Assembly: GCF_017798005.1 (NCBI RefSeq)
Contig: NZ_CP072548.1
Location: 744,001 to 808,000 of the forward strand
Reading direction: 5' to 3'
From: Aggregatibacter sp. 2125159857
GTDB lineage: Bacteria > Pseudomonadota > Gammaproteobacteria > Enterobacterales > Pasteurellaceae
Length of the DNA stretch: 64,000 nucleotides
The position numbers and the translations under genes were made by a program. The notes beneath the pieces were generated by a model. The model did not search any database. It worked only from the letters and a program-made list of their open reading frames with translations, and had not been told where the DNA came from. Every line of letters begins with the position of its first letter. Position 1 is the stretch's first letter. Positions 1 through 64,000 of this stretch are shown here, one piece after another.

Positions 1-23
1 TATAGGCTGATTATTTACTCCTC

Positions 24-117
24 GTAGCGTGCATCTTGATGCACGACCAAATTACACAGGGAACGTTATTTAACGCTTTCGGGCATTCACGATTTCGTGC
101 AACAAGTTGCACGCTAC
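24..117. repeat. 94-bp palindromic intergenic element, short form, copy 1
   Basis: The element begins with gtagcgtgca and ends with its exact reverse complement tgcacgctac. Just inside each end is a perfect small hairpin: gtgcat-cttg-atgcac on the left and gtgcaac-aa-gttgcac on the right. An element of the same length and ends lies at 33200-33293, and two longer relatives lie at 58333-58490 and 58587-58743. It encodes nothing recognisable. It resembles a REP-like or MITE-like element; no target-site duplication is obvious here. Confidence 0.85.
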
Positions 118-208
118 AATTCTTCGGTGGTTAATCTATAATAGAGAGAAAACTATCTCAAAACTGACCGCACTTGAGCATCATGCTTTCTATGATCAGT
201 TTAAACAC

Positions 209-241
209 AATAAGCCCTGTATTTTGCAGGGCTTATTTTTT
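209..241 (+). terminator. Rho-independent terminator of an upstream gene outside the window
   Basis: The stem ataagccctg/cagggcttat with a 7-nt loop is followed by a run of T on the + strand. It lies before gdhA, so it would end a transcript entering from the left. Positions 242-437 are AT-rich leader sequence with no gene I can support. Confidence 0.75.
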
Positions 242-398
242 GTCTAAATGAATGCTTTATTTAGATAAAAATTAACAAAATTATTAAATAATTAGATATT
301 ATCTATATTATTCTATCTTTTATTCTAAATTTTTCCTATTTTTAATGGTTGTTTTGGAAAAATAAGAAGAGTTGTTGCATAGTGATTCCGATTAATAA

Positions 399-1787
<1,389 letters not shown>

Positions 1788-1819
1788 TTTTTCGATATTT
1801 CGCTTGCGAGGATAAAGAA

Positions 1820-1866
1820 AAGTGCGGTGGATTTCAAAACGCTTTAAAAATCCACCGCACTTCTTT
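1820..1866 (+). terminator. Terminator built from an inverted pair of uptake signals
   Basis: The arms aagtgcggtggattt (1820-1834) and aaatccaccgcactt (1848-1862) are perfect complements and contain the uptake-signal core in opposite orientation, followed by a T-rich stretch. It lies between convergent gdhA and cmoA and can serve both. Confidence 0.8.
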
Positions 1867-1881
1867 ATTTTGAGCTTGCGC

Positions 1882-2719
<838 letters not shown>

Positions 2720-2769
2720 CGCACGGTTAATTTCTCTTTAATGATTCAGAATATAATAAGGAATAAAAA

Positions 2770-4536
2770 ATGATGCGTTCACATTATTGCGGTGCGTTAA
2801 ACCGCGCAAATATCGGTCAGGAAGTGACATTAAGCGGTTGGGTTCATCGCCGCCGCGATTTAGGTGGGTTGATCTTTATTGATATGCGCGATCGTGATGG
2901 CATCGTGCAAGTGTGTTTCGACCCCAAATACCAAGACGCCTTGACCGCGGCTGCCGGTTTGCGTAACGAATTTTGTATTCAAATCAAAGGTGAAGTGATT
3001 GCTCGCCCGGACAACCAAATCAATAAAAACATGGCGACCGGTGAAGTGGAAGTATTGGCAAAAGCCTTGAAAATTTACAACGCTTCCGATGTGTTGCCGT
3101 TAGACTTCAACCAAAACAATACGGAAGAACAACGCTTAAAATACCGTTATTTGGATTTACGCCGTCCGGAAATGGCACAACGTTTGAAAACCCGTGCGAA
3201 AATCACCAGTTTTGTGCGTCGTTTTATGGATGACAATGGTTTCCTTGATATTGAAACCCCAATGCTAACCAAAGCCACACCGGAAGGCGCGCGCGATTAT
3301 TTAGTGCCGAGCCGTGTACATAAAGGCAAATTCTATGCCTTGCCACAATCACCACAGCTTTTTAAACAGCTTTTAATGATGTCCGGTTTTGACCGTTATT
3401 ATCAAATCGTGAAATGTTTCCGTGATGAAGATTTGCGTGCGGATCGTCAACCGGAATTTACCCAAATCGATGTGGAAACCTCTTTCCTGACAGCGCCTGA
3501 AGTGCGTGAGATTATGGAACGTATGGTGCATGGTTTATGGCAAAATATCATTGGTGTGGATTTAGGCAAATTCCCAGTGATGACTTGGCACGAAGCGATG
3601 AATCGTTTTGGTTCCGACAAACCGGATTTGCGTAACCCACTGGAGCTAGTGGATGTTGCAGACCTCGTTAAAGAGGTAGATTTCAAAGTGTTCCAAGGCC
3701 CTGCCAATGATCCAAATGGTCGTGTGGCGGTCATTCGCGTACCAAATGGCAGCGAAATTACACGTAAACAAATTGATGAATACACCCAATTTGTTGGGAT
3801 ATACGGTGCGAAAGGTTTGGCTTGGGCGAAAGTGAATGATATCAATGCCGGCCTTGAAGGCGTTCAAAGCCCGATTGCTAAATTCTTAAATGAAGACGTA
3901 TGGAAAGCGTTAGTAGAACGTGTAAAAGTACAAAACGGAGATATCTTGTTCTTCGGCGCAGACAAATGGCAAACCACCACCGATGCCATGGGCGCATTGC
4001 GTTTGAAACTGGGTCGCGATCTCGGCTTAACCCGTTTAGACGAATGGCAACCGCTTTGGGTCATTGATTTCCCAATGTTTGAACGTGATGATGAAGGCAA
4101 TTTGGCGGCAATGCACCACCCATTCACATCGCCACGTGATTTCACACCGGAACAATTGGAAGCGGATCCAACAACTGCGGTGGCGAATGCTTACGATATG
4201 GTCATCAACGGCTACGAAGTGGGGGGCGGTTCCGTACGTATTTTCGATCCGAAAATGCAACAAACTGTATTCCGCATTCTTGGCATCAATGAACAAGAAC
4301 AACGCGAGAAATTTGGTTTCTTATTGGATGCATTGAAATTCGGCACACCGCCACACGCAGGTTTGGCGTTCGGTTTAGACCGTTTAACCATGCTTTTAAC
4401 CGGCACTGAAAATATCCGTGATGTGATTGCGTTCCCGAAAACCACGGCAGCGGCGTGCTTAATGACCGAAGCGCCAAGTTTTGCGAATCCGCAAGCGTTG
4501 GGTGAGTTGAGTATTCAAGTGGTTAAAAATGCTTAA
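2770..4536 (+). CDS. aspS: Aspartyl-tRNA synthetase
   Basis: This 588-residue class IIb synthetase charges tRNA-Asp with aspartate. The N-terminal OB-fold anticodon-binding domain includes [20 protein letters not shown]; the catalytic domain has motif 2 ([16 protein letters not shown]), the bacterial insertion domain, and motif 3 near the C-terminus ([12 protein letters not shown]). Length matches bacterial AspRS. The start is ATGATG at 2770; initiation at either codon changes one residue. A promoter with a consensus -10 lies about 50 bp upstream and a hairpin terminator follows. I see no T-box or other leader control element. Confidence 0.98.
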
Positions 4537-4602
4537 CGGCTAATTTTGAATAAAAAGTGCGGTGTCTTTTTTGATTGAATTATGAAACAAAGAAGACCAA
4601 TG

Positions 4603-4649
4603 AGCTATATTTTAGTGATGTTATTCATGACTGAAATATAGCTTTTTTA
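4603..4649 (+). terminator. aspS terminator
   Basis: A 14-bp stem (4603-4616 with 4630-4643, one wobble pair) around the segment agctatattt is followed by six T residues. Confidence 0.8.
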
Positions 4650-4684
4650 TCACTTGAAATATCGTTATTTTTCAATAGCATAGA

Positions 4685-4723
<39 letters not shown>

Positions 4724-4959
4724 GAATAAGAATTATAATAAATAATACGGATAATAAGCCTAAAATGGTTGTGGAATAATAAATTTCTCGTTAAAATTGT
4801 GCGAATTAAGTCACACTTTCATGTAAGATATGTTACGCAATGTAAAATTTATGTAATAAAAATGTTAAGTAAATGACTTGCTTTAGGTTTCTTGCTACAA
4901 TCGATTTGCAAAATCGTTTCAATACAAAAGCCAAAATAACTAGAATAAGATTAAAAAAT

Positions 4960-5325
4960 ATGAAAAAGCCGCGTTCTATCCCGATTATTTGTTGGACTAA
5001 TATCATTATTAATTATCTTATTGTGTTAGGACTCACCTTAATTGTGCTTGCCATTGGTGATTCCTTTATTCAGTCCAGCGCTCTGCTTTTTATGCCTTAT
5101 TTAAATTTTGTCGTCATTTTCTTCCTCAATAAAAACATCTTACGCGGCCGACATTGGGCGAGAGATATTTTTATTGCGTGGCTGCTTGCCGTTGATGTGC
5201 TGGTTTATGTGTTGTTTGAGAATGTTCCTATCACAATGTGTCATGTCTTGTTGTTAATTGTTAATCTTATTTGTCTATTTCACCCTTCTGCAAATGTATT
5301 TTTTCACGAAAAAAATACTGAATAG
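4960..5325 (+). CDS. Small integral membrane protein of unknown function
   Basis: I do not recognise this 121-residue protein. It starts MKKPRSIPIICW and has about four hydrophobic segments: roughly residues 10-33, 37-54, 63-82 and 86-105, each long enough to span the inner membrane. Basic residues lie at the N-terminus and in the KNILRGRHWARD loop. The frame is open further upstream to 4873, but the added residues are not hydrophobic and look unlike coding sequence, so I start at ATG 4960, although no strong ribosome site is visible. A (TAC)13 tract lies about 240 bp upstream. The coding sequence is AT-rich. The coding call rests on the membrane topology. Confidence 0.6.
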   Translation: MKKPRSIPIICWTNIIINYLIVLGLTLIVLAIGDSFIQSSALLFMPYLNFVVIFFLNKNILRGRHWARDIFIAWLLAVDVLVYVLFENVPITMCHVLLLIVNLICLFHPSANVFFHEKNTE

Positions 5326-5591
5326 CACCATCGTCTCTTGAATCTCTCAATCAGGCGTAGCGTGAATATAAATTTCATACGATTCGGTTAAAAATTTTAT
5401 TCACTGTCATTCGCCAAGTTAGCAAGATTTATCCGTTTTTAATCTCTCATTTTTTGAAATAAAATGCTGATTTTTAGAAAAACATAGTTTTTTATCTTTT
5501 GCTTTGTTTTTTCTTATTGCTGGGTTCACTTTACTCTAGATGAAAATTCTATTATAAATACGCACCTTTCTATCATTTAAAGAGACATTTT
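5326..5591. promoter_or_regulatory. Leader of the NRAMP-like gene with a predicted promoter
   Basis: TTTACT at 5530-5535 and TATAAA at 5553-5558 are separated by 17 bp and lie about 34 bp before the start codon, a plausible sigma70 promoter. The preceding AT-rich sequence shows no gene or clear riboswitch. Confidence 0.45.
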
Positions 5592-6860
5592 ATGAGTGAA
5601 CCAATCAATCAAGTTGAAAAATCTACATGGGCGAGTAAATTCTCTGCCTTAGGTCCCGGAATCGTCATGGCATCTGCTGCCGTTGGCGGTTCGCACATTA
5701 TCGCCTCCACCCAAGCCGGAGCGATTTATGGTTGGGAATTAGTGAGCATCGTAATTCTTGCGAATTTATTCAAATATCCTTTCTTCCGTTTCGGCGTGCA
5801 ATATACCTTAGATACCGGCAATACCTTGTTGGAAGGTTACCGCCAAAAAGGTAAATTTTATTTGTGGCTATTCCTTGCATTAAATATTTTTGCCACCGTG
5901 ATTAACACAGCCGCGGTAGGTTTGCTAACCGCAGCCATTTTAACTTTTGTGATCCCTATTCCATTGCCAATGCCGGTCCTCAGTTTATTGGTGATCGGTG
6001 TGACAACCGGCATTTTACTGTTAGGGAAATATCGCTTATTAGACAGCTTATCCAAAATCATCATGATCGCCTTAACTGTGACAACAGTCAGTGCCGTGGT
6101 GATTGCATTCATGCGTAACGGTATGCAAGGTGTCGCACCGGCAGATTTCGTTGCGCCTTCCCCGTGGGAATTAAGCAAATTGGCATTTTTGGTGGCATTA
6201 ATGGGCTGGATGCCGGCGCCGATTGAAATTTCTGCGATTAACTCCATGTGGGTGGTGGCAAAACGTCGCTTGACCAAAGTGTCTTATCAAGACGGTTTGT
6301 TTGACTTTAACGTGGGTTACATCGGCACAGCGATTTTAGCCGTTGTGTTCTTAGCCCTTGGCGCATTAGTACAATTCGGTTCGCCTGAAACCGTAGAAAT
6401 GGTGGGCGGTAAATATATCGCGCAATTAATTAATATGTATGCCAGCACCATTGGTGAATGGGCGCGCTTATTGATCGCAGTGATTGCCTTCATGTGTATG
6501 TTCGGCACAACCATCACCGTTATCGACGGCTATTCTCGTACTAACGTTGAATCCTTGCGTTTATTACTTGGTAAACACGAAAGCACCGTAAAAACCTTAA
6601 ACATTGCCATGGTGCTTGCCGCGGCCTCCGGTTTAGCCATTATTTTCTATTTTAATAACGCCGTTGGTCCGATGTTGAAATTCGCAATGATCGCATCCTT
6701 TGTTTCTGCGCCGGTGTTTGCATGGTTGAACTTATCCTTAACCATGAAAGCGAAACACAGCGTGAAAGGTGGATTATTGTGGTTGTCCTTCATCGGCTTA
6801 TTCTACTTAACTGCGTTTGCTGCACTCTTTATTGCACAGCAAGCCGGCTGGTTAGGCTAA
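5592..6860 (+). CDS. NRAMP-family transporter lacking the canonical metal ligands
   Basis: The 422-residue protein has about eleven transmembrane helices and the overall pattern of the NRAMP/SLC11 family, for example LGPGIVMASAAVGGSHI in the first helix and GWMPAPIEIS in the sixth. Canonical manganese transporters of this family carry DPGN in helix 1 and MPH in helix 6. Here the aligned residues are GGSH (32-35) and MPAP (207-210), so the acidic and amide ligands are missing while the helix 6 methionine is kept. Family membership is clear; manganese transport cannot be assumed and the gene should not be called mntH. It has its own promoter and ends in an uptake-signal terminator. Confidence 0.8.
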   Translation: MSEPINQVEKSTWASKFSALGPGIVMASAAVGGSHIIASTQAGAIYGWELVSIVILANLFKYPFFRFGVQYTLDTGNTLLEGYRQKGKFYLWLFLALNIFATVINTAAVGLLTAAILTFVIPIPLPMPVLSLLVIGVTTGILLLGKYRLLDSLSKIIMIALTVTTVSAVVIAFMRNGMQGVAPADFVAPSPWELSKLAFLVALMGWMPAPIEISAINSMWVVAKRRLTKVSYQDGLFDFNVGYIGTAILAVVFLALGALVQFGSPETVEMVGGKYIAQLINMYASTIGEWARLLIAVIAFMCMFGTTITVIDGYSRTNVESLRLLLGKHESTVKTLNIAMVLAAASGLAIIFYFNNAVGPMLKFAMIASFVSAPVFAWLNLSLTMKAKHSVKGGLLWLSFIGLFYLTAFAALFIAQQAGWLG

Positions 6861-6877
6861 AAATTTTTTTAAAAACG

Positions 6878-6917
6878 ACCGCACTTTAAGGACTTCTTTA
6901 AAGTGCGGTTCTTTTTT
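6878..6917 (+). terminator. Terminator from an inverted uptake-signal pair
   Basis: accgcactttaa (6878-6889) pairs with the arm ending at 6909 that contains aagtgcggt, followed by cttttttac. It ends the NRAMP-like transcript. Confidence 0.8.
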
Positions 6918-6929
6918 ACGTTGTTTTGC

Positions 6930-7418
6930 GTGAAAATACATAGCGAACTTTTTCTTTGTGCGGATATCCAATTGAAATACAAAAACAACCAATCTGTCCT
7001 TGTTGTCATTTATGCCAAAGAGAGTGGCAGAGTGCTTATGCTACAGCGTCGAGATGATCCGGCTTTTTGGCAATCGGTCACCGGTTCTTTGGAAGAACAT
7101 GAAATGCCGTATGACGCGGCAGTGCGTGAAGTTTGGGAAGAAGTGCGGTTAAAAACGCCGTCAAAAAGCACCGCACTTTGGGATTGTCATGAAAGCGTAA
7201 CGTTTGAAATTTTTCCGCATTTCCGCTATAAATACGCACCGAATGTTACCCACTGCCGAGAGCACTGGTTTTTGTTGGCAGTGGATCAGGAATTTACCCC
7301 TGAATTAACCGAACATCTCGCTTTTCAATGGGTTTCGCCAGCACAGGCGGTGCAGATGACGAAATCGCCTAATAATGCAGAAGCGATAAGAAAATATTTA
7401 TTTGATTTGACAAAATAG
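6930..7418 (+). CDS. nudB: Dihydroneopterin triphosphate diphosphatase, Nudix family
   Basis: NudB removes pyrophosphate from dihydroneopterin triphosphate, an early step of folate synthesis. The Nudix box runs GSLEEHEMPYDAAVREVWEE, matching GX5EX7REUXEE. YKNNQSVLVVIYAK and HFRYKYAPN match the NudB subfamily. The start is uncertain. There is no in-frame ATG; conservation begins at QLKYKNN, where the preceding codon is ATC. I use GTG 6930; TTG 6972 is an alternative. GTG 6903 lies inside the terminator stem of the upstream gene and is unlikely. yebC follows after 12 bp, so the two are probably co-transcribed. Confidence 0.88.
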   Translation: MKIHSELFLCADIQLKYKNNQSVLVVIYAKESGRVLMLQRRDDPAFWQSVTGSLEEHEMPYDAAVREVWEEVRLKTPSKSTALWDCHESVTFEIFPHFRYKYAPNVTHCREHWFLLAVDQEFTPELTEHLAFQWVSPAQAVQMTKSPNNAEAIRKYLFDLTK

Positions 7419-7430
7419 AAGGAAAACAAC

Positions 7431-8171
7431 ATGGCAGGCCATAGTAAGTGGGCAAATATTAAACACCGTAAAGCGGCACAAGATGCGCAACGTGGCAAAA
7501 TCTTTACTAAATTAATTCGTGAATTGGTAACCGCTGCAAAAATCGGTGGCGGCGATGTGGGATCGAACCCACGTTTACGTGCGGCAGTGGATAAAGCACT
7601 CAGCAACAACATGACCCGTGATACCATTAATCGTGCTATTGAGCGTGGTGTTGGTGGTGGCGATGACACCAATATGGAAACCAAAATCTATGAAGGTTAC
7701 GGTCCGGGTGGCACGGCTGTCATGGTGGAATGTTTGAGCGATAATGCTAACCGCACCATTTCCCAAGTTCGCCCAAGTTTTACCAAATGTGGCGGTAACT
7801 TAGGTACAGAAGGTTCCGTGGGTTATTTATTTAGTAAAAAGGGCTTGATTATTGTTAATCAAGCGGATGAAGATGCATTAATGGAAGCGGCGATTGAGGC
7901 CGGTGCCGATGATGTTCAACCGCAAGATGACGGCTCTTTTGAAATTTATACCGCGTGGGAAGAATTAGGTTCCGTACGCGATGGCATTGAAGCAGCAGGC
8001 TTTAAAGTGCAAGAAGCGGAAGTGACAATGATTCCATCAACGACAGTGGATTTGGATGCAGAAACTGCACCGAAACTATTGCGTTTAATTGATATGTTGG
8101 AAGACTGTGATGACGTACAAAACGTTTATCACAACGGTGAAATTAGCGATGAAGTCGCTGCAATGCTATAA
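7431..8171 (+). CDS. yebC: YebC/PmpR family regulatory or translation factor
   Basis: The 246-residue protein begins [18 protein letters not shown], the signature of the YebC/TACO1 family. Members have been described as transcriptional regulators, and the family has also been linked to translation of difficult sequences; the sequence alone does not decide which applies here. Length is normal. A ribosome site (gaaggaaa) precedes ATG 7431. It lies between nudB and the ruvC-ruvA-ruvB genes, as is common in gamma-proteobacteria, but a lipoprotein gene separates it from ruvC here. Confidence 0.95.
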
Positions 8172-8180
8172 GGAGCATTT

Positions 8181-8612
8181 ATGAAATTTGTTAAAGTATT
8201 CTCTGCAATGGCTACAGTTGCCATTTTGGCGGCGTGTTCTAATGCAACAGCCAATGTTGAATCCAAAGCTGCCGGCGCTATGCCAACGATTACGGATAAA
8301 ACTGTCGTGTATTCTTGCAACAAGAAAACCGTGACTGCCGTGTATCAATTCGAAGGTCAAGAACCGACAGGGGCAATGGTAATGGTAGGCAATAAAGTGA
8401 TTGCAAAAGATTTTGCTCGCGATGCATCTCAAAAGGATTTTACTGCATTTACTTCCGGCAACTATGTGTGGAATGTGGACAGCGGTTTAACCTTGGATAA
8501 ATTTGATTCTGTGGTGCCGGTAAATCTTTTACAAAAAGGTAAAAAAGCCGACAAAATCATTGTGAAAAACTGTGATGTGAACGCGAAAGCGACCGCAAAA
8601 GCAAATCAATAA
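8181..8612 (+). CDS. Predicted lipoprotein with MliC/ACP-like features
   Basis: The 143-residue product has a lipoprotein signal peptide with lipobox ILAAC; lipidation would be at Cys19, and Ser at +2 favours outer-membrane sorting. The mature part has one cysteine near each end (VVYSC and VKNCDV) and alternating short strands. This pattern resembles MliC-type lysozyme inhibitors and the related Neisseria adhesin complex protein. I infer that relationship by eye and hold it with moderate confidence. ATG 8181 has a strong site (aaggagc) 9 bp after yebC, so it is probably co-transcribed with yebC. A terminator follows and separates it from ruvC. Confidence 0.7.
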   Translation: MKFVKVFSAMATVAILAACSNATANVESKAAGAMPTITDKTVVYSCNKKTVTAVYQFEGQEPTGAMVMVGNKVIAKDFARDASQKDFTAFTSGNYVWNVDSGLTLDKFDSVVPVNLLQKGKKADKIIVKNCDVNAKATAKANQ

Positions 8613-8629
8613 ACTTTCACGTCAAATAA

Positions 8630-8660
8630 AAACGGCTAGGTCTTCTAGCCGTTTATTTTA
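8630..8660 (+). terminator. Terminator between the lipoprotein gene and ruvC
   Basis: aaacggctag (8630-8639) pairs perfectly with ctagccgttt (8645-8654) around a 5-nt loop, followed by a T-rich run. Confidence 0.8.
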
Positions 8661-8669
8661 TACCCGATT

Positions 8670-9242
8670 ATGGCAATTATTTTAGGCATTGACCCCGGTT
8701 CGCGCGTGACCGGTTATGGCGTTATTCGACAAACCGGGCGACAGTTGGAATACCTTGGCAGTGGGGCGATTCGTACTCAAGTCGAGGATTTACCGACCCG
8801 TTTAAAACGTATTTATGCCGGCGTGACGGAAATCATCACGCAATTTCAACCGGATATGTTTGCGATTGAGCAAGTCTTTATGGCAAAAAATGCGGATTCC
8901 GCCCTAAAACTCGGGCAGGCGCGTGGCACGGCGATTGTGGCGGCAGTGAATCATGATTTGCCTGTGTTTGAATATGCAGCGCGTTTAATCAAACAAACGG
9001 TGGTGGGGATTGGCTCGGCAGATAAAATTCAAGTGCAGGATATGGTGACTCGTATTCTTAAACTTTCTGATAAACCACAAGCGGACGCCGCAGACGCACT
9101 AGCCATTGCCATTACGCATGCGCATTCTATACAGCATTCTTTCCACGTTGCTAATGCGGCAGATCAGCATAAAACACAAGAAAAAATGACCGCACTTTTG
9201 CGGACTCGATATAGTCGAGGCCGTTTCCGTTTAAAAATTTAA
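8670..9242 (+). CDS. ruvC: Crossover junction endodeoxyribonuclease RuvC
   Basis: RuvC resolves Holliday junctions by symmetric nicking, working with RuvAB in recombinational repair. The 190-residue protein has the RNase H-like fold with acidic metal ligands in ILGIDPGSR (Asp7), FAIEQVF, and [11 protein letters not shown] near the C-terminus. Length is slightly above the E. coli enzyme. It begins 10 bp after a terminator stem, and a further short hairpin lies between it and ruvA, so ruvC may be partly uncoupled from ruvAB. An uptake signal lies within the gene near the 3' end. Confidence 0.97.
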
Positions 9243-9269
9243 CTGGATATTTATCCAGTTTTATTTTAT
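9241..9269 (+). terminator. Short hairpin after ruvC
   Basis: aactggata/tatccagtt with a 2-nt loop overlaps the ruvC stop codon and is followed by ttattttat. It is a short stem and may only reduce transcription into ruvA. Confidence 0.5.
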
Positions 9270-9306
9270 CCTACCTGCGATTTTTTTACTGATAATTAGG
9301 ATTGCT

Positions 9307-9921
9307 ATGATTGGTCATCTCACTGGTATTTTAATGGAGAAACAACCGCCGGAAATTTTGTTGGATGTGCAAGGTGTCGGCTATGAACTGTTGTTGCCGA
9401 TGACAAGTTTTTATCATCTTCCGGATATAGGTAAACAAACCCGCTTATTTACCCATTTGGTCGTGCGTGAAGATGCTCATTTGCTCTTTGGATTTGCCCA
9501 AAAAACCGACCGCACTTTATTTCGTGAATTGATTAAAACCAATGGTGTAGGCCCTAAATTGGCGTTGGCAATTTTATCTGCCATGTCGGTAGATGAGTTT
9601 GCGTATGCCATTGAACGCGAAGAATTGTCAAAATTAGTGAAGATTCCCGGTGTCGGCAAGAAAACCGCAGAAAGACTTTTGGTTGAACTCAAAGGCAAGT
9701 TTAACGGCGTGAAAAATAACGATTTCTTTATGCAAGCGGATCATTTGCCAAGCTTTAACATGGAAGCCGTTGCAACCACTGAACCTTCTAATGAGGCTGT
9801 AGCAGCATTGATCGCCTTGGGTTATAAGCCGGTTGATGCGGAGAAAATGGTGAAAAAAGTCTCTAAACCGGAACTTTCCAGTGAACAGTTAATTCGTGAA
9901 GCTTTAAAAGCCGCTTTGTAA
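9307..9921 (+). CDS. ruvA: Holliday junction branch migration protein RuvA
   Basis: RuvA binds the four-way junction as a tetramer and loads the RuvB motor. The 204-residue protein shows the N-terminal OB fold ([23 protein letters not shown]), the tandem helix-hairpin-helix region ([16 protein letters not shown] and [16 protein letters not shown]), and a C-terminal helical domain that contacts RuvB. Length is normal. ruvB begins 15 bp downstream, so the two are translated from one message. Confidence 0.98.
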
Positions 9922-9936
9922 TTTGAGATAGACAAG

Positions 9937-10950
9937 ATGATTGAAGCAGACAGAATTATCAGTGCTACGGCAAAATTAGACGAAGATGTCATTGATCGTG
10001 CCATTCGTCCCAAATTGTTGGCGGATTATGTGGGACAACCACAAGTTTGTGAACAAATGGAAATTTTCATTAAAGCGGCACAATTACGTCAGGATGCCTT
10101 GGATCATTTGTTGATTTTTGGCCCACCGGGATTGGGAAAAACCACGCTGGCTAATATTGTCGCCAACGAGATGGGCGTGAATATTCGCACCACATCCGGT
10201 CCGGTTTTGGAAAAGGCGGGTGATTTAGCGGCGATGCTGACAAATCTTGAGCCTCATGATGTGTTGTTTATTGATGAAATTCATCGCCTTTCCCCTGCCA
10301 TTGAAGAAGTATTGTATCCGGCAATGGAAGATTATCAGTTGGACATCATGATTGGTGAAGGCCCGGCTGCCCGTTCCATTAAATTGGATTTACCGCCTTT
10401 TACGCTTATCGGTGCTACAACTCGAGCCGGTTCTTTAACTTCGCCATTGCGCGATCGTTTTGGGATTGTGCAACGCTTGGAATTTTATTCCGTGCCGGAT
10501 TTAACGTCCATTGTGTCAAGAAGTGCGGTCTGTTTGCAGCTTAAAATTGATGATTCGGCCGCCTATGAAATTGCCCGCCGTTCTCGTGGTACACCGCGGA
10601 TCGCAAATCGCTTATTGCGTCGAGTGCGAGATTATGCCGATGTGCGTAATAACGGTGTGATTACCGAAGTCATTGCGAAAGCGGCGTTGTCTATGTTGGA
10701 TATTGACGATGCCGGGTTTGATTATTTAGACAGAAAGTTACTGACAGCCGTTTTAGAGCGTTTTGATGGTGGGCCTGTGGGGTTAGACAATTTAGCTGCG
10801 GCGATTGGGGAAGAGCGGGATACCATTGAAGATGTGCTGGAGCCTTATTTAATTCAGCAGGGATTCTTACAACGAACACCGCGCGGAAGAATGGCGACCT
10901 CAACAACTTATCGTCATTTTGGCATTGAAAAAATATCATATGGAGACTAA
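9937..10950 (+). CDS. ruvB: Holliday junction branch migration ATPase RuvB
   Basis: RuvB is the hexameric AAA+ motor that drives branch migration with RuvA. The 337-residue protein has Walker [10 protein letters not shown], Walker B FIDEIHRL, sensor 1 in GATTRAGSL, the arginine-finger region ([14 protein letters not shown]) and a C-terminal winged helix ending [16 protein letters not shown]. Length and motifs are complete. It ends the ruvA-ruvB unit and is followed by a bidirectional terminator shared with the convergent DUF5339 gene. Confidence 0.98.
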
Positions 10951-10953
10951 AAA

Positions 10954-10990
10954 ACAAAAGGCTTATTCAATCTAATAAGCCTTTTGTTTC
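10954..10990. terminator. Bidirectional terminator between ruvB and the DUF5339 gene
   Basis: A 14-bp perfect stem, acaaaaggcttatt (10954-10967) with its complement at 10974-10987, has A-rich sequence before and T-rich sequence after it, so it can act on both strands. Confidence 0.85.
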
Positions 10991-10998
10991 GTGAGAAA

Positions 10999-11340
10999 TT
11001 ACTGTGTTTGTTGCTGTTGTTTCATGCTGTTGAGTTTCGCCATGGCAACATCGCAACTTTTAATTTGCGTAGCTAACTCCATTTCAAGAATTTGTTTTTT
11101 ACTTTGATTGAGCTTACTACGGATTTTATTGACTTGAGGGTGTGTACCCGGTTGTTTCTCCGCTTCTGCAATCAAATTTTCGGTTTCACTGAATAAATCC
11201 TTGCACTGTTGTGGAACGTTAGCAATGGATTTTGCGTTTTTGTCTTTATCCACATCTGCGGCATTGGCTACATTTGAAACACTTGCAACCATCATTGTCG
11301 TGAAAAGTGCGGTAAAAATGTGCGTTATTTTTTGTGTCAT
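10999..11340 (-). CDS. Secreted DUF5339-type protein of unknown function
   Basis: This 113-residue protein has a clear Sec signal peptide, with cleavage after VANA near residue 28, so it should be periplasmic. The mature part is hydrophilic and helical. It has two cysteines (QQCKDLF and IKSCDVA) about 45 residues apart that may pair, and a glutamine-rich tail. The pattern fits the small Pasteurellaceae DUF5339 family, whose function I do not know. A ribosome site (aaaagg) precedes ATG 11340. It is convergent with ruvB and divergent from the cyd operon. Confidence 0.75.
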   Translation of the reverse strand: MTQKITHIFTALFTTMMVASVSNVANAADVDKDKNAKSIANVPQQCKDLFSETENLIAEAEKQPGTHPQVNKIRSKLNQSKKQILEMELATQIKSCDVAMAKLNSMKQQQQTQ

Positions 11341-11785
11341 ATTGAAGCCTTTTTGTTGTTCAAGTTATCTTCAAAGTGTAAATCTTGCATGAAGTTATCA
11401 GAATCCCCTTATGATGTCTAGTCTCTTTTTTCGAATCACCCTCATTTTTATGCAGTTAAAGTGAATAGATGTTGAAATTATGTTAATAGAATATATAATT
11501 TGATCCTGATCAATTTAGCCTAAATTACTTATTTTGAGTTGTTTTTGATTTAATTTCAAAAATGTGATCTTTGCGACATATTTCTCTATTCTTTATCCCT
11601 ATATTTAGTAGTAGAATGTGCCAATCATTTGGGTTGTCTATGTAATCACTGATGTTTATCCAAATTAAGCCGCAGTCATTATAAAGATAATTTTCTTATG
11701 CAAATTCAAAACATTTTTGATGTTGATGGGGTGATTACTTAGTAATCATGAATTTAAGGACTTGTAGCTTTTACAAGGAGTCGAG
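11341..11785. promoter_or_regulatory. Regulatory region upstream of the cyd operon
   Basis: This 445-bp region separates two divergent genes and contains no supported gene. It is very AT-rich and holds a perfect FNR-type palindrome at 11500-11513. The long untranslated distance to cydA suggests further sites, for example for ArcA, but I cannot define them by eye. Confidence 0.5.
11500..11513. promoter_or_regulatory. FNR-type binding site upstream of cydA
   Basis: TTGATCCTGATCAA matches the FNR consensus TTGAT-N4-ATCAA exactly. FNR senses oxygen loss; in E. coli it controls cydAB together with ArcA. The site lies 272 bp before cydA and 160 bp before the DUF5339 gene on the other strand, so either could be the target. 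Confidence 0.7.
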
Positions 11786-13351
11786 ATGTTAGACGTTGTT
11801 GAACTCTCAAGATTACAGTTTGCTTTAACGGCGCTGTATCACTTCATTTTTGTACCGCTGACACTAGGATTGTCTTTCGTGCTTGTCATCATGGAAACGA
11901 CCTATGTCGTAACAGGTAAAGAAGTGTATAAAGATATGACAAAATTTTGGGGTAAGTTATTTGGGATTAACTTTGCCCTAGGGGTAACGACCGGTATCAT
12001 TATGGAATTCCAATTTGGTACGAACTGGTCTTACTATTCTCACTATGTAGGTGATATTTTTGGTGCGCCGTTGGCGATCGAAGCATTGCTTGCATTCTTC
12101 TTAGAATCAACATTTGTGGGTTTATTTTTCTTTGGTTGGGATCGCCTAACAAAAGGGAAACACCTATTGGCAACTTATTGTGTCGCTTTCGGTTCAAACC
12201 TTTCTGCGATGTGGATTTTGGTGGCAAACGGTTGGATGCAATCACCGACAGGTTCAGAATTTAATTTTGAAACCGTTCGTATGGAAATGACCAGCTTCTT
12301 AGATTTATGGTTGAATCCGGTTGCGCAAAGTAAATTCTTGCATACCTTATCTGGCGGTTATGTTGCCGGTGCGTTCTTTGTGTTGGCAATCAGTTCTTAC
12401 TATTTGTTGAAAGGTCGTGATCTTGGCTTTGCTAAGCGTTCTTTCTCTATTGCTGCAACCTGGGGATTTATTGCCTCAATTGCCGTGTTAGTGATGGGCG
12501 ATGAATCCGGTTACGATATTGGTAAAGCGCAACCTGTGAAATTAGCGGCGATGGAAGCTGAATTTGAAACGCATGCTGCGCCAGCGCCATTCCATCCTGT
12601 TGCTCTTCCGAATACCGCAGAAATGCGTAATGATTTTGCGATTGAAATTCCATACCTTGGTGGTTTAATTGCTACACGTTCTTTAGATAAAGAAATTACC
12701 GGTTTAAAAGAGCTTCAAGCAAAAAATGAAACGCGCGTTCGCAATGGTATTATGGCCTATGATTTGTTTACTCAGTTAAAAGCACAGAAAAAAGCAACAG
12801 GTCAGGTTAACCCAGAAACTAAAGCGCAATTTAATGAAGTGAAAGGCGATCTTGGTTTTGGATTGTTGTTAAAACGTTATACCGATAAAGTTGTGGATGC
12901 AACGGAAGATCAAATTAAACAAGCAGCACGTGATACTATTCCTAATGTCGGTCCGAACTTCTGGGCGTTCCGTGGAATGTTAGCCGCTGGTGGTTTAATT
13001 ATCTTATTAACGTTTGGTGCATTTGTGCAAAATTTACGTAGTCGAGTCACTGCATCACCCTTACTCCTTAAAGCATTGTTATGGGGATTACCATTGCCAT
13101 TCTTAGCTATTGAATTTGGTTGGTTCCTTGCTGAGTACGGTCGTCAACCTTGGGCGATTTATGAAGTATTGCCTGTTGGTGTGTCGGCATCCAATTTAAG
13201 TGTGAGTGATCTCTGGTTCTCTATCGGGTTAATTTGTGTGCTTTATTTCTTCTTTATTATTGTTGAAATGTACTTAATGTTTAAATACGCCCGTTTAGGT
13301 CCGAGCGCATTAAAAACCGGTAAATACTACTTTGAGCAATCATCTAAATAA
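11786..13351 (+). CDS. cydA: Cytochrome bd ubiquinol oxidase subunit I
   Basis: CydA carries haems b558, b595 and d and the quinol site of the high-affinity bd oxidase in the inner membrane. The 521-residue protein has nine predicted helices. His19 ([10 protein letters not shown]) matches the conserved haem ligand and [13 protein letters not shown] holds the second conserved histidine. The quinol loop between helices is of the long type, as the near-E. coli length shows. GTLAGG-like glycine-rich sequence appears at FRGMLAAGG. The ribosome site is aaggagtcgag. It heads a compact operon with cydB, cydX and ybgE. Confidence 0.98.
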
Positions 13352-13365
13352 GCAGGAGACGAATT

Positions 13366-14505
13366 ATGATTGATTATGAATTTCTACGTATTATTTGGTG
13401 GGTGCTAGTCATTGTATTACTCATCGGTTTTTCCGTTACCGATGGTTTTGATATGGGCGTGACCGCACTTTTACCGGTTGCCGGTAAAAAAGAAGTTGAA
13501 AAGCGTATTATGATCAACTCCATTGCTCCTCACTGGGATGGTAACCAAGTATGGTTATTAACTGCCGGTGGAGCAATCTTTGCGGCATGGCCGATTGTGT
13601 ATTCCGTAGCCTTCTCCGGTTTCTATATTGCCTTATTCTTAGTGTTGGCGGCATTATTTTTCCGTCCAATTGGCTTTGAATATCGTGCGAAAATTGATAA
13701 CCCAACATGGCGTGCAGTATGGGATTGGGGCTTGTTTGCCGGCGGTTTTGTACCAGCATTAGTTTTCGGTGTGGCATTTGGTAATTTATTGCAAGGTGTG
13801 CCATTTGAATTAAATGAGCTTTCACAAGTGACCTATACAGGTTCGTTCTTTGCATTATTAAACCCATTTGCACTACTTTGTGGCGTGCTAAGTCTTGCCA
13901 TGTTAGTGACACACGGCGCAAACTGGTTACAAATGAAAACAACGGCAGAGTTGCGCAATCGTGCAAGAGCCATTACCCAAATTGGCGCATTAGTGACATT
14001 AATTACCTTTGTTCTTGCGGGCGTATGGCTTTCCTTTAAAGAAGGTTATGTTGTAACCAGCGTATTGGATCACTTTGCCCCATCTTCTCCAGCCTCCGGC
14101 AAAGAAGTGGCGGTTGAAGTTGGTGCATGGTTCAAGAACTTCAACGAGACTCCGGCTTTGTGGATCTTCCCAGCATTGGTTGTTATTGGTGCCTTATTAA
14201 ATGTGGTTGCCTCTAAAGCAAATCGTTGTGGTTTTGCGTTCTTCTTCTCTGTATTAACCATGGCGGGTGTGATTATTACGGCGGCAGTATCCATGTTCCC
14301 ATTTGTGATGCCTTCAAGTACTCACCCGGCACAAAGCTTATTAATGTGGGATGCAACATCAAGTGAATTAACCTTAACGTTAATGTTCTATCTCGCATTA
14401 GTCTTCGTGAGTATCTCATTGCTTTACACTATTTGGTCATACTACAAAATGTTTGGTCGTTTAGATGAAAGCTTTGTTGAAGACAATAAAAACACCTTAT
14501 ACTAA
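13366..14505 (+). CDS. cydB: Cytochrome bd ubiquinol oxidase subunit II
   Basis: CydB is the second membrane subunit of the bd oxidase and stabilises the haem d site. The 379-residue protein starts MIDYEFLRIIWWVLVIVLL and includes VTDGFDMGV and HWDGNQVWLLTAGGA, hallmark segments of the family. Eight or more hydrophobic helices are visible. It starts 14 bp after cydA with a strong ribosome site (gcaggagac), and cydX follows after 10 bp. Confidence 0.98.
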   Translation: MIDYEFLRIIWWVLVIVLLIGFSVTDGFDMGVTALLPVAGKKEVEKRIMINSIAPHWDGNQVWLLTAGGAIFAAWPIVYSVAFSGFYIALFLVLAALFFRPIGFEYRAKIDNPTWRAVWDWGLFAGGFVPALVFGVAFGNLLQGVPFELNELSQVTYTGSFFALLNPFALLCGVLSLAMLVTHGANWLQMKTTAELRNRARAITQIGALVTLITFVLAGVWLSFKEGYVVTSVLDHFAPSSPASGKEVAVEVGAWFKNFNETPALWIFPALVVIGALLNVVASKANRCGFAFFFSVLTMAGVIITAAVSMFPFVMPSSTHPAQSLLMWDATSSELTLTLMFYLALVFVSISLLYTIWSYYKMFGRLDESFVEDNKNTLY

Positions 14506-14515
14506 GGAGAATAAT

Positions 14516-14614
14516 ATGTTATATGCAATTTGGGTCATCGGTGTTTTATTCGCGATAGGCGTAAGTGCAAAAATTACAATGAACAAAGAGCGTTCAGGTC
14601 AATTTGACGAGTAA
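14516..14614 (+). CDS. cydX: Cytochrome bd small subunit CydX
   Basis: A 32-codon frame follows cydB after 10 bp, preceded by the ribosome site aaggag. It encodes MLYAIWVIGVLFAIGVSA and a short polar tail ending GQFDE. One transmembrane helix is present. CydX is a single-helix subunit needed for stable bd oxidase; position, size and the aromatic N-terminus all agree. The protein is slightly shorter than the 37-residue E. coli form. It is easily missed by gene finders because of its size. Confidence 0.93.
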   Translation: MLYAIWVIGVLFAIGVSAKITMNKERSGQFDE

Positions 14615-14617
14615 TGC

Positions 14618-14905
14618 ATGATTAACGCATTGTATCAATTAGCAAATAAGGGTTCGTTACGAACCCTTTCATTTGTTTTAGCACTGGCACTGACGATTTT
14701 TTTCTTTTTAAATGTCAATCAATTCTCAACACAGCTAAGAGCGGTTGAATTTTATTATGTTTTGGCAGTGATTTGGGGTGTTGTCATTTTATGGATTCAT
14801 GGTATTGGTTTTGATATTCGAGCTGCTTTTTGGCGCGCAATTTTTATGCCATGGTTCGGCTATGTTGCAGCAATTATCGCACTGTTTAACAATCTACTCA
14901 CTTAG
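14618..14905 (+). CDS. ybgE: cyd operon protein YbgE
   Basis: The 95-residue protein has three predicted transmembrane helices and includes VVILWIHGIGFDIR and FMPWFGYVAA, which match the YbgE (CydE) family linked to the cyd operon. Its exact role is not established. It starts 3 bp after the cydX stop, so translation is probably coupled. A 106-bp gap follows before ybgC, in which two imperfect hairpins can be drawn but no good terminator. Confidence 0.88.
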   Translation: MINALYQLANKGSLRTLSFVLALALTIFFFLNVNQFSTQLRAVEFYYVLAVIWGVVILWIHGIGFDIRAAFWRAIFMPWFGYVAAIIALFNNLLT

Positions 14906-15011
14906 AGATAATCCAACGCATATTTTTATGAGTGCTACTTGCTAATCATTTTGTAGCATTTTAAAATAGCCAACTTCTTGCCTTTTGAAGTTTGGTTAGG
15001 GATAAGAAAAA

Positions 15012-15422
15012 TTGGAACAAAGTGTTTTTCATTATTCTGCTCGTGTTTATTATGAAGATACGGATGCAGGTGGAGTCGTTTATCATGCTCGTTATTTGCA
15101 TTTTTTAGAGCGTGCTAGAACAGAATATTTAAGAACATTTAATTTTTCTCAACAAGCATTGTTAGCGGAAAATAAAAGTGCCTTTGTCGTTAAATCCATG
15201 AATGTGGATTACCGAATTCCGGCAAAATTGGATGATTTATTACATATTGAAACCAGTATTACGGAAATAAAAGGGGCTTCTCTCATTTTCTCTCAAGCAA
15301 TTAAACGAGATGAATTAACGTTGTGTCAGGCTACTGTAAAGGTAGCCTATGTTGATCTTGGAAAAATGAAACCTGTTGCGATCCCACAGGTAATCAAGAC
15401 AATGCTAACTCATCAAATATAA
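15012..15422 (+). CDS. ybgC: Acyl-CoA thioesterase YbgC of the Tol-Pal cluster
   Basis: This 136-residue hot-dog fold thioesterase hydrolyses short-chain acyl-CoA and is associated with the Tol-Pal system and phospholipid enzymes. The active-site segment [17 protein letters not shown] contains the conserved aspartate; [10 protein letters not shown] follows. The start is TTG 15012, preceded by an A/G-rich ribosome site (agggataag); no ATG lies upstream in frame. It leads into tolQ after 23 bp, the order usual in gamma-proteobacteria. Confidence 0.93.
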
Positions 15423-15445
15423 ATAAATTATTTTCGGAGCATATA

Positions 15446-16135
15446 ATGACCGCAGAGTTAAACTTTTTAGATTTGTTTCTAAAAGCGAGTATCGTTGTTC
15501 AGTTAGTGATTCTGATTCTTATCGCTTTCTCAATCACCTCTTGGGCAATTATTATTCAGCGTAGCCGTGTGTTAACAAAAGCCTTAAGAGAATCTATGGT
15601 ATTTGAAGAACGCTTTTGGTCGGGCGAGGATTTAAATAAATTATATGAAGGGTTGTCTAATCGTCGTGATGGATTAACCGGTAGCGAACAGATTTTTTAT
15701 GTTGGTTTTAAAGAGTTTACGCGTTTAAAACAGGCAAACCCAGATGCACCGGAAGCTATCATTAAAGGAAGTACCCGTGCAATGAATTTATCTATGAATC
15801 GCGAAATTGAAGATATTGAAACACGCGTTCCATTCTTGGCAACCGTCGCATCCATTAGCCCATATATCGGTCTTTTTGGTACGGTTTGGGGGATTATGCA
15901 CGCATTCATGTCGTTAAGCGGAGCAAAACAAGCGACATTGCAAATGGTTGCACCAGGAATTGCCGAAGCGTTAATTGCAACAGCGATTGGTTTGTTTGCG
16001 GCAATTCCGGCTGTTATGGCTTATAACCGTTTAAGTTTACGTGTAAATAAATTAGAGCAAAACTACGGCAATTTTATTGATGAGTTTACAACGATCTTAC
16101 ATCGTCAAGTGTTTGGTAAAACGCATCATAATTAA
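15446..16135 (+). CDS. tolQ: Tol-Pal system protein TolQ
   Basis: TolQ forms, with TolR, the proton-driven inner-membrane motor that energises TolA for outer-membrane constriction at division. The 229-residue protein has three transmembrane helices: near residues 15-37, and a C-terminal pair around [20 protein letters not shown] and [17 protein letters not shown]. It belongs to the MotA/TolQ/ExbB family. The ribosome site cggagc precedes ATG 15446. Confidence 0.97.
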
Positions 16136-16150
16136 TTGTAACGAGTTCTC

Positions 16151-16183
16151 ACCGCATTTTGATAAAGTGCGGTCATTATTTTA
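16151..16183 (+). terminator. Uptake-signal hairpin between tolQ and tolR
   Basis: accgcatttt (16151-16160) pairs with aaagtgcggt (16164-16173), with one wobble pair and a 3-nt loop, followed by cattatttta. Lying inside the operon, it is more likely a partial terminator or RNA stability element than a full stop. Confidence 0.5.
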
Positions 16184-16217
16184 GCTGTTTTTAGAATTCT
16201 CAGTTTAGAGGGTTGAT

Positions 16218-16640
16218 ATGTCTTATCGTCGTCAGCGTCGCGATATCAAATCTGAAATCAATATTGTGCCATTTTTGGACGTGCTTTTAGTATTGGTTTT
16301 AATTTTTATGGCTACGGCGCCTATTATTAGTCAAAGTGTAGAAGTTGAATTGCCGGATGCCGTGCAAAGCCAAAATGTGTCTACTGAAGACAAAACACCG
16401 GTTATTTTAGAGGTATCGGGTGTGGGGCAGTATGCCATTTCAATTGGTGGTAACCGTACAGAAAATTTAACTGAAGATATGGTTACCCAATTATCAAAAC
16501 AAGAGTTTGATAAAGATAACAATACGATGTTCTTAGTTGGTGGTGCAAAGGATGTGCCTTATGAAGAGGTGATTAAAGCACTGAATTTACTTCACCTTGC
16601 CGGCATTAAATCAGTTGGATTAATGACAAATCCCATTTAA
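16218..16640 (+). CDS. tolR: Tol-Pal system protein TolR
   Basis: TolR is the single-span ExbD/TolR-family partner of TolQ. The 140-residue protein has a basic cytoplasmic N-terminus, a transmembrane helix with the conserved aspartate (NIVPFLDVLLVLVLIF), and a periplasmic domain ending AGIKSVGLMTNPI. The ribosome site agagggt precedes ATG 16218. The gap from tolQ is 82 bp and holds an uptake-signal hairpin. Confidence 0.97.
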   Translation: MSYRRQRRDIKSEINIVPFLDVLLVLVLIFMATAPIISQSVEVELPDAVQSQNVSTEDKTPVILEVSGVGQYAISIGGNRTENLTEDMVTQLSKQEFDKDNNTMFLVGGAKDVPYEEVIKALNLLHLAGIKSVGLMTNPI

Positions 16641-16658
16641 TAAATATAGGTAACGAGT

Positions 16659-18023
16659 GTGCAGAATAAGCGACAAAAAGGCGATGTTAATGCCGTTGTG
16701 ATTTCGATCATAATGCACTTGGCTTTATTTGTGTTATTAATTTTGAGCTCGCTCTATCATAACGTTGATATTATGGGCGGCGGAGAAGGTGATGATGGCG
16801 AAGTGATTGGCGCAGTCATGGTTGATACCGGTTCTGCTGCACAAGAATGGGGTCGAATTCAACAGCAGAAAAAAGGTCAAGCTGAAAAGCAAAAAAAACA
16901 ATCTTTAGAAGATAAAAAACAGGAAGAACAAGCGCAAAAACAGGAAGAACAAAAACAACAAGAACAAGAACAAAAACAACAAGAGGCGTTAAAAGAAGAG
17001 CAACAACGCCAAGAAGAAATTGCTCGACAAAAAGCACTGGAACAACAAAAAGAGCAGGAAAAACAAAAATTATTAGCTGAGCAGAAAAAACAGCAGGAAG
17101 AAAAAGCCCGTCTGGAAGCTCTTGAAAAACAAAAGCAAGCTGAGGAAGCTAAGGCTAAACAAGCTGCTGAGGCGGCTAAATTAAAAGCAGATGCTGAAGC
17201 AAAACGGTTAGCTGCTGCGGCAAAACAAGCGGAAGAAGAGGCAAAAGCGAAGGCTGCAGCTATTGAAAAAGCAAAACAAGAAGCTAAAGCAAAGGCTGAA
17301 GCGGAAGCCAAGGTGAAAGCTGACGCAGAGGCTAAAGCAAAAGCGGATGCGGAAGCTAAGGCAAAAGCTGAGGCGAAAGCAAAAGCCGATGCAGAAGCTA
17401 AGGCAAAAGCCGAGGCTAAAGCAAAAGCCGATGCAGAAGCTAAGGCACAAGCTGAGGCTAAAGCAAAAGCGGACGCAGAAGCTAAGGCAAAAGCAGAGGC
17501 TAAAGCAAAGGCGGATGCCGAAGCGAAAGCAAAAGCGGAAGCCAAAGCAAAAGCAGATGCAAAAGCGAAGGCAGAGGCTGAAGCTAAGGCGAAAGCCGAT
17601 GCTCAACGGAAAGCAGATCAAAATGCGCTAGATGATTTCTTTAATGGCGGTGATGTCGGTGGAGGTAGCGCAACACGAGGTGGTAATGCAAATAAACAAG
17701 GAAGCCTTGGTGCAGGTGCATCCATGGGGGCGGGTGACGGTGGTAAAACCGGCTCGGCCTATGCCGGCATTGTTTACTCTTCGATAAAACCGTATTTTCG
17801 TGGCGATAATCGATTTATCGGCAAGGTTTGCGATATTAAAATGGAAATTTCGAGTGATGGAACTATTTTGTCATATGAGAAAAAATCCGGACCAAATGAT
17901 TTATGTGCTGCAGCATTAAATGCGATTTCACAAGCGAAAAAAATGCGTAGAGCGCCAACACCGGAAGAGTATCAAATGTTTAAGAGTTTTACACTTGGAT
18001 TTGACCCAAGAAAAGTGCGGTAA
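16659..18023 (+). CDS. tolA: Cell envelope integrity protein TolA
   Basis: TolA links the TolQR motor to TolB and Pal across the periplasm. Domain I is a single membrane span near residues 11-33. Domain II is a very long charged helix: first a Q/E/K-rich part, then Ala/Lys/Glu/Asp repeats of about 14 residues. Domain III is the globular C-terminus with the conserved pair of cysteines (GKVCDIKME and NDLCAAAL). The start is GTG 16659. At 454 residues it is on the long side, owing to the repeats. The stop codon lies beside an uptake signal. Confidence 0.96.
17280..17620 (+). repeat. Tandem coding repeats in tolA
   Basis: Degenerate repeats of about 42 bp encode a 14-residue unit of the form [14 protein letters not shown], repeated four to five times with flanking half units. 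The DNA is similar enough between units to allow copy-number change without frameshift. Confidence 0.8.
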
Positions 18024-18058
18024 TTTTTTATTGCGTTTTTAAAATGATAGGAGAACAA

Positions 18059-19339
18059 ATGAAAATTGTTATTCGAATTTTTAGTTTATTGATCATGCTA
18101 TTAGGGCTATCGTCCGTAGCGCAGGCAGAAGTACGTATCGTAATTGATGAGGTAATGGATTCTGCTCGACCAATTGCTGTGGTGCCGTTTAAATGGAATG
18201 GTCCAGGCAGTGCACCAGCAGATATTGCAAAGATTATCGCCGATGATTTGCGCAATAGCGGAAAATTTAATCCGATGGAAGTAAGTAAAATGCCTCAGCA
18301 ACCGACTTCTGCTGCAGAGGTTAATCCTCAACTTTGGTCTGCACAAGGTATTGAAGCGGTTATTGTTGGGCAAGTTACCCCATCCAATGGAGGCTTTGAT
18401 ATTGCATATCAATTAGTGGATACCATGGGAAGTGCCGGTTCGATTCTTTCACAAAATCAATATACGGTTACACAAAAATGGCTGCGTTATGGTGCTCATA
18501 CGGTGAGTGATGAGTCCTTTGAAAAATTAACCGGTATTCGCGGTGCATTTAGAACCCGTATTGCGTATGTTGTACAAAAAAATGGGGGCTCTCAGCCTTA
18601 CGAAGTTCGTGTAGCAGATTATGATGGGTTTAATCAATTCATTATTAATAAGAGTTCCCAGCCATTTATGTCTCCGGCATGGTCTCCTGACGGCAAAAAA
18701 CTTGCTTATGTTTCTTTTGAAAATAAAAAAGCGCAAATTATTTTACAAGATTTGGGATCCATGGCGCGTAAGGTCGTCGCTTCATTCCCTGGACATAATG
18801 GGGCGCCGGCATTTTCTCCGGATGGCTCAAGATTAGCTTTTGCGTCTTCAAAAGATGGCGTATTAAATATTTATGTAATAAATTTGGGTAGTGGACAGGT
18901 TTCTCAGTTAACCAGTGGCGCCGGCAATAATACCGAACCATCTTGGTCGCCTGATGGCCAATCAATCGTGTTCACCTCCGACAGAGGCGGCTCTCCGCAA
19001 GTTTACCGTATGAGTGCAACCGGTGGCGGTGTATCTTTAGTTGGTGGACGTGGTAGTGGCCAAATCAGCGCAGATGGCAATACGTTAGTGATGGTAGATG
19101 GAAGTAATAGCATCGTGAAACAAGATTTGGCATCAGGTAGCTCCGAAGTGCTAAGTTCAACTTTTTTAGATGAAAGTCCGAGTATTTCACCTAATGGTAT
19201 TATGATTATTTACAGCTCTACCCAAGGCTTGGGAAAGGTGCTACAATTAGTGTCCACAGACGGTCGCTTTAAAGCACGTTTACCAGGAAATGATGGACAA
19301 GTGAAATTTCCAGCTTGGTCACCATACTTAACTAAATAA
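18059..19339 (+). CDS. tolB: Tol-Pal system protein TolB
   Basis: TolB is a periplasmic protein that binds Pal and TolA. The 426-residue precursor has a signal peptide ([14 protein letters not shown], cleavage after AQA), an N-terminal alpha/beta domain and a C-terminal six-bladed beta-propeller. The propeller repeats are visible as [30 protein letters not shown] and [16 protein letters not shown] start at ATG 18059, which has aggaga in place; ATG 18044 lies before that site. The gene is followed 14 bp later by pal. Confidence 0.97.
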
Positions 19340-19353
19340 ACAAGGAGAATTCA

Positions 19354-19815
19354 ATGAATAAATTAACCAAAGCATTGTTAGTTGCTGGTTCTGTAGCTGT
19401 ATTAGCAGCTTGCGGATCTTCAAATAAAACTGAAAACGGTAATGGTAATGGCCAAACTTTTGGCGGCTATTCTGTTCAAGATTTGCAACAACGTTATAAC
19501 ACTGTATATTTCGGTTTTGATAAATACAATATTGAAGGCGAATATGCTCAAATCTTAGATGCGCATGCTGCATACTTGACAGCTACTCCAGCAACAAGTG
19601 TTCGTGTTGAAGGTAACACCGATGAACGTGGTACACCAGAATACAACATGGCATTAGGTGAGCGTCGTGCGCACGCAGTGCAAAGCTTCTTAACCTCTAA
19701 AGGTGTTCAAGGCAGCCAAATCTCTACCGTTTCTTACGGTGAAGAAAAACCAGCAGTGTTAGGTCATGATGAAGCTGCTTACTCTAAAAACCGTCGTGCT
19801 GTGTTAGCATACTAA
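19354..19815 (+). CDS. pal: Peptidoglycan-associated lipoprotein Pal
   Basis: Pal anchors the outer membrane to peptidoglycan. The 153-residue precursor has the lipobox VLAAC with lipidation at Cys20, a short linker, and an OmpA-like domain with the diaminopimelate-binding segment [21 protein letters not shown]. It is the P6-type protein of Pasteurellaceae. It is the last gene of the tol block; cpoB, which follows pal in E. coli, is absent, and a terminator comes 17 bp after the stop. Confidence 0.98.
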
Positions 19816-19831
19816 TTCTTGCAAGACGAAT

Positions 19832-19863
19832 AAAAAAGCCGAGCTTATGCTCGGTTTTTTATT
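19832..19863 (+). terminator. Terminator after pal
   Basis: aaaaaagccgagc-ttat-gctcggtttttt forms a strong stem with flanking A and T runs. Confidence 0.9.
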
Positions 19864-19999
19864 ATGGAAGAAAGAATGAAAATTATCTTTCTCTAAGATT
19901 CACATGATGCCTCTGAACCTGTGAAAAGCTATAGGAGAGTGTTCCCTATAATCTGTGTATAACAGTATAAAATGCAGTTTTACTGCACTTTTTAGAGAA

Positions 20000-20146
20000 C
20001 TATGGGTTTATCCCAATGGTTTTCGTTGTTTTATCGTATTTTAGTCCAGAGTGAGATCCCTCGGATCCGTTAAAATAGATATCTTTGGGTTGAGAGCAAG
20101 CCGTGATTGCTAATATGCCAGCAAGTATAAAGAGTAGTTTTTTCAT
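20000..20146 (-). CDS. Small lipoprotein of 48 residues
   Basis: The reverse strand encodes MKKLLFILAGILAITACSQP and 28 further polar residues ending TIGINP. The charged start, hydrophobic core and lipobox ITAC (lipidation at Cys17) make a textbook lipoprotein signal. Ser follows the cysteine, which favours outer-membrane sorting. AGGT lies 6 nt before the start and an extended -10 box (TGTTATAAT) lies about 35 bp upstream. It occupies otherwise empty sequence between pal and the tRNA operon. I do not recognise the mature part. It is too short for default gene finding. Confidence 0.72.
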   Translation of the reverse strand: MKKLLFILAGILAITACSQPKDIYFNGSEGSHSGLKYDKTTKTIGINP

Positions 20147-20179
20147 GAGGTACCTAATTTGTTAATAAAAAACGGGTTG

Positions 20180-20188
20180 ATTATAACA
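20180..20188 (-). promoter_or_regulatory. Extended -10 promoter of the small lipoprotein gene
   Basis: On the reverse strand TGTTATAAT gives a consensus -10 with the TG extension (the -10 itself is at 20180-20185). No good -35 is visible, as expected for extended -10 promoters. The remaining sequence to 20439 shows no gene. Confidence 0.5.
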
Positions 20189-20439
20189 TAGTCTTAAATT
20201 ATTCGTTTATGGTTTATTATCGGATTTAACATTGTGTACGATTTTAAAGGCAAGCTAATAAAGAGATTAAGAATTCCATTGAAACATTTTTGCTTTTGCT
20301 AGGGATATTAGAGCAGGTAAGAGTAGGATGATGTTACTTTTAAAAAGTAGCTAGTATTCACAATTCATTTACTTGAATGAAGAACATTTACACAAAAAAA
20401 TGATACGCTAGGAAATTAATCTGAAAATATTTATTGGTT

Positions 20440-20515
20440 TGGTGGGTCGTGAAGGATTCGAACCTTCGACCAACGGATTAAAAGTCCGCTGCTCTACCGA
20501 CTGAGCTAACGACCC
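20440..20515 (-). tRNA. tRNA-Lys (anticodon UUU)
   Basis: The reverse strand folds into a complete cloverleaf with acceptor stem GGGTCGT/ACGACCC, the TTCGAATC T loop and encoded CCA. The anticodon loop CTTTTAA gives UUU. It is the last gene of a four-tRNA unit. Confidence 0.97.
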
Positions 20516-20564
20516 AACGATATGATTTATTTGGAGGATTTTAAAGAATAACTTATCTTTAAAA

Positions 20565-20651
20565 TGGTGCCCGAGGCCAGACTTGAACTGGCACGCCTCG
20601 AAAGGCGAGGGATTTTAAATCCCTTGTGTCTACCGATTCCACCACTCGGGC
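20565..20651 (-). tRNA. tRNA-Leu (anticodon UAA)
   Basis: This 87-nt class II tRNA has a long variable arm and acceptor GCCCGAG/CTCGGGC with encoded CCA. The anticodon loop TTTAAAA between AGGGA and TCCCT gives UAA. Confidence 0.96.
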
Positions 20652-20678
20652 AAAATAACTAACTGCGCTAAAAGGTTA

Positions 20679-20752
20679 TGGAGGCGTGTCCCGGAGTCGA
20701 ACCGAGCTACATGGATTTGCAATCCAGTGCATAACCGCTTTGCTAACACGCC
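20679..20752 (-). tRNA. tRNA-Cys (anticodon GCA)
   Basis: A 74-nt cloverleaf has acceptor GGCGTGT/ACACGCC, discriminator U and encoded CCA. The anticodon loop TTGCAAA gives GCA. Confidence 0.96.
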
Positions 20753-20759
20753 GTTAGTT

Positions 20760-20835
<76 letters not shown>

Positions 20836-20855
20836 ATTCGCTGTTAGTGGCGTGC

Positions 20856-20883
20856 ATTTTACTGACTTATGTCTCACTGTCAA
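20856..20883 (-). promoter_or_regulatory. Promoter of the Gly-Cys-Leu-Lys tRNA operon
   Basis: On the reverse strand TTGACA (20878-20883) and TAAAAT (20856-20861) are 16 bp apart. They are followed by GC-rich GCACGCC, typical of a growth-rate-regulated stable-RNA discriminator, about 20 bp before tRNA-Gly. Confidence 0.8.
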
Positions 20884-21076
20884 TAAACAATTTAGAAAAA
20901 TAAATGTGTTTGTTGAAAAAAAATGCAAATTTTAAAATTTCAATGGTAAATTTTTCATTTATTTGATGAAACCGTTATAAAAATCTCCTTTAATCACATT
21001 GTGCTTTGTGCCAAAATGCATGCACGATTTTTATCAAAAGTGCGGTATAAAATTTTGTTATTTTATCGGAGGATTT

Positions 21077-22186
21077 ATGACGCAAGAATATGAGATTGAT
21101 ACCTTATTGGCTCAAGCCGGTAATCGTACAGATGCGCGGACCGGTGCAGTTTCCACACCAATTTTCCTTTCTACGGCTTATGGGCATCATGGCATCGGTG
21201 AAAGTACCGGATTTGATTACACAAGAACGAAAAACCCGACCCGCAGTGTACTAGAGGAAACCATTGCTAAATTAGAAAAAGGTGATCGCGGATTTGCTTG
21301 TTCTTCCGGTATGGCGGCAATTCAATTACTAATGTCTCTCTTTACCTCACCGGATGAGTGGATTGTATCCAGCGATGTATATGGTGGCACCTATCGATTA
21401 TTGGATTTTTGCTATAAAAATACGCACGGTGTGAAACCGGTCTATGTGAATACAGCGTCTGTCAGTGAGATTGAGGCGGCGATTACGCCAAATACCAAAG
21501 CTATTTTTATTGAAACCCCTTCTAATCCGTTAATGGAAGAATGTGATGTGGATGCGATTGCGAAGGTGGCGAAAAAACACAATTTATTACTTATTGTGGA
21601 TAATACGTTCTTAACACCGGTGTTGTTCCGTCCAATGGAGCATGGTGCAGACATTGTTATCCAGAGTGGTACGAAGTATATTGCCGGTCATAATGATGTA
21701 TTGGTTGGTTTAATTGTGGCGAAAGGGCAGGAATTATGTGATCGTCTATTTTACATTCAAAATGGTTCCGGTCCGGTGCTATCACCATTTGATTCTTGGT
21801 TAACCATTCGAGGCATGAAGACTTTAGCTTTACGCATGCAACGTCATGAAGAAAATGCGAAAGCGGTTGCCGAATTTTTACGCCAACAGCCACAAGTTAA
21901 AGATGTGTTATACCCAAATAAGGGGGGAATGCTCTCTTTCCGTTTACAGGATGAAAATTGGGTAAATACTTTCTTAAAAGCCATTAAATTGATTACCTTT
22001 GCTGAAAGCCTTGGCGGCACGGAAAGTTTTATTACCTATCCGGCAACGCAAACGCACATGGATATTCCTGAAGCGGAGCGTATTGCTCGCGGTATTACAA
22101 ATAATCTATTGCGTTTTTCAGTAGGATTAGAAAACATTGAGGATATTAAAGCGGATTTAATGCAGGCGTTTGCACAACTTAAATAA
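21077..22186 (+). CDS. metB: Cystathionine gamma-synthase
   Basis: This 369-residue pyridoxal-phosphate enzyme of the Cys/Met metabolism family joins activated homoserine and cysteine to form cystathionine on the way to methionine. The cofactor lysine lies in IQSGTKYIAGHND; other family motifs are YTRTKNPTR, SSGMAAIQ, and SLGGTESFITYPATQTH near the C-terminus. ATG 21077 has a strong site (cggagg); the frame is open upstream to 20999 but those residues are not conserved. Cystathionine lyases share the fold, so the synthase call rests on overall similarity. ldhA follows after 19 bp. Confidence 0.88.
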   Translation: MTQEYEIDTLLAQAGNRTDARTGAVSTPIFLSTAYGHHGIGESTGFDYTRTKNPTRSVLEETIAKLEKGDRGFACSSGMAAIQLLMSLFTSPDEWIVSSDVYGGTYRLLDFCYKNTHGVKPVYVNTASVSEIEAAITPNTKAIFIETPSNPLMEECDVDAIAKVAKKHNLLLIVDNTFLTPVLFRPMEHGADIVIQSGTKYIAGHNDVLVGLIVAKGQELCDRLFYIQNGSGPVLSPFDSWLTIRGMKTLALRMQRHEENAKAVAEFLRQQPQVKDVLYPNKGGMLSFRLQDENWVNTFLKAIKLITFAESLGGTESFITYPATQTHMDIPEAERIARGITNNLLRFSVGLENIEDIKADLMQAFAQLK

Positions 22187-22205
22187 GTCATTCAGGGAGG
22201 GCAAA

Positions 22206-23201
22206 ATGAAAGTTGCGGTGTACAGTACAAAAAGTTATGACCGAAAGTATTTAGAATTAATTAATGCTAAGTATGGGCTGGTGCTAGAGTTTTTTGATTT
22301 TATGCTTAGCGAGCGAACAGCAAAAATGGCGGAACATTGTGATGCTGTATGCATTTTTGTCAATGATGACGGGAGCAGAAAAGTATTGGAAAAACTGGCC
22401 ACACTTGGCGTAAAAATTATCGCATTACGTTGTGCCGGCTTTAATAATGTGGATTTAAAAGCGGCACAAGAGCTAGGCTTAACCGTGGTTCGTGTACCGG
22501 CCTACTCACCGGAAGCTGTCGCGGAACATACGGTTGGGTTAATGCTGACGTTAAATCGCCGTATTCACCGCGCTTATCAACGCACTCGTGAAGCGAACTT
22601 TTCTTTGGAAGGGTTGATAGGTTTTAATATGCATGGCCGAACTGTTGGGGTGATTGGTACCGGTAAGATTGGTGTGGCGGTTATGCGCATTCTAAAAGGG
22701 TTCGGTATGCATATTTTGGCGTATGATCCATTTAAAAATAAGGCAGCAGAAGAGCTCGGAGCGGAATATGTGACGTTAGATGAAATTTATCATCGTTCAC
22801 ATATCATTACGTTGCACTGCCCTGCTACACCGGAAAACTACCATTTATTAAATCGTGATGCGTTTGCCAAAATGAAAGATGGCGTCATGATTATTAACAC
22901 CAGTCGTGGCACTTTAATTGATACGCAAGCTGCGATTGATGCGTTAAAACAACGTAAAATCGGTTCTTTAGGAATGGATGTGTATGAAAACGAAAGAGAT
23001 TTATTCTTTGAAGACAAATCTAATGAAGTCATTTTAGATGATGTTTTCCGCCGCTTATCATCTTGTCACAATGTCTTACTCACTGGGCATCAAGCCTTTT
23101 TAACAGAAGAAGCGTTAACCAGTATTGCCGATGTGACCTTATCAAATATTTATGCGGTGGGGCGCGGTAAGCCTTGTGATAACAAGGTGCTACCATCTTA
23201 G
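22206..23201 (+). CDS. ldhA: D-lactate dehydrogenase (fermentative)
   Basis: LdhA reduces pyruvate to D-lactate with NADH during fermentation. The 331-residue protein belongs to the D-2-hydroxyacid dehydrogenase family. The NAD fold is at VGVIGTGKIGVAVMR, the substrate and catalytic residues lie in ITLHCPATPENYHLLN, MIINTSRGTLIDT and LLTGHQAFLTEEAL, the last with the catalytic histidine. I use ATG 22206 after the ribosome site ggaggg; the frame is open to 22170 inside metB. Its close spacing to metB suggests a shared message. Confidence 0.95.
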   Translation: MKVAVYSTKSYDRKYLELINAKYGLVLEFFDFMLSERTAKMAEHCDAVCIFVNDDGSRKVLEKLATLGVKIIALRCAGFNNVDLKAAQELGLTVVRVPAYSPEAVAEHTVGLMLTLNRRIHRAYQRTREANFSLEGLIGFNMHGRTVGVIGTGKIGVAVMRILKGFGMHILAYDPFKNKAAEELGAEYVTLDEIYHRSHIITLHCPATPENYHLLNRDAFAKMKDGVMIINTSRGTLIDTQAAIDALKQRKIGSLGMDVYENERDLFFEDKSNEVILDDVFRRLSSCHNVLLTGHQAFLTEEALTSIADVTLSNIYAVGRGKPCDNKVLPS

Positions 23202-23321
23202 TTTTCAGCAATTAAACTAATTTGTGCGAATGGCTCTACGCTATGCTATTATGCGCAGACACTTAAACAAGCAATGCCAGATCAAATGGCATGATTCATC
23301 AAAAGAAATAAGGACAGAAAA

Positions 23322-23645
23322 ATGAGTGAAGTATTACATTCCAGCGATGCGACTTTCGTAGCCGATGTGGTCAATTCCGACGTGCCGGTATTGTTAGATT
23401 TTTGGGCACCATGGTGTGGTCCGTGCAAAATGATTGCCCCAGTTTTAGACGAGTTGGCAGTTGAATTTGCCGGTAAAGTAAAGATTGTGAAAATCAATAT
23501 CGACGACAATCAAGCCACACCGGCACAATTCGGTGTTCGTAGCATCCCGACATTATTGTTGTTCAAAGACGGCAAACCGGTAGCAAGCCAAGTAGGTGCA
23601 TTGCCTAAAAATCAATTAGCCGCATTCATCAATCAAAATATCTAA
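23322..23645 (+). CDS. trxA: Thioredoxin 1
   Basis: The 107-residue protein is the cytoplasmic disulfide reductant thioredoxin. The active site WCGPC has its cysteines at 32 and 35, the same positions as in E. coli TrxA, and the cis-proline follows in [13 protein letters not shown]. The ribosome site aaggac precedes ATG 23322. It is a single gene with a 120-bp upstream region and a hairpin downstream. Confidence 0.98.
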
Positions 23646-23671
23646 CGCATTTTGAAGCGAAGATAATACTG

Positions 23672-23717
23672 AATCTGGCAGCGACTTCTAAGATTTGTTG
23701 CTGTCAGATTAATTTAT
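23672..23717 (+). terminator. Terminator after trxA
   Basis: aatctggcagcgac (23672-23685) pairs with gttgctgtcagatt (23697-23710), including two G-U pairs. The following T run is weak. Confidence 0.6.
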
Positions 23718-23847
23718 CTTAAAATGTTTTCTAAAGGAGGGTATCAGCCCTTTAATTGAATGTAGAAACCCTCAATTCTCCGATTGATATCACTTCCAGA
23801 AACTTGTCCTGCCGTTTTACTCATCAAAGATCATTGGGTTTATCTAA

Positions 23848-23887
23848 GAAAAACGCCCAACTTAATGCATTACATTAACTTAGGCGC
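23848..23887 (-). terminator. Terminator after prs
   Basis: On the reverse strand a stem of about 14 bp (23854-23868 with 23873-23886) with a 4-5 nt loop is followed by gtttttct. Confidence 0.7.
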
Positions 23888-23926
23888 AATAAAGAAGATT
23901 TGAATGTATTAGCGTTTATTTATGCC

Positions 23927-24877
23927 TTATTCATCAAACATCGCTGAAATAGATTCTTCATTACTGATACGGCGAATCGCTTCGGCGAGCATTTTTGAAA
24001 GCGTTAAGGCACGCACTTTTCCTAATGCGATAATTTCATCGGTAAGAGGAATGGTATCGGTCACAACGATTTCATCAAGGGCATCACTGGCAAGATTTTT
24101 TGCTGCGGAACCGGAGAAAACCGCATGAGTCGCATAAGCAAATACACGTTTTGCGCCACGTTCTTTTAATGCTTCCGCGGCTTTGCATAAAGTACCACCG
24201 GTATCGATCATGTCATCTACCAAGATACAGTCGCGATCAGCCACATCCCCGATAATATGCATGACTTGAGAAACGTTAGCACGTGGGCGACGTTTATCGA
24301 TGATTGCCATATCCGTATCATTTAATAGTTTCGCCACAGCACGGGCACGCACAACACCGCCAATGTCCGGAGAGACCACGATTGGATTCACTAAGTCAGT
24401 TTTCTTTAAAATATCTTCAATTAACACCGGAGAGCCGAATACGTTATCCACCGGCACATCAAAGAATCCTTGGATTTGTTCTGCGTGTAAATCACAGGTT
24501 AATACACGGTCAACGCCGACACCGGATAAGAAATCTGCCACCACTTTTGCGGTAATTGGCACACGCGCAGAACGAACACGGCGATCTTGGCGGGCATAGC
24601 CGAAATAAGGCACCACAGCGGTAATACGGCCTGCAGAAGCGCGACGCAGTGCATCAACCATTACTAACAATTCCATTAAGTTGTCATTGGTGGGTGCACA
24701 GGTGGATTGGATAATGAATACATCGCTACCACGAACATTTTCATTAATTTGCACTTGCACTTCACCGTCACTAAAACGGCCAACGGTTGCATCGCTTAAT
24801 TTGGTTTTTAAGCATATTGAAATACGTTTGGCGAGTTCCGGTGTTGCATTACCGGCGAAGAGTTTAATATCAGGCAT
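23927..24877 (-). CDS. prs: Ribose-phosphate pyrophosphokinase
   Basis: Prs makes phosphoribosyl pyrophosphate from ribose 5-phosphate and ATP, the precursor for purines, pyrimidines, NAD, histidine and tryptophan. The 316-residue protein has the PRPP motif [18 protein letters not shown], the ATP loop [10 protein letters not shown] and the [12 protein letters not shown] segment. Length is normal. It is the last gene of a reverse-strand block that includes ispE, lolB and cca, and is separated from ispE by 41 bp. Confidence 0.98.
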
Positions 24878-24918
24878 ATTCGTTTAACCTCGGGAGTTAT
24901 AGATTTATTAAGTAAGTA

Positions 24919-25845
24919 TTAGTGGCTTGAGCCGGGCAAATTTTCAACATTTGTGCGTTGTAACATGGCATGTAATGGAGAAAGGTTTAATCCTTTTGCA
25001 ACAAAGCCAAAGCAATTTTGGGGCTTTGTCTCAAGAACCCATTGTGCAGATTTTTCATCATCAAATTCTGCAAAAACACAAGCGCCGGTTCCGGTGAGTC
25101 TGGCCGGTGCATATTTTACCAACCAGTTAAGCAATTCTTCAACCTCAGAATAATGATCACGAACAACTTTTTCGCAATCGTTTGCGTATTCTTCTTGGAG
25201 TAATTGTGACAACGGTTTCTTTGGTGTTTGCCGTGGTAAAGCAGGATCCGAAAATACAACAGCCGTGGAAATGGAAACATTCGGTTTGAGCACGACATAC
25301 CATTTTTCCGGTACTTCACAATAAGTGATTTGTTCACCGACGCCCTCGGCAAATGCGGCCTTGCCATGCACAAAGATCGGCACATCCGCCCCTAAGCTTA
25401 AGCCCAATTGGGCTAATTCTTCAGTCGTTAAACCTGTTTTCCATAAATCATTTAATGCCACTAAAGTGGTTGCTGCATTGGATGAACCACCGCCGACACC
25501 ACCACCAATCGGCAAAATTTTATCCAATTCCAGATCGGCACCAAGTGACGTATTAGTATGGCGTTGAAGCAAGGTTGCGGCACGATAAATTAAGTTATCT
25601 TCTACGTTTAAATCAGGAATGGATGAGACTAAATTAATTTTGCCATCATTTCTCACTTTAATTGATAGCCAATCACCAAAGTCTAAAAATTGAAATAATG
25701 TTTGTAATTCATGGTAGCCATCGGGGCGTTTGCCATTGATGTATAAGAAAAGATTTAATTTAGCCGGGCAAGGAAAGCGTAACGGTTGTGCGCTTTCCAA
25801 TGACGGATGAGATAAAAGTGCGGTGGAAAATTGATATGTTTTCAT
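24919..25845 (-). CDS. ispE: 4-diphosphocytidyl-2-C-methyl-D-erythritol kinase
   Basis: IspE phosphorylates CDP-methylerythritol in the MEP route to isoprenoids. The 308-residue GHMP kinase has the substrate segment [21 protein letters not shown], the glycine-rich ATP loop [15 protein letters not shown] and the C-terminal [14 protein letters not shown] motif. The N-terminal 20 residues before the conserved region are variable, as in Haemophilus. It lies 3 bp after lolB, so translation is probably coupled. Confidence 0.96.
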
Positions 25846-25848
25846 GCC

Positions 25849-26475
25849 TTAGAATTTCCATTCATCAACACGGATTTTCAGCGTTTGTCCGTCAGTTTTC
25901 AGCAAGATATTTTCCGGCATTGGTGGTTGAGAGCTGGATTGATAAGACAAATAATCCGCCGTCCACGTTTTACCGTCAAAGAAATGCGTGAACGAGGCAA
26001 GCAGATGATTTTCCCCCACATGATAATCATCGTTATCTTTTGGTTGTCCTTTTAACCAAAAAGCAAATTGATCCAATGGGAAGTCCATGCCAATAATTTC
26101 CCGCAATAACAGTTTGGCATCTGCGGCAGAACGTTGACGCCCTTTATTATCGGAAATGGTCATGCCTTGGGCATGCATTTGAATTTGCAGCGTTTCACTA
26201 CTGAGGGTTGAATACAATTTCAACGTATAATTTTGTGGATTATGGTATTGCCAGTCAAAACGAGTAGAAAACCGTTCTTTTTTGCTGATATAGCCAAGCT
26301 GCCCTAAGGCTTGATAGCCTTCAATTCGTTTAATTTGTTGCAAATGTTGTTGCCAAGTCGGATCGGTGCTGTCGATATGTTTGACATCCGTTGGGCGTTG
26401 TTCATCGGTGACGACACAACCGGTTAAGAGTAAACCGATAAATAGCATCCACAAATAAGAGGTTAGAGTTTTCAT
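25849..26475 (-). CDS. lolB: Outer-membrane lipoprotein insertion protein LolB
   Basis: LolB receives lipoproteins from LolA and inserts them in the outer membrane. The 208-residue precursor has lipobox LLTGC with lipidation at Cys20. The mature part shows LolB features: GQLGYISKKERFSTRFDWQ, a run of beta strands, and the QFAFWLKGQP segment. It sits 6 bp after cca and 3 bp before ispE; the lolB-ispE-prs order is common in gamma-proteobacteria. Confidence 0.94.
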   Translation of the reverse strand: MKTLTSYLWMLFIGLLLTGCVVTDEQRPTDVKHIDSTDPTWQQHLQQIKRIEGYQALGQLGYISKKERFSTRFDWQYHNPQNYTLKLYSTLSSETLQIQMHAQGMTISDNKGRQRSAADAKLLLREIIGMDFPLDQFAFWLKGQPKDNDDYHVGENHLLASFTHFFDGKTWTADYLSYQSSSQPPMPENILLKTDGQTLKIRVDEWKF

Positions 26476-26481
26476 AAGTCG

Positions 26482-27774
26482 TTATTTTTCCTGAGTGATC
26501 GTTGGGGGAGAAAAGTGCGGTAAGATTTCCGCACGTTTTTGTTTTACGGCGAAAATACGACCGCGATTCAGATGATCGCGAATGGCTTTATGTTCAAAAC
26601 CTGCGGCGATAATGGACTGAATATCCACTTTTAATGCGGCTTGGTATAACGCCAAGGCAAATTCTTGTTGTGGGTATTGGCTATGTTCAAAGCCCTTTCT
26701 ACCTCGGGTATCGGCAAAACATACTAAGAGAAATTCCATAAAACGTAATGGTTTACGCCACACATCAAAGGTATTAAACAGTTTCACCACCGTTTCCGGG
26801 CGAAGTTCAACGATTTTGTGAATATGCGTATGGTATTCACAAGTTAGCTCCGCCAGTTGTTGATAATAGGACGGGACTTTAAGACGTTTGCACAGATTGC
26901 GGGTGGGGACAATACCCAGTTTTTCATGACCATGATGATGTGGCCAATTGGATTTTGGCGTTTTTGCTTTGCCTAAATCATGACAAATGGCGGCAAAACG
27001 CACCGCACTTTTATGGCAATCTACCTGTTCGGAAAGCAAGGTGGCTTGTTGTAGTACCATCATGGTGTGCACAAAACTGTCAATTTCAGGATGATATTTG
27101 GCAGGGTTTGGCACACCATATAAGGCATCTAATTCCGGGAATAAGACGGCAAGGGCGCCCACCTGACGCAAGGTTTCGAAATAGATTTCAGGATTTTTCT
27201 CATTGAGCGCTTTTTCTGTTTCTGCCCAAACTCGTTCAGCGGTGAGATGTTGCAATTCGCCTTGCTGCGTGAGTGTTTGCATTAATTGCAAGGTTTCCGG
27301 TGCAATGGTAAATCCCAAATGATGATAGCGTGCGGCAAAGCGAGCAACGCGTAATACGCGCAAGGGATCTTCCACAAACGCCGGGGAAACGTGGCGTAAA
27401 ATACGCTGTTGTAAATCATCGGCACCATGATAAGGATCGTATAAATTGCCTTGTAAATCCTGTGCCATGGCGTTAATGGTGAGATCGCGACGAATTAAAT
27501 CTTGCTCAAGGGTAATATCGGCGGAAAAGTCACAAATAAAGCCCGTATAACCTTGACCGGATTTACGCTCAGTGCGCGCGAGTGCATATTCTTCTTTGCT
27601 TTGCGGATGGAGAAAGACAGGAAAGTCTTTGCCGACTTGTTGATAACCGAGATCGATCAAGCTTTGTGGTGTTGCGCCCACAATGACCCAATCGCGATCT
27701 TTTACCGGCAGGTTGAGAAGTTGGTCACGCACTGCGCCACCAACCAAATAAACGTGAAATGGCGTCTTAATCAT
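26482..27774 (-). CDS. cca: CCA-adding tRNA nucleotidyltransferase
   Basis: Cca adds or repairs the 3' CCA of tRNA. The 430-residue protein has the class II nucleotidyltransferase signature [13 protein letters not shown] with the metal-binding pair in VKDRDW, the [10 protein letters not shown] segment, and an HD domain ([13 protein letters not shown]) that gives phosphohydrolase activity in the bifunctional gamma-proteobacterial type. I start at ATG 27774, which overlaps the stop of the preceding gene (TAATG); the in-frame ATG nine bases earlier adds MGI. All tRNAs in this window already encode CCA, so repair is the likely role. Confidence 0.95.
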
Positions 27775-28385
27775 TATGCCCAACCATCACGACGACGGCG
27801 TTTTGGCATGATTAATGGCAGGATTAAACCGATTAATAAGCCGACACCCAATACGGAACCGCCGTAAATAAACCATTGAATAGCAATTTCGCGTTTACCG
27901 GCATCCAACATGGCTTCTAAATCACGGTTTTTATTTTTTGTGATTTCTAATTCGCGTTTGAGTTGCGAATTTTGTTCTAGTAATTCGCTGCTTTGTTGTT
28001 CCGCTTGTTTGGTTCGACGTTGCATTTCTGCCGTACGTTGTTGCCAAGCGTCATCTAATCGATTGAGTTTTAAGCTTAATTCTTGAATCTGGCTTTTGAG
28101 TTTTGGGTTTTCCAGCTTGCTGCTGGTATTCGGGCTGAGTTCACTACTAAGAATCCACGCTTCACGATTTTTGCTGTCACGAATCAGTGTATAGCGATCT
28201 TTTTTATCAAGCACAGTGACGGCTTCACCGGCTTGAATTGAGCCTGCAATTTTAAATTGTTCTCCGGCACCTTTACGTAAAAAAGTAGAAAGATTTTCTG
28301 TAACATATTGTGTTTCTGCATAAGCGGCAGAAATTCCAACACTTAAAAAAAAAGGCGCAAGCAAATAATGCATGACTTTTTTCAT
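27774..28385 (-). CDS. SH3-domain membrane protein (YgiM/TIGR04211 type)
   Basis: The 203-residue protein has a signal peptide (cleavage after AYA near residue 23), a bacterial SH3 domain (residues 25-85, with [16 protein letters not shown]), a coiled coil of about 80 residues rich in Q, E and K, and a C-terminal transmembrane helix near 168-190 followed by PKRRRRDGW. The topology places the SH3 domain in the periplasm with a C-terminal membrane anchor. This is the architecture of E. coli YgiM, which also neighbours cca. Function is not established; peptidoglycan contact is plausible. Its stop overlaps the cca start. Confidence 0.85.
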
Positions 28386-28526
28386 ATTGAACCCCTTCTA
28401 TTGTATAAAATAATGAAAAGCCTGATTCCGGATCAAACCGATTGTCCCACTAATGCTGAGATGACACAACCGGTTAACTATGCCGTCAACAATCCGCTGC
28501 CAAATTAGACCGCACTTAAGCCGATA

Positions 28527-29792
28527 TTAATGGAAAATGGCTTGTAGCAGATAGTAAATAATAATGGCAAATAATGCACCTGCCGGCAGCGTAACAATCC
28601 AAGAAACAAAAATATTACGAATAACCGTTAAATTAATGGCGGCAATCCCTCGTGCAAATCCAATCCCTAATACCGCACCAACAAGCGTTTGCGTGGTAGA
28701 AATCGGCAAACCGGTACCAGAGGCGAGAACCACAGTCATCGCAGTGGCAAATTGCGCGGCAAAACCGCGGCTTGGAGTCAAGTCCGTAATGCCGGTACCG
28801 ATAGTCGCCATCACTTTGTATCCCATAACAATCAGACCGACCATAATGCCGGAGGCGCCAAGAGGGAGAATCCACCATGCCAGCGGAGCATTATTGATAA
28901 TTTGACCGTCACTCTCGATAATTGCCACCACGGCGGAAAGTGGGCCGATCGCATTCGCAACATCATTTGAACCATGTGCAAAGGCCATCGCACAAGCGGT
29001 CATCAGCATTAACATGCTGAAAACTTTTTCTACACCGCCGAAAGCGCCGCCTTCTAGCATTTTGAATTTGAATTTACTGCTACGGAAATAGAAATGGCTG
29101 TAAACAATACTGATCAGACTGATGCCGAATGAAAGCAGAATATTTTCTGTATTGCTTAAGTTTAAGCCAACGTGTTTTAACCCTTTGGTTAAGGTGACGA
29201 TACACAAAATGAAAATGGTGATGCCCATGTAATAAGGGCCGTATTTTTGCGCGTTTCGAAGCGGACTTTCTGTATCAAAAATCAGTTTTTGCGTGCTATA
29301 AAAAATGGCATACGCAAGAATACCGGCAATGACCGGTGTAATGAACCAACTGCCGACAATATTTTTAATATTGCTCCAATCCACCGACTGAAACCCTACT
29401 GTCACGCAAGAAAAACCCACAATAGCGCCCACAATAGAATGTGTGGTAGATACCGGCCAGCCCATTTTCGAGGCAATTAATAACCAAGCACCGGAGGCAA
29501 AGAGGGCGGCCATCATGCCGAAAACTAAGACTTCAGGTTGGTTGATGAATTGAGTGGTGTCAATGATACCGCTTTTAATGGTTTCGGTAACTTCGCCGCC
29601 GGCTAAATAGGCACCGGCCGCTTCAAAAATCATGGCAATAATAATCGCTTGTTTAGGGGTGATGGTACCTGAGCCAACGGATGTTCCCATTGCGTTTGAA
29701 ACATCGTTGGCACCGACACCAAAGGCCATGAAAAAGCCGAAAACGGCTGTAATAATAATTAATAGTGAACCGTATTGAGAGAGTAATTCCAT
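28527..29792 (-). CDS. pit: Inorganic phosphate transporter, Pit family
   Basis: The 421-residue protein has about eleven hydrophobic helices and the duplicated Pit signature: FGVGANDVSNAMGTSVGSG in the N-terminal half and FAHGSNDVANAIGPLSAV in the C-terminal half. Both include the GANDVANA-type motif of PF01384. It should be a low-affinity phosphate (metal-phosphate) symporter in the inner membrane. A PhoU-like gene lies 24 bp upstream in the same direction, a typical pairing. The intergenic stretch to the SH3-domain gene is 141 bp. Confidence 0.93.
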   Translation of the reverse strand: MELLSQYGSLLIIITAVFGFFMAFGVGANDVSNAMGTSVGSGTITPKQAIIIAMIFEAAGAYLAGGEVTETIKSGIIDTTQFINQPEVLVFGMMAALFASGAWLLIASKMGWPVSTTHSIVGAIVGFSCVTVGFQSVDWSNIKNIVGSWFITPVIAGILAYAIFYSTQKLIFDTESPLRNAQKYGPYYMGITIFILCIVTLTKGLKHVGLNLSNTENILLSFGISLISIVYSHFYFRSSKFKFKMLEGGAFGGVEKVFSMLMLMTACAMAFAHGSNDVANAIGPLSAVVAIIESDGQIINNAPLAWWILPLGASGIMVGLIVMGYKVMATIGTGITDLTPSRGFAAQFATAMTVVLASGTGLPISTTQTLVGAVLGIGFARGIAAINLTVIRNIFVSWIVTLPAGALFAIIIYYLLQAIFH

Positions 29793-29816
29793 GAAGAATA
29801 CCTAAATTAATGAAAA

Positions 29817-30497
29817 TTAGGAGCGCGCCAGCATAAGTTCAATACGTGAACCGACACGTTGTGCTTGATCGGCCAATACACCGACCCATTCAATAATTTT
29901 ATATAAGAACATGACATCAATAGGGTTATAACGCCCTTCGATTTCAAACAACATTTTTCTTAATTTAATTTGCATTTGATCCGTATCGTCTTCAATGGTA
30001 TCAAGTTCGTTAATCATTTGATTAACAAAATTTAATTCACGTCCTTTAAAGCCGGTTTCCAATAATTGATCCATTTCTTCAATCACTTTATGCGCTTGTT
30101 CTGTGGCATCTAAGCTGCGTTTGACATAGCTCATAAATTCTTCCTGCATTTCTTGCGGAATACCGAATTGACGTCCTACCATGCGACCTGCAATATCCTT
30201 GGCATAATTGGCTAATTTATCTTGTTGAGTTACCAACTCCAGCAAATCGGTGCGTTCAATCGGCATGAATAAACCGCGTGGCAATTTTAATCGAATTTCA
30301 CGTTTTAACGCATCGGCTTGGCGCTCATGTGCGGAGATATCAAGACGAAGTTGCTCTGCACCGCTCCAGTTTTCTTTAAAGATAGCTTCAAAGAAAGGAA
30401 TTAATAATTCACAGCATTCGGTAACTTTGCTGGAATGTTTTTGGAGAGGTTTTAAAGGGGAGTGAGCAAATAATCCAAGGATATTATTCATCGCCAT
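29817..30497 (-). CDS. PhoU-like DUF47 family protein
   Basis: The 226-residue, entirely helical, soluble protein matches the DUF47/TIGR00153 family of PhoU-like proteins, for example LDISAHERQADALKREIR and ELNFVNQMINELDTIEDDTD. Such proteins are encoded beside Pit transporters and are thought to modulate phosphate uptake. ATG 30497 has the site aaggag; a second ATG six bases later is possible. It is divergent from the CYTH phosphatase gene. Confidence 0.9.
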   Translation of the reverse strand: MAMNNILGLFAHSPLKPLQKHSSKVTECCELLIPFFEAIFKENWSGAEQLRLDISAHERQADALKREIRLKLPRGLFMPIERTDLLELVTQQDKLANYAKDIAGRMVGRQFGIPQEMQEEFMSYVKRSLDATEQAHKVIEEMDQLLETGFKGRELNFVNQMINELDTIEDDTDQMQIKLRKMLFEIEGRYNPIDVMFLYKIIEWVGVLADQAQRVGSRIELMLARS

Positions 30498-30659
30498 AAA
30501 AGGAACTCCTTAGGAGATAAGGTTAATAATTCAGCGCGCATATTACATGATGTCAATGAAAAATTCACGATTTTAATCGAAAAAATCAGGCTTTTATCGG
30601 ATAATGCAGAGAGAAAATACGAATAAAACAGAAAAATGAAGGAATTTAAAGGAAAGCGT

Positions 30660-31733
30660 ATGCAGGATGAAATTGAATTAAAACTGGCGGTAGAAAATAT
30701 TCAGATCGAACAATTCGCCTCGATTTTGGCACAATTTAACGTGATTGCGCATCAAAAAGCCTTCTTGGCGAACACCTATTATGATACGGCTGACGGATAT
30801 TTTACCCGACATAAGATGGGGCTGCGTGTTCGACAAAAAGGCGATGATTATACGTTAACGCTAAAAACCGATGGCAAGGTGTCAGGCGGTTTGCACGTTC
30901 GCCCTGAATATAATGTGGCCTTGCCAAATGCGGAACCCAATTTGGCGGCATTAACGGAACACTATGAATTATCGCTAGAAATAACAGCGCCACTAAACCC
31001 GATTTTTAGCACGGATTTTGAACGTCATATGTGGTTAATTCAAACCACGCCGACGAGCCAAATTGAAGTGGCGGTGGATGTAGGCAAGGTGATTGCCGGT
31101 GAAAAACAGCAGGCCATTAGCGAAATTGAATTTGAAATTAAAGAAGGCGGATTAGCACCTTTTTTTGCCTTTGTGGCGGATTTTCTAAACCATTATCAAG
31201 GCAACGTGCATTTTTATTCCATGAGCAAAGCCAAACGCGGTTATCAACTGGCGCAAGGCTTAATTCCTAAAGCCTCAGATTGGATCGAACGCTGGCGTGG
31301 CTTTTTGCATACGGAAAAATACGCCAAAAAAACATCGGAAAAACTGACCGCACTTTTGCGTTACGAACAAGATTTAATCGAAGAAACGTTGGCATTGGGT
31401 GTGGATTATTTTGCTACCGATTTTATTAAAACTGTTGAGCGTGTCGGTGCCTTTTTTAATTTGGCACATTATTATGACGATAACAAAAATCTCTTAGAAA
31501 CGGCACTCAACGAACAGGTCTCAGCAAATCATCACTACGCGTTGGAAAATGTGTTGACGGAATTAGTCGAGGCCAACGCCCAATTCTTGGCGCAAATTCG
31601 TGAAATTATTCGCTTACATAGCGAAACGAAAGACAATGGGTTAGCAATGCGTAAATTGGTCGATCTCATCCAAACGCCACAGTATGCACAGCGTATGCTT
31701 CATCTGATGACATTAACGCTTGGCGAAGAATAA
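30660..31733 (+). CDS. CYTH-domain protein, probable inorganic triphosphatase
   Basis: The 357-residue protein opens MQDEIELKLAV, the ExExK signature of the CYTH triphosphate tunnel fold, followed by TYYDTADGYFTRHKMGLRVR and the acidic strand ISEIEFEIKEG. Residues from about 210 form a helical region that may be a reduced CHAD domain. The E. coli relative YgiF hydrolyses tripolyphosphate. I start at ATG 30660 after aaagga; the frame is open to 30636. It precedes radA by 9 bp and is probably co-transcribed with it. Confidence 0.88.
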   Translation: MQDEIELKLAVENIQIEQFASILAQFNVIAHQKAFLANTYYDTADGYFTRHKMGLRVRQKGDDYTLTLKTDGKVSGGLHVRPEYNVALPNAEPNLAALTEHYELSLEITAPLNPIFSTDFERHMWLIQTTPTSQIEVAVDVGKVIAGEKQQAISEIEFEIKEGGLAPFFAFVADFLNHYQGNVHFYSMSKAKRGYQLAQGLIPKASDWIERWRGFLHTEKYAKKTSEKLTALLRYEQDLIEETLALGVDYFATDFIKTVERVGAFFNLAHYYDDNKNLLETALNEQVSANHHYALENVLTELVEANAQFLAQIREIIRLHSETKDNGLAMRKLVDLIQTPQYAQRMLHLMTLTLGEE

Positions 31734-31742
31734 GGGGCGATC

Positions 31743-33116
31743 ATGGCAAAAGCAAAAACGGCGTATGTGTGCAACGACTGCGGTGCAGAGTATTCTCGTT
31801 GGCAAGGGCAGTGTTCCGCCTGTAAAGCATGGAACACCATTTCCGAAGTGCGGTTGGTTTCTACGCCAACTAATAAAGCGGATCGTTTTTCCGGTTATGC
31901 CGGTGAAACCCGTGCCAAAATCCAAACCTTAGATCAAATTAGCTTGCAAGAAACGCCGCGTTTTAGTAGCGGTTTTAAAGAATTGGATCGCGTTCTAGGC
32001 GGCGGTGTTGTGCCGGGCAGTGCGATTTTGATCGGTGGGCATCCGGGCGCGGGGAAGAGTACGTTGCTATTACAGGTGATGTGTGATTTGTCGCAAAAAA
32101 TGACCGCACTTTATGTGACTGGTGAGGAGTCTTTGCAACAAGTGGCGATGCGTGCTAAACGCCTCGGGCTGCCGCCGGAAAAACTCCACATGCTGTCAGA
32201 AACCTCTGTGGAACAAATTTGTCATTTGGCGGATCAGTTAAAGCCCCAGATCATTGTTATCGACTCCATTCAAGTCATGCACTTAGCCGATATTCAATCC
32301 TCACCCGGCAGCGTGGCGCAAGTGCGCGAATGTGCTTCTTTTTTAACCCGTTATGCGAAAACCCGTCAGGTCGCGATCGTAATGGTCGGCCATGTGACGA
32401 AAGACGGTACCTTGGCAGGGCCGAAAGTGTTGGAGCACGTTATCGACTGTTCTTTATTATTGGAAGGCGAAGCCGATTCACGCTATCGCACGTTGCGTAG
32501 CCACAAAAATCGCTTCGGCGCCGTGAATGAATTAGGTGTGTTTGCCATGACGGAGCAAGGGCTGAGAGAGGTAAAAAATCCATCAGCGATTTTTTTAAGT
32601 CGTGGTGATGAGCAGACCTCAGGCAGTTCGGTCATGGTGCTATGGGAAGGTACTCGACCGTTGTTGGTGGAAATTCAAGCCTTGGTGGATCATTCCATGC
32701 TTGCTAATCCGCGCCGTGTTGCGGTGGGACTAGAACAAAACCGCCTTGCCTTATTGCTTGCCGTGCTCCACCGCCATGGTGGCGTACAAATGGGGGATCA
32801 GGATGTTTTCGTCAATGTCGTCGGTGGAGTCAAAGTCACGGAAACCGGTGCGGATTTAGCCCTGCTCTTAGCGCTGATTTCTAGCTTCCGCAATCGCCCA
32901 TTGCCACCGGATTTGGTCGTTTTCGGCGAAGTGGGGTTAGCCGGTGAAATTCGCCCGGTGCCAAGCGGACAAGAACGTATCAGCGAAGCGGCGAAACACG
33001 GTTTCAAACGTGCCATTGTACCCTTTGCCAATAAACCGAAAAGTGCGGTGGAAAATATGGCTGTTTTTACGGTGAAGAAGCTAGGCGATGCAATTGCAGT
33101 GCTAGATAATTTTTAG
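31743..33116 (+). CDS. radA: DNA repair protein RadA
   Basis: RadA (Sms) is a RecA-like branch-migration ATPase acting in recombination and natural transformation. The 457-residue protein has an N-terminal four-cysteine zinc finger (CNDCGAEYSRW, CSAC), Walker A GGHPGAGKST near residue 98, the family-specific motif SHKNRFGAVNE, and a C-terminal Lon-like domain. Three uptake signals lie inside the gene. A terminator hairpin follows about 20 bp after the stop. Confidence 0.97.
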   Translation: MAKAKTAYVCNDCGAEYSRWQGQCSACKAWNTISEVRLVSTPTNKADRFSGYAGETRAKIQTLDQISLQETPRFSSGFKELDRVLGGGVVPGSAILIGGHPGAGKSTLLLQVMCDLSQKMTALYVTGEESLQQVAMRAKRLGLPPEKLHMLSETSVEQICHLADQLKPQIIVIDSIQVMHLADIQSSPGSVAQVRECASFLTRYAKTRQVAIVMVGHVTKDGTLAGPKVLEHVIDCSLLLEGEADSRYRTLRSHKNRFGAVNELGVFAMTEQGLREVKNPSAIFLSRGDEQTSGSSVMVLWEGTRPLLVEIQALVDHSMLANPRRVAVGLEQNRLALLLAVLHRHGGVQMGDQDVFVNVVGGVKVTETGADLALLLALISSFRNRPLPPDLVVFGEVGLAGEIRPVPSGQERISEAAKHGFKRAIVPFANKPKSAVENMAVFTVKKLGDAIAVLDNF

Positions 33117-33136
33117 GAGCGTTTTTTTGATGTATA

Positions 33137-33184
33137 ATAGGACAGGTTTTCGCCTGTCCTATTTTGTTTGGGCCACGCTTTCCT
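33137..33184 (+). terminator. radA terminator, first copy of a duplicated sequence
   Basis: ataggacagg-tttt-cgcctgtcctatttt forms a perfect 10-bp stem with a T run, followed by gggccacgctttcct. A near-identical block recurs at 33319-33364. Confidence 0.85.
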
Positions 33185-33199
33185 ACAAATTTTCAGTTC

Positions 33200-33293
33200 G
33201 TAGCGTGCATCTTGATGCATGACCAAATTACGCACGGAACGTTATTTAACCCTTTTGGGCATTCGCGATTTCGTGCAACAAGTTGCACGCTAC
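33200..33293. repeat. 94-bp palindromic intergenic element, short form, copy 2
   Basis: It has the same ends (gtagcgtgca/tgcacgctac), the same length and the same inner hairpins as the element at 24-117, with a small number of substitutions; one changes the left hairpin arm (atgcat instead of atgcac). It lies between two copies of the radA terminator sequence, in a convergent intergenic region. Confidence 0.88.
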
Positions 33294-33318
33294 AATTCTA
33301 GGTGGGTTTGAGTATGTG

Positions 33319-33364
33319 ATAGGACAGGTATTGCCTGTCCTATTTTGTTTTGGCACGCTTTCCT
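33319..33364. terminator. Second copy of the radA terminator block
   Basis: ataggacagg-tatt-gcctgtcctatttt with the following tggcacgctttcct repeats the block at 33137-33184. The hairpin can act in either direction, also for prc on the other strand. Confidence 0.75.
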
Positions 33365-33412
33365 GCTAATTATTAGCGGAAAGCGTGAAAGTGCGGTCAA
33401 AAACGAAAACGT

Positions 33413-35473
33413 TTAGGGATTTGCCGGCTTGTTGTCAGCGGCCTTAATTGCAGCCTTTTCACCATTGAATTTAACCACATCTACCGCAATGGCTTCCGCT
33501 TCTTTCAAGAAGAAATCCGGCGCTTCATAATCTTTCGGTAAATCGTTAATGTCTTTCAATGGTTTCTTGCCTTCACGCTTAAAGCGAGCATTTAAGTCTT
33601 TCAAACGTTTGTCATCGTCTTTATCATTTTCTGCTTTACGTTTTTCATAATTCAGGGATAAGAATTTACGATCACGGCGTTCATCACGCACGTTTAAATC
33701 CTCGTTTAAGGCGATAAATTCCGGATCTTTTGCCATTCTATCACGATGTCTTTGTGCTAATTCAGAGATGGAATGTCGTGCGTTTGCCACTTCGGCATAA
33801 TTTACCGACGGCATTTTATCCCAAGGTAACGCATTGTCTTCTTTCTCTTCACCATATTCTTTCATATCAATGACATCAGGGAAGGTAATATCCGGTGCGA
33901 CACCTTTTAGCTGCGTGCTTCCACCATTAATTCGGTAGAATTTTTGGATAGTGTATTGCAATAAACCCAATGGCGTTTGATCTAAATCATACACAAAATT
34001 CAATGAGCGGCTTTGTTGTACGGTGCCTTTACCATAAGTGTTTTGACCGATAATGATACCGCGGTTGTAGTCTTGCATTGCCGCGGCAAAAATCTCGGAT
34101 GCGGAGGCACTAAAGCGGTTAATCATCACCAATAGCGGTCCGGAATATTGTTGCGCATTATCCGGATCTTCATGCACACGAATACGTTGATATGCATCAC
34201 GCACTTGTACGACAGGACCATCGCTAATAAACAAACCGCTTAATCCAACGGCTTCTGTTAAGGCACCACCGCCGTTTTCACGCAAATCAACAATTAATGC
34301 AGCGGCATTTTTGCTTTGCATTTCAGTCAGCAGTTTCTTCACATCTTCCGTTAAGCCAAGATAAAAACTTGGGATTTTAATCACAGCGACATTGGTACCA
34401 TCAACTTTTTCAATAGTTAATTTGGCGGCTTGATCTTCAATGCGGATTTTGTCTCGAACCAGTGTGACGATGCGCGATTTTCCGCCTTTCGCCGGTTCGA
34501 CTTCTAAGCGAACTTTAGAGCCTTTTTTGCCTTTAATTTTGTCAACAATGTCTTCTAAACGCCAGCCGACAACATCTTCGATTTCGCCTTTTTCTTGGCC
34601 AACACCAACGATTTTATCCCCGGCTTTGAGTTTTTTGCTGCGAGCCGCCGGCGCGCCCGGCACTAAAGATTTAATACTGGTTTCATCATCTTCTGATTGC
34701 AATGTTGCACCAATCCCCTCTAGAGACAGGTTCATGCTTTCATTAAAGCTTTTTGCCGTGCGTGGTGCTAAATAGCTGGTGTGCGGATCAATTTCACGCG
34801 CAAAGGCATTCAGATAGGTTTGCACCACATCATCTGCTTTAGTTTGTGTGAGACGACGAATGGCTAAATTGTAACGCTTAACTAGTTTTTCTTTAATTTC
34901 CGGCCATTTTTTATCTTTTAATTTCAAATTGATAATGTCGTTTTTAACACGGGCTTCCCACAATTTTTCAGCGTCTGCTTCGGTTTTTGGCCAAGGCGCT
35001 TTTTCACGATCAATTTCAATTTGATCATCACCGGTTAAATCCGGTTCTTTATCTAATAATGACAAGGCATAACGATAACGCTCATAACGGCGTTTCATCA
35101 TTAAATCATACATATCAAAAGCAATGGTTAATGTACCGGCATTTAATTCGTCATCAATTTTCTTGCCGTATTTTTCACGCATTTCATCGATATCGGATTG
35201 CAAAAAAGTCGTACGATTAAAATCGAGCGCCTTAAGATAACGATCAAAAATCTTTTCCGAAAATTCGTCATCAAGTTGAAATTTACGATAATGAGATTGT
35301 GTTAGGCGAGTAGTGGCACGCTTAGTGGCGAACATATTCGCCTCTGAAGGCTGCAAGGTCACGAGATCGCTGGCTTTGAGTTTTGGTTGCACGGCATCTG
35401 CAACACTGATATTAAGAAAAAGCACCCCTAACACAAGTGCGGTCAAATAATTTTTCGTTTTAGTTAATTCCAT
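33413..35473 (-). CDS. prc: Tail-specific periplasmic protease
   Basis: Prc (Tsp) degrades periplasmic proteins with nonpolar C-termini and controls peptidoglycan hydrolases. The 686-residue precursor has a signal peptide (cleavage after ADA, about residue 27), an N-terminal helical domain, a PDZ domain around residues 245-335 (SLEGIGATLQ, KAGDKIVGVGQ), and the S41 protease core. The nucleophile lies in RFSASASEIFAAA (about residue 454) and the catalytic lysine in NTYGKGTVQQ (about residue 480). It follows proQ on the reverse strand, as in E. coli, with a terminator-like hairpin between them. Confidence 0.97.
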   Translation of the reverse strand: MELTKTKNYLTALVLGVLFLNISVADAVQPKLKASDLVTLQPSEANMFATKRATTRLTQSHYRKFQLDDEFSEKIFDRYLKALDFNRTTFLQSDIDEMREKYGKKIDDELNAGTLTIAFDMYDLMMKRRYERYRYALSLLDKEPDLTGDDQIEIDREKAPWPKTEADAEKLWEARVKNDIINLKLKDKKWPEIKEKLVKRYNLAIRRLTQTKADDVVQTYLNAFAREIDPHTSYLAPRTAKSFNESMNLSLEGIGATLQSEDDETSIKSLVPGAPAARSKKLKAGDKIVGVGQEKGEIEDVVGWRLEDIVDKIKGKKGSKVRLEVEPAKGGKSRIVTLVRDKIRIEDQAAKLTIEKVDGTNVAVIKIPSFYLGLTEDVKKLLTEMQSKNAAALIVDLRENGGGALTEAVGLSGLFISDGPVVQVRDAYQRIRVHEDPDNAQQYSGPLLVMINRFSASASEIFAAAMQDYNRGIIIGQNTYGKGTVQQSRSLNFVYDLDQTPLGLLQYTIQKFYRINGGSTQLKGVAPDITFPDVIDMKEYGEEKEDNALPWDKMPSVNYAEVANARHSISELAQRHRDRMAKDPEFIALNEDLNVRDERRDRKFLSLNYEKRKAENDKDDDKRLKDLNARFKREGKKPLKDINDLPKDYEAPDFFLKEAEAIAVDVVKFNGEKAAIKAADNKPANP

Positions 35474-35498
35474 TCAGGCTTTCCTAATAAATACGCAA

Positions 35499-35525
35499 TA
35501 AAAAAAGTTATCCGGCAAGATAACT
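35499..35525 (-). terminator. Terminator-like hairpin between proQ and prc
   Basis: On the reverse strand agttatc-ttgccg-gataact is followed by ttttttatt. The 7-bp stem with a long T run may attenuate transcription from proQ into prc. Confidence 0.65.
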
Positions 35526-35540
35526 CTATTGAAATCTAAA

Positions 35541-36158
35541 CTAGGCAAATAAACGATCAGCGGTGATGTTGATGACGACACCATTATCTAATTCTACACG
35601 GGCGGTTTCATTAGAAAATGCTAACACCACAGCACTTTGCGCACGTTCACTGACTTTTACTTTCACGTGTTGACCTTTTTGGAGTGAGGCCATATCTACA
35701 TTGTTTAGTGTTGCTTTAGGTTTACGGGCAGGTTTTTCGCTTGGTTTGGTGGTACGTTTATGGCGACGTGGTGCGTCTTTTTTCTCAACTTCGCCTTTCG
35801 CAGCTCTTTCTGCCGCACGTTTTTGTGCAACAGCTGCTTTGGCTTCGGCCAATTGTTTTGCGGCGTGTTCAGCGTGTTCTTGCTCCAATTCGCCGGCAGG
35901 ATTTCCGTTTAAATCTACGCGTACAGCGCCGGCGCGACAGCCGTGTAAATAACGCCAATTTGACGTGTATTGGCGTAAGGCTTGGCGTAGTTGGGTTTTG
36001 CTGACGCGCTCATCGTCTTTTAATGCTTCGCTGAGATCTTGAAACAAGCCGATTTTTAATGGTTTTGCTTCGCCTTCGATTGAAAAACAACGCGGAAATT
36101 TTTCCGCTAAATAAGCAATAATTTCTTTGTTATTCGTTAACTTTTGTACTTCGGTCAT
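35541..36158 (-). CDS. proQ: RNA chaperone ProQ
   Basis: ProQ is a FinO-domain RNA-binding protein that binds small RNAs and mRNA 3' ends. The 205-residue protein has the FinO domain at residues 1-115 (LAEKFPRCFSIEGEAKPLKIG, RYTS-type YLHGCRAGAVRVDLNG), a basic, alanine/lysine-rich linker, and a C-terminal Tudor-like domain (KGQHVKVKVSERAQSAVVL). I start at ATG 36158, which has aggat at a workable distance; the in-frame ATG at 36173 lacks a site. Downstream of it lies prc. Confidence 0.95.
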   Translation of the reverse strand: MTEVQKLTNNKEIIAYLAEKFPRCFSIEGEAKPLKIGLFQDLSEALKDDERVSKTQLRQALRQYTSNWRYLHGCRAGAVRVDLNGNPAGELEQEHAEHAAKQLAEAKAAVAQKRAAERAAKGEVEKKDAPRRHKRTTKPSEKPARKPKATLNNVDMASLQKGQHVKVKVSERAQSAVVLAFSNETARVELDNGVVINITADRLFA

Positions 36159-36373
36159 AATGAAATCCTGCATCGATTTTTAAGTAGAGAAACTCGCCAT
36201 AGTTTAGCTCACTTTCAGAAAAAATGACAATTAATAATCGATTTCCGGCTTGATAAATAAAAAAACATGGTTAAAAATGACCGCACTTATTTAGAAAATG
36301 CAGCGAATACATACAAAAGCATGGAAATACAGTGTAGAATACGTTCTCTTTTAGCCCTTGGATCATCTTACTC

Positions 36374-37660
36374 ATGACAGCAACTTCTTCTGTGAATTTT
36401 GCCAACGCGAATTTCTACCGCATCGTCCGTTGTGGTGGTTGTAATGCTGTGGTTAAAATTTCCACCTTGCAACAGGGGCAAAGTGCGGTGTGCCCACGCT
36501 GTCACCATGTTTTGTACACCAGTGGGGGTTGGAGTTTAAAGCGCTGCGCGATCATTGCCATTTCAATATTAATTCTCATGCCTTTTGCATTAACGTATCC
36601 ATTACTTAGCATTGATTTGCTTGGAGAAAAAATCGATGCCTCGGTTTGGTTGGGCGTGTGGAAAATGGCGACCCAAGGATTTTCATATACGGCGTTTTTA
36701 ATTTTTATTTGTGCCGTTTTTATGCCCATTGCTTTTGCATTGTTGGTCATTTTATTGCAGTTATCCAAAATGATGAAAATTCAGCCACGCAATTTGTTAA
36801 TTTCTCTTGGCTATATCAAACCTTGGGTAATGTTTGACGTGTATTTGGTGGCTTTAGGTGTGAGTATTTTTAAAGTGCGCGAATATGCCACGTTACAATT
36901 GGATGTCTATTTAATTGCTTTTGTTTTCACCGCACTTTTAACCACATTACTGTTTATTAAAATTAACCCGACCGAAGTGTGGAACGATTTCTATCCTCAA
37001 AGCAAAGGCGTGAATGAACTCACGAAGGCAGAGGATTTGCGCTATTGTCATGCTTGTCAGTATAGCTTTATTGATCCGTTATCTGATCGTAAGGGGCGAG
37101 ATATCTGTCCTCGCTGTTTGTCACAAATCGACATTCCCCCTTCTATTCGATTGCAACGCACGTGGGCATTATTACTTGCCGGTATTATCATGCTATTCCC
37201 CGCTAATTTATTGCCAATGTCGGTGGTTTATTTAAACGGTGCGCCTAGTGCAGATACGCTGATGTCAGGTGTGATGAGCTTTATGGAAATGGGAAGCTAT
37301 TTCATCGCCTTTATCGTATTTACCGCCAGTATTTTTGTGCCGATTAGCAAAGTCTTGATTATGCTATATTTGCTGATTTGCGTGCATTTTAAGCTCAAAC
37401 ATTCCATTCGTTGGCAAATGCGTTTATTACATCTTGTGCATTTTGTCGGCCGTTGGTCTATGTTGGATTTATTCGTATTAGCATTAATGATGTCCTTGGT
37501 TACTCGCGGACAAATTATTGATTTTTCTGTAGGTACGGCCGCCTTTTATTTCGGTGCTGCCGTATTTTTAACAATGGTTGCAGCGGAACAATTTGACAGC
37601 CGCTTAATTTGGGAAATTTATGACAAACAACAAGCAAAACACCTCCATGCCGGAAACTGA
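36374..37660 (+). CDS. letA: Lipid transport membrane protein LetA (PqiA family)
   Basis: LetA is the inner-membrane partner of LetB. The 428-residue protein has two zinc-ribbon-like domains, with CGGCNAVVK and CPRC near residues 15-40 and CHACQYSF and CPRC near 228-255. Each precedes a block of about four transmembrane helices, the PqiA/LetA (formerly YebS) layout. The gene sits beside proQ and prc, as yebS does in E. coli. Its 3' end overlaps letB by 41 bp. Confidence 0.93.
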   Translation: MTATSSVNFANANFYRIVRCGGCNAVVKISTLQQGQSAVCPRCHHVLYTSGGWSLKRCAIIAISILILMPFALTYPLLSIDLLGEKIDASVWLGVWKMATQGFSYTAFLIFICAVFMPIAFALLVILLQLSKMMKIQPRNLLISLGYIKPWVMFDVYLVALGVSIFKVREYATLQLDVYLIAFVFTALLTTLLFIKINPTEVWNDFYPQSKGVNELTKAEDLRYCHACQYSFIDPLSDRKGRDICPRCLSQIDIPPSIRLQRTWALLLAGIIMLFPANLLPMSVVYLNGAPSADTLMSGVMSFMEMGSYFIAFIVFTASIFVPISKVLIMLYLLICVHFKLKHSIRWQMRLLHLVHFVGRWSMLDLFVLALMMSLVTRGQIIDFSVGTAAFYFGAAVFLTMVAAEQFDSRLIWEIYDKQQAKHLHAGN

Positions 37661-40268
37661 AGTTGTGGCAAAAGTTCGTCAAAGTAAACGAATTTCACCT
37701 TTCTGGTTACTTCCTTTTATCGCTTTATGTATCGGCGCCGTTTTGTTCTTCCAAATTGTTCAAGAACAGGGGATTAGCATTCGAATCACCTTTTCCAGTG
37801 GTGATGGCATTGTTGCGGGGAAAACGCAGATTCGTTATCAAGGATTGCAGATCGGCGTGGTGAAGAAAGTGAATTTCACCAATGACTTGCAGAAAGTGGA
37901 TGTGGTCGCCAATATTTATCCCGAAGCCAAAAGCGTTCTCCGTAAAAACACCAAATTTTGGTTGGTGAAGCCAAGTGCTTCTTTGGCCGGTATTTCTGGT
38001 TTGGATGCGTTAGTCTCCGGTAACTACATTACGTTGCAACCTGGTGATGGGGATTCGGAACATAAATTTGTTGCGGAAACGGAAGGGCCGATTGCCCAAC
38101 TCAATCCCGGTGATTTGTTGATTCATTTGGTTTCGGAAGATTTGGGTTCCATTTCTATTGGCGCATCTATTTATTATAAAAAAATGCCGGTCGGTAAAAT
38201 CTATGACTATCATTTCACGGAAGACGGAAAAAAAGTGGAAATTGATGTGGTCATTGATAAGCCTTATGCCAAATTTGTGAAAAAAGACAGCCGTTTTTGG
38301 AATATTAGCGGCATTAGTGCGAGCCTCGGTGTTTCAGGTTTAAATGTAAACATGGACAGTTTAAATTCCGTGGTTCAAGGCGCGGTTGCTTTTGATTCGC
38401 CAAATGAAAGCGCTAAGGCGGATATGAATGAAAAATATACGCTTTATTCTAATTTACAAGCGGCGAAACGTGGCATCAATATTGATGTCAATATTCCCAA
38501 TACCGCCGGATTGGAAGAAGGTAAAACCCGCGTGTATTACCAAAACATGGAAATCGGTGTCTTGTCGAAATTAAGTGCGGTGGAAGATAACGATGAAATG
38601 CTCAGTGGTTCATTGCTCATTGAGCCGAACTTGGCGGATTTATTTAAGACCGGTTCTAATATTGTGCTACGCGAGAAAAAGCCGGGGCTGGCTGATTTAA
38701 CGAATATCCAAAAGCTACTGCGTGGAAAATATTTTGAAGTCTTGCCGGGGAACGGTGACAGCAAAATGGCGTTTGATGTTACTAAAGAAAGCGAACTGTT
38801 GCTAAAACAGCCTAACACCTTGGTTCTCACGCTCACCGCACCGGAAACTTATGGCGTGAGCGAAGGGCAGCCGTTGATGTATAACAATATCCAAATCGGT
38901 GAAATTGTGGCGCAATATATTGAGACCGATGGCGTGAAATTTAAAGTGGCGATTGCCGGCGAATATCGTCATTTAATTCATGGTGATACCCTCTTTGTCG
39001 CGGCATCGAATTTTGATGTGACTATCGGCATTGATGGTTTACGCTTTGAAGCGGCAACGCCGGAAAAATGGCTGCAAGGCGGTATTCGCGTAATTGCCGG
39101 TAAAACGCAAAGCCATCCGAAAGACACTTATGCGCTTTACAGTGATTTAACCAATGCGGAAGCCGGGATTACCGATTCGCAACCGAAACCGACAATCACT
39201 TTAAACACCACGAATTTGCCGAGTATTAATAAAGGCTCTTTAGTGCTTTATCGTCAGTATGAAGTCGGAAAAATTTTAGACATCCGTCCACAAACACAAA
39301 ACTTTGCGGTGGATGTGTTTATTTATCCGAAATATCAGCATTTGTTAACAGAGAAAAGCGTATTCTGGGTGGAAAGTGCGGCGCAAATTGATATCACGCC
39401 AAAAGGCATTAGTATTCAGGCCGCGCCGGTGGCGCGCTCACTCAAAGGCGCAATCAGTTTTGATAATAGTGGTGGTAAAAATAATCACACCCTTTATCCA
39501 AATGAATTGCGCGCGAAATCAGCCGGTCAACAAATCATATTAACGGCAGAGGATGCCACCAACCTCAGCAAAGGCATGGCATTGCGCTATCTTGGGCTGA
39601 ATATTGGGGAAATTGAGAGTGTTCAACTTGATCAAAAGAGTCACAAAATTATTGCTAAAGCGTTGATTCATCCAAATTACATGACGTTGATTGCTAAGGA
39701 AGGATCACGTTTTAATGTAATTTCACCGAAGATTTCTGCCGGCGGCATTGAGAATATCGATAGCCTGTTGCAACCTTATATTGATGTGGAAGTGGGATCC
39801 GGTAAAACCAAAACCCAATTTGCTCTCAGTCAAGCGGTTAACAATAACATCAAATATACCAACGGTTTACCGCTTGTGCTAGAAACCAATGATGCACTGA
39901 ATATCACAGCAGGATCGCCTATTATGTATCGTGGGGTAGAAGTGGGGACGATTAAAAACCTCGAATTGAATACGTTGGGTGATCGAGTCTTGATCCATGT
40001 GCTTATTGCACCGAAATATCAGCATTTAGTTCGTCAAAATTCTGAGTTTTGGATCGCCTCCGGCTATGACTTTAGCCTGAGTCTTACCGGCGGCGCACAA
40101 TTCAATACTGGCAGCGTACAACAACTGCTGAAAGGCGGAATCTCTTTCTCTACGCCATCAGGCACTGTTGTGCAGGCACAAGCGAAGGCGAATCAGCATT
40201 TCTTGTTGCAAGTAAAACGTCCGACGGATGCACAAAAGTGGAATCAAGGTGCCTTACCGGCTCAATAA
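37620..40268 (+). CDS. letB: Envelope-spanning MCE lipid transport protein LetB
   Basis: The 882-residue protein has one N-terminal membrane anchor (residues 24-45) and seven MCE domains. Each can be recognised by a segment of the form G-x(3-8)-Y-x(3-5)-G, such as GKTQIRYQGLQIGVVKKV, GASIYYKKMPVGKIY and GSPIMYRGVEVGTIKNL. Seven domains identify LetB (YebT), not PqiB, which has three. LetB forms a stacked hydrophobic tunnel between inner and outer membranes. The start ATG lies inside letA, so expression is probably coupled. Confidence 0.95.
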   Translation: MTNNKQNTSMPETEVVAKVRQSKRISPFWLLPFIALCIGAVLFFQIVQEQGISIRITFSSGDGIVAGKTQIRYQGLQIGVVKKVNFTNDLQKVDVVANIYPEAKSVLRKNTKFWLVKPSASLAGISGLDALVSGNYITLQPGDGDSEHKFVAETEGPIAQLNPGDLLIHLVSEDLGSISIGASIYYKKMPVGKIYDYHFTEDGKKVEIDVVIDKPYAKFVKKDSRFWNISGISASLGVSGLNVNMDSLNSVVQGAVAFDSPNESAKADMNEKYTLYSNLQAAKRGINIDVNIPNTAGLEEGKTRVYYQNMEIGVLSKLSAVEDNDEMLSGSLLIEPNLADLFKTGSNIVLREKKPGLADLTNIQKLLRGKYFEVLPGNGDSKMAFDVTKESELLLKQPNTLVLTLTAPETYGVSEGQPLMYNNIQIGEIVAQYIETDGVKFKVAIAGEYRHLIHGDTLFVAASNFDVTIGIDGLRFEAATPEKWLQGGIRVIAGKTQSHPKDTYALYSDLTNAEAGITDSQPKPTITLNTTNLPSINKGSLVLYRQYEVGKILDIRPQTQNFAVDVFIYPKYQHLLTEKSVFWVESAAQIDITPKGISIQAAPVARSLKGAISFDNSGGKNNHTLYPNELRAKSAGQQIILTAEDATNLSKGMALRYLGLNIGEIESVQLDQKSHKIIAKALIHPNYMTLIAKEGSRFNVISPKISAGGIENIDSLLQPYIDVEVGSGKTKTQFALSQAVNNNIKYTNGLPLVLETNDALNITAGSPIMYRGVEVGTIKNLELNTLGDRVLIHVLIAPKYQHLVRQNSEFWIASGYDFSLSLTGGAQFNTGSVQQLLKGGISFSTPSGTVVQAQAKANQHFLLQVKRPTDAQKWNQGALPAQ

Positions 40269-40363
40269 TGTGTAGAAATATCAGCTTTTTGTTAGGTTGT
40301 GTAAATTAAGTAAAAGGTAAGAAAATCGGAAGATTTTTCCCAATTTTCTTTTTATAATGTCCG

Positions 40364-40408
40364 ACCTCTTAGCTAGGAATTAGCTAAGAGGTTTTCTTTT
40401 TTTATTTT
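40364..40408 (+). terminator. Terminator between letB and the BOF-family gene
   Basis: acctcttagcta (40364-40375) pairs perfectly with tagctaagaggt (40381-40392), followed by a long T-rich run. A consensus TATAAT lies just upstream at 40353-40358. Confidence 0.8.
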
Positions 40409-40439
40409 ATTTTTCTTTATTTTTATTTCTGGAGTACTT

Positions 40440-40787
40440 ATGAAACATGCAATCACACTCACAACCTTGCTGATGGTCTCCTCAGACCTGTTTGCCGGTT
40501 TTCGGAATGTGAATGAGTTGGATAGTTGTTTGGTGACGGTGCAGGCCGTCAAGTCCATGGAGGCGCATTCTGTTGTAGCGCTAGAGGGACGATTAGTTCG
40601 CCAAATTGATGATGACGAATTTATTTTTCGCGATGCCACGGGGGAAATTAAGGTAGGTGTGGGTGATTATGCTTGGAACGGTATCAATATTACGCCAAAC
40701 GATCGTGTCCGCATTGAAGGGGCTGTTGATAAAGGTTTTATCATGCCCACCACGATCGATGTGTATCAAATTCGAAAAATTCAATAA
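40440..40787 (+). CDS. Secreted BOF-family protein (YgiW/YdeI type)
   Basis: The 115-residue protein has an N-terminal signal peptide (cleavage after LFA near residue 19) and a bacterial OB-fold domain: VALEGRLVRQIDDDEFIFRD, then ATGEIKVGV and NDRVRIEGAVDKG. This is the BOF family, to which E. coli YgiW and YdeI belong; those have been linked to stress tolerance. It should be periplasmic. The ribosome site ctggag precedes ATG 40440. It is separated from letB by a strong terminator, so it needs its own promoter or readthrough. Confidence 0.85.
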   Translation: MKHAITLTTLLMVSSDLFAGFRNVNELDSCLVTVQAVKSMEAHSVVALEGRLVRQIDDDEFIFRDATGEIKVGVGDYAWNGINITPNDRVRIEGAVDKGFIMPTTIDVYQIRKIQ

Positions 40788-40835
40788 TGCCACGGTGTTA
40801 CCTCGGCATTGATTGGATGTAAACAGCCATTAAAC

Positions 40836-40890
40836 CAACCGCACTTTTAAAGCGTTTTTCCTGCGTGATGTAACAATGAAAGTGCGGTTG
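40836..40890. terminator. Long-loop inverted uptake-signal pair
   Basis: caaccgcacttt (40836-40847) pairs with aaagtgcggttg (40879-40890) around a 31-nt loop, between the convergent BOF gene and yjjB. T runs on both sides are modest. Confidence 0.55.
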
Positions 40891-40901
40891 TTATTTCTCG
40901 A

Positions 40902-40961
40902 GTTTTTATACCACGGTTTTTTATACTACAGTTTTTATACCACGATTTTTTTATACTACGG
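40902..40961. repeat. Four degenerate tandem copies of the yjjB 3' end
   Basis: Units of 14-16 bp at 40902-40915, 40916-40930, 40931-40945 and 40946-40961 share the pattern t(5-7)-atac(c/t)ac. Read on the reverse strand each carries gtagtataa or ggtataa-like sequence, repeating the last codons and stop of yjjB. Confidence 0.75.
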
Positions 40962-41415
40962 GTTTTTCCCGATAGAACAGTAAACCCGGTAAGGCTAAGC
41001 CGAAAACTAATGCGCCGAGAATAAAGGTCGTGTTAATAAAAGAAGCGATCATTTGTTCAAATAAAGCGTTGGAAAAGCCGTAGTGGTGAATTTGTACGAT
41101 GGCAATCATTGCTTTGTATGCTTGTACGCCGGGAATCATGGGAATAATGGCAGCGACAGTAAACACTTTCGGATGTGCCAGATAACGATGAGACAAATGC
41201 ACGCCAATAAAACCGATTAATGCTGCGCCCACTAAGGTGGCAAAGACGATAGGCACATCGCTATGCATGAGAATCGTGCGTGTAACGTGCCCAAGCGCAC
41301 CGAGGAGTGCACAATATTTTAAGGCTTTTGGTGGCACATTAAACACCAAGGCAAACCCTACCGCCGGAATTGCGGCAAAAAACATATCATCCAATAATAG
41401 CAGTAACCCGTCCAT
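40951..41415 (-). CDS. yjjB: YjjB, small subunit of the split ThrE-type exporter
   Basis: The 154-residue membrane protein has four to five hydrophobic helices and matches the C-terminal half of ThrE-type threonine/serine exporters, with MIPGVQAYKAMIAI as a typical segment. In E. coli yjjPB has been linked to succinate export. It follows yjjP with a single base between stop and start. Its final codons and stop lie in a tandem repeat; extra copies follow downstream. Confidence 0.88.
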   Translation of the reverse strand: MDGLLLLLDDMFFAAIPAVGFALVFNVPPKALKYCALLGALGHVTRTILMHSDVPIVFATLVGAALIGFIGVHLSHRYLAHPKVFTVAAIIPMIPGVQAYKAMIAIVQIHHYGFSNALFEQMIASFINTTFILGALVFGLALPGLLFYREKPVV

Positions 41416-41416
41416 G

Positions 41417-42202
41417 TTAGTTCCCCCAAGTGGTGATGTTGAGTAGGCTCAAGGCAAACACAATGCCAAGACAGGCACCGAACGTGAGAATGGTGGCGAT
41501 TGCCCAACGGCCGATGCCCATATTCACATATCCTTTTAAAATATCCGCTAAAGAATTGATGAGTGGAAAGCCCGGCACCAGTAACAACACACTGGAAGCC
41601 AAAGCGATTTGTGGATCATTACCAAGTTGATATTTTAGGCTAAGGCCGGCAAGAAGTGAGGCAACAAAAGCAGTGACAGCAAAGACGATGATCGGATTGT
41701 AATGCCGTTTGGATAATTCTTGTCGCACAAACATGGCAACCGAGGCAGCGATGAAGGTAATAAGCGAAATGAGTGCATCACCACCCGATAAATGAGCAAA
41801 AGAGGCGCAAGATAAACCAATCATCAAGATCACGAAATAACGGTGATATTTTAACGGTTTGAGTTGTTCCAGTTTCTTTTTAACCATATGCAGGTTGTAT
41901 ATGTGATGTTCGGCAGATATCACAATACGCTGAACATCCGTCACCATTTGCATATTAATGCCTTTGTCGCTATTTTTACGGGTGGTCGTGATGCAGTGGT
42001 TGTTTGCCAAGGTGGTAATAATGACGGCATTAGCCGTGAGGGCGCATTCGACACTTTCAACCCCTAATGCCAAGCCAAGGCGTTGTGCCATTTGCGCCAC
42101 CACCGTGCTTTCTGCACCATGTTGCAACAATAACAGCGCCGTTTGCACGCATAACCGCGTGACTTCCCGTTGTTCATCGGGCGTAATATTTTCCTTTTTC
42201 AT
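41417..42202 (-). CDS. yjjP: YjjP, large subunit of the split ThrE-type exporter
   Basis: The 261-residue protein has a soluble N-terminal half with the ThrE/DUF1212 pattern (LLLQHGAESTVVAQMAQRLG, VECALTANAVIIT) and about five helices in the second half, including LLVPGFPLINSLADILKGY. Together with YjjB it makes a two-gene version of the single-chain exporter ThrE. The substrate here is not shown by sequence; threonine, serine or dicarboxylates are candidates. It is divergent from proB. Confidence 0.88.
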   Translation of the reverse strand: MKKENITPDEQREVTRLCVQTALLLLQHGAESTVVAQMAQRLGLALGVESVECALTANAVIITTLANNHCITTTRKNSDKGINMQMVTDVQRIVISAEHHIYNLHMVKKKLEQLKPLKYHRYFVILMIGLSCASFAHLSGGDALISLITFIAASVAMFVRQELSKRHYNPIIVFAVTAFVASLLAGLSLKYQLGNDPQIALASSVLLLVPGFPLINSLADILKGYVNMGIGRWAIATILTFGACLGIVFALSLLNITTWGN

Positions 42203-42363
42203 GATGAATCTACCTAAAATGATTGGATGTCATTATAGACCTTTCGCCTAGAACAAAAAATGTTTAATGAAATGCATTGGAATCGACGCAAAAGTGCGGT
42301 GTGAAATTTAGATAAATTTCAGGATTTATGCTAACGTAGGCGTATTTTCGATGAGGAGTCAGT

Positions 42364-43470
42364 ATGCAACATCATAATAAAACGATTGTCGTGAAATTTG
42401 GCACCAGCACCTTAACCCAAGGCTCGTCCAAACTGAATTTAGCCTATATGATGGAAATTGTGCGCCAGCTTGCGCAATTACATCAAGCCGGTTTTCGCTT
42501 AGTGATCGTTACCTCGGGCGCCATCGCAGCGGGGCGTCATTATTTAAATCACCCATCACTGCCACCCACTGTGGCCTCTAAACAATTATTGGCAGCAGTA
42601 GGGCAGAGTCAGCTCATTCAAACCTGGGAAAAATTATTTGCGATTTATGACATTCACATCGGGCAGATGTTGCTAACCCGCGCCGATATCGAAGATCGCG
42701 AACGTTTTTTGAATGCTCGCGATACATTGCAGGCGCTGTTAGACAATCAGATTATTCCGGTCATCAATGAAAATGACGCGGTGGCAACGGCGGAAATTAA
42801 AGTCGGGGATAACGATAATTTATCGGCATTGGTGGCGATTTTAGTGCAAGCAGAACAGCTTTATTTGCTCACGGATCAACAAGGCTTGTTTGACAGCGAT
42901 CCGCGTAAAAATCCGCAAGCGAAATTAATTCCCGTGGTGGATAAAATCACCGATCATATTCGTTCTATTGCCGGTAGTAGCGGGACGAATTTAGGCACCG
43001 GCGGAATGTCCACGAAAATCGTGGCGGCAGATGTTGCCACTCGTTCCGGCATTGAAACCATTATTGCACCGGGCAACCAAGCCAATGTGATTGTGGATTT
43101 AGCGTATGAGCAGGCGATTGGTACGAAATTCACCGTGCAGGCGGATCGTCTGGAAAGTCGTAAACAGTGGTTATTTGCGGCACCCTCGGCCGGGGTGTTG
43201 GTGGTGGATGACGGCGCTGAAAGTGCGGTGTTAATTCAGCATAAATCCTTATTGCCGGCAGGTATCGTCGAAGTCAGCGGACGTTTCTCCCGTGGTGAAG
43301 TGGTGCGTATTCGCACGCGATCAGGCAAGGATATTGCGCTGGGTATGCCACGTTATAATAGCGATGCGTTAGAGCTTATAAAAGGTAAACATTCGCAAGA
43401 TATCGAAAACATTTTAGGCTATGAGTATGGCGCCGTTGCAGTACATCGTGATGATATGATTGTGCTATAA
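42364..43470 (+). CDS. proB: Glutamate 5-kinase
   Basis: ProB catalyses the first step of proline synthesis, phosphorylating glutamate. The 368-residue protein has the amino-acid kinase domain ([53 protein letters not shown]) and a C-terminal PUA domain from about residue 275. The two-domain length matches the feedback-regulated bacterial enzyme. ATG 42364 follows aggagt. proA is not adjacent. Confidence 0.97.
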
Positions 43471-43551
43471 AAGGGCGCTGTTGCTCAACAATAAGCAGAT
43501 ATGGCTTGAGTGAGCGCGATTTTGAGGGGCTGTGTATTTGGGGTTAACGAG

Positions 43552-43584
43552 AAAGTGCGGTGATTTTTCACCGCACTTTTTTTG
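43552..43584 (+). terminator. proB terminator from an inverted uptake-signal pair
   Basis: aaagtgcggtga (43552-43563) and tcaccgcacttt (43568-43579) form a perfect 12-bp stem with a 4-nt loop and a T run. Confidence 0.85.
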
Positions 43585-43595
43585 ATAGAGGGAGA

Positions 43596-44321
43596 TTATT
43601 GTTGTTTCGTGAAATTTTTTCGCATTTTTGTGTTCAGTGATTCCACCAGCACAGAAAAGCCCATAGCAAAATAAATATACGCTTTAGGAACATGTATGCC
43701 GGCACTTTCAATGATTAAGGTTACCCCAATGAGGATCAAAAAGGCCAACGCTAAAATTTTGAAGGTTGGGTGGCTTTCCACAAAATCACCGATGGGTTTC
43801 GCGGCAAACATCATCATGCCCACGGCGATAATAATGGCGCTGACCATAATGCCAATTTGATTGACCATCCCCACCGCCGTAATCACGGAGTCGAGTGAGA
43901 AGACAATGTCCAGCAAGGCAATTTGAATCAATACGCCGATAAAACTCACTTTCTTATGGTTTTCGTGATGTGCCTCTTCCTTATGTGGCACCATCGCTTC
44001 GCGAATTTCATTCATACTTTTGACGATCAAGAATAAACCACCAAAGAAGAGAATCAAATCACGGCCGGAAACGCCTTTGCCCAGAATCTCAAAGAGCGGA
44101 TCGGTAAGTCGCATCATCCAAGAAAGTGTTAATAAAAGTAGGATACGTGTTCCCATTGCCAGACTTAACCCGATAATACGCCCCGGTTGACGTTGTTTTT
44201 CCGGTAATTTGGCAACAAGAATGCTGATTAAAATAATGTTGTCGATACCCAATACGATTTCTAATGCTGCAAGGGTAAATAAGGCGACTAACGCCTCAGG
44301 GCTTAATAGCCATTCAAACAT
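43596..44321 (-). CDS. TerC family integral membrane protein
   Basis: The 241-residue protein has about seven transmembrane helices and the two TerC signature helices, LEIVLGIDNIILISIL and LLDIVFSLDSVITAVGM, each with a buried aspartate. A histidine- and charge-rich cytoplasmic loop (HKEEAHHENHKK) separates the halves. TerC-family proteins are linked to metal ion efflux, notably manganese, and tellurite resistance. No yybP-ykoY riboswitch is visible upstream, where only 64 bp separate it from mutH. Confidence 0.9.
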   Translation of the reverse strand: MFEWLLSPEALVALFTLAALEIVLGIDNIILISILVAKLPEKQRQPGRIIGLSLAMGTRILLLLTLSWMMRLTDPLFEILGKGVSGRDLILFFGGLFLIVKSMNEIREAMVPHKEEAHHENHKKVSFIGVLIQIALLDIVFSLDSVITAVGMVNQIGIMVSAIIIAVGMMMFAAKPIGDFVESHPTFKILALAFLILIGVTLIIESAGIHVPKAYIYFAMGFSVLVESLNTKMRKNFTKQQ

Positions 44322-44385
44322 AATGTTTCCTTAAAATATAAATGGGTGCGCGATCATATAGCTTTGACGATGAAATGAAAAGAGG

Positions 44386-45054
44386 CTATATGCGCTGTTG
44401 CACAAATTGTTGCAGAATTTCGTGAGTAAATGCTTTACGCAAGTAAAAACCAAGAGGAAGCGTATCAATAATTTCGCCATGTTTGCCGATACCTTTGGTT
44501 AAGGACTTACTATTCGCGCCTTTTGGGCGGAGTTGCAAGACTTCCCCTAAACGCGCATTAATTTTATCCAGTTGACCTAACACGATGTAATCCATAAGTT
44601 CTTCCCAGTCTCGTTGTAGTTGGTGTTCTTGCTGTTCGCTAGGTTGCCAGAGAATCGGCGTACCGATGCGGCGTTCTGCCAAGGGAATAGAGCGACTTCC
44701 TTCTATGGGAATCCAAAGCACGCGGGACAACTTATGGCGCACATGGGAATTTTGCCAATTCACACCACTATTTTGGATGAGAGGGGCAAGGCTCACGAAC
44801 GTGGTTTCCAAAGGATAGCCTTGCGCGTTAATGGGGATTGTTTTTAACTCAATCCCTAAATGGCGGAAGTCCTGTTCTGCTTTGCTGCCTGCCGTTGCAC
44901 CCAGCGCTGTTTCAAGCAGCATACCCACCCAGCCTTTATCACGTTTTAAATCCGGTGGTACGGGAATGCCGAGTTGTGTCGCTAACTCGCCAAAACTGAG
45001 ACCGGCAATGGCTTGCGCACGGGAAAGAAGTTCTTCAGTCGTTTTAGGGATCAT
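44386..45054 (-). CDS. mutH: DNA mismatch repair endonuclease MutH
   Basis: MutH nicks the unmethylated strand at hemimethylated GATC sites during mismatch repair. In the 222-residue protein Asp62, Glu69 and Lys71 ([12 protein letters not shown]) keep the exact spacing of the E. coli catalytic triad, and the upstream glutamate lies in KGWVGMLLE. The length is normal. The start codon overlaps the ogt stop by four bases (ATGA), so the two repair genes are translationally coupled. MutH implies Dam methylation in this organism. Confidence 0.97.
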
Positions 45055-45590
45055 TGGTGATACTTCTTGAAAAAACGAGGTTTAACGGTTTCTTTGCCTT
45101 TATCAATATAAGGGATATTTTCCAGCTGGAGCAGGAAACGTTTAGCAACTAAGCCGCCACCAAATCCGGTCAGCGTTCCGTTTTTGCCTAGAATACGATG
45201 GCAAGGAATGATAATACTGATCGGGTTGCTTCCGACTGCGCCACCCACCGCACGCACGGCATTGGGGTTGTCAATACGTTTGGCTAACTCGCCGTAACTG
45301 CTGGTTTCACCATAGCCAATCTGGCGGAGCGCTTGCCAAATGCGTTGCTGAAACGCCGTGCCTTGTGGAGCTAGCGGAATGTCATCAAAACGTTCCGGTT
45401 CCCCGTTAAAATAGCGATCCAGCGCCTCACACACTTGTGCAAACAAAGGCAACTCGTTGTTTTCCTGCCATTTGGGATTCGGTGCAAATTGTTCCAGTTC
45501 ACAATCTAAATGCGTCAAAAACTTGCCATCAGACAGCATCAGCAATTTGCCGATAGGCGAGGGATAATAACGGTAAAAAAGTGCGGTCAT
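45051..45590 (-). CDS. ogt: Methylated-DNA--protein-cysteine methyltransferase
   Basis: This 179-residue suicide enzyme transfers methyl groups from O6-methylguanine to its own cysteine. The active site is [13 protein letters not shown], and the DNA-binding helix-turn-helix lies in [20 protein letters not shown] with SYGELAKRI. The C-terminal extension ([16 protein letters not shown]) is basic. The coupling to mutH is a four-base overlap. Ogt rather than Ada, because no Ada regulatory domain is present. Confidence 0.95.
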
Positions 45591-45607
45591 ATTTTTCTCT
45601 GTTTTAC

Positions 45608-45634
45608 AAAAATAAAAGCGTACCGAAGTACGCT
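45608..45634 (-). terminator. Terminator after the OmpP1/FadL gene
   Basis: On the reverse strand agcgtac-ttcg-gtacgct forms a stem with a stable UUCG tetraloop, followed by tttatttttg. Confidence 0.8.
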
Positions 45635-45660
45635 GATATTATGCGGAATTTTGATGCCGA

Positions 45661-47061
45661 TTAGAAACGGTAATTGAGGTTTAAACCGTAAAGGTTGGCG
45701 GACGCTTTTGAGTGATAATCCGCTTCCACCACAACTAAGCCATTGGCTAAGCTTTGTTTTTCTTTAAAGTTAAGTTTTTTCCCGTGTAAATAAGCATAAC
45801 CGAAATCTACGTCAAAATTCGGCGTGAATTTATAGGTCGCGCCTACGCTATACCAAGTGCGGTCGGTATCCGGAATGGAGGCTGAATGATGTTCTCCGGC
45901 GGCACTCTTATCATAAGCTACCCCTGCGCGTAGCGTTAACTGCTCGGTTAAATCATAGGTTGTTCCCAACGCGAAGCGTGAGTTATTACGATAGCCTTCT
46001 TCTTTGTGGAACGCCACTTGACCGTTGTTATAGGTCGCATGGAGATCTTTTAGTCGATGCCATTGCGTGTATTTGTAACTATAATGCAACGCTAATTTAT
46101 TGGTCAGTTGGTGGAAACCGGACAGTTCCCAATAGCTTGGCAAGTGTAACGTCAGTTCGCCTTCGCCGACATAAGCAGAAGTGCCACGTGGTGCGTAACT
46201 GATGGCATTGTTATCTTTAAAATCAATATCTACTTTGGCGTGATAAGCGAGACCAATGCGATTTTTTTCATCGAATTGATAAAGTAAACCGGCGTTCCAA
46301 CCGAATGCCCAAGCGGCTTTGTCTTGTAAATGCGTGAGCAAGGTGTCTTTATTAATTTGTGCGCCTAATCCGCCAAGACGAGCCATTAAACCTGTTGGTG
46401 GCAAACCTGCAGCCGCGGCTCTTGCGGCAAGTTGTCGTTGTAATGCCGGGCTGGTGCGTACATTATCGATGGCGGTGTCTAAAATACCGGCGGTACGTTC
46501 CACTTTGGCTTTAGCGTAAATCGCGTTTAAACCTAAACCGGCGCTCCAGTTTTCAGTCATGCGATAAGCACCACTGAGATTTAAATTAATGGCTGTTAAA
46601 TCGGTTTTCCCACCAAAAAGCCCGGCATCATAGCCATCTTCATATTCACTTTTTAAGCCGAAGTTCACGTTCATGCCGGCGCCGATAGCGAATTTATCGT
46701 TAACCGGTGAAACAAAATACATATTTGGAATAAATGAACCGGGAACAACGCTTTTGTGATTGGCTGAACCTTGTGCGACCTCAACACCGAGTACGTTGGC
46801 ACGCACCGGGCCTCTCATGTGAATACGAGAATCCACGTAAACACCGCCGGCAGAAAAGGCATTTTGTTTGAAGAGGTTCATTAACGCTGGGTTGGTGGCG
46901 ACTACAGAGGCGTTATCTGCCATCGCCGCTTCACCTGCATAAGCACGACCTAAACCGGAGGTAGAAACTTCTGCTAATTGGAATGCGGCAGCGGATGCGC
47001 CGGTTGCGGCACTGAAAAGAAGTGTAGAGAGGAGTGTTTTTGTCAATTTGCTTGTTGTCAT
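45661..47061 (-). CDS. ompP1: Outer membrane protein P1 (FadL family)
   Basis: This 466-residue precursor is an outer-membrane channel of the FadL family, which transports long-chain fatty acids and other hydrophobic compounds. It has a signal peptide (cleavage after ASA-type GASA near residue 24) and the N-terminal hatch motif FQLAEVSTSGLGRAYAGEAA with DNASVVATNPALM. Alternating strands end in a terminal phenylalanine (GLNLNYRF) as outer-membrane assembly requires. In Haemophilus the P1 loops vary between strains. I start at ATG 47061, which has aaaaggga; the frame is open upstream to 47103. yfcZ lies on the other side, as near fadL in E. coli. Confidence 0.93.
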   Translation of the reverse strand: MTTSKLTKTLLSTLLFSAATGASAAAFQLAEVSTSGLGRAYAGEAAMADNASVVATNPALMNLFKQNAFSAGGVYVDSRIHMRGPVRANVLGVEVAQGSANHKSVVPGSFIPNMYFVSPVNDKFAIGAGMNVNFGLKSEYEDGYDAGLFGGKTDLTAINLNLSGAYRMTENWSAGLGLNAIYAKAKVERTAGILDTAIDNVRTSPALQRQLAARAAAAGLPPTGLMARLGGLGAQINKDTLLTHLQDKAAWAFGWNAGLLYQFDEKNRIGLAYHAKVDIDFKDNNAISYAPRGTSAYVGEGELTLHLPSYWELSGFHQLTNKLALHYSYKYTQWHRLKDLHATYNNGQVAFHKEEGYRNNSRFALGTTYDLTEQLTLRAGVAYDKSAAGEHHSASIPDTDRTWYSVGATYKFTPNFDVDFGYAYLHGKKLNFKEKQSLANGLVVVEADYHSKASANLYGLNLNYRF

Positions 47062-47290
47062 TTTATTCCCTTTTGTGCCTGCCCGAAGGTGGCGTTTGGT
47101 CAAAGTTTATTGGTTGTTATTTTAAAAGTTGGTCATTCTAAGAAAGGCAGGGAGAGGGAGCAATGTTCTTTTCGATTTTTATAAAGTGTTCAGACCAGTC
47201 AGGCAGGAAAAGTGCGGTTAAATTTTGTGTTGTATTTTAATAATTGCTAAACTAGTTGAAAGTATCAACTGATTTTATAAAGGAGAGAAG

Positions 47291-47581
47291 ATGAGCTCGT
47301 TAAAATGCCAAGCTGAAGAAGCGAAAGTATGTTGCTGTGTTGATGTCGGCACCGTCATTGATGGTTCTGATTGCACCATTGATTTTGAACAGGTGTATGC
47401 TACGGAAGCACAGGCAAAAGAAGCATTAGCCTATTTAACTGAAAAAGCACGCGCGGCAGAAAGTGAGCCTTGTGCCATTCGCAGCGAAATAAGTGCGGTG
47501 GAAAATGGCGTTAAATTGAAAGCTACCTTTGAATTTTGCTGCCAAGCGGAATCTATGATTTTCCAACTTTCTACGCGCTAA
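47291..47581 (+). CDS. yfcZ: YfcZ/YiiS family protein (DUF406)
   Basis: The 96-residue soluble protein contains six cysteines, including VCCCVDVG near the N-terminus and FEFCCQAES near the C-terminus, and matches the DUF406 YfcZ/YiiS family by these segments and by length. Function is unknown; the paired cysteines could bind metal. The ribosome site aaggaga precedes ATG 47291. It is divergent from the ompP1/fadL gene, the neighbourhood it also has in E. coli. A strong terminator follows. Confidence 0.88.
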   Translation: MSSLKCQAEEAKVCCCVDVGTVIDGSDCTIDFEQVYATEAQAKEALAYLTEKARAAESEPCAIRSEISAVENGVKLKATFEFCCQAESMIFQLSTR

Positions 47582-47599
47582 TTTCGCATGTAAAAAAGA

Positions 47600-47636
47600 A
47601 AAAAGCTTAAGTGTGAGAACTTAAGCTTTTTTTTTA
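47600..47636 (+). terminator. yfcZ terminator
   Basis: aaaagcttaagt (47601-47612) pairs perfectly with acttaagctttt (47619-47630), followed by further T residues. Confidence 0.9.
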
Positions 47637-47675
47637 GATGATTTGGCACATCCCGAGTGATTGTGGATTGATATA

Positions 47676-47712
47676 ATAAAAAGGCGGTAAAAACGTGTTA
47701 AATTTTTACCGC
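47676..47712 (-). terminator. accC terminator
   Basis: On the reverse strand gcggtaaaaa (47703-47712) pairs with tttttaccgc (47684-47693), followed by ctttttatt. An uptake signal overlaps one arm. Confidence 0.75.
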
Positions 47713-47746
47713 ACTTACCGAGCCGAATCTATTATTGGCAGTTTTA

Positions 47747-49093
47747 TTATTCGTGCATGCCTAATTTTTTCTCCAAATAGTGGATATTGGTGCCACCTTT
47801 TTGGAAGTTTTTATCTTCAAGGATCAGTTCATGTAACGGAATATTGGTTTTAATGCCGTCAATGATGGTTTCTGATAACGCATTTTGCATACGACGGATA
47901 GCCACTTCACGGGTATCGCCGTAAGTAATCAATTTCGCAATCATAGAATCATAATGCGGAGGAACCGTATAACCTGCGTAAATGTGAGAATCCCAACGCA
48001 CACCTAAACCGCCCGGAGAATGCAAATGATCAACTTTGCCCGGTGATGGCAAGAAGGTTTTTGGATCTTCTGCATTAATACGACATTCTATCGCATGGCC
48101 TTTGACTTTAATGTCTTCTTGTTTGAAAGAAATCGGCAAGCCGGAAGCAATGCGCAATTGCTCTTTCACCAAGTCCACACCGGTAATCATTTCTGTGACA
48201 GGATGTTCTACTTGAATACGGGTATTCATTTCAATGAAATAGAACTCACCGTTTTCATATAAGAATTCGAATGTACCTGCACCGCGATAACCGATTTCTA
48301 CACAAGCCTTCGCACAACGGGAACCGATATCACGACGTACTTCTTCGCTAATGCCCGGCGCCGGTGCTTCTTCCACCACTTTTTGGTGGCGACGTTGCAT
48401 AGAACAGTCACGCTCTGCCAAGTAAACGGCATTGCCATGAGTGTCGGCCAATACTTGAATTTCCACGTGACGTGGGTTTTCCAAATATTTTTCCATGTAA
48501 ACCATGTCGTTGTTGAAAGCCGCTTTCGCTTCCGCTTTCGTCATGGCAATAGACTCTTCCAACGCCTCTTCGCTACGAACGACACGCATACCACGACCGC
48601 CGCCGCCGCCGGAGGCTTTGATAATGATCGGATAGCCGATACGTTTCGCAATTTCTTTATTTTTTGCGATGTCAGAAGTTAATGGGCCATCAGACCCTGG
48701 TACGCAAGGTACGCCTGCTTTTTTCATCGCGTTAATGGCGGACACTTTATCGCCCATTAAACGAATCACGTCAGCGGTTGGACCGATGAAGATAAAACCG
48801 GAACTTTCTACTTGCTCGGCAAAATCCGCATTTTCAGAAAGAAAACCATACCCCGGGTGTATAGCGTCAGCACCGGTCACTTCAGCAGCGGCAATAATCG
48901 CCGGAATATTTAAATAGCTTTTTGCAGATTGGGCAGGGCCGATACATACGGTCTCATCCGCAAGCAGAACGTGTTTTAACTCACGGTCGGCAGTGGAGTG
49001 CACCGCAACGGTTTTAATGCCCAATTCTTTACAGGCGCGCAAAATTCGCAGAGCAATTTCGCCGCGATTTGCGATAACAACTTTTTCTAACAT
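47747..49093 (-). CDS. accC: Acetyl-CoA carboxylase, biotin carboxylase subunit
   Basis: AccC carboxylates the biotin on AccB in the first step of fatty-acid synthesis. The 448-residue ATP-grasp enzyme starts [20 protein letters not shown], has the glycine-rich ATP loop [14 protein letters not shown], the metal site [16 protein letters not shown], and length matching E. coli AccC. It lies 41 bp downstream of accB in a conserved two-gene operon. Confidence 0.98.
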
Positions 49094-49134
49094 AATAAAT
49101 CCATTCTTGTTTAAATTATGGTCTGCTATGTTAA

Positions 49135-49596
49135 TTATTCAATAATAATCAACGGCTCATCAAATTCGACAGGCTCACCATCATTTACCAGAATAGCTTT
49201 TACTACACCTGCTTTATCCGCTTCAATACGGTTCATCATTTTCATCGCTTCAACGATGCAAAGTGCATCACCCACTTTTACGGTTTGACCCACTTCAACA
49301 AAGGCTTTCGCTTCTGGGCTTGGGCTACGATAGAATGTGCCGACCATCGGAGAGCGGATCTTATGACCGGCAATTTCCTCAGGTGCGGCAGCAGGTGCTG
49401 CTGGTGCTGCGACAGGTGCAGCAGGTGCCGCAACCGGTGTTGGTGCCGCTGCCGGAATGGAATATTGAACATTTGCCGGTGTAGCAACTGTAGCACGACT
49501 AATGCGTACAGAGCCCTCTTCTTCTGAAACTTCAAGTTCCGTAATGCCGGATTCTTCTACTAATTCAATCAGTTTTTTAATTTTACGAATGTCCAT
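49135..49596 (-). CDS. accB: Biotin carboxyl carrier protein of acetyl-CoA carboxylase
   Basis: AccB carries the biotin that shuttles carboxyl groups between AccC and the AccAD transferase. The 153-residue protein has an N-terminal helical domain ([17 protein letters not shown]), a proline/alanine linker with [10 protein letters not shown] repeats, and a C-terminal biotinyl domain with biotinylated Lys119 in [10 protein letters not shown] and the thumb segment [11 protein letters not shown]. The 148 bp upstream, before aroQ, contain an imperfect uptake-signal hairpin (49625-49652). Confidence 0.98.
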
Positions 49597-49744
49597 AGTT
49601 TTCCCTAAAACATATTAAATTTAAACCGCACTTTTTAGAAAAAAAGCGCGGTGTGGATTAAGATAAATTTTCGGTCGAGAGATTACCGCAAAATCATCAT
49701 TTTGGCGATAAAATTCTGTGATTTTCGTTAAATTTCGTCAAATT

Positions 49745-50194
49745 TTACTTTTTTGAAAGATAATTTACCGCAAACTGCAACGCAAAATCATACCCTTGCG
49801 CACCGCAGCCACAAATCACACTTTCCGCCACATCACTAAAATAGGAATGATGACGAAACGGTTCGCGTTTGTGAATATTGGATAAATGCACTTCAACGAA
49901 AGGAATGCCAACGGCAAGTAACGCATCACGCAACGCCACGCTGGTGTGAGTATAGGCCGCAGGATTGATAATAATAAAATCCACTTTTTGAAAGCTTTGG
50001 TGAATTTTCTCAATCAATTTTTCTTCACTATTTGCTTGGAAACAATCCAATGCAACTTGCTGTTTTGCCGCTTGTTGTTGCAAATGCTGCTCAATTGCCG
50101 CTAAGGACAAATGCCCGTAATGGCCAGGCTCACGCACGCCTAACATATTCAAGTTTGGGCCATTTAACAGCAAAATGTTGTATTTTGATGACAT
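49745..50194 (-). CDS. aroQ: Type II 3-dehydroquinate dehydratase
   Basis: AroQ dehydrates 3-dehydroquinate in the shikimate pathway. The 149-residue protein begins with the [20 protein letters not shown] signature containing the active-site tyrosine, followed by [16 protein letters not shown] and [18 protein letters not shown] with the catalytic histidine. It precedes accB-accC in the same direction, as in Haemophilus. Confidence 0.97.
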
Positions 50195-50299
50195 ATCACA
50201 TTCCTTTTTATTGCGCGCATTATAATGATTTTTTGCTTTCGGCTGGTCTAATCTGTAAAAACCGCACTATAAAAAATAACCGAAAAAACGACCGCACTT

Positions 50300-51613
50300 T
50301 TAATCTAAAATCACTTCGGTAATGAATTCCGAATCCAAGCCAACGACAGGTAATTCCGACCCCGGCCAGGTTCTGACGACTTGATAATCCATTAAATCCA
50401 GTGTGTCTAATCCCGGCGTAACATGTGGCGTATATTGTTTTGCCATGCGAGCCAGTTGGGTTAAACCAAAGCTACTTTCAATGCTGGAACTGATAACCGC
50501 TTTAATACCTAATGCGTGTGCCTGTGCAATCAGCTCGGCACAACGTTCAATAGATCCCACCAAAGTCGGTTTAATCACAATCGCTGCCAAGTGCGGTTCT
50601 TTTTCCACGCGAAAATCCGGTTCGCGTACGCTTTCATCCCAAGCAATGTTAATGCCGGTTTCTGCCGCAAATTGGCGACTTTCTTCACGGGTTTTGCAAG
50701 GTTCTTCAATAAATTGAATGCGTGCACGATGCTCAGGTTTCACATATTTCGCAAACATTTGCGCTTTAGCCGGTGTCCAGCTACGGTTAGCATCTAGCCG
50801 TAATTGCAAATCCGGAATAGCCTCTAACAACATATCGGCAATAAGGCCATCACGATTGGCTTCATACATGCCCACTTTCACTTTCGCCACTTTTTCACCC
50901 TGCATTTGATCCAGCGGTTCATAAAGCTCATCCGGATCACCATAACATAAAGGTGCCGTTTGATAATTGCCTTCATCGTCCAAGCGACCTTTCATTTCCA
51001 TCAATGCGCAACTGAGCCCGAACGCCACAGAAGGATATAAATCCGCCGTTAAATCCAATTTCACATTGCAACTGCGGGATTGATCCCATTTTTCCAGCCA
51101 TTCGATGGCTTGGGCTTGGGCTTGGTCTAAGGTTTCATGACTAAACTCCGGCAACGGCGCAATTTCGCCCCAACCTTCATTTTGCCCACAGCACACCTTC
51201 ACCAAAAGACCTTCGCGTTTTTTCAAAAAGCGATTGCGCAAAATCAGCTGCGAATCTACCGGAATGGAATAACGGAAAAGTTGGTAACGACGATGTTGAA
51301 TGGCGCAATTTTTCTTTTCATAGAAAATTTTGCCCACTTGTTGAATATGTTCCAGTAAAGCCGGATCGGTAATCTTGTCATGAATAACTAAATCAAATTT
51401 ATACGGCACGGTGGTTTGCGACAGGGTTTGTTGAATGTCGTGTAACATGTCATCGGTAATGCCATCGCCTTTTAAGGCTAAATCAATGTCTGAGTCTTCA
51501 CGAAAATTGCCTTTTCCGCGCGAGCCAAACAAAATTGCCGTTTCAACCTGAGGGAAATGGCGCAAATGCCAACCGATTTTTTTAATCATTGTGTCTGTTA
51601 AACCGAAATCCAT
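50300..51613 (-). CDS. menC: Fusion of an MNT-type nucleotidyltransferase to o-succinylbenzoate synthase
   Basis: A single 437-codon frame joins two domains. Residues 1-101 are a minimal nucleotidyltransferase: Gly30-Ser31 in LFGSRGKG, Asp42-x-Asp44 in DSDIDLAL and Asp74 in KFDLVIHD form the complete catalytic set. Residues 106-437 are MenC, the enolase-fold enzyme that dehydrates SHCHC to o-succinylbenzoate in menaquinone synthesis, with [25 protein letters not shown] and VIKPTL. The join ([13 protein letters not shown]) has no stop and no standard start codon. An ATT codon (51299-51301) stands where MenC would normally start. Both halves look intact. Either a fusion protein is made, or MenC starts separately at the ATT. 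Confidence 0.88.
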
Positions 51614-51675
51614 TGTCTGTTACTCCGTCTATGATGAATAAAATGCGTGATGAAAGCGGGGGATTTTCGCTGCAT

Positions 51676-52476
51676 TTAAGCGACATCCCACCAAATTAAC
51701 GCCCATTTGGGCTGTCCGTGTTTAATCGGTTCATTGTGCTGTTGTTTTTGATGATAAAACTCCGCGAGGCGTTGTTTTTCTTGGTCATTTAACGCACCAA
51801 GGGAAAACTCTACGGAAGCCAGTAAGTCTTCGTAGGTTTCGCCCATAAAGCGACCGGATTCAGTTTCAATGAAATTCAGATTTGCTTGAATGCCTTTTTG
51901 ATAAAGCCGATTGAGCAGGTAAATATAGGTGGGGAAACCCACATCATTACGCCCAATCGCAGAAAACACGCCTTCATCTAAAAAATGGCGTTGCGTCACC
52001 GAAGTGAGATACACCCGTTTTTTGGCTTTGGCGCAGATCTTCGCGATCATATCATCTAAGTCATCGACCAAGGTAGAGCGGGAGGCAAGTACCACATCTG
52101 CCGCCGGCACATCATCCCAGTTATCCGCCCAAGATTTATGGAGTAAGTGTAAATTATCCAGTTGTAGGGCGTGTTTGAACTCAGCCAGTGCCGCCAACAT
52201 GCCCGTGCTGTAATCCAATGCGTGAACCTGACGACAATGTTGCGCCAAAGGTACGGCAAATGTACCCGGACCGCAGCCGATATCCAAGAGGGTTTCATCC
52301 GGCTGCATTTGCATTGCCGCCATTAACTGCGCATTATAGCAACTTGGCTTACCCACCAAATTTTCAGCCATTTTGGGCGCTTTTTTATCCCATTTGTCCG
52401 GCGGCAAATGATAATGATTGCAGGCGATAAGATGTTGCTTATAAAGCGCGTTAAAATCTATGTCGTCGATTGTCAT
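51676..52476 (-). CDS. Class I SAM-dependent methyltransferase of unknown substrate
   Basis: The 266-residue protein has the Rossmann-like methyltransferase core with motif I TLLDIGCGPGTFAVPLA near residue 62-78, the ribose-binding acidic residue in VHALDYSTGML and motif IV-like AADVVLASRST. The N-terminal helical part and the C-terminal third (RFMGETYEDLLASVEF) do not point me to a known substrate. It lies between pepA and the nucleotidyltransferase-MenC gene, all in one direction, with short gaps of 46 and 62 bp. It is not a recognised quinone-pathway methyltransferase by sequence. Confidence 0.82.
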   Translation of the reverse strand: MTIDDIDFNALYKQHLIACNHYHLPPDKWDKKAPKMAENLVGKPSCYNAQLMAAMQMQPDETLLDIGCGPGTFAVPLAQHCRQVHALDYSTGMLAALAEFKHALQLDNLHLLHKSWADNWDDVPAADVVLASRSTLVDDLDDMIAKICAKAKKRVYLTSVTQRHFLDEGVFSAIGRNDVGFPTYIYLLNRLYQKGIQANLNFIETESGRFMGETYEDLLASVEFSLGALNDQEKQRLAEFYHQKQQHNEPIKHGQPKWALIWWDVA

Positions 52477-52522
52477 AAGTCATTCTCAGGCATTCTAAGT
52501 GCGGTCGTTTTGGGTCGTATTT

Positions 52523-54013
52523 TTATTTTACTTGATTTAATAAGAACTGCATCAACAACGACACCGGTCTGCCGGTAGCGCCTTTGTTTGCACCTTGTAG
52601 CCATGCTGTACCGGCAATGTCGAGGTGCGCCCATGGGTATTTCTTGGTGAAATTGGCGAGGAACGCCCCTGCTGTGATAGCACCGCCCCATCGTCCGCCG
52701 ATATTGGCTAAATCGGCAAAGTTGGATTTCAGCTGTTCTTGATATTCTTCGCTTAACGGCAAACGCCATGCTTTGTCGGCGCTTTGTTGTGCCGCTTGTT
52801 CAAGCGCAGCGGCGATGTCGTCATGGGTGGAAACCAAACCGCTGTTGTGTTGCCCTAACGCCACGACACAAGCCCCTGTTAAAGTAGCAATGTCAATGAC
52901 CAGTTCAGGATCAAAACGTTCTACGTAAGTGAGTGTATCACATAGCACCAAGCGACCTTCCGCATCGGTGTTTAAGACTTCCACGGTTAAGCCGTTCATG
53001 GTGGTGAGAATATCGCCTGGGCGATAAGCGTTGCCGTCAGGGAGATTTTCACAGCCTGCCATGACACCGATCACGTTTAATGGTAACTGTAGTTGTGCTA
53101 AGGCATTCATCACGCCAAAAACGGAAGCCGCGCCACACATGTCGTATTTCATTTCATCCATATCCGCTGCTGGTTTGAGGGAAATTCCGCCGGCATCGAA
53201 GGTTAAGCCTTTGCCCACTAACACAATCGGTTTCGTATTCGGGGTTGGCGCATTACGGTATTCCATAATGGTTAATTTCGCCTCGTTGTGCGCGCCGCGT
53301 GATACGGCAAGATAGGCACCCATACCCAGTTTTTCCATCTCGGCTTCACCCACAATAGTGGTTTTAATCAGTGGTGAGGTTTCGGCTAAGTTTAGCGCTT
53401 TGTCTGCCAAATAAGCCGGGTTGCACACATTCGGCGGGCAATTTGCCACATCTTTAGCAAGGCGCACGCCCAAGCTAATCGCGCAACCGTGTTGGATCGC
53501 TTGTTCGGCGAGTGCCAGTTCATCGGTATCAACGTTAAAAATCAGTTCGCAAAGTGCGGTGGATTTTTCTGCTATTTTTTGACTCTTGAATTGAGTGAAT
53601 TGATATAAATCCTGTTCGATGGTTTCAATAGCAAAGCGGATGTTCCAGTAAAGCGCCCGTTGATTAAGTGGAATTTCAGTTAAAAAACTGACCGCACTTT
53701 TAGCTTGGGTAGTTTTTAGGGCTTGGACGGTTTTTTGGATGAGTTGTTTATATTGGCGTTCATTTAGTTCACCTGCTTTGCCACAACCCACTAGTAACAC
53801 ACGTTCGGCGGCAATGTTGGGAAGATGGCGTAATAATGTCGTTTCGCCTAATTTGCCGCTAACTTCGCCACTTTCGACAAGTCGGCTGAGGTAATTTTGT
53901 GAAATGTCATTAATTTTAACCGCACTTGGTGATAGGGTTTTCTCTTCAAAAACGCCGACAATCAGGCAATCGGCAGATGTGTTTATGGCGACTTGTTGCG
54001 CGCTGTAGTTCAT
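52523..54013 (-). CDS. pepA: Cytosol leucyl aminopeptidase
   Basis: PepA is a hexameric M17 zinc/manganese aminopeptidase; in E. coli it also binds DNA as an accessory factor in recombination and regulation. The 496-residue protein has the metal-binding signatures [15 protein letters not shown] and the family hallmark [10 protein letters not shown]. Length is normal. It is divergent from lptF over a 150-bp gap, the arrangement found in many gamma-proteobacteria. Three uptake signals lie in the gene. Confidence 0.97.
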
Positions 54014-54163
54014 GTTTTCCTCGCTTATTTTTCTGTTTTCAATGTCAAATTTAAGGTATTATACGCCACTTATTATTTCGGGCTTGCACTTAATTTGCCC
54101 GTGTCAAATGCAACGAATTTAATCTCTTTTGCTGAAATAGCAAGAGAAAAAATAGGCAATAAC

Positions 54164-55267
54164 GTGATTTTAACCAGATATTTAACGAAAGAAGTTTTTA
54201 AAAGCCAAATAGCGATTTTGTTCATTTTGCTGCTGATTTTTTTCTGCCAACAGTTGGTGCGCGTGTTGGGTTCTGCAGCGAATGGACAAGTGCCTGCCGA
54301 TTTGGTGTTTTCCTTGCTCGGGTTAGGGATGCCAACCATGGCGCAATTAATGTTGCCGCTTTGTTTATTCATCGCGATTTTGTTGACCCTTGGGCGGCTC
54401 TATGCCGAAAGTGAAATTACCGTCATGCGCGCTTGCGGTATTGGTCAAGGCATTTTGATTAAAGTCGTCTTGATCCTGTCTTTGTTTACTGCTGCGGTGG
54501 CGGCTTACAATGCCTTATGGTTGACGCCGTGGGCGATTCATAAGCAAACGGAAATTGTAGAAGAAGCGAAAGCCAATCCGAATATGGGGGCATTGTCTGC
54601 CGGTCAATTTATGACGGCAAATAGCAGCGATTTCGTGTTGTTCATTGATAATATTCAAGATAATCAAATCAATAACGTTTATGTCTTCCAAACCCAGCCA
54701 AAAGGGCAGAGCAAGCCTTCCGTGATTGTGGCGGAAAAAGGCGAATTAAAAGCCTTGCCAAACGGTGATCAGATCTTAAATTTGCAAAATAGTGATCGTT
54801 TTGAAGGTACGGCAATTTTGCCCGATTTTCGCATTACGCATTTTGACGAATATCAAGCTTATTTAGGCCATAAAACTGTGGCAGAGGATGTCGATGAAGC
54901 CGGTGAAATGGACATTATGCAATTGTGGAATGCCAATACGCCGGCGATGAAAACCGAGTTTCATTGGCGTCTAACCTTGATTCTCGCGGTGCCGATTATG
55001 GCATTGCTGGCAGTGCCGTTAAGCCGTGTGAATCCACGTCAAGGCCGCTTTGCCAAAGTATTGCCGGCGTTGTTGTTATATTTGATTTACTTCCTATTAC
55101 AAAGCTCGCTGAAGTCTGCCGGCAGCGCAGGCAAATTAGATGCCTCGTTGTTCATGCCGTTAGTGAATATTGCCTTTTTCGCTTTTGCGATTTTCTTGAA
55201 TAGTTGGCATAGTGCGTTTATGTATCGCATTCGTTATTCCTTCGGCAAGACGGCAAAACAAGGATAA
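54164..55267 (+). CDS. lptF: LPS export permease LptF
   Basis: LptF and LptG form the membrane part of the LptB2FG transporter, which extracts lipopolysaccharide from the inner membrane. The 367-residue protein has the YjgP/YjgQ layout: three helices, a periplasmic jellyroll domain (about residues 135-265), and three more helices. I start at GTG 54164, giving [17 protein letters not shown], which matches the conserved N-terminus; the frame is open upstream to 53993, inside pepA on the opposite strand. lptG follows after 2 bp. Confidence 0.95.
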
Positions 55268-55269
55268 AC

Positions 55270-56340
55270 ATGATGAATACATTAGAACGCTATATCGGTA
55301 AAAGCATTTTAGGCACGATTTTTGCCACGTTATTCATGTTGGTAGGCTTGTCTGCGATCATTAAATTTGTGGAGCAATTTCGTAGCGTCGGTAAAGGCAC
55401 TTATGATATTTGGCAAGCGATTGCCTACACCGTATTGACCATGCCAAAAGATGTGGAAACGTTTTTTCCCATGGCAGCCTTATTGGGCGCATTAATCGCC
55501 TTAGGCAACCTTGCCAGCCGGAGTGAATTGGTCGTCATGCAGTCTTCCGGTTTTTCCCGTATGCGAATTGGTCTTGCCGTGATGAAAACCACCATTCCGT
55601 TAGTTTTATTGACCATGATGATTGGCGAATGGGGCATTCCGCAAACCGAACAATTTGCCCGTGATATGCGTTCCAAAGCCATTTCCGGCGGATCGATGTT
55701 ATCGGTAAAAAACGGCATTTGGGCGAAAGATGGCAACAATTTCGTGTATGTTCGCAGCATTTCCGATGACATAGAATTGCATGATATTTATATTTACACC
55801 TTTAACGAACAACGCCGCTTGGAAAAACTCAAGCACGCTAATCAGGCCACATTTAATGACGGCAAGTGGATGTTACAACAAGTCAATGAATCTATCATTC
55901 AACCAGAGGGAGTCAACACGGTCAACCGCTTAAATGAAGAATGGCAAACCAATTTAACCCCAGACAAACTGGGCGTGGCATCTTTAAGACCAACATCATT
56001 GTCCATTTCGGGATTATCTAATTACATCACCTTCTTAAAAGAAACGGGGCAGGATTCAAAAAACTTTGAGCTCACCTATTGGCGCAAGTTGTTTCAACCC
56101 ATTTCTGTGGGCGTGATGATGATGTTAGCACTCTCCTTTATTTTTGGTCCGTTGCGTAGCGTCACTGCCGGCGCACGGATTCTCATTGGGATTTGTTTTG
56201 GCTTCTTGTTTTATGTGGTGAACGAACTGTTCGGCAAATTCAGCTTGGTTTACAATACGACCCCATTAATCGGTGCGCTGATGCCGAGTATGTTATTCTT
56301 AGCGATTACATGGTGGCTACTGGCACGTAAACGGAGCTAA
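55270..56340 (+). CDS. lptG: LPS export permease LptG
   Basis: LptG is the second permease of LptB2FG. The 356-residue protein begins MMNTLERYIGKSILGTI, has three N-terminal helices, the coupling-helix region near RSELVVMQSSGFSRMRI, a periplasmic domain (about 130-260), and three C-terminal helices. It starts 2 bp after the lptF stop; translation at the second ATG (55273) is equally possible. A 175-bp gap separates it from the TadG-like gene. Confidence 0.96.
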   Translation: MMNTLERYIGKSILGTIFATLFMLVGLSAIIKFVEQFRSVGKGTYDIWQAIAYTVLTMPKDVETFFPMAALLGALIALGNLASRSELVVMQSSGFSRMRIGLAVMKTTIPLVLLTMMIGEWGIPQTEQFARDMRSKAISGGSMLSVKNGIWAKDGNNFVYVRSISDDIELHDIYIYTFNEQRRLEKLKHANQATFNDGKWMLQQVNESIIQPEGVNTVNRLNEEWQTNLTPDKLGVASLRPTSLSISGLSNYITFLKETGQDSKNFELTYWRKLFQPISVGVMMMLALSFIFGPLRSVTAGARILIGICFGFLFYVVNELFGKFSLVYNTTPLIGALMPSMLFLAITWWLLARKRS

Positions 56341-56515
56341 TGGCTGCCGATAAAACAAAGCAAAAAACAATGTAAAATTTGTGTAAATCTTCCCCTCTGA
56401 CTTCCAAATAGTGTAGAATCTGCACAAGTCTGTATGGATTCTGATCTTTAATGAGAAAAGTTTCAATGAATAAGTGTGCTAATTCAGTATTTAAATTAAC
56501 TTTGGAGTTCATGTT

Positions 56516-58276
56516 ATGAGCGTAACAGAAAGCTTTCTTTCACGTTTATCACAAAAATTAAAAGCATTTTACCTCGATCAACAAGGGGTATATGGTGTGA
56601 TGACGGCACTATTGTTATTGCCGTTGATCATGCTTGTGGCATTTACCGTAGAAACCACCGGTATTTTGCTTGATAAAACCCGTTTATCACAAGCCACCGA
56701 CCAAGCCGCCTTATTGTTGACAGCGGAGAATAACGAATTTCGTGCCAAAAAGGATCACAGTGATCTCATGCGCCAAAATTTAACAGCGCAAGAAAAAGCA
56801 CTGCCGGCAGACAAGCAATTTAGCACGAGAGTGGCAAAACGTAATCAAGAATTAGTGCAAGACACAGTGAAACTGTATTTGCGTTCTTACGGTGAAGGCG
56901 CAAGCGCACCAATTACCATTACAAAAGATTTTACTGCCCTTTGTGAACCGCTCAGTAAATCCGTAAAAAGTGAGGGGGGGGTTATTTGCTCTGTGCAGGG
57001 AGATGTGCGTCGTAAAAATGGTTTTAATATAATTAATGAATGGGTAAAAAGCCCAGATAGTCGTCTGCCTGTGAATTCTGGAGTGTCTTATGCGGTTAAA
57101 CAGAGTAGCGGTGTTCCGATGGAGGTAATGTTAGTCTCCGATTTTTCGGGGTCAATGAATGAGGATTTAAACAACGGAAATAGCAAACCATCTAAGGCAG
57201 AGGTATTAAAGCAAGTTGTTGATGAGGTTAGTACTGTGATATTAGCCGGAGCCAAGGCAGGTTATAATCGTATGGGGTTTACACTTTTTAATGCTGGATC
57301 TCGGCAGTGGAATGATAAGCATTGTCAAATTCCTATTTTGCCTAAAACAGGGGAAGCTGAGAAGATAATTTCCTATGAAGTTCCACTTTTAGAATGGAGT
57401 GAGAATCCTAACAAAGAATTTGTAAAAGCTATGGCTAAAAAGCATGGCCGTAAGGATGATTACTTCCATGATTGTAAAGAAGAGCATCAAAAGAAGGGTG
57501 ACAGAGAGATAGTCGTGCATACGTGCAAAGCTGAGGATACAAGGGAAGAGGCCATAAAAATTCTTATTGAAGAATGGAAGTTTGATACAGCTACCGAGAT
57601 GATAAAAAACGACTACATTGATATACAAAAGACGATTAATCAGATCGATGGGTTTGATGGAAAACTAAGAAAATACGGTATTGTCCTTGATATACCTCAT
57701 GGAGACACTATTACTTATACTTGCCCAGGAAAAGCAAATGAGACATCAACTGTTACAACTCAAGCTTGGTTTGAAGGAGAAAATGGACAGAAAGCACTCG
57801 TAGATGAATTAAATGCAATGCTTCCTAATAACTGGACAAATGCTTCTTCGGGTATGTTAATGGCAACCAACGCTATGGTAGCTGAAGATCCTGCTTATCG
57901 AGCTAAATTAAATCAAATTGGAAAAAATTCAAAAAAAGTAATGATTGTTTTATCTGATGGATATGATAACTTCCCATACGGTGGTGCTTTTATTGATTTT
58001 GAGAAGAAAGGGATGTGTACCAAGATCAAGGATAGATTGAATAAATTGCAAGATCCTAACTACCAAAAACAGGATACAAGATTGGCGTTTATTGCGATTT
58101 CTTATGATCCGGCAGCAAATGGAAATGAGTCAACTTACCATGCATGGAAACGGTGTGTAGATGATTACTACTACGTTGTCAGAAATAAACAACAATTACT
58201 TGATGCATTTGGTGAAATTTTAGGTATTCAAGAAGAGTTAGGAACAACCTCTTCACAAAAAATAAAACGCAAATAA
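56516..58276 (+). CDS. TadG-like pilus-assembly protein with a von Willebrand factor A domain
   Basis: The 586-residue protein has the TadE/TadG-type N-terminus: a positively charged start, DQQGVYGVMTALLLLPLIML and one transmembrane helix near 27-48, then TRLSQATDQAALLL. A von Willebrand factor A domain begins near residue 203 with an intact metal site DFSGSMN (Asp209, Ser211, Ser213) and continues to about 560, with a long cysteine-containing insert. It lies outside any tad operon. A run of eight G (56974-56981) encodes Glu-Gly-Gly-Val at 153-156. Slippage there would cut off the whole A domain. The part after about 57000 looks more AT-rich than its neighbours. Start: ATG 56516 after ggag. 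Role: probably Flp-pilus-like or surface adhesion; inferred. Confidence 0.8.
   Translation: MSVTESFLSRLSQKLKAFYLDQQGVYGVMTALLLLPLIMLVAFTVETTGILLDKTRLSQATDQAALLLTAENNEFRAKKDHSDLMRQNLTAQEKALPADKQFSTRVAKRNQELVQDTVKLYLRSYGEGASAPITITKDFTALCEPLSKSVKSEGGVICSVQGDVRRKNGFNIINEWVKSPDSRLPVNSGVSYAVKQSSGVPMEVMLVSDFSGSMNEDLNNGNSKPSKAEVLKQVVDEVSTVILAGAKAGYNRMGFTLFNAGSRQWNDKHCQIPILPKTGEAEKIISYEVPLLEWSENPNKEFVKAMAKKHGRKDDYFHDCKEEHQKKGDREIVVHTCKAEDTREEAIKILIEEWKFDTATEMIKNDYIDIQKTINQIDGFDGKLRKYGIVLDIPHGDTITYTCPGKANETSTVTTQAWFEGENGQKALVDELNAMLPNNWTNASSGMLMATNAMVAEDPAYRAKLNQIGKNSKKVMIVLSDGYDNFPYGGAFIDFEKKGMCTKIKDRLNKLQDPNYQKQDTRLAFIAISYDPAANGNESTYHAWKRCVDDYYYVVRNKQQLLDAFGEILGIQEELGTTSSQKIKRK
56974..56981 (+). repeat. 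G8 homopolymer inside the TadG-like gene
   Basis: Eight consecutive G residues lie in codons 153-156 of the TadG-like gene. The present length keeps the frame open to the end. No other G or C run of this length is apparent in the genes of the window. Confidence 0.95.
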
Positions 58277-58298
58277 TGCGATAATACCTTTCAAATAC

Positions 58299-58332
58299 AA
58301 TGCCGATCAGTGAACACCGATCGGCATTTTTT
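58299..58332 (+). terminator. Terminator of the TadG-like gene
   Basis: aatgccgatc (58299-58308) pairs with gatcggcatt (58319-58328), followed by a T run that runs directly into the repeat element at 58333. Confidence 0.85.
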
Positions 58333-58490
58333 GTAGCGTGCATCTTGATGCACGACGGATTCTACGCCGCACACAATGTCGCCCACAGATTTATCGAATA
58401 TCCTGCCGTTCGCGGATTGACCCAATGTAACTTCGAACGTCATTCTTCACATCAACGATTCTTGATTTCGTGCAACAAGTTGCACTCTAC
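58333..58490. repeat. 158-bp palindromic intergenic element, long form, copy 1
   Basis: It has the same left end and left hairpin (gtagcgtgca, gtgcat-cttg-atgcac) and right hairpin (gtgcaac-aa-gttgcac) as the 94-bp elements, with one change in the right terminus (actctac). The central part is longer and different. It abuts the TadG-like terminator. Short frames through it are not convincing genes. Confidence 0.88.
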
Positions 58491-58505
58491 GGGGCTGCAT
58501 AAAAT

Positions 58506-58563
58506 AAAGTGCGGTGGATTTTTCTGACGTTTTAAACGTTGTTGAAATCCACCGCACTTTTTG
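58506..58563. terminator. Inverted uptake-signal terminator between the two long elements
   Basis: aaagtgcggtggattt (58506-58521) pairs perfectly with aaatccaccgcacttt (58545-58560). An inner aacgttttaaacgtt-like stem is also possible. It lies between convergent genes. Confidence 0.75.
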
Positions 58564-58586
58564 GGATTTAATATAGTAAGACATAA

Positions 58587-58743
58587 TAGCGTGCATCTTG
58601 ATGCACGACAGATTCCACACCGCACACGATGTCGCCCACGGATTTATCGAATACTGTGCCGTTCGCGGATTGACCCAATGTAACTTTGAACGTCATTCTT
58701 CACATCAACGATTCCTGATTTCGTGCAACAAGTTGCACGCTAC
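58587..58743. repeat. 157-bp palindromic intergenic element, long form, copy 2
   Basis: It aligns along its whole length with the copy at 58333-58490 with scattered substitutions and carries the canonical right end tgcacgctac. Both long copies have the same orientation and are separated by 96 bp containing an uptake-signal hairpin. Confidence 0.88.
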
Positions 58744-58785
58744 GAGGGAGATAAAATAAAGTGCGGTTTAATATGTTAAGTGTCA

Positions 58786-61575
58786 TTAATATTCCGAACT
58801 ACGCGCTAAAACTTCACGTTTTCCATTTTGAGCGGCGGAAACGATGCCTTGTTCTTCCAGCTGATCCATAATATTGGCGGCACGGTTAAAGCCTACCCGG
58901 AAGCGACGCTGAATGGCGGAAATTGAAGTCGTGCCGGTGCTGACGACAAATTCCACGACATCGTCAAATAATTCATCAATGTCACCGGAACGATCCGCAT
59001 TGTACTCGCCATCACCAACCTCTTCATCTGCGCCGTCTAAGATGCCATCAATGTAATTGGGTTTGCCGCGCGCTTTCCAATCGTCCACGACACGTACGAC
59101 CTCATCATCACTCATGAAGGCACCATGAATTCGGATTAATTCAGTAGAACCTTGCGGAGAATAGAGCATATCGCCTTTGCCTAACAAGGATTCAGCACCA
59201 ACCGCATCTAAAATCGTGCGAGAGTCGATTTTCGTTGCCACGGTAAACGCAATACGGCTTGGCACGTTAGCTTTGATTAAGCCGGTAATCACATCAACAG
59301 ATGGACGTTGAGTGGCTAGAATCAGGTGAATACCGATGGCACGCGCCTTTTGGGCTAAACGGGCGATGAGTTCTTCCACCTGTTTGCCGGCAACCATCAT
59401 TAAATCAGCAAATTCATCCACAATCACGACGATATAACTGAGTTTTTCTAACGGCGGTGCGAGTGAATCCATGGAATCCCCCGGACGCCATAACGGATTC
59501 GGGATCGGCATATTTAAGGCATTATATTCATCGATTTTTTCATTGAATCCTTCAATATTGCGCACGCGCAAAGCCGACAATAATTGATAACGGCGTTCCA
59601 TTTCATCTACGCACCAGCGTAAAGCATTCGCGGCTTTTTTCATGTCCGTGACTACCGGGGTCAATAGGTGTGGAATGTCGTTGTAAATAGAAAGCTCCAC
59701 CACTTTTGGGTCGATCATGATGAATTTCACCTCTTCCGGTTTTACACGGTACAGCAAGCTTAAAATCATAGTGTTAACCCCGACAGACTTCCCGGAACCG
59801 GTTGTCCCTGCCACGAGTAAATGTGGCATTTTGGCTAAATCCACAACGACCGGTTTGCCGCTAATGTCTTTCCCTAACGCCATCGAAAGCAAGGCTTTGG
59901 AATGGCGGAATTCATCGCTGTCTAAAACATCTCGCAGAGGCACCATTTGGCGGTGATCATTTGGTGTTTCAATGCCGATATACGGTTTGCCGGGGATCAC
60001 TTCTGCCACACGAATGGAACGAAACATCAATGCGCGCGCCAAATCCGTATCCAAACCGGTGACTTTGGAGGCTTTCACACCGGGATCTAACTCCAGTTCA
60101 TAGCGCGTCACCACCGGGCCGATTAAGACATCCTTCACTTTGGCCTTGACGTTAAAATTACGTAATTGCTGCTCAATGCGTTGTGAGGTTTCCACAATTT
60201 CTTCTTGGGTAATATTTTGTGCTTGTGAATGATGATGTTCTAATAAATCCAAGCTAGGTAATGGGGTAGTGGGTTTTTCCAAACGACTACTGTGTTGTTG
60301 GAAGGCTGGATGCACCAATGAATTGCCATAAGGTTTATAGGCTACGCTTTCCGGCGTCGTGGTCGGTAATTCAGGTTCTTGCACCATTTGCGGAGAGACC
60401 TCTTGCGTACTCATGGTTTGTGTACGCTGTTCCATTTCTTGTGAGCGTTGTTGTTCTTGCGCAATAAGTTGGCGATCTAATGGATTGTCAGGCGCCTGTT
60501 CTCCATGTGAAGGTGAGTCTGCTTTAGGATAAACTAACGAAACTGACGGAATCACATTATCTTCGCTAAAATTGGGCGTGTAAAAATCTGATGCAAAATC
60601 GACCGCACTTTGTGTCTCTAGTTGACGATTTGTCTCGGTCATTGAGCGCGTAGAAACCGGTGTTGCCTGAGGTGGCACGTTGTTTTGTTGTTGCGCAATA
60701 CTTACATGAGGCAACGGTTCGGTTGGCTCAAAATCCGTGACAGTAAAGGTTTTTGCTTCTGTTTGTGGCGGCGCTGTTGTTAGTGGCGTCGTGTTGTTAT
60801 CCGCAGATTGGGCAACCGTTTGTAATCCATGAATAGTAATCGGTGCCCTTGTTAAGGAAGACGACGGTTGAGACGTTGTTTGATTTTCTTTGGCGAGCGG
60901 CGCCTGCGGGATTTCTGAAGAAGACGCTGCAGCCGGCATTTCCGCTGTAACCTCGGTTTGTGGCATCACGTGTTCGTGTATAGTCGGGGGCGTTTCCGGT
61001 GAATTTTGCATGGTAAGCCACTGATAAAAACGCACGATCAGGCGAATAAAAGAGGCGCCTGAACAGAAGATAAACCCTATCACGGCAAATACCACCGCAA
61101 GGCAAAGCAAGCCGAATTTACCCAAACTCGGATATAAGTTTAACGTTAAGCTTCCGCCCAACACGCCACCAGCAAGGTAACTGGCGGTATTGTTGAGCGA
61201 TAACGTGCAAATTACTGTTAAGCCACATAAGAGTAAAATAAAACCGAAAGAGCGCAATGCCACTTTCGTTCCGGTTAGGTGATTGAGGCGTTGGGTGCGA
61301 AGTAAATACAGGGGAATAAAACATAAGCTAAACGGAATAAGATTGCCGATATAGCCGAAAAAAACGAAAAATAAATCCACAAACCATGCACCCAGTGCGC
61401 CGGCTTTGTTGATGGTTTCTGATGAAAAACTGGAGGTCGCCCATGAGTTGTCTAATGGGGTATAGCCCGACCAAGCAATAATTAAATAAAGCCCGAAAAG
61501 TGCGGTCAATCCGAGCAGTAAATTGCCTAAGTAGGTTTTCAAAGAAAAATGCGCTAATGTGTGTTTTTTTATCAT
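58786..61575 (-). CDS. ftsK: DNA translocase FtsK
   Basis: FtsK couples cell division to chromosome segregation and activates XerCD at dif. The 929-residue protein has four N-terminal transmembrane helices (to about residue 185), a P/Q/T/E-rich linker (about 190-430), and the RecA-like motor with Walker [13 protein letters not shown] near residue 588 and Walker [13 protein letters not shown]. The C-terminal winged-helix gamma domain, which reads polar KOPS sequences, is at [20 protein letters not shown]. The linker is shorter than in E. coli. It follows lrp after 11 bp and is convergent with the TadG-like gene. Confidence 0.97.
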
Positions 61576-61586
61576 AAGTGAGGGTT

Positions 61587-62072
61587 TTACTTTTGTTTTA
61601 ATTGTAAAAAATTCGTCTGTTTGACTTCTTCCATGACCACATAAGTACGAGTATCGTTCACGCCCGGCAAGCGCAGCAACGTTGTTCCTAGCAATTTGCG
61701 GTAAGCCGCCATATCTGCCACGCGCGTTTTTAACAAATAATCAAAATCTCCGGAAACTAAGTGGCATTCTTGAATTTCTTCCAGTTGTTGAACGGCTAAA
61801 TTAAACTCTTCAAACACATCCGGCTTGCCGCGAACTAAGGTAATTTCAACGATCACCAGTAAAGGCGAATCCAATAGTTCCGGATTCAGCAGCGCACGGT
61901 AACCCATAATAACACCTTGTTTTTCTAAACGTTTTACACGCTCTAAGCAAGGTGTTGGTGATAATCCAACCTTTTTGGACAAATCAATATTAGAGATTTT
62001 TCCATTGCGCTGTAATTCATTTAGGATTTTGATATCGATGGCATCAAATGCTTTTGTGAGTTTTTTTTCCAT
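61587..62072 (-). CDS. lrp: Leucine-responsive regulatory protein
   Basis: Lrp is a global regulator of amino-acid metabolism and surface functions. The 161-residue protein has the N-terminal helix-turn-helix ([36 protein letters not shown]) and the C-terminal RAM ligand-binding domain ([17 protein letters not shown]). I start at ATG 62072, [13 protein letters not shown], which is the conserved N-terminus; the frame is open to 62264 but those residues are unrelated. ftsK follows 11 bp downstream, so the two are likely co-transcribed. trhP is divergent. Confidence 0.95.
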
Positions 62073-62299
62073 GGCTGACTGATTGCGATTAATGAGAAAG
62101 AGGATGATTTTAGCGTAGCCGTCAGGAAATTTCAGTAAGAAAATCGCGTCATTTAAAAAACATGGGTTTGTTGCGTATAAACGGTAAATTTTTCCACCGC
62201 ACTTATGCTTTACAAACCTCAAAATCTGCCTACAATACCCGTTTTTACGATTTGCCTTGTGCAAATTCCTGACTTGAAATCAGATAAGAAGAGACGTTT

Positions 62300-63688
62300 A
62301 TGACAACCCCATTTAAACCTGAATTACTTTCTCCTGCCGGCTCCTTAAAAAATATGCGCTATGCCTTTGCTTATGGCGCAGACGCTGTGTATGCCGGTCA
62401 ACCGCGTTACAGTTTACGTGTACGCAATAATGAATTTAATCACGCTAATTTAAAAATCGGCATCGATGAAGCCCATGCGCTCGGCAAAAAGTTCTATGTC
62501 GTGGTGAACATTGCGCCGCACAATTCCAAACTCAAAACTTTTATTAAGGATTTACAACCGGTTATCGACATGGAACCGGATGCGCTGATCATGTCCGATC
62601 CCGGTTTGATTATGCTGGTACGTGAACACTTCCCTGACATCGATATTCACCTTTCCGTGCAAGCCAATGCGGTGAACTGGGCGACCGTGAAATTCTGGAA
62701 ACAAATGGGGTTGACCCGCGTGATTTTATCTCGCGAACTGTCTCTTGATGAAATCGCCGAAATCCGCCAACAAGTGCCGGATATTGAACTGGAAATTTTC
62801 GTACACGGCGCACTTTGCATGGCGTATTCCGGCCGCTGCCTCCTTTCCGGCTATATCAACAAACGCGATCCAAACCAAGGCACCTGCACGAATGCCTGTC
62901 GTTGGGAATACAAAATGGAAGAAGGCAAAGTGGATGATGTAGGCAATATCGTGCCGAAATTCGACCCGAGCCAACAGATTGAAGTGAAAAATGTTGCCCC
63001 AACCCTAGGAGAAGGCGCAGTGACCGATAAAGTGTTCCTTTACACTGAAGCGCAAAATCCTGATGAGCAAATGACCGCCTTTGAAGATGAACACGGCACT
63101 TACTTCATGAACTCGAAAGATTTACGCGCCGTGCAACATGTGGAAAAACTCACCGCACTTGGGGTACATTCCTTAAAAATCGAAGGCCGTACCAAATCCT
63201 TCTATTACTGCGCCCGTACCGCCCAAGTGTATCGCAAAGCCATTGATGATGCGGCTGCCGGCAAACCCTTTGATGAAAGCTTGATGGAGACTTTAGAATC
63301 TCTCGCCCACCGTGGTTATACCGAAGGTTTTCTACGCCGCCACACCCACGATGAATACCAAAATTACGACTACGGCTATTCCATTTCTGACCGTCAACAA
63401 TTTGTCGGCGAATTTACCGGCAAACGTAATGAGCAGGGCATGGCGGAAGTGGCGGTGAAGAACAAATTCTTGCTTGGCGATGAAGTGGAAATGATGACAC
63501 CACAAGGCAATATCGTGTTTAAAATCAACAAAATGCTCAACCGTAAAAATGCGGAAGTCGATGCCGCTTTGGGCGACGGGCATTTTGTCTTTTTAGATGT
63601 GCCGCAAGACATTCATTTAGACTATGCGTTGCTCATGCGAAATTTGGTTGATACCAACACGCGCAACCCGCACGAAAAGAAAAGTTAA
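62300..63688 (+). CDS. trhP: tRNA 5-hydroxyuridine modification protein TrhP (YegQ)
   Basis: TrhP belongs to the U32 peptidase-like family and hydroxylates uridine 34 of tRNA, using prephenate-derived chemistry; the product is the substrate for the cmoA/cmoB pathway. The 462-residue protein shows LLSPAGSLKNMRYAFAYGAD, SVQANAVNWATVKFW and the cysteine cluster CMAYSGRCLLSGY/GTCTNACRW (four cysteines, likely iron-sulfur), followed by a C-terminal beta domain. Length matches E. coli YegQ. ATG 62300 follows taagaagaga. Confidence 0.93.
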   Translation: MTTPFKPELLSPAGSLKNMRYAFAYGADAVYAGQPRYSLRVRNNEFNHANLKIGIDEAHALGKKFYVVVNIAPHNSKLKTFIKDLQPVIDMEPDALIMSDPGLIMLVREHFPDIDIHLSVQANAVNWATVKFWKQMGLTRVILSRELSLDEIAEIRQQVPDIELEIFVHGALCMAYSGRCLLSGYINKRDPNQGTCTNACRWEYKMEEGKVDDVGNIVPKFDPSQQIEVKNVAPTLGEGAVTDKVFLYTEAQNPDEQMTAFEDEHGTYFMNSKDLRAVQHVEKLTALGVHSLKIEGRTKSFYYCARTAQVYRKAIDDAAAGKPFDESLMETLESLAHRGYTEGFLRRHTHDEYQNYDYGYSISDRQQFVGEFTGKRNEQGMAEVAVKNKFLLGDEVEMMTPQGNIVFKINKMLNRKNAEVDAALGDGHFVFLDVPQDIHLDYALLMRNLVDTNTRNPHEKKS

Positions 63689-63770
63689 TATTTTGTTAAT
63701 TATTTGTTTATATTGTTAATTGCATGTTGTAGTATAAACGTGTCCTAACAAAATGACTCCAAACTTATTA

Positions 63771-63804
63771 AGCCCTTACTTCCCCCCTTTGAAAGGGCTT
63801 TTTT
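63771..63804 (+). terminator. trhP terminator
   Basis: aagccctt and aagggctt form the stem around a C-rich loop, followed by a T run (ttttttcttt). Confidence 0.7.
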
Positions 63805-63825
63805 CTTTCCCTTGTTTAAAATTAA

Positions 63826-63857
63826 GTGAAAAAATGGCCGCACTTTCGCGGCCTTTT
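63826..63857 (-). terminator. Terminator of the reverse-strand gene at the window end
   Basis: On the reverse strand aaggccgc-gaaagt-gcggcc is followed by attttttcac. An uptake signal-like core overlaps the loop and arm. Confidence 0.75.
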
Positions 63858-63863
63858 AATCAG

Positions 63864-64000
63864 TTATTCACATTTCTTCTTAATTTTCAATATGCGTTGC
63901 GCCTGATCCTCAAAATCAATAAATAACTGCTGTGCTTCGCAAAATAAACGAAAATCTTCGATGTCACTTTCCGCAGCAAGCCACACCGTCAATACATCAT
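63864..64000 (-). CDS. 3' end of an unidentified gene (truncated by the window)
   Basis: The last 45 codons of a reverse-strand gene are open to the window edge and end DFEDQAQRILKIKKKCE before TAA (63864-63866). The visible part is acidic then basic and likely helical. A terminator lies just downstream, which supports a real gene end. I do not recognise the protein from this fragment. Confidence 0.6.
   Translation of the reverse strand, partial: DVLTVWLAAESDIEDFRLFCEAQQLFIDFEDQAQRILKIKKKCE

Follow-up and report, generated by a model that had tools for sequence, protein, structure and literature searches.

A minimal nucleotidyltransferase (MNT) runs in frame into o-succinylbenzoate synthase (MenC) within a single gene of Aggregatibacter sp. 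2125159857, located in the 64,000 nucleotides analysed here (NZ_CP072548.1, positions 744,001 to 808,000; henceforth the window). Since it is shared by six of nine genomes of the genus, this fusion is real and inherited, and no sequencing error. As an explanation of the whole, we incline, with confidence slightly better than even, towards a captured MNT that has been frozen or domesticated on menC.

The fusion gene (50300–51613, minus strand, as are all features given below) is a 437-codon open reading frame with an ATG start, a stop codon at 50300–50302 and no internal stops. Residues 1–101 (51311–51613) form an N-terminal MNT/Polbeta nucleotidyltransferase domain, recognised by the Pfam models Polbeta (PF18765, residues 12–101, 59.4 bits against a gathering cut-off of 26.9) and NTP_transf_2 (PF01909, residues 20–83, 26.9 bits, cut-off 21). 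A linker of six residues, NCAIQH (residues 102–107; 51293–51310), seen in the translation and the alignment, leads into the MenC domain (residues 108–437; 50303–51292). The active-loop motif GSX10DXD lies at residues 30–44 (51482–51526) and reads G30 S31 ... D42 I43 D44, and the third Asp is D74 (51392–51394), a position that is Asp in 49 of 51 standalone MNTs. The original prediction of an in-frame fusion of two complete domains is thus borne out by the single reading frame, the Pfam matches and the presence of D42, D44 and D74, and so is its remark that no HEPN gene adjoins the fusion: the upstream neighbour, beyond a gap of 62 nt (51614–51675), is a co-directional gene with a methyltransferase domain (51676–52476), in the place that in the other five fused genomes is held by a gene we take to be menB.

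The genome sample comprised 140 Pasteurellaceae genomes, one per species, nine of them from the genus (G000, the window's own, and G001–G008) and 131 from outside it. The protein was matched over its full span (residues 1–437) in six, all of one genus: G000 and G001–G005, which include A. segnis HK_296 (G001), A. kilianii PN_528 (G002), a strain labelled A. actinomycetemcomitans SL7469 (G003) and A. segnis ATCC 33393 (G005). In the other 134 genomes, among them G006, G007 and A. actinomycetemcomitans HK_961 (G008), the MenC match starts at residue 81 or later. The N-terminal domain that the original prediction proposed looking for in other menC genes is therefore present in six of the nine genomes of the genus, and no MNT-MenC fusion was found in the 131 Pasteurellaceae genomes outside it. 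The copies in G001–G005 are 92–98% identical to the window's protein, none contains a stop, and the region 51280–51320, which had been singled out as a possible site of a frameshift, holds an identical in-frame junction in six separate assemblies. A sequencing or assembly artefact that deleted a stop between two genes, which could appeal only to the rarity of the fusion and to two proteins of public assemblies (P0122 and P0123) resembling frame-shifted pieces of the same MNT domain, is ruled out by the six in-frame copies; since six assemblies agree on the junction and the corresponding cluster has 2038 member sequences, we give it next to no probability. P0122 and P0123 themselves may reflect either error or real decay, and count against a uniformly intact domain.

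That cluster emerged when the MNT part was used to query 5.8 billion clustered proteins in a word-limited search; proteins of comparable length were considered and 22 candidates were scored. Two architectures appeared among these 22, the fusion cluster and a 281-aa protein (P0241) in which a similar MNT domain (43% identity) is joined to Methylase_S (PF01420). In the PMC literature we found nothing on a menC-nucleotidyltransferase fusion in Aggregatibacter.

The MenC half is, to judge from its sequence, an ordinary gammaproteobacterial o-succinylbenzoate synthase. It scores far above the cut-offs of NF003473 (557.3 bits, cut-off 236) and TIGR01927 (347 bits, cut-off 130.55), Pfam divides it into MenC_N (residues 108–207) and the enolase C-terminal domain MR_MLE_C (residues 238–385), and residues 108–428 align with the E. 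coli enzyme (1fhv/1r6w). The aligned active-site segments are AKVKVG (243–248), RLDANR (272–277), FIEEPC (301–306), AWDES (324–328) and VIKPT (346–350), which we take to provide the KxK, D, E, D and K of the MenC active site.

The start of this half departs from that of other menC genes. For the comparison 30 menC loci (from 51 matched genomes) were used, namely 23 unfused, the six fused and that of G006. In all 23 unfused loci an ATG precedes the conserved R-x-Y of MenC by one to three codons; it aligns exactly with codon 105 of the fusion in 13 of them and lies one or two codons closer to the MenC core in the remaining ten. At codon 105 (51299–51301 in the window) the six fused genes all have ATT, the remaining two positions being CAA/CAG and CAT/CAC, and the G006 locus has GTG where unfused menC has ATG. 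Across residues 81–107 no ATG, GTG or TTG is common to all six fused genes; the potential starts are a GTG at codon 93 in G000, G002 and G005 and a TTG at codon 86 in one fused gene, while inside the MenC half TTG130 and GTG138 are common to all six. Internal initiation at GTG93 (in three genomes), TTG130, GTG138 or ATT105 is possible. Because the fused genes lack any nearby ATG and have ATT at codon 105, whereas all 23 unfused loci have an ATG, most MenC is probably produced within the fusion, and menC of the fused species thus starts about 107 codons upstream of its usual start. A screen of Pasteurella multocida for anaerobic mutants yielded a single menC insertion (PMC8616859), so that loss of the fused reading frame should cost cells without oxygen.

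By sequence the closest solved structures to the MNT half are 8xeh and 8xeo (E 5e-16 and 1e-15), with HI0073 (1no5) at 7e-4. Only the MNT domain can be read from the AlphaFold model: there the ten-residue mean pLDDT is 76–90 in eight of ten blocks, falling to 62 at the N-terminal end and to 57 across the active loop (residues 31–40), and this part superposes on 8xeo with a TM score of 0.87 by target length (rmsd 1.8). The MenC part was modelled poorly (overall pLDDT 61.4, pTM 0.44) because the alignment was shallow there. Summed over 15 pairs of fused genes, dN/dS is 0.114 for the MNT half (residues 2–100) and 0.034 for MenC (108–437), and in standalone MNTs it ranges from 0.04 to 0.21 among the 28 pairs with dS below 2 (of 45 pairs, 17 were dropped for saturated dS). 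These ratios indicate that the fused domain is under purifying selection, and as its value falls within the range of the standalone genes, the constraint is about that of free MNTs.

Despite this constraint, the active loop departs from the family. Position 33 is G in all six fused copies and A in 51 of 51 standalone MNTs, and position 40 is D in all six fused copies and G in 47 of 51. In G001, a single draft genome, D44, which is D in all 51 standalone MNTs, is replaced by N, leaving the catalytic Asps retained in five of the six fused species. Of the family-conserved positions, 8 of 39 vary within the fused set, which does not differ significantly from other positions (P about 0.27). According to PMC11586414, changing either Asp of the motif to Glu abolished AMPylation by the Legionella pneumophila MNT, and PMC7641770 describes the motif as required in Shewanella MntA. 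By analogy with the Legionella changes, although the one in G001 is to Asn, the MNT half of G001 is probably inactive as a transferase. The catalytic activity of the fused MNT looks dispensable more generally, considering the D44N change in one species, the two active-loop departures in all six, an apparent loss of the domain in G006 and the occurrence in G007 and G008 of HepT-MntA together with an unfused menC.

We searched for a HEPN partner throughout the genus. PF08780 has no match in G000, G001, G002, G004, G005 or G006, a HepT query with E up to 1 found nothing in the same six genomes, and PF01934 and PF05168 are absent from all nine. G003 carries one HepT-MNT pair, on another contig than the fusion. 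The only other Polbeta match in G000 falls below the cut-off (25.4 bits) and lies within an 838-codon frame that is perhaps glnD. By these searches the window's fused MNT is an orphan, with no HepT partner in its own genome. Of the features of a type VII HepT-MntA system, the GSX10DXD motif is present in the window and in four other fused species, and an adjacent HepT with RX4HXY is absent at the fusion. The fusion scores 45.6 with the NCBIfam MntA model NF047752 (cut-off 60), a cut-off that does not discriminate here since the HepT-paired MNT of G007 scores only 36.

The same locus takes other forms in related genomes. In G007 and G008 the order is menB-HepT-MntA-menC, with a HepT carrying R-x4-H-x-Y, a MntA that overlaps menC by 20 nt and an unfused menC. 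The same order is found in Actinobacillus porcinus NM319 (G084, L091) and in G086, making at least four genomes with an unfused MNT neighbouring menC, and as these last cases are apart from Aggregatibacter, the menB-menC gap took up MNT genes more than once. The HepT-MntA pairs between menB and menC occupy 3579–4309 in L091, 1589–2319 in L108 (a contig of the same A. porcinus strain) and 2278–3008 in L109 (G086). Inverted repeats AAGTGCGGT, probably a terminator and presumably uptake-signal-like, follow menB (L032, about 1910–2010; L115; L091, 3537–3580); between menB and HepT they are missing in G007 and G008 and present in A. porcinus. In several Pasteurellaceae (L040, L041, L042, L043, L110, L111, L112) HepT-MntA pairs stand directly upstream of a gene that we take to be mnmA, a second favoured slot.

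The fused MNT is not a simple descendant of the G007/G008 cassette: it is only 43–46% identical to the MNTs of these genomes, against 89–97% between their menC and that of the fused genomes, and in the MNT tree the cassette MNTs group with the mnmA-side cassette MNTs of other Pasteurellaceae (support 99, inner nodes 48–100), apart from the fused set. G006 has menC alone, preceded by an N-terminal leader MTSSDKLDCTVQKRRY (L037, 2467–2514) similar to the fusion linker. This leader appears to be a remnant after in-frame loss of the MNT, and a shared older leader is possible. In the public record of this protein (P0002, labelled A. kilianii) the start is placed ten codons after the ATG, at a GTG.

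Phylogenies of the locus are patchy. G003, G007 and G008 fall together (support 98–100), apart from G001, G002, G004 and G005, and G006 is placed on their side with support of 48–90. G003 pairs with G008 in menB (90) and in menB plus menC (69), whereas menC alone pairs G007 with G008 (68). Over the first 60 nt of menC, G007 and G008 are 98% identical to each other and 80–82% to G003, while in 15 windows beyond this G003 and G008 are 90–100% identical, a pattern that points to recombination having moved one segment, whether G007/G008 received the cassette or G003 the fused 5' end. The latter course is also compatible with the dS values of G003 against the five remaining fused species, which are lower in the MNT (0.69–1.11) than in MenC (1.25–1.56). 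We propose that the genus inherited the fusion from its ancestor, a proposal that depends on this patchy tree and on reading G006 as a loss. In G000, menB lies about 240 kb from the fusion, whereas in G001–G005 it adjoins it, and the sequence is again similar to that of the congeners only from a few bases ahead of the fusion ATG. Comparison of these loci thus indicates that a rearrangement, with its breakpoint in the 62-nt gap beside the fusion start, split menB from the fusion and left the fusion intact.

Under the explanation we favour, an ancestor of Aggregatibacter would have captured a minimal nucleotidyltransferase of the MntA kind in the space between menB and menC, with a reading frame that ran on into menC. 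The ATG of menC would then have decayed to ATT, so that MenC would now be produced, mainly or only, as the C-terminal portion of a 437-aa protein whose translation presumably begins at the MNT ATG. The MenC half would supply o-succinylbenzoate synthase for menaquinone, and so for anaerobic growth, and the fusion would be kept because a menC without its own start is needed under those conditions. Selection on the joint frame and on the fold would maintain the MNT half, mainly because losing its start or frame would cost MenC too, and nucleotide transfer would be at most optional. Of the two outcomes the original prediction had offered, the evidence favours the frozen gene-capture event, given the lost menC start, the catalytic Asp replaced once, the apparent loss of the domain in G006 and the cassette beside an unfused menC in G007 and G008. 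The other, that the domain could modify or regulate MenC, may hold, in view of purifying selection and of the five of six copies with their catalytic Asps. Against the capture explanation itself, an MNT dN/dS of 0.11 is what would be expected of a working domain, five of six species keep all catalytic Asps, D44N comes from a single draft genome, MenC may have the internal starts given above, and in the MNT tree the fused MNT stands apart from the Pasteurellaceae HepT-MntA cassettes.

A more ambitious possibility, which we hold only tentatively, is that the fusion is an anti-addiction device or a metabolic switch, which either neutralises incoming HepT or nucleotidylates MenC or some partner and so adjusts menaquinone synthesis. 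The main rival lies on the second side: the MNT half would be an active transferase that modifies MenC or another protein of the menaquinone pathway and thereby regulates it, which would make it comparable with regulators of the GlnE/GlnD type. We judge this unlikely. The retained Asps in five species, the MNT fold of the window's model and a constraint at the level of standalone MNTs speak for it, together with the proposal, in PMC3710099, that MNT-HEPN modules were domesticated into protein-modifying regulators; they have to be set against D44N in G001, the apparent domain loss in G006, the two active-loop changes in every fused copy and, in G007 and G008, a different MNT that is paired with HepT next to an unfused menC.

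On the anti-addiction side, the fused MNT would serve as a solitary antitoxin against HepT toxins arriving on cassettes, stabilised by a gene needed anaerobically. HepT-MNT pairs do occur in the genus (G003, G007 and G008) and sit in this very slot in two genera, and the constraint on the domain resembles that of standalone MNTs. The low identity to the cassette MNTs of G007/G008 and their separate branch, the active-loop departures and the absence of a PF08780 HepT from five of the six fused genomes nevertheless make this rather improbable. Lower still we place an aid to the folding, stability, oligomerisation or translation of MenC that involves no transferase chemistry; such a role would suit a domain that is constrained yet tolerates D44N, and a fusion start that survived the upstream rearrangement in G000, but MenC manages with no such domain in 134 of 140 genomes and G006 seems to have lost it.

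The fusion thus offers a natural case of an antitoxin-related module tied to a metabolic gene, in one genus that displays three states of the locus: fused, apparently lost, and unfused HepT-MntA. The locus therefore allows direct tests of whether function or entanglement preserves orphan antitoxins, and of whether HepT immunity or menaquinone regulation is involved.

Among known systems, the antitoxins of HepT-MntA (HEPN-MNT, type VII) modules are the closest relatives of the N-terminal half, with the L. pneumophila MNT (8xeh/8xeo) as the nearest solved structure and H. influenzae HI0073 more distant. Like them, the fusion has the whole domain and, in the window's copy, the GSX10DXD motif, the third Asp and the modelled fold; it differs in being joined to an enzyme, in having no adjacent HepT (and none found in the genome for five of six species) and in G33 and D40. 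Another MNT fusion is suggested by a weak match (E 0.076) to PDB 9z7q, a chain named Cmr1-MntA, on which we found nothing in the PMC literature. With E. coli MenC (1fhv) and the NF003473/TIGR01927 families the fusion shares the full domain and the active-site segments, but unlike gammaproteobacterial MenC it has no MenC ATG start and carries 107 additional N-terminal residues. The menB-HepT-MntA-menC loci (G007, G008, G084, G086) likewise place an MNT directly upstream of menC, although as separate genes, with a HepT partner and with MNTs of another branch. Domesticated Polbeta nucleotidyltransferases, an idea put forward in PMC3710099, likewise give an MNT-type module a metabolic task. GlnE and GlnD are probable examples. 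The parts of the fusion are already known, and what is new is their combination as an MNT-MenC variant.
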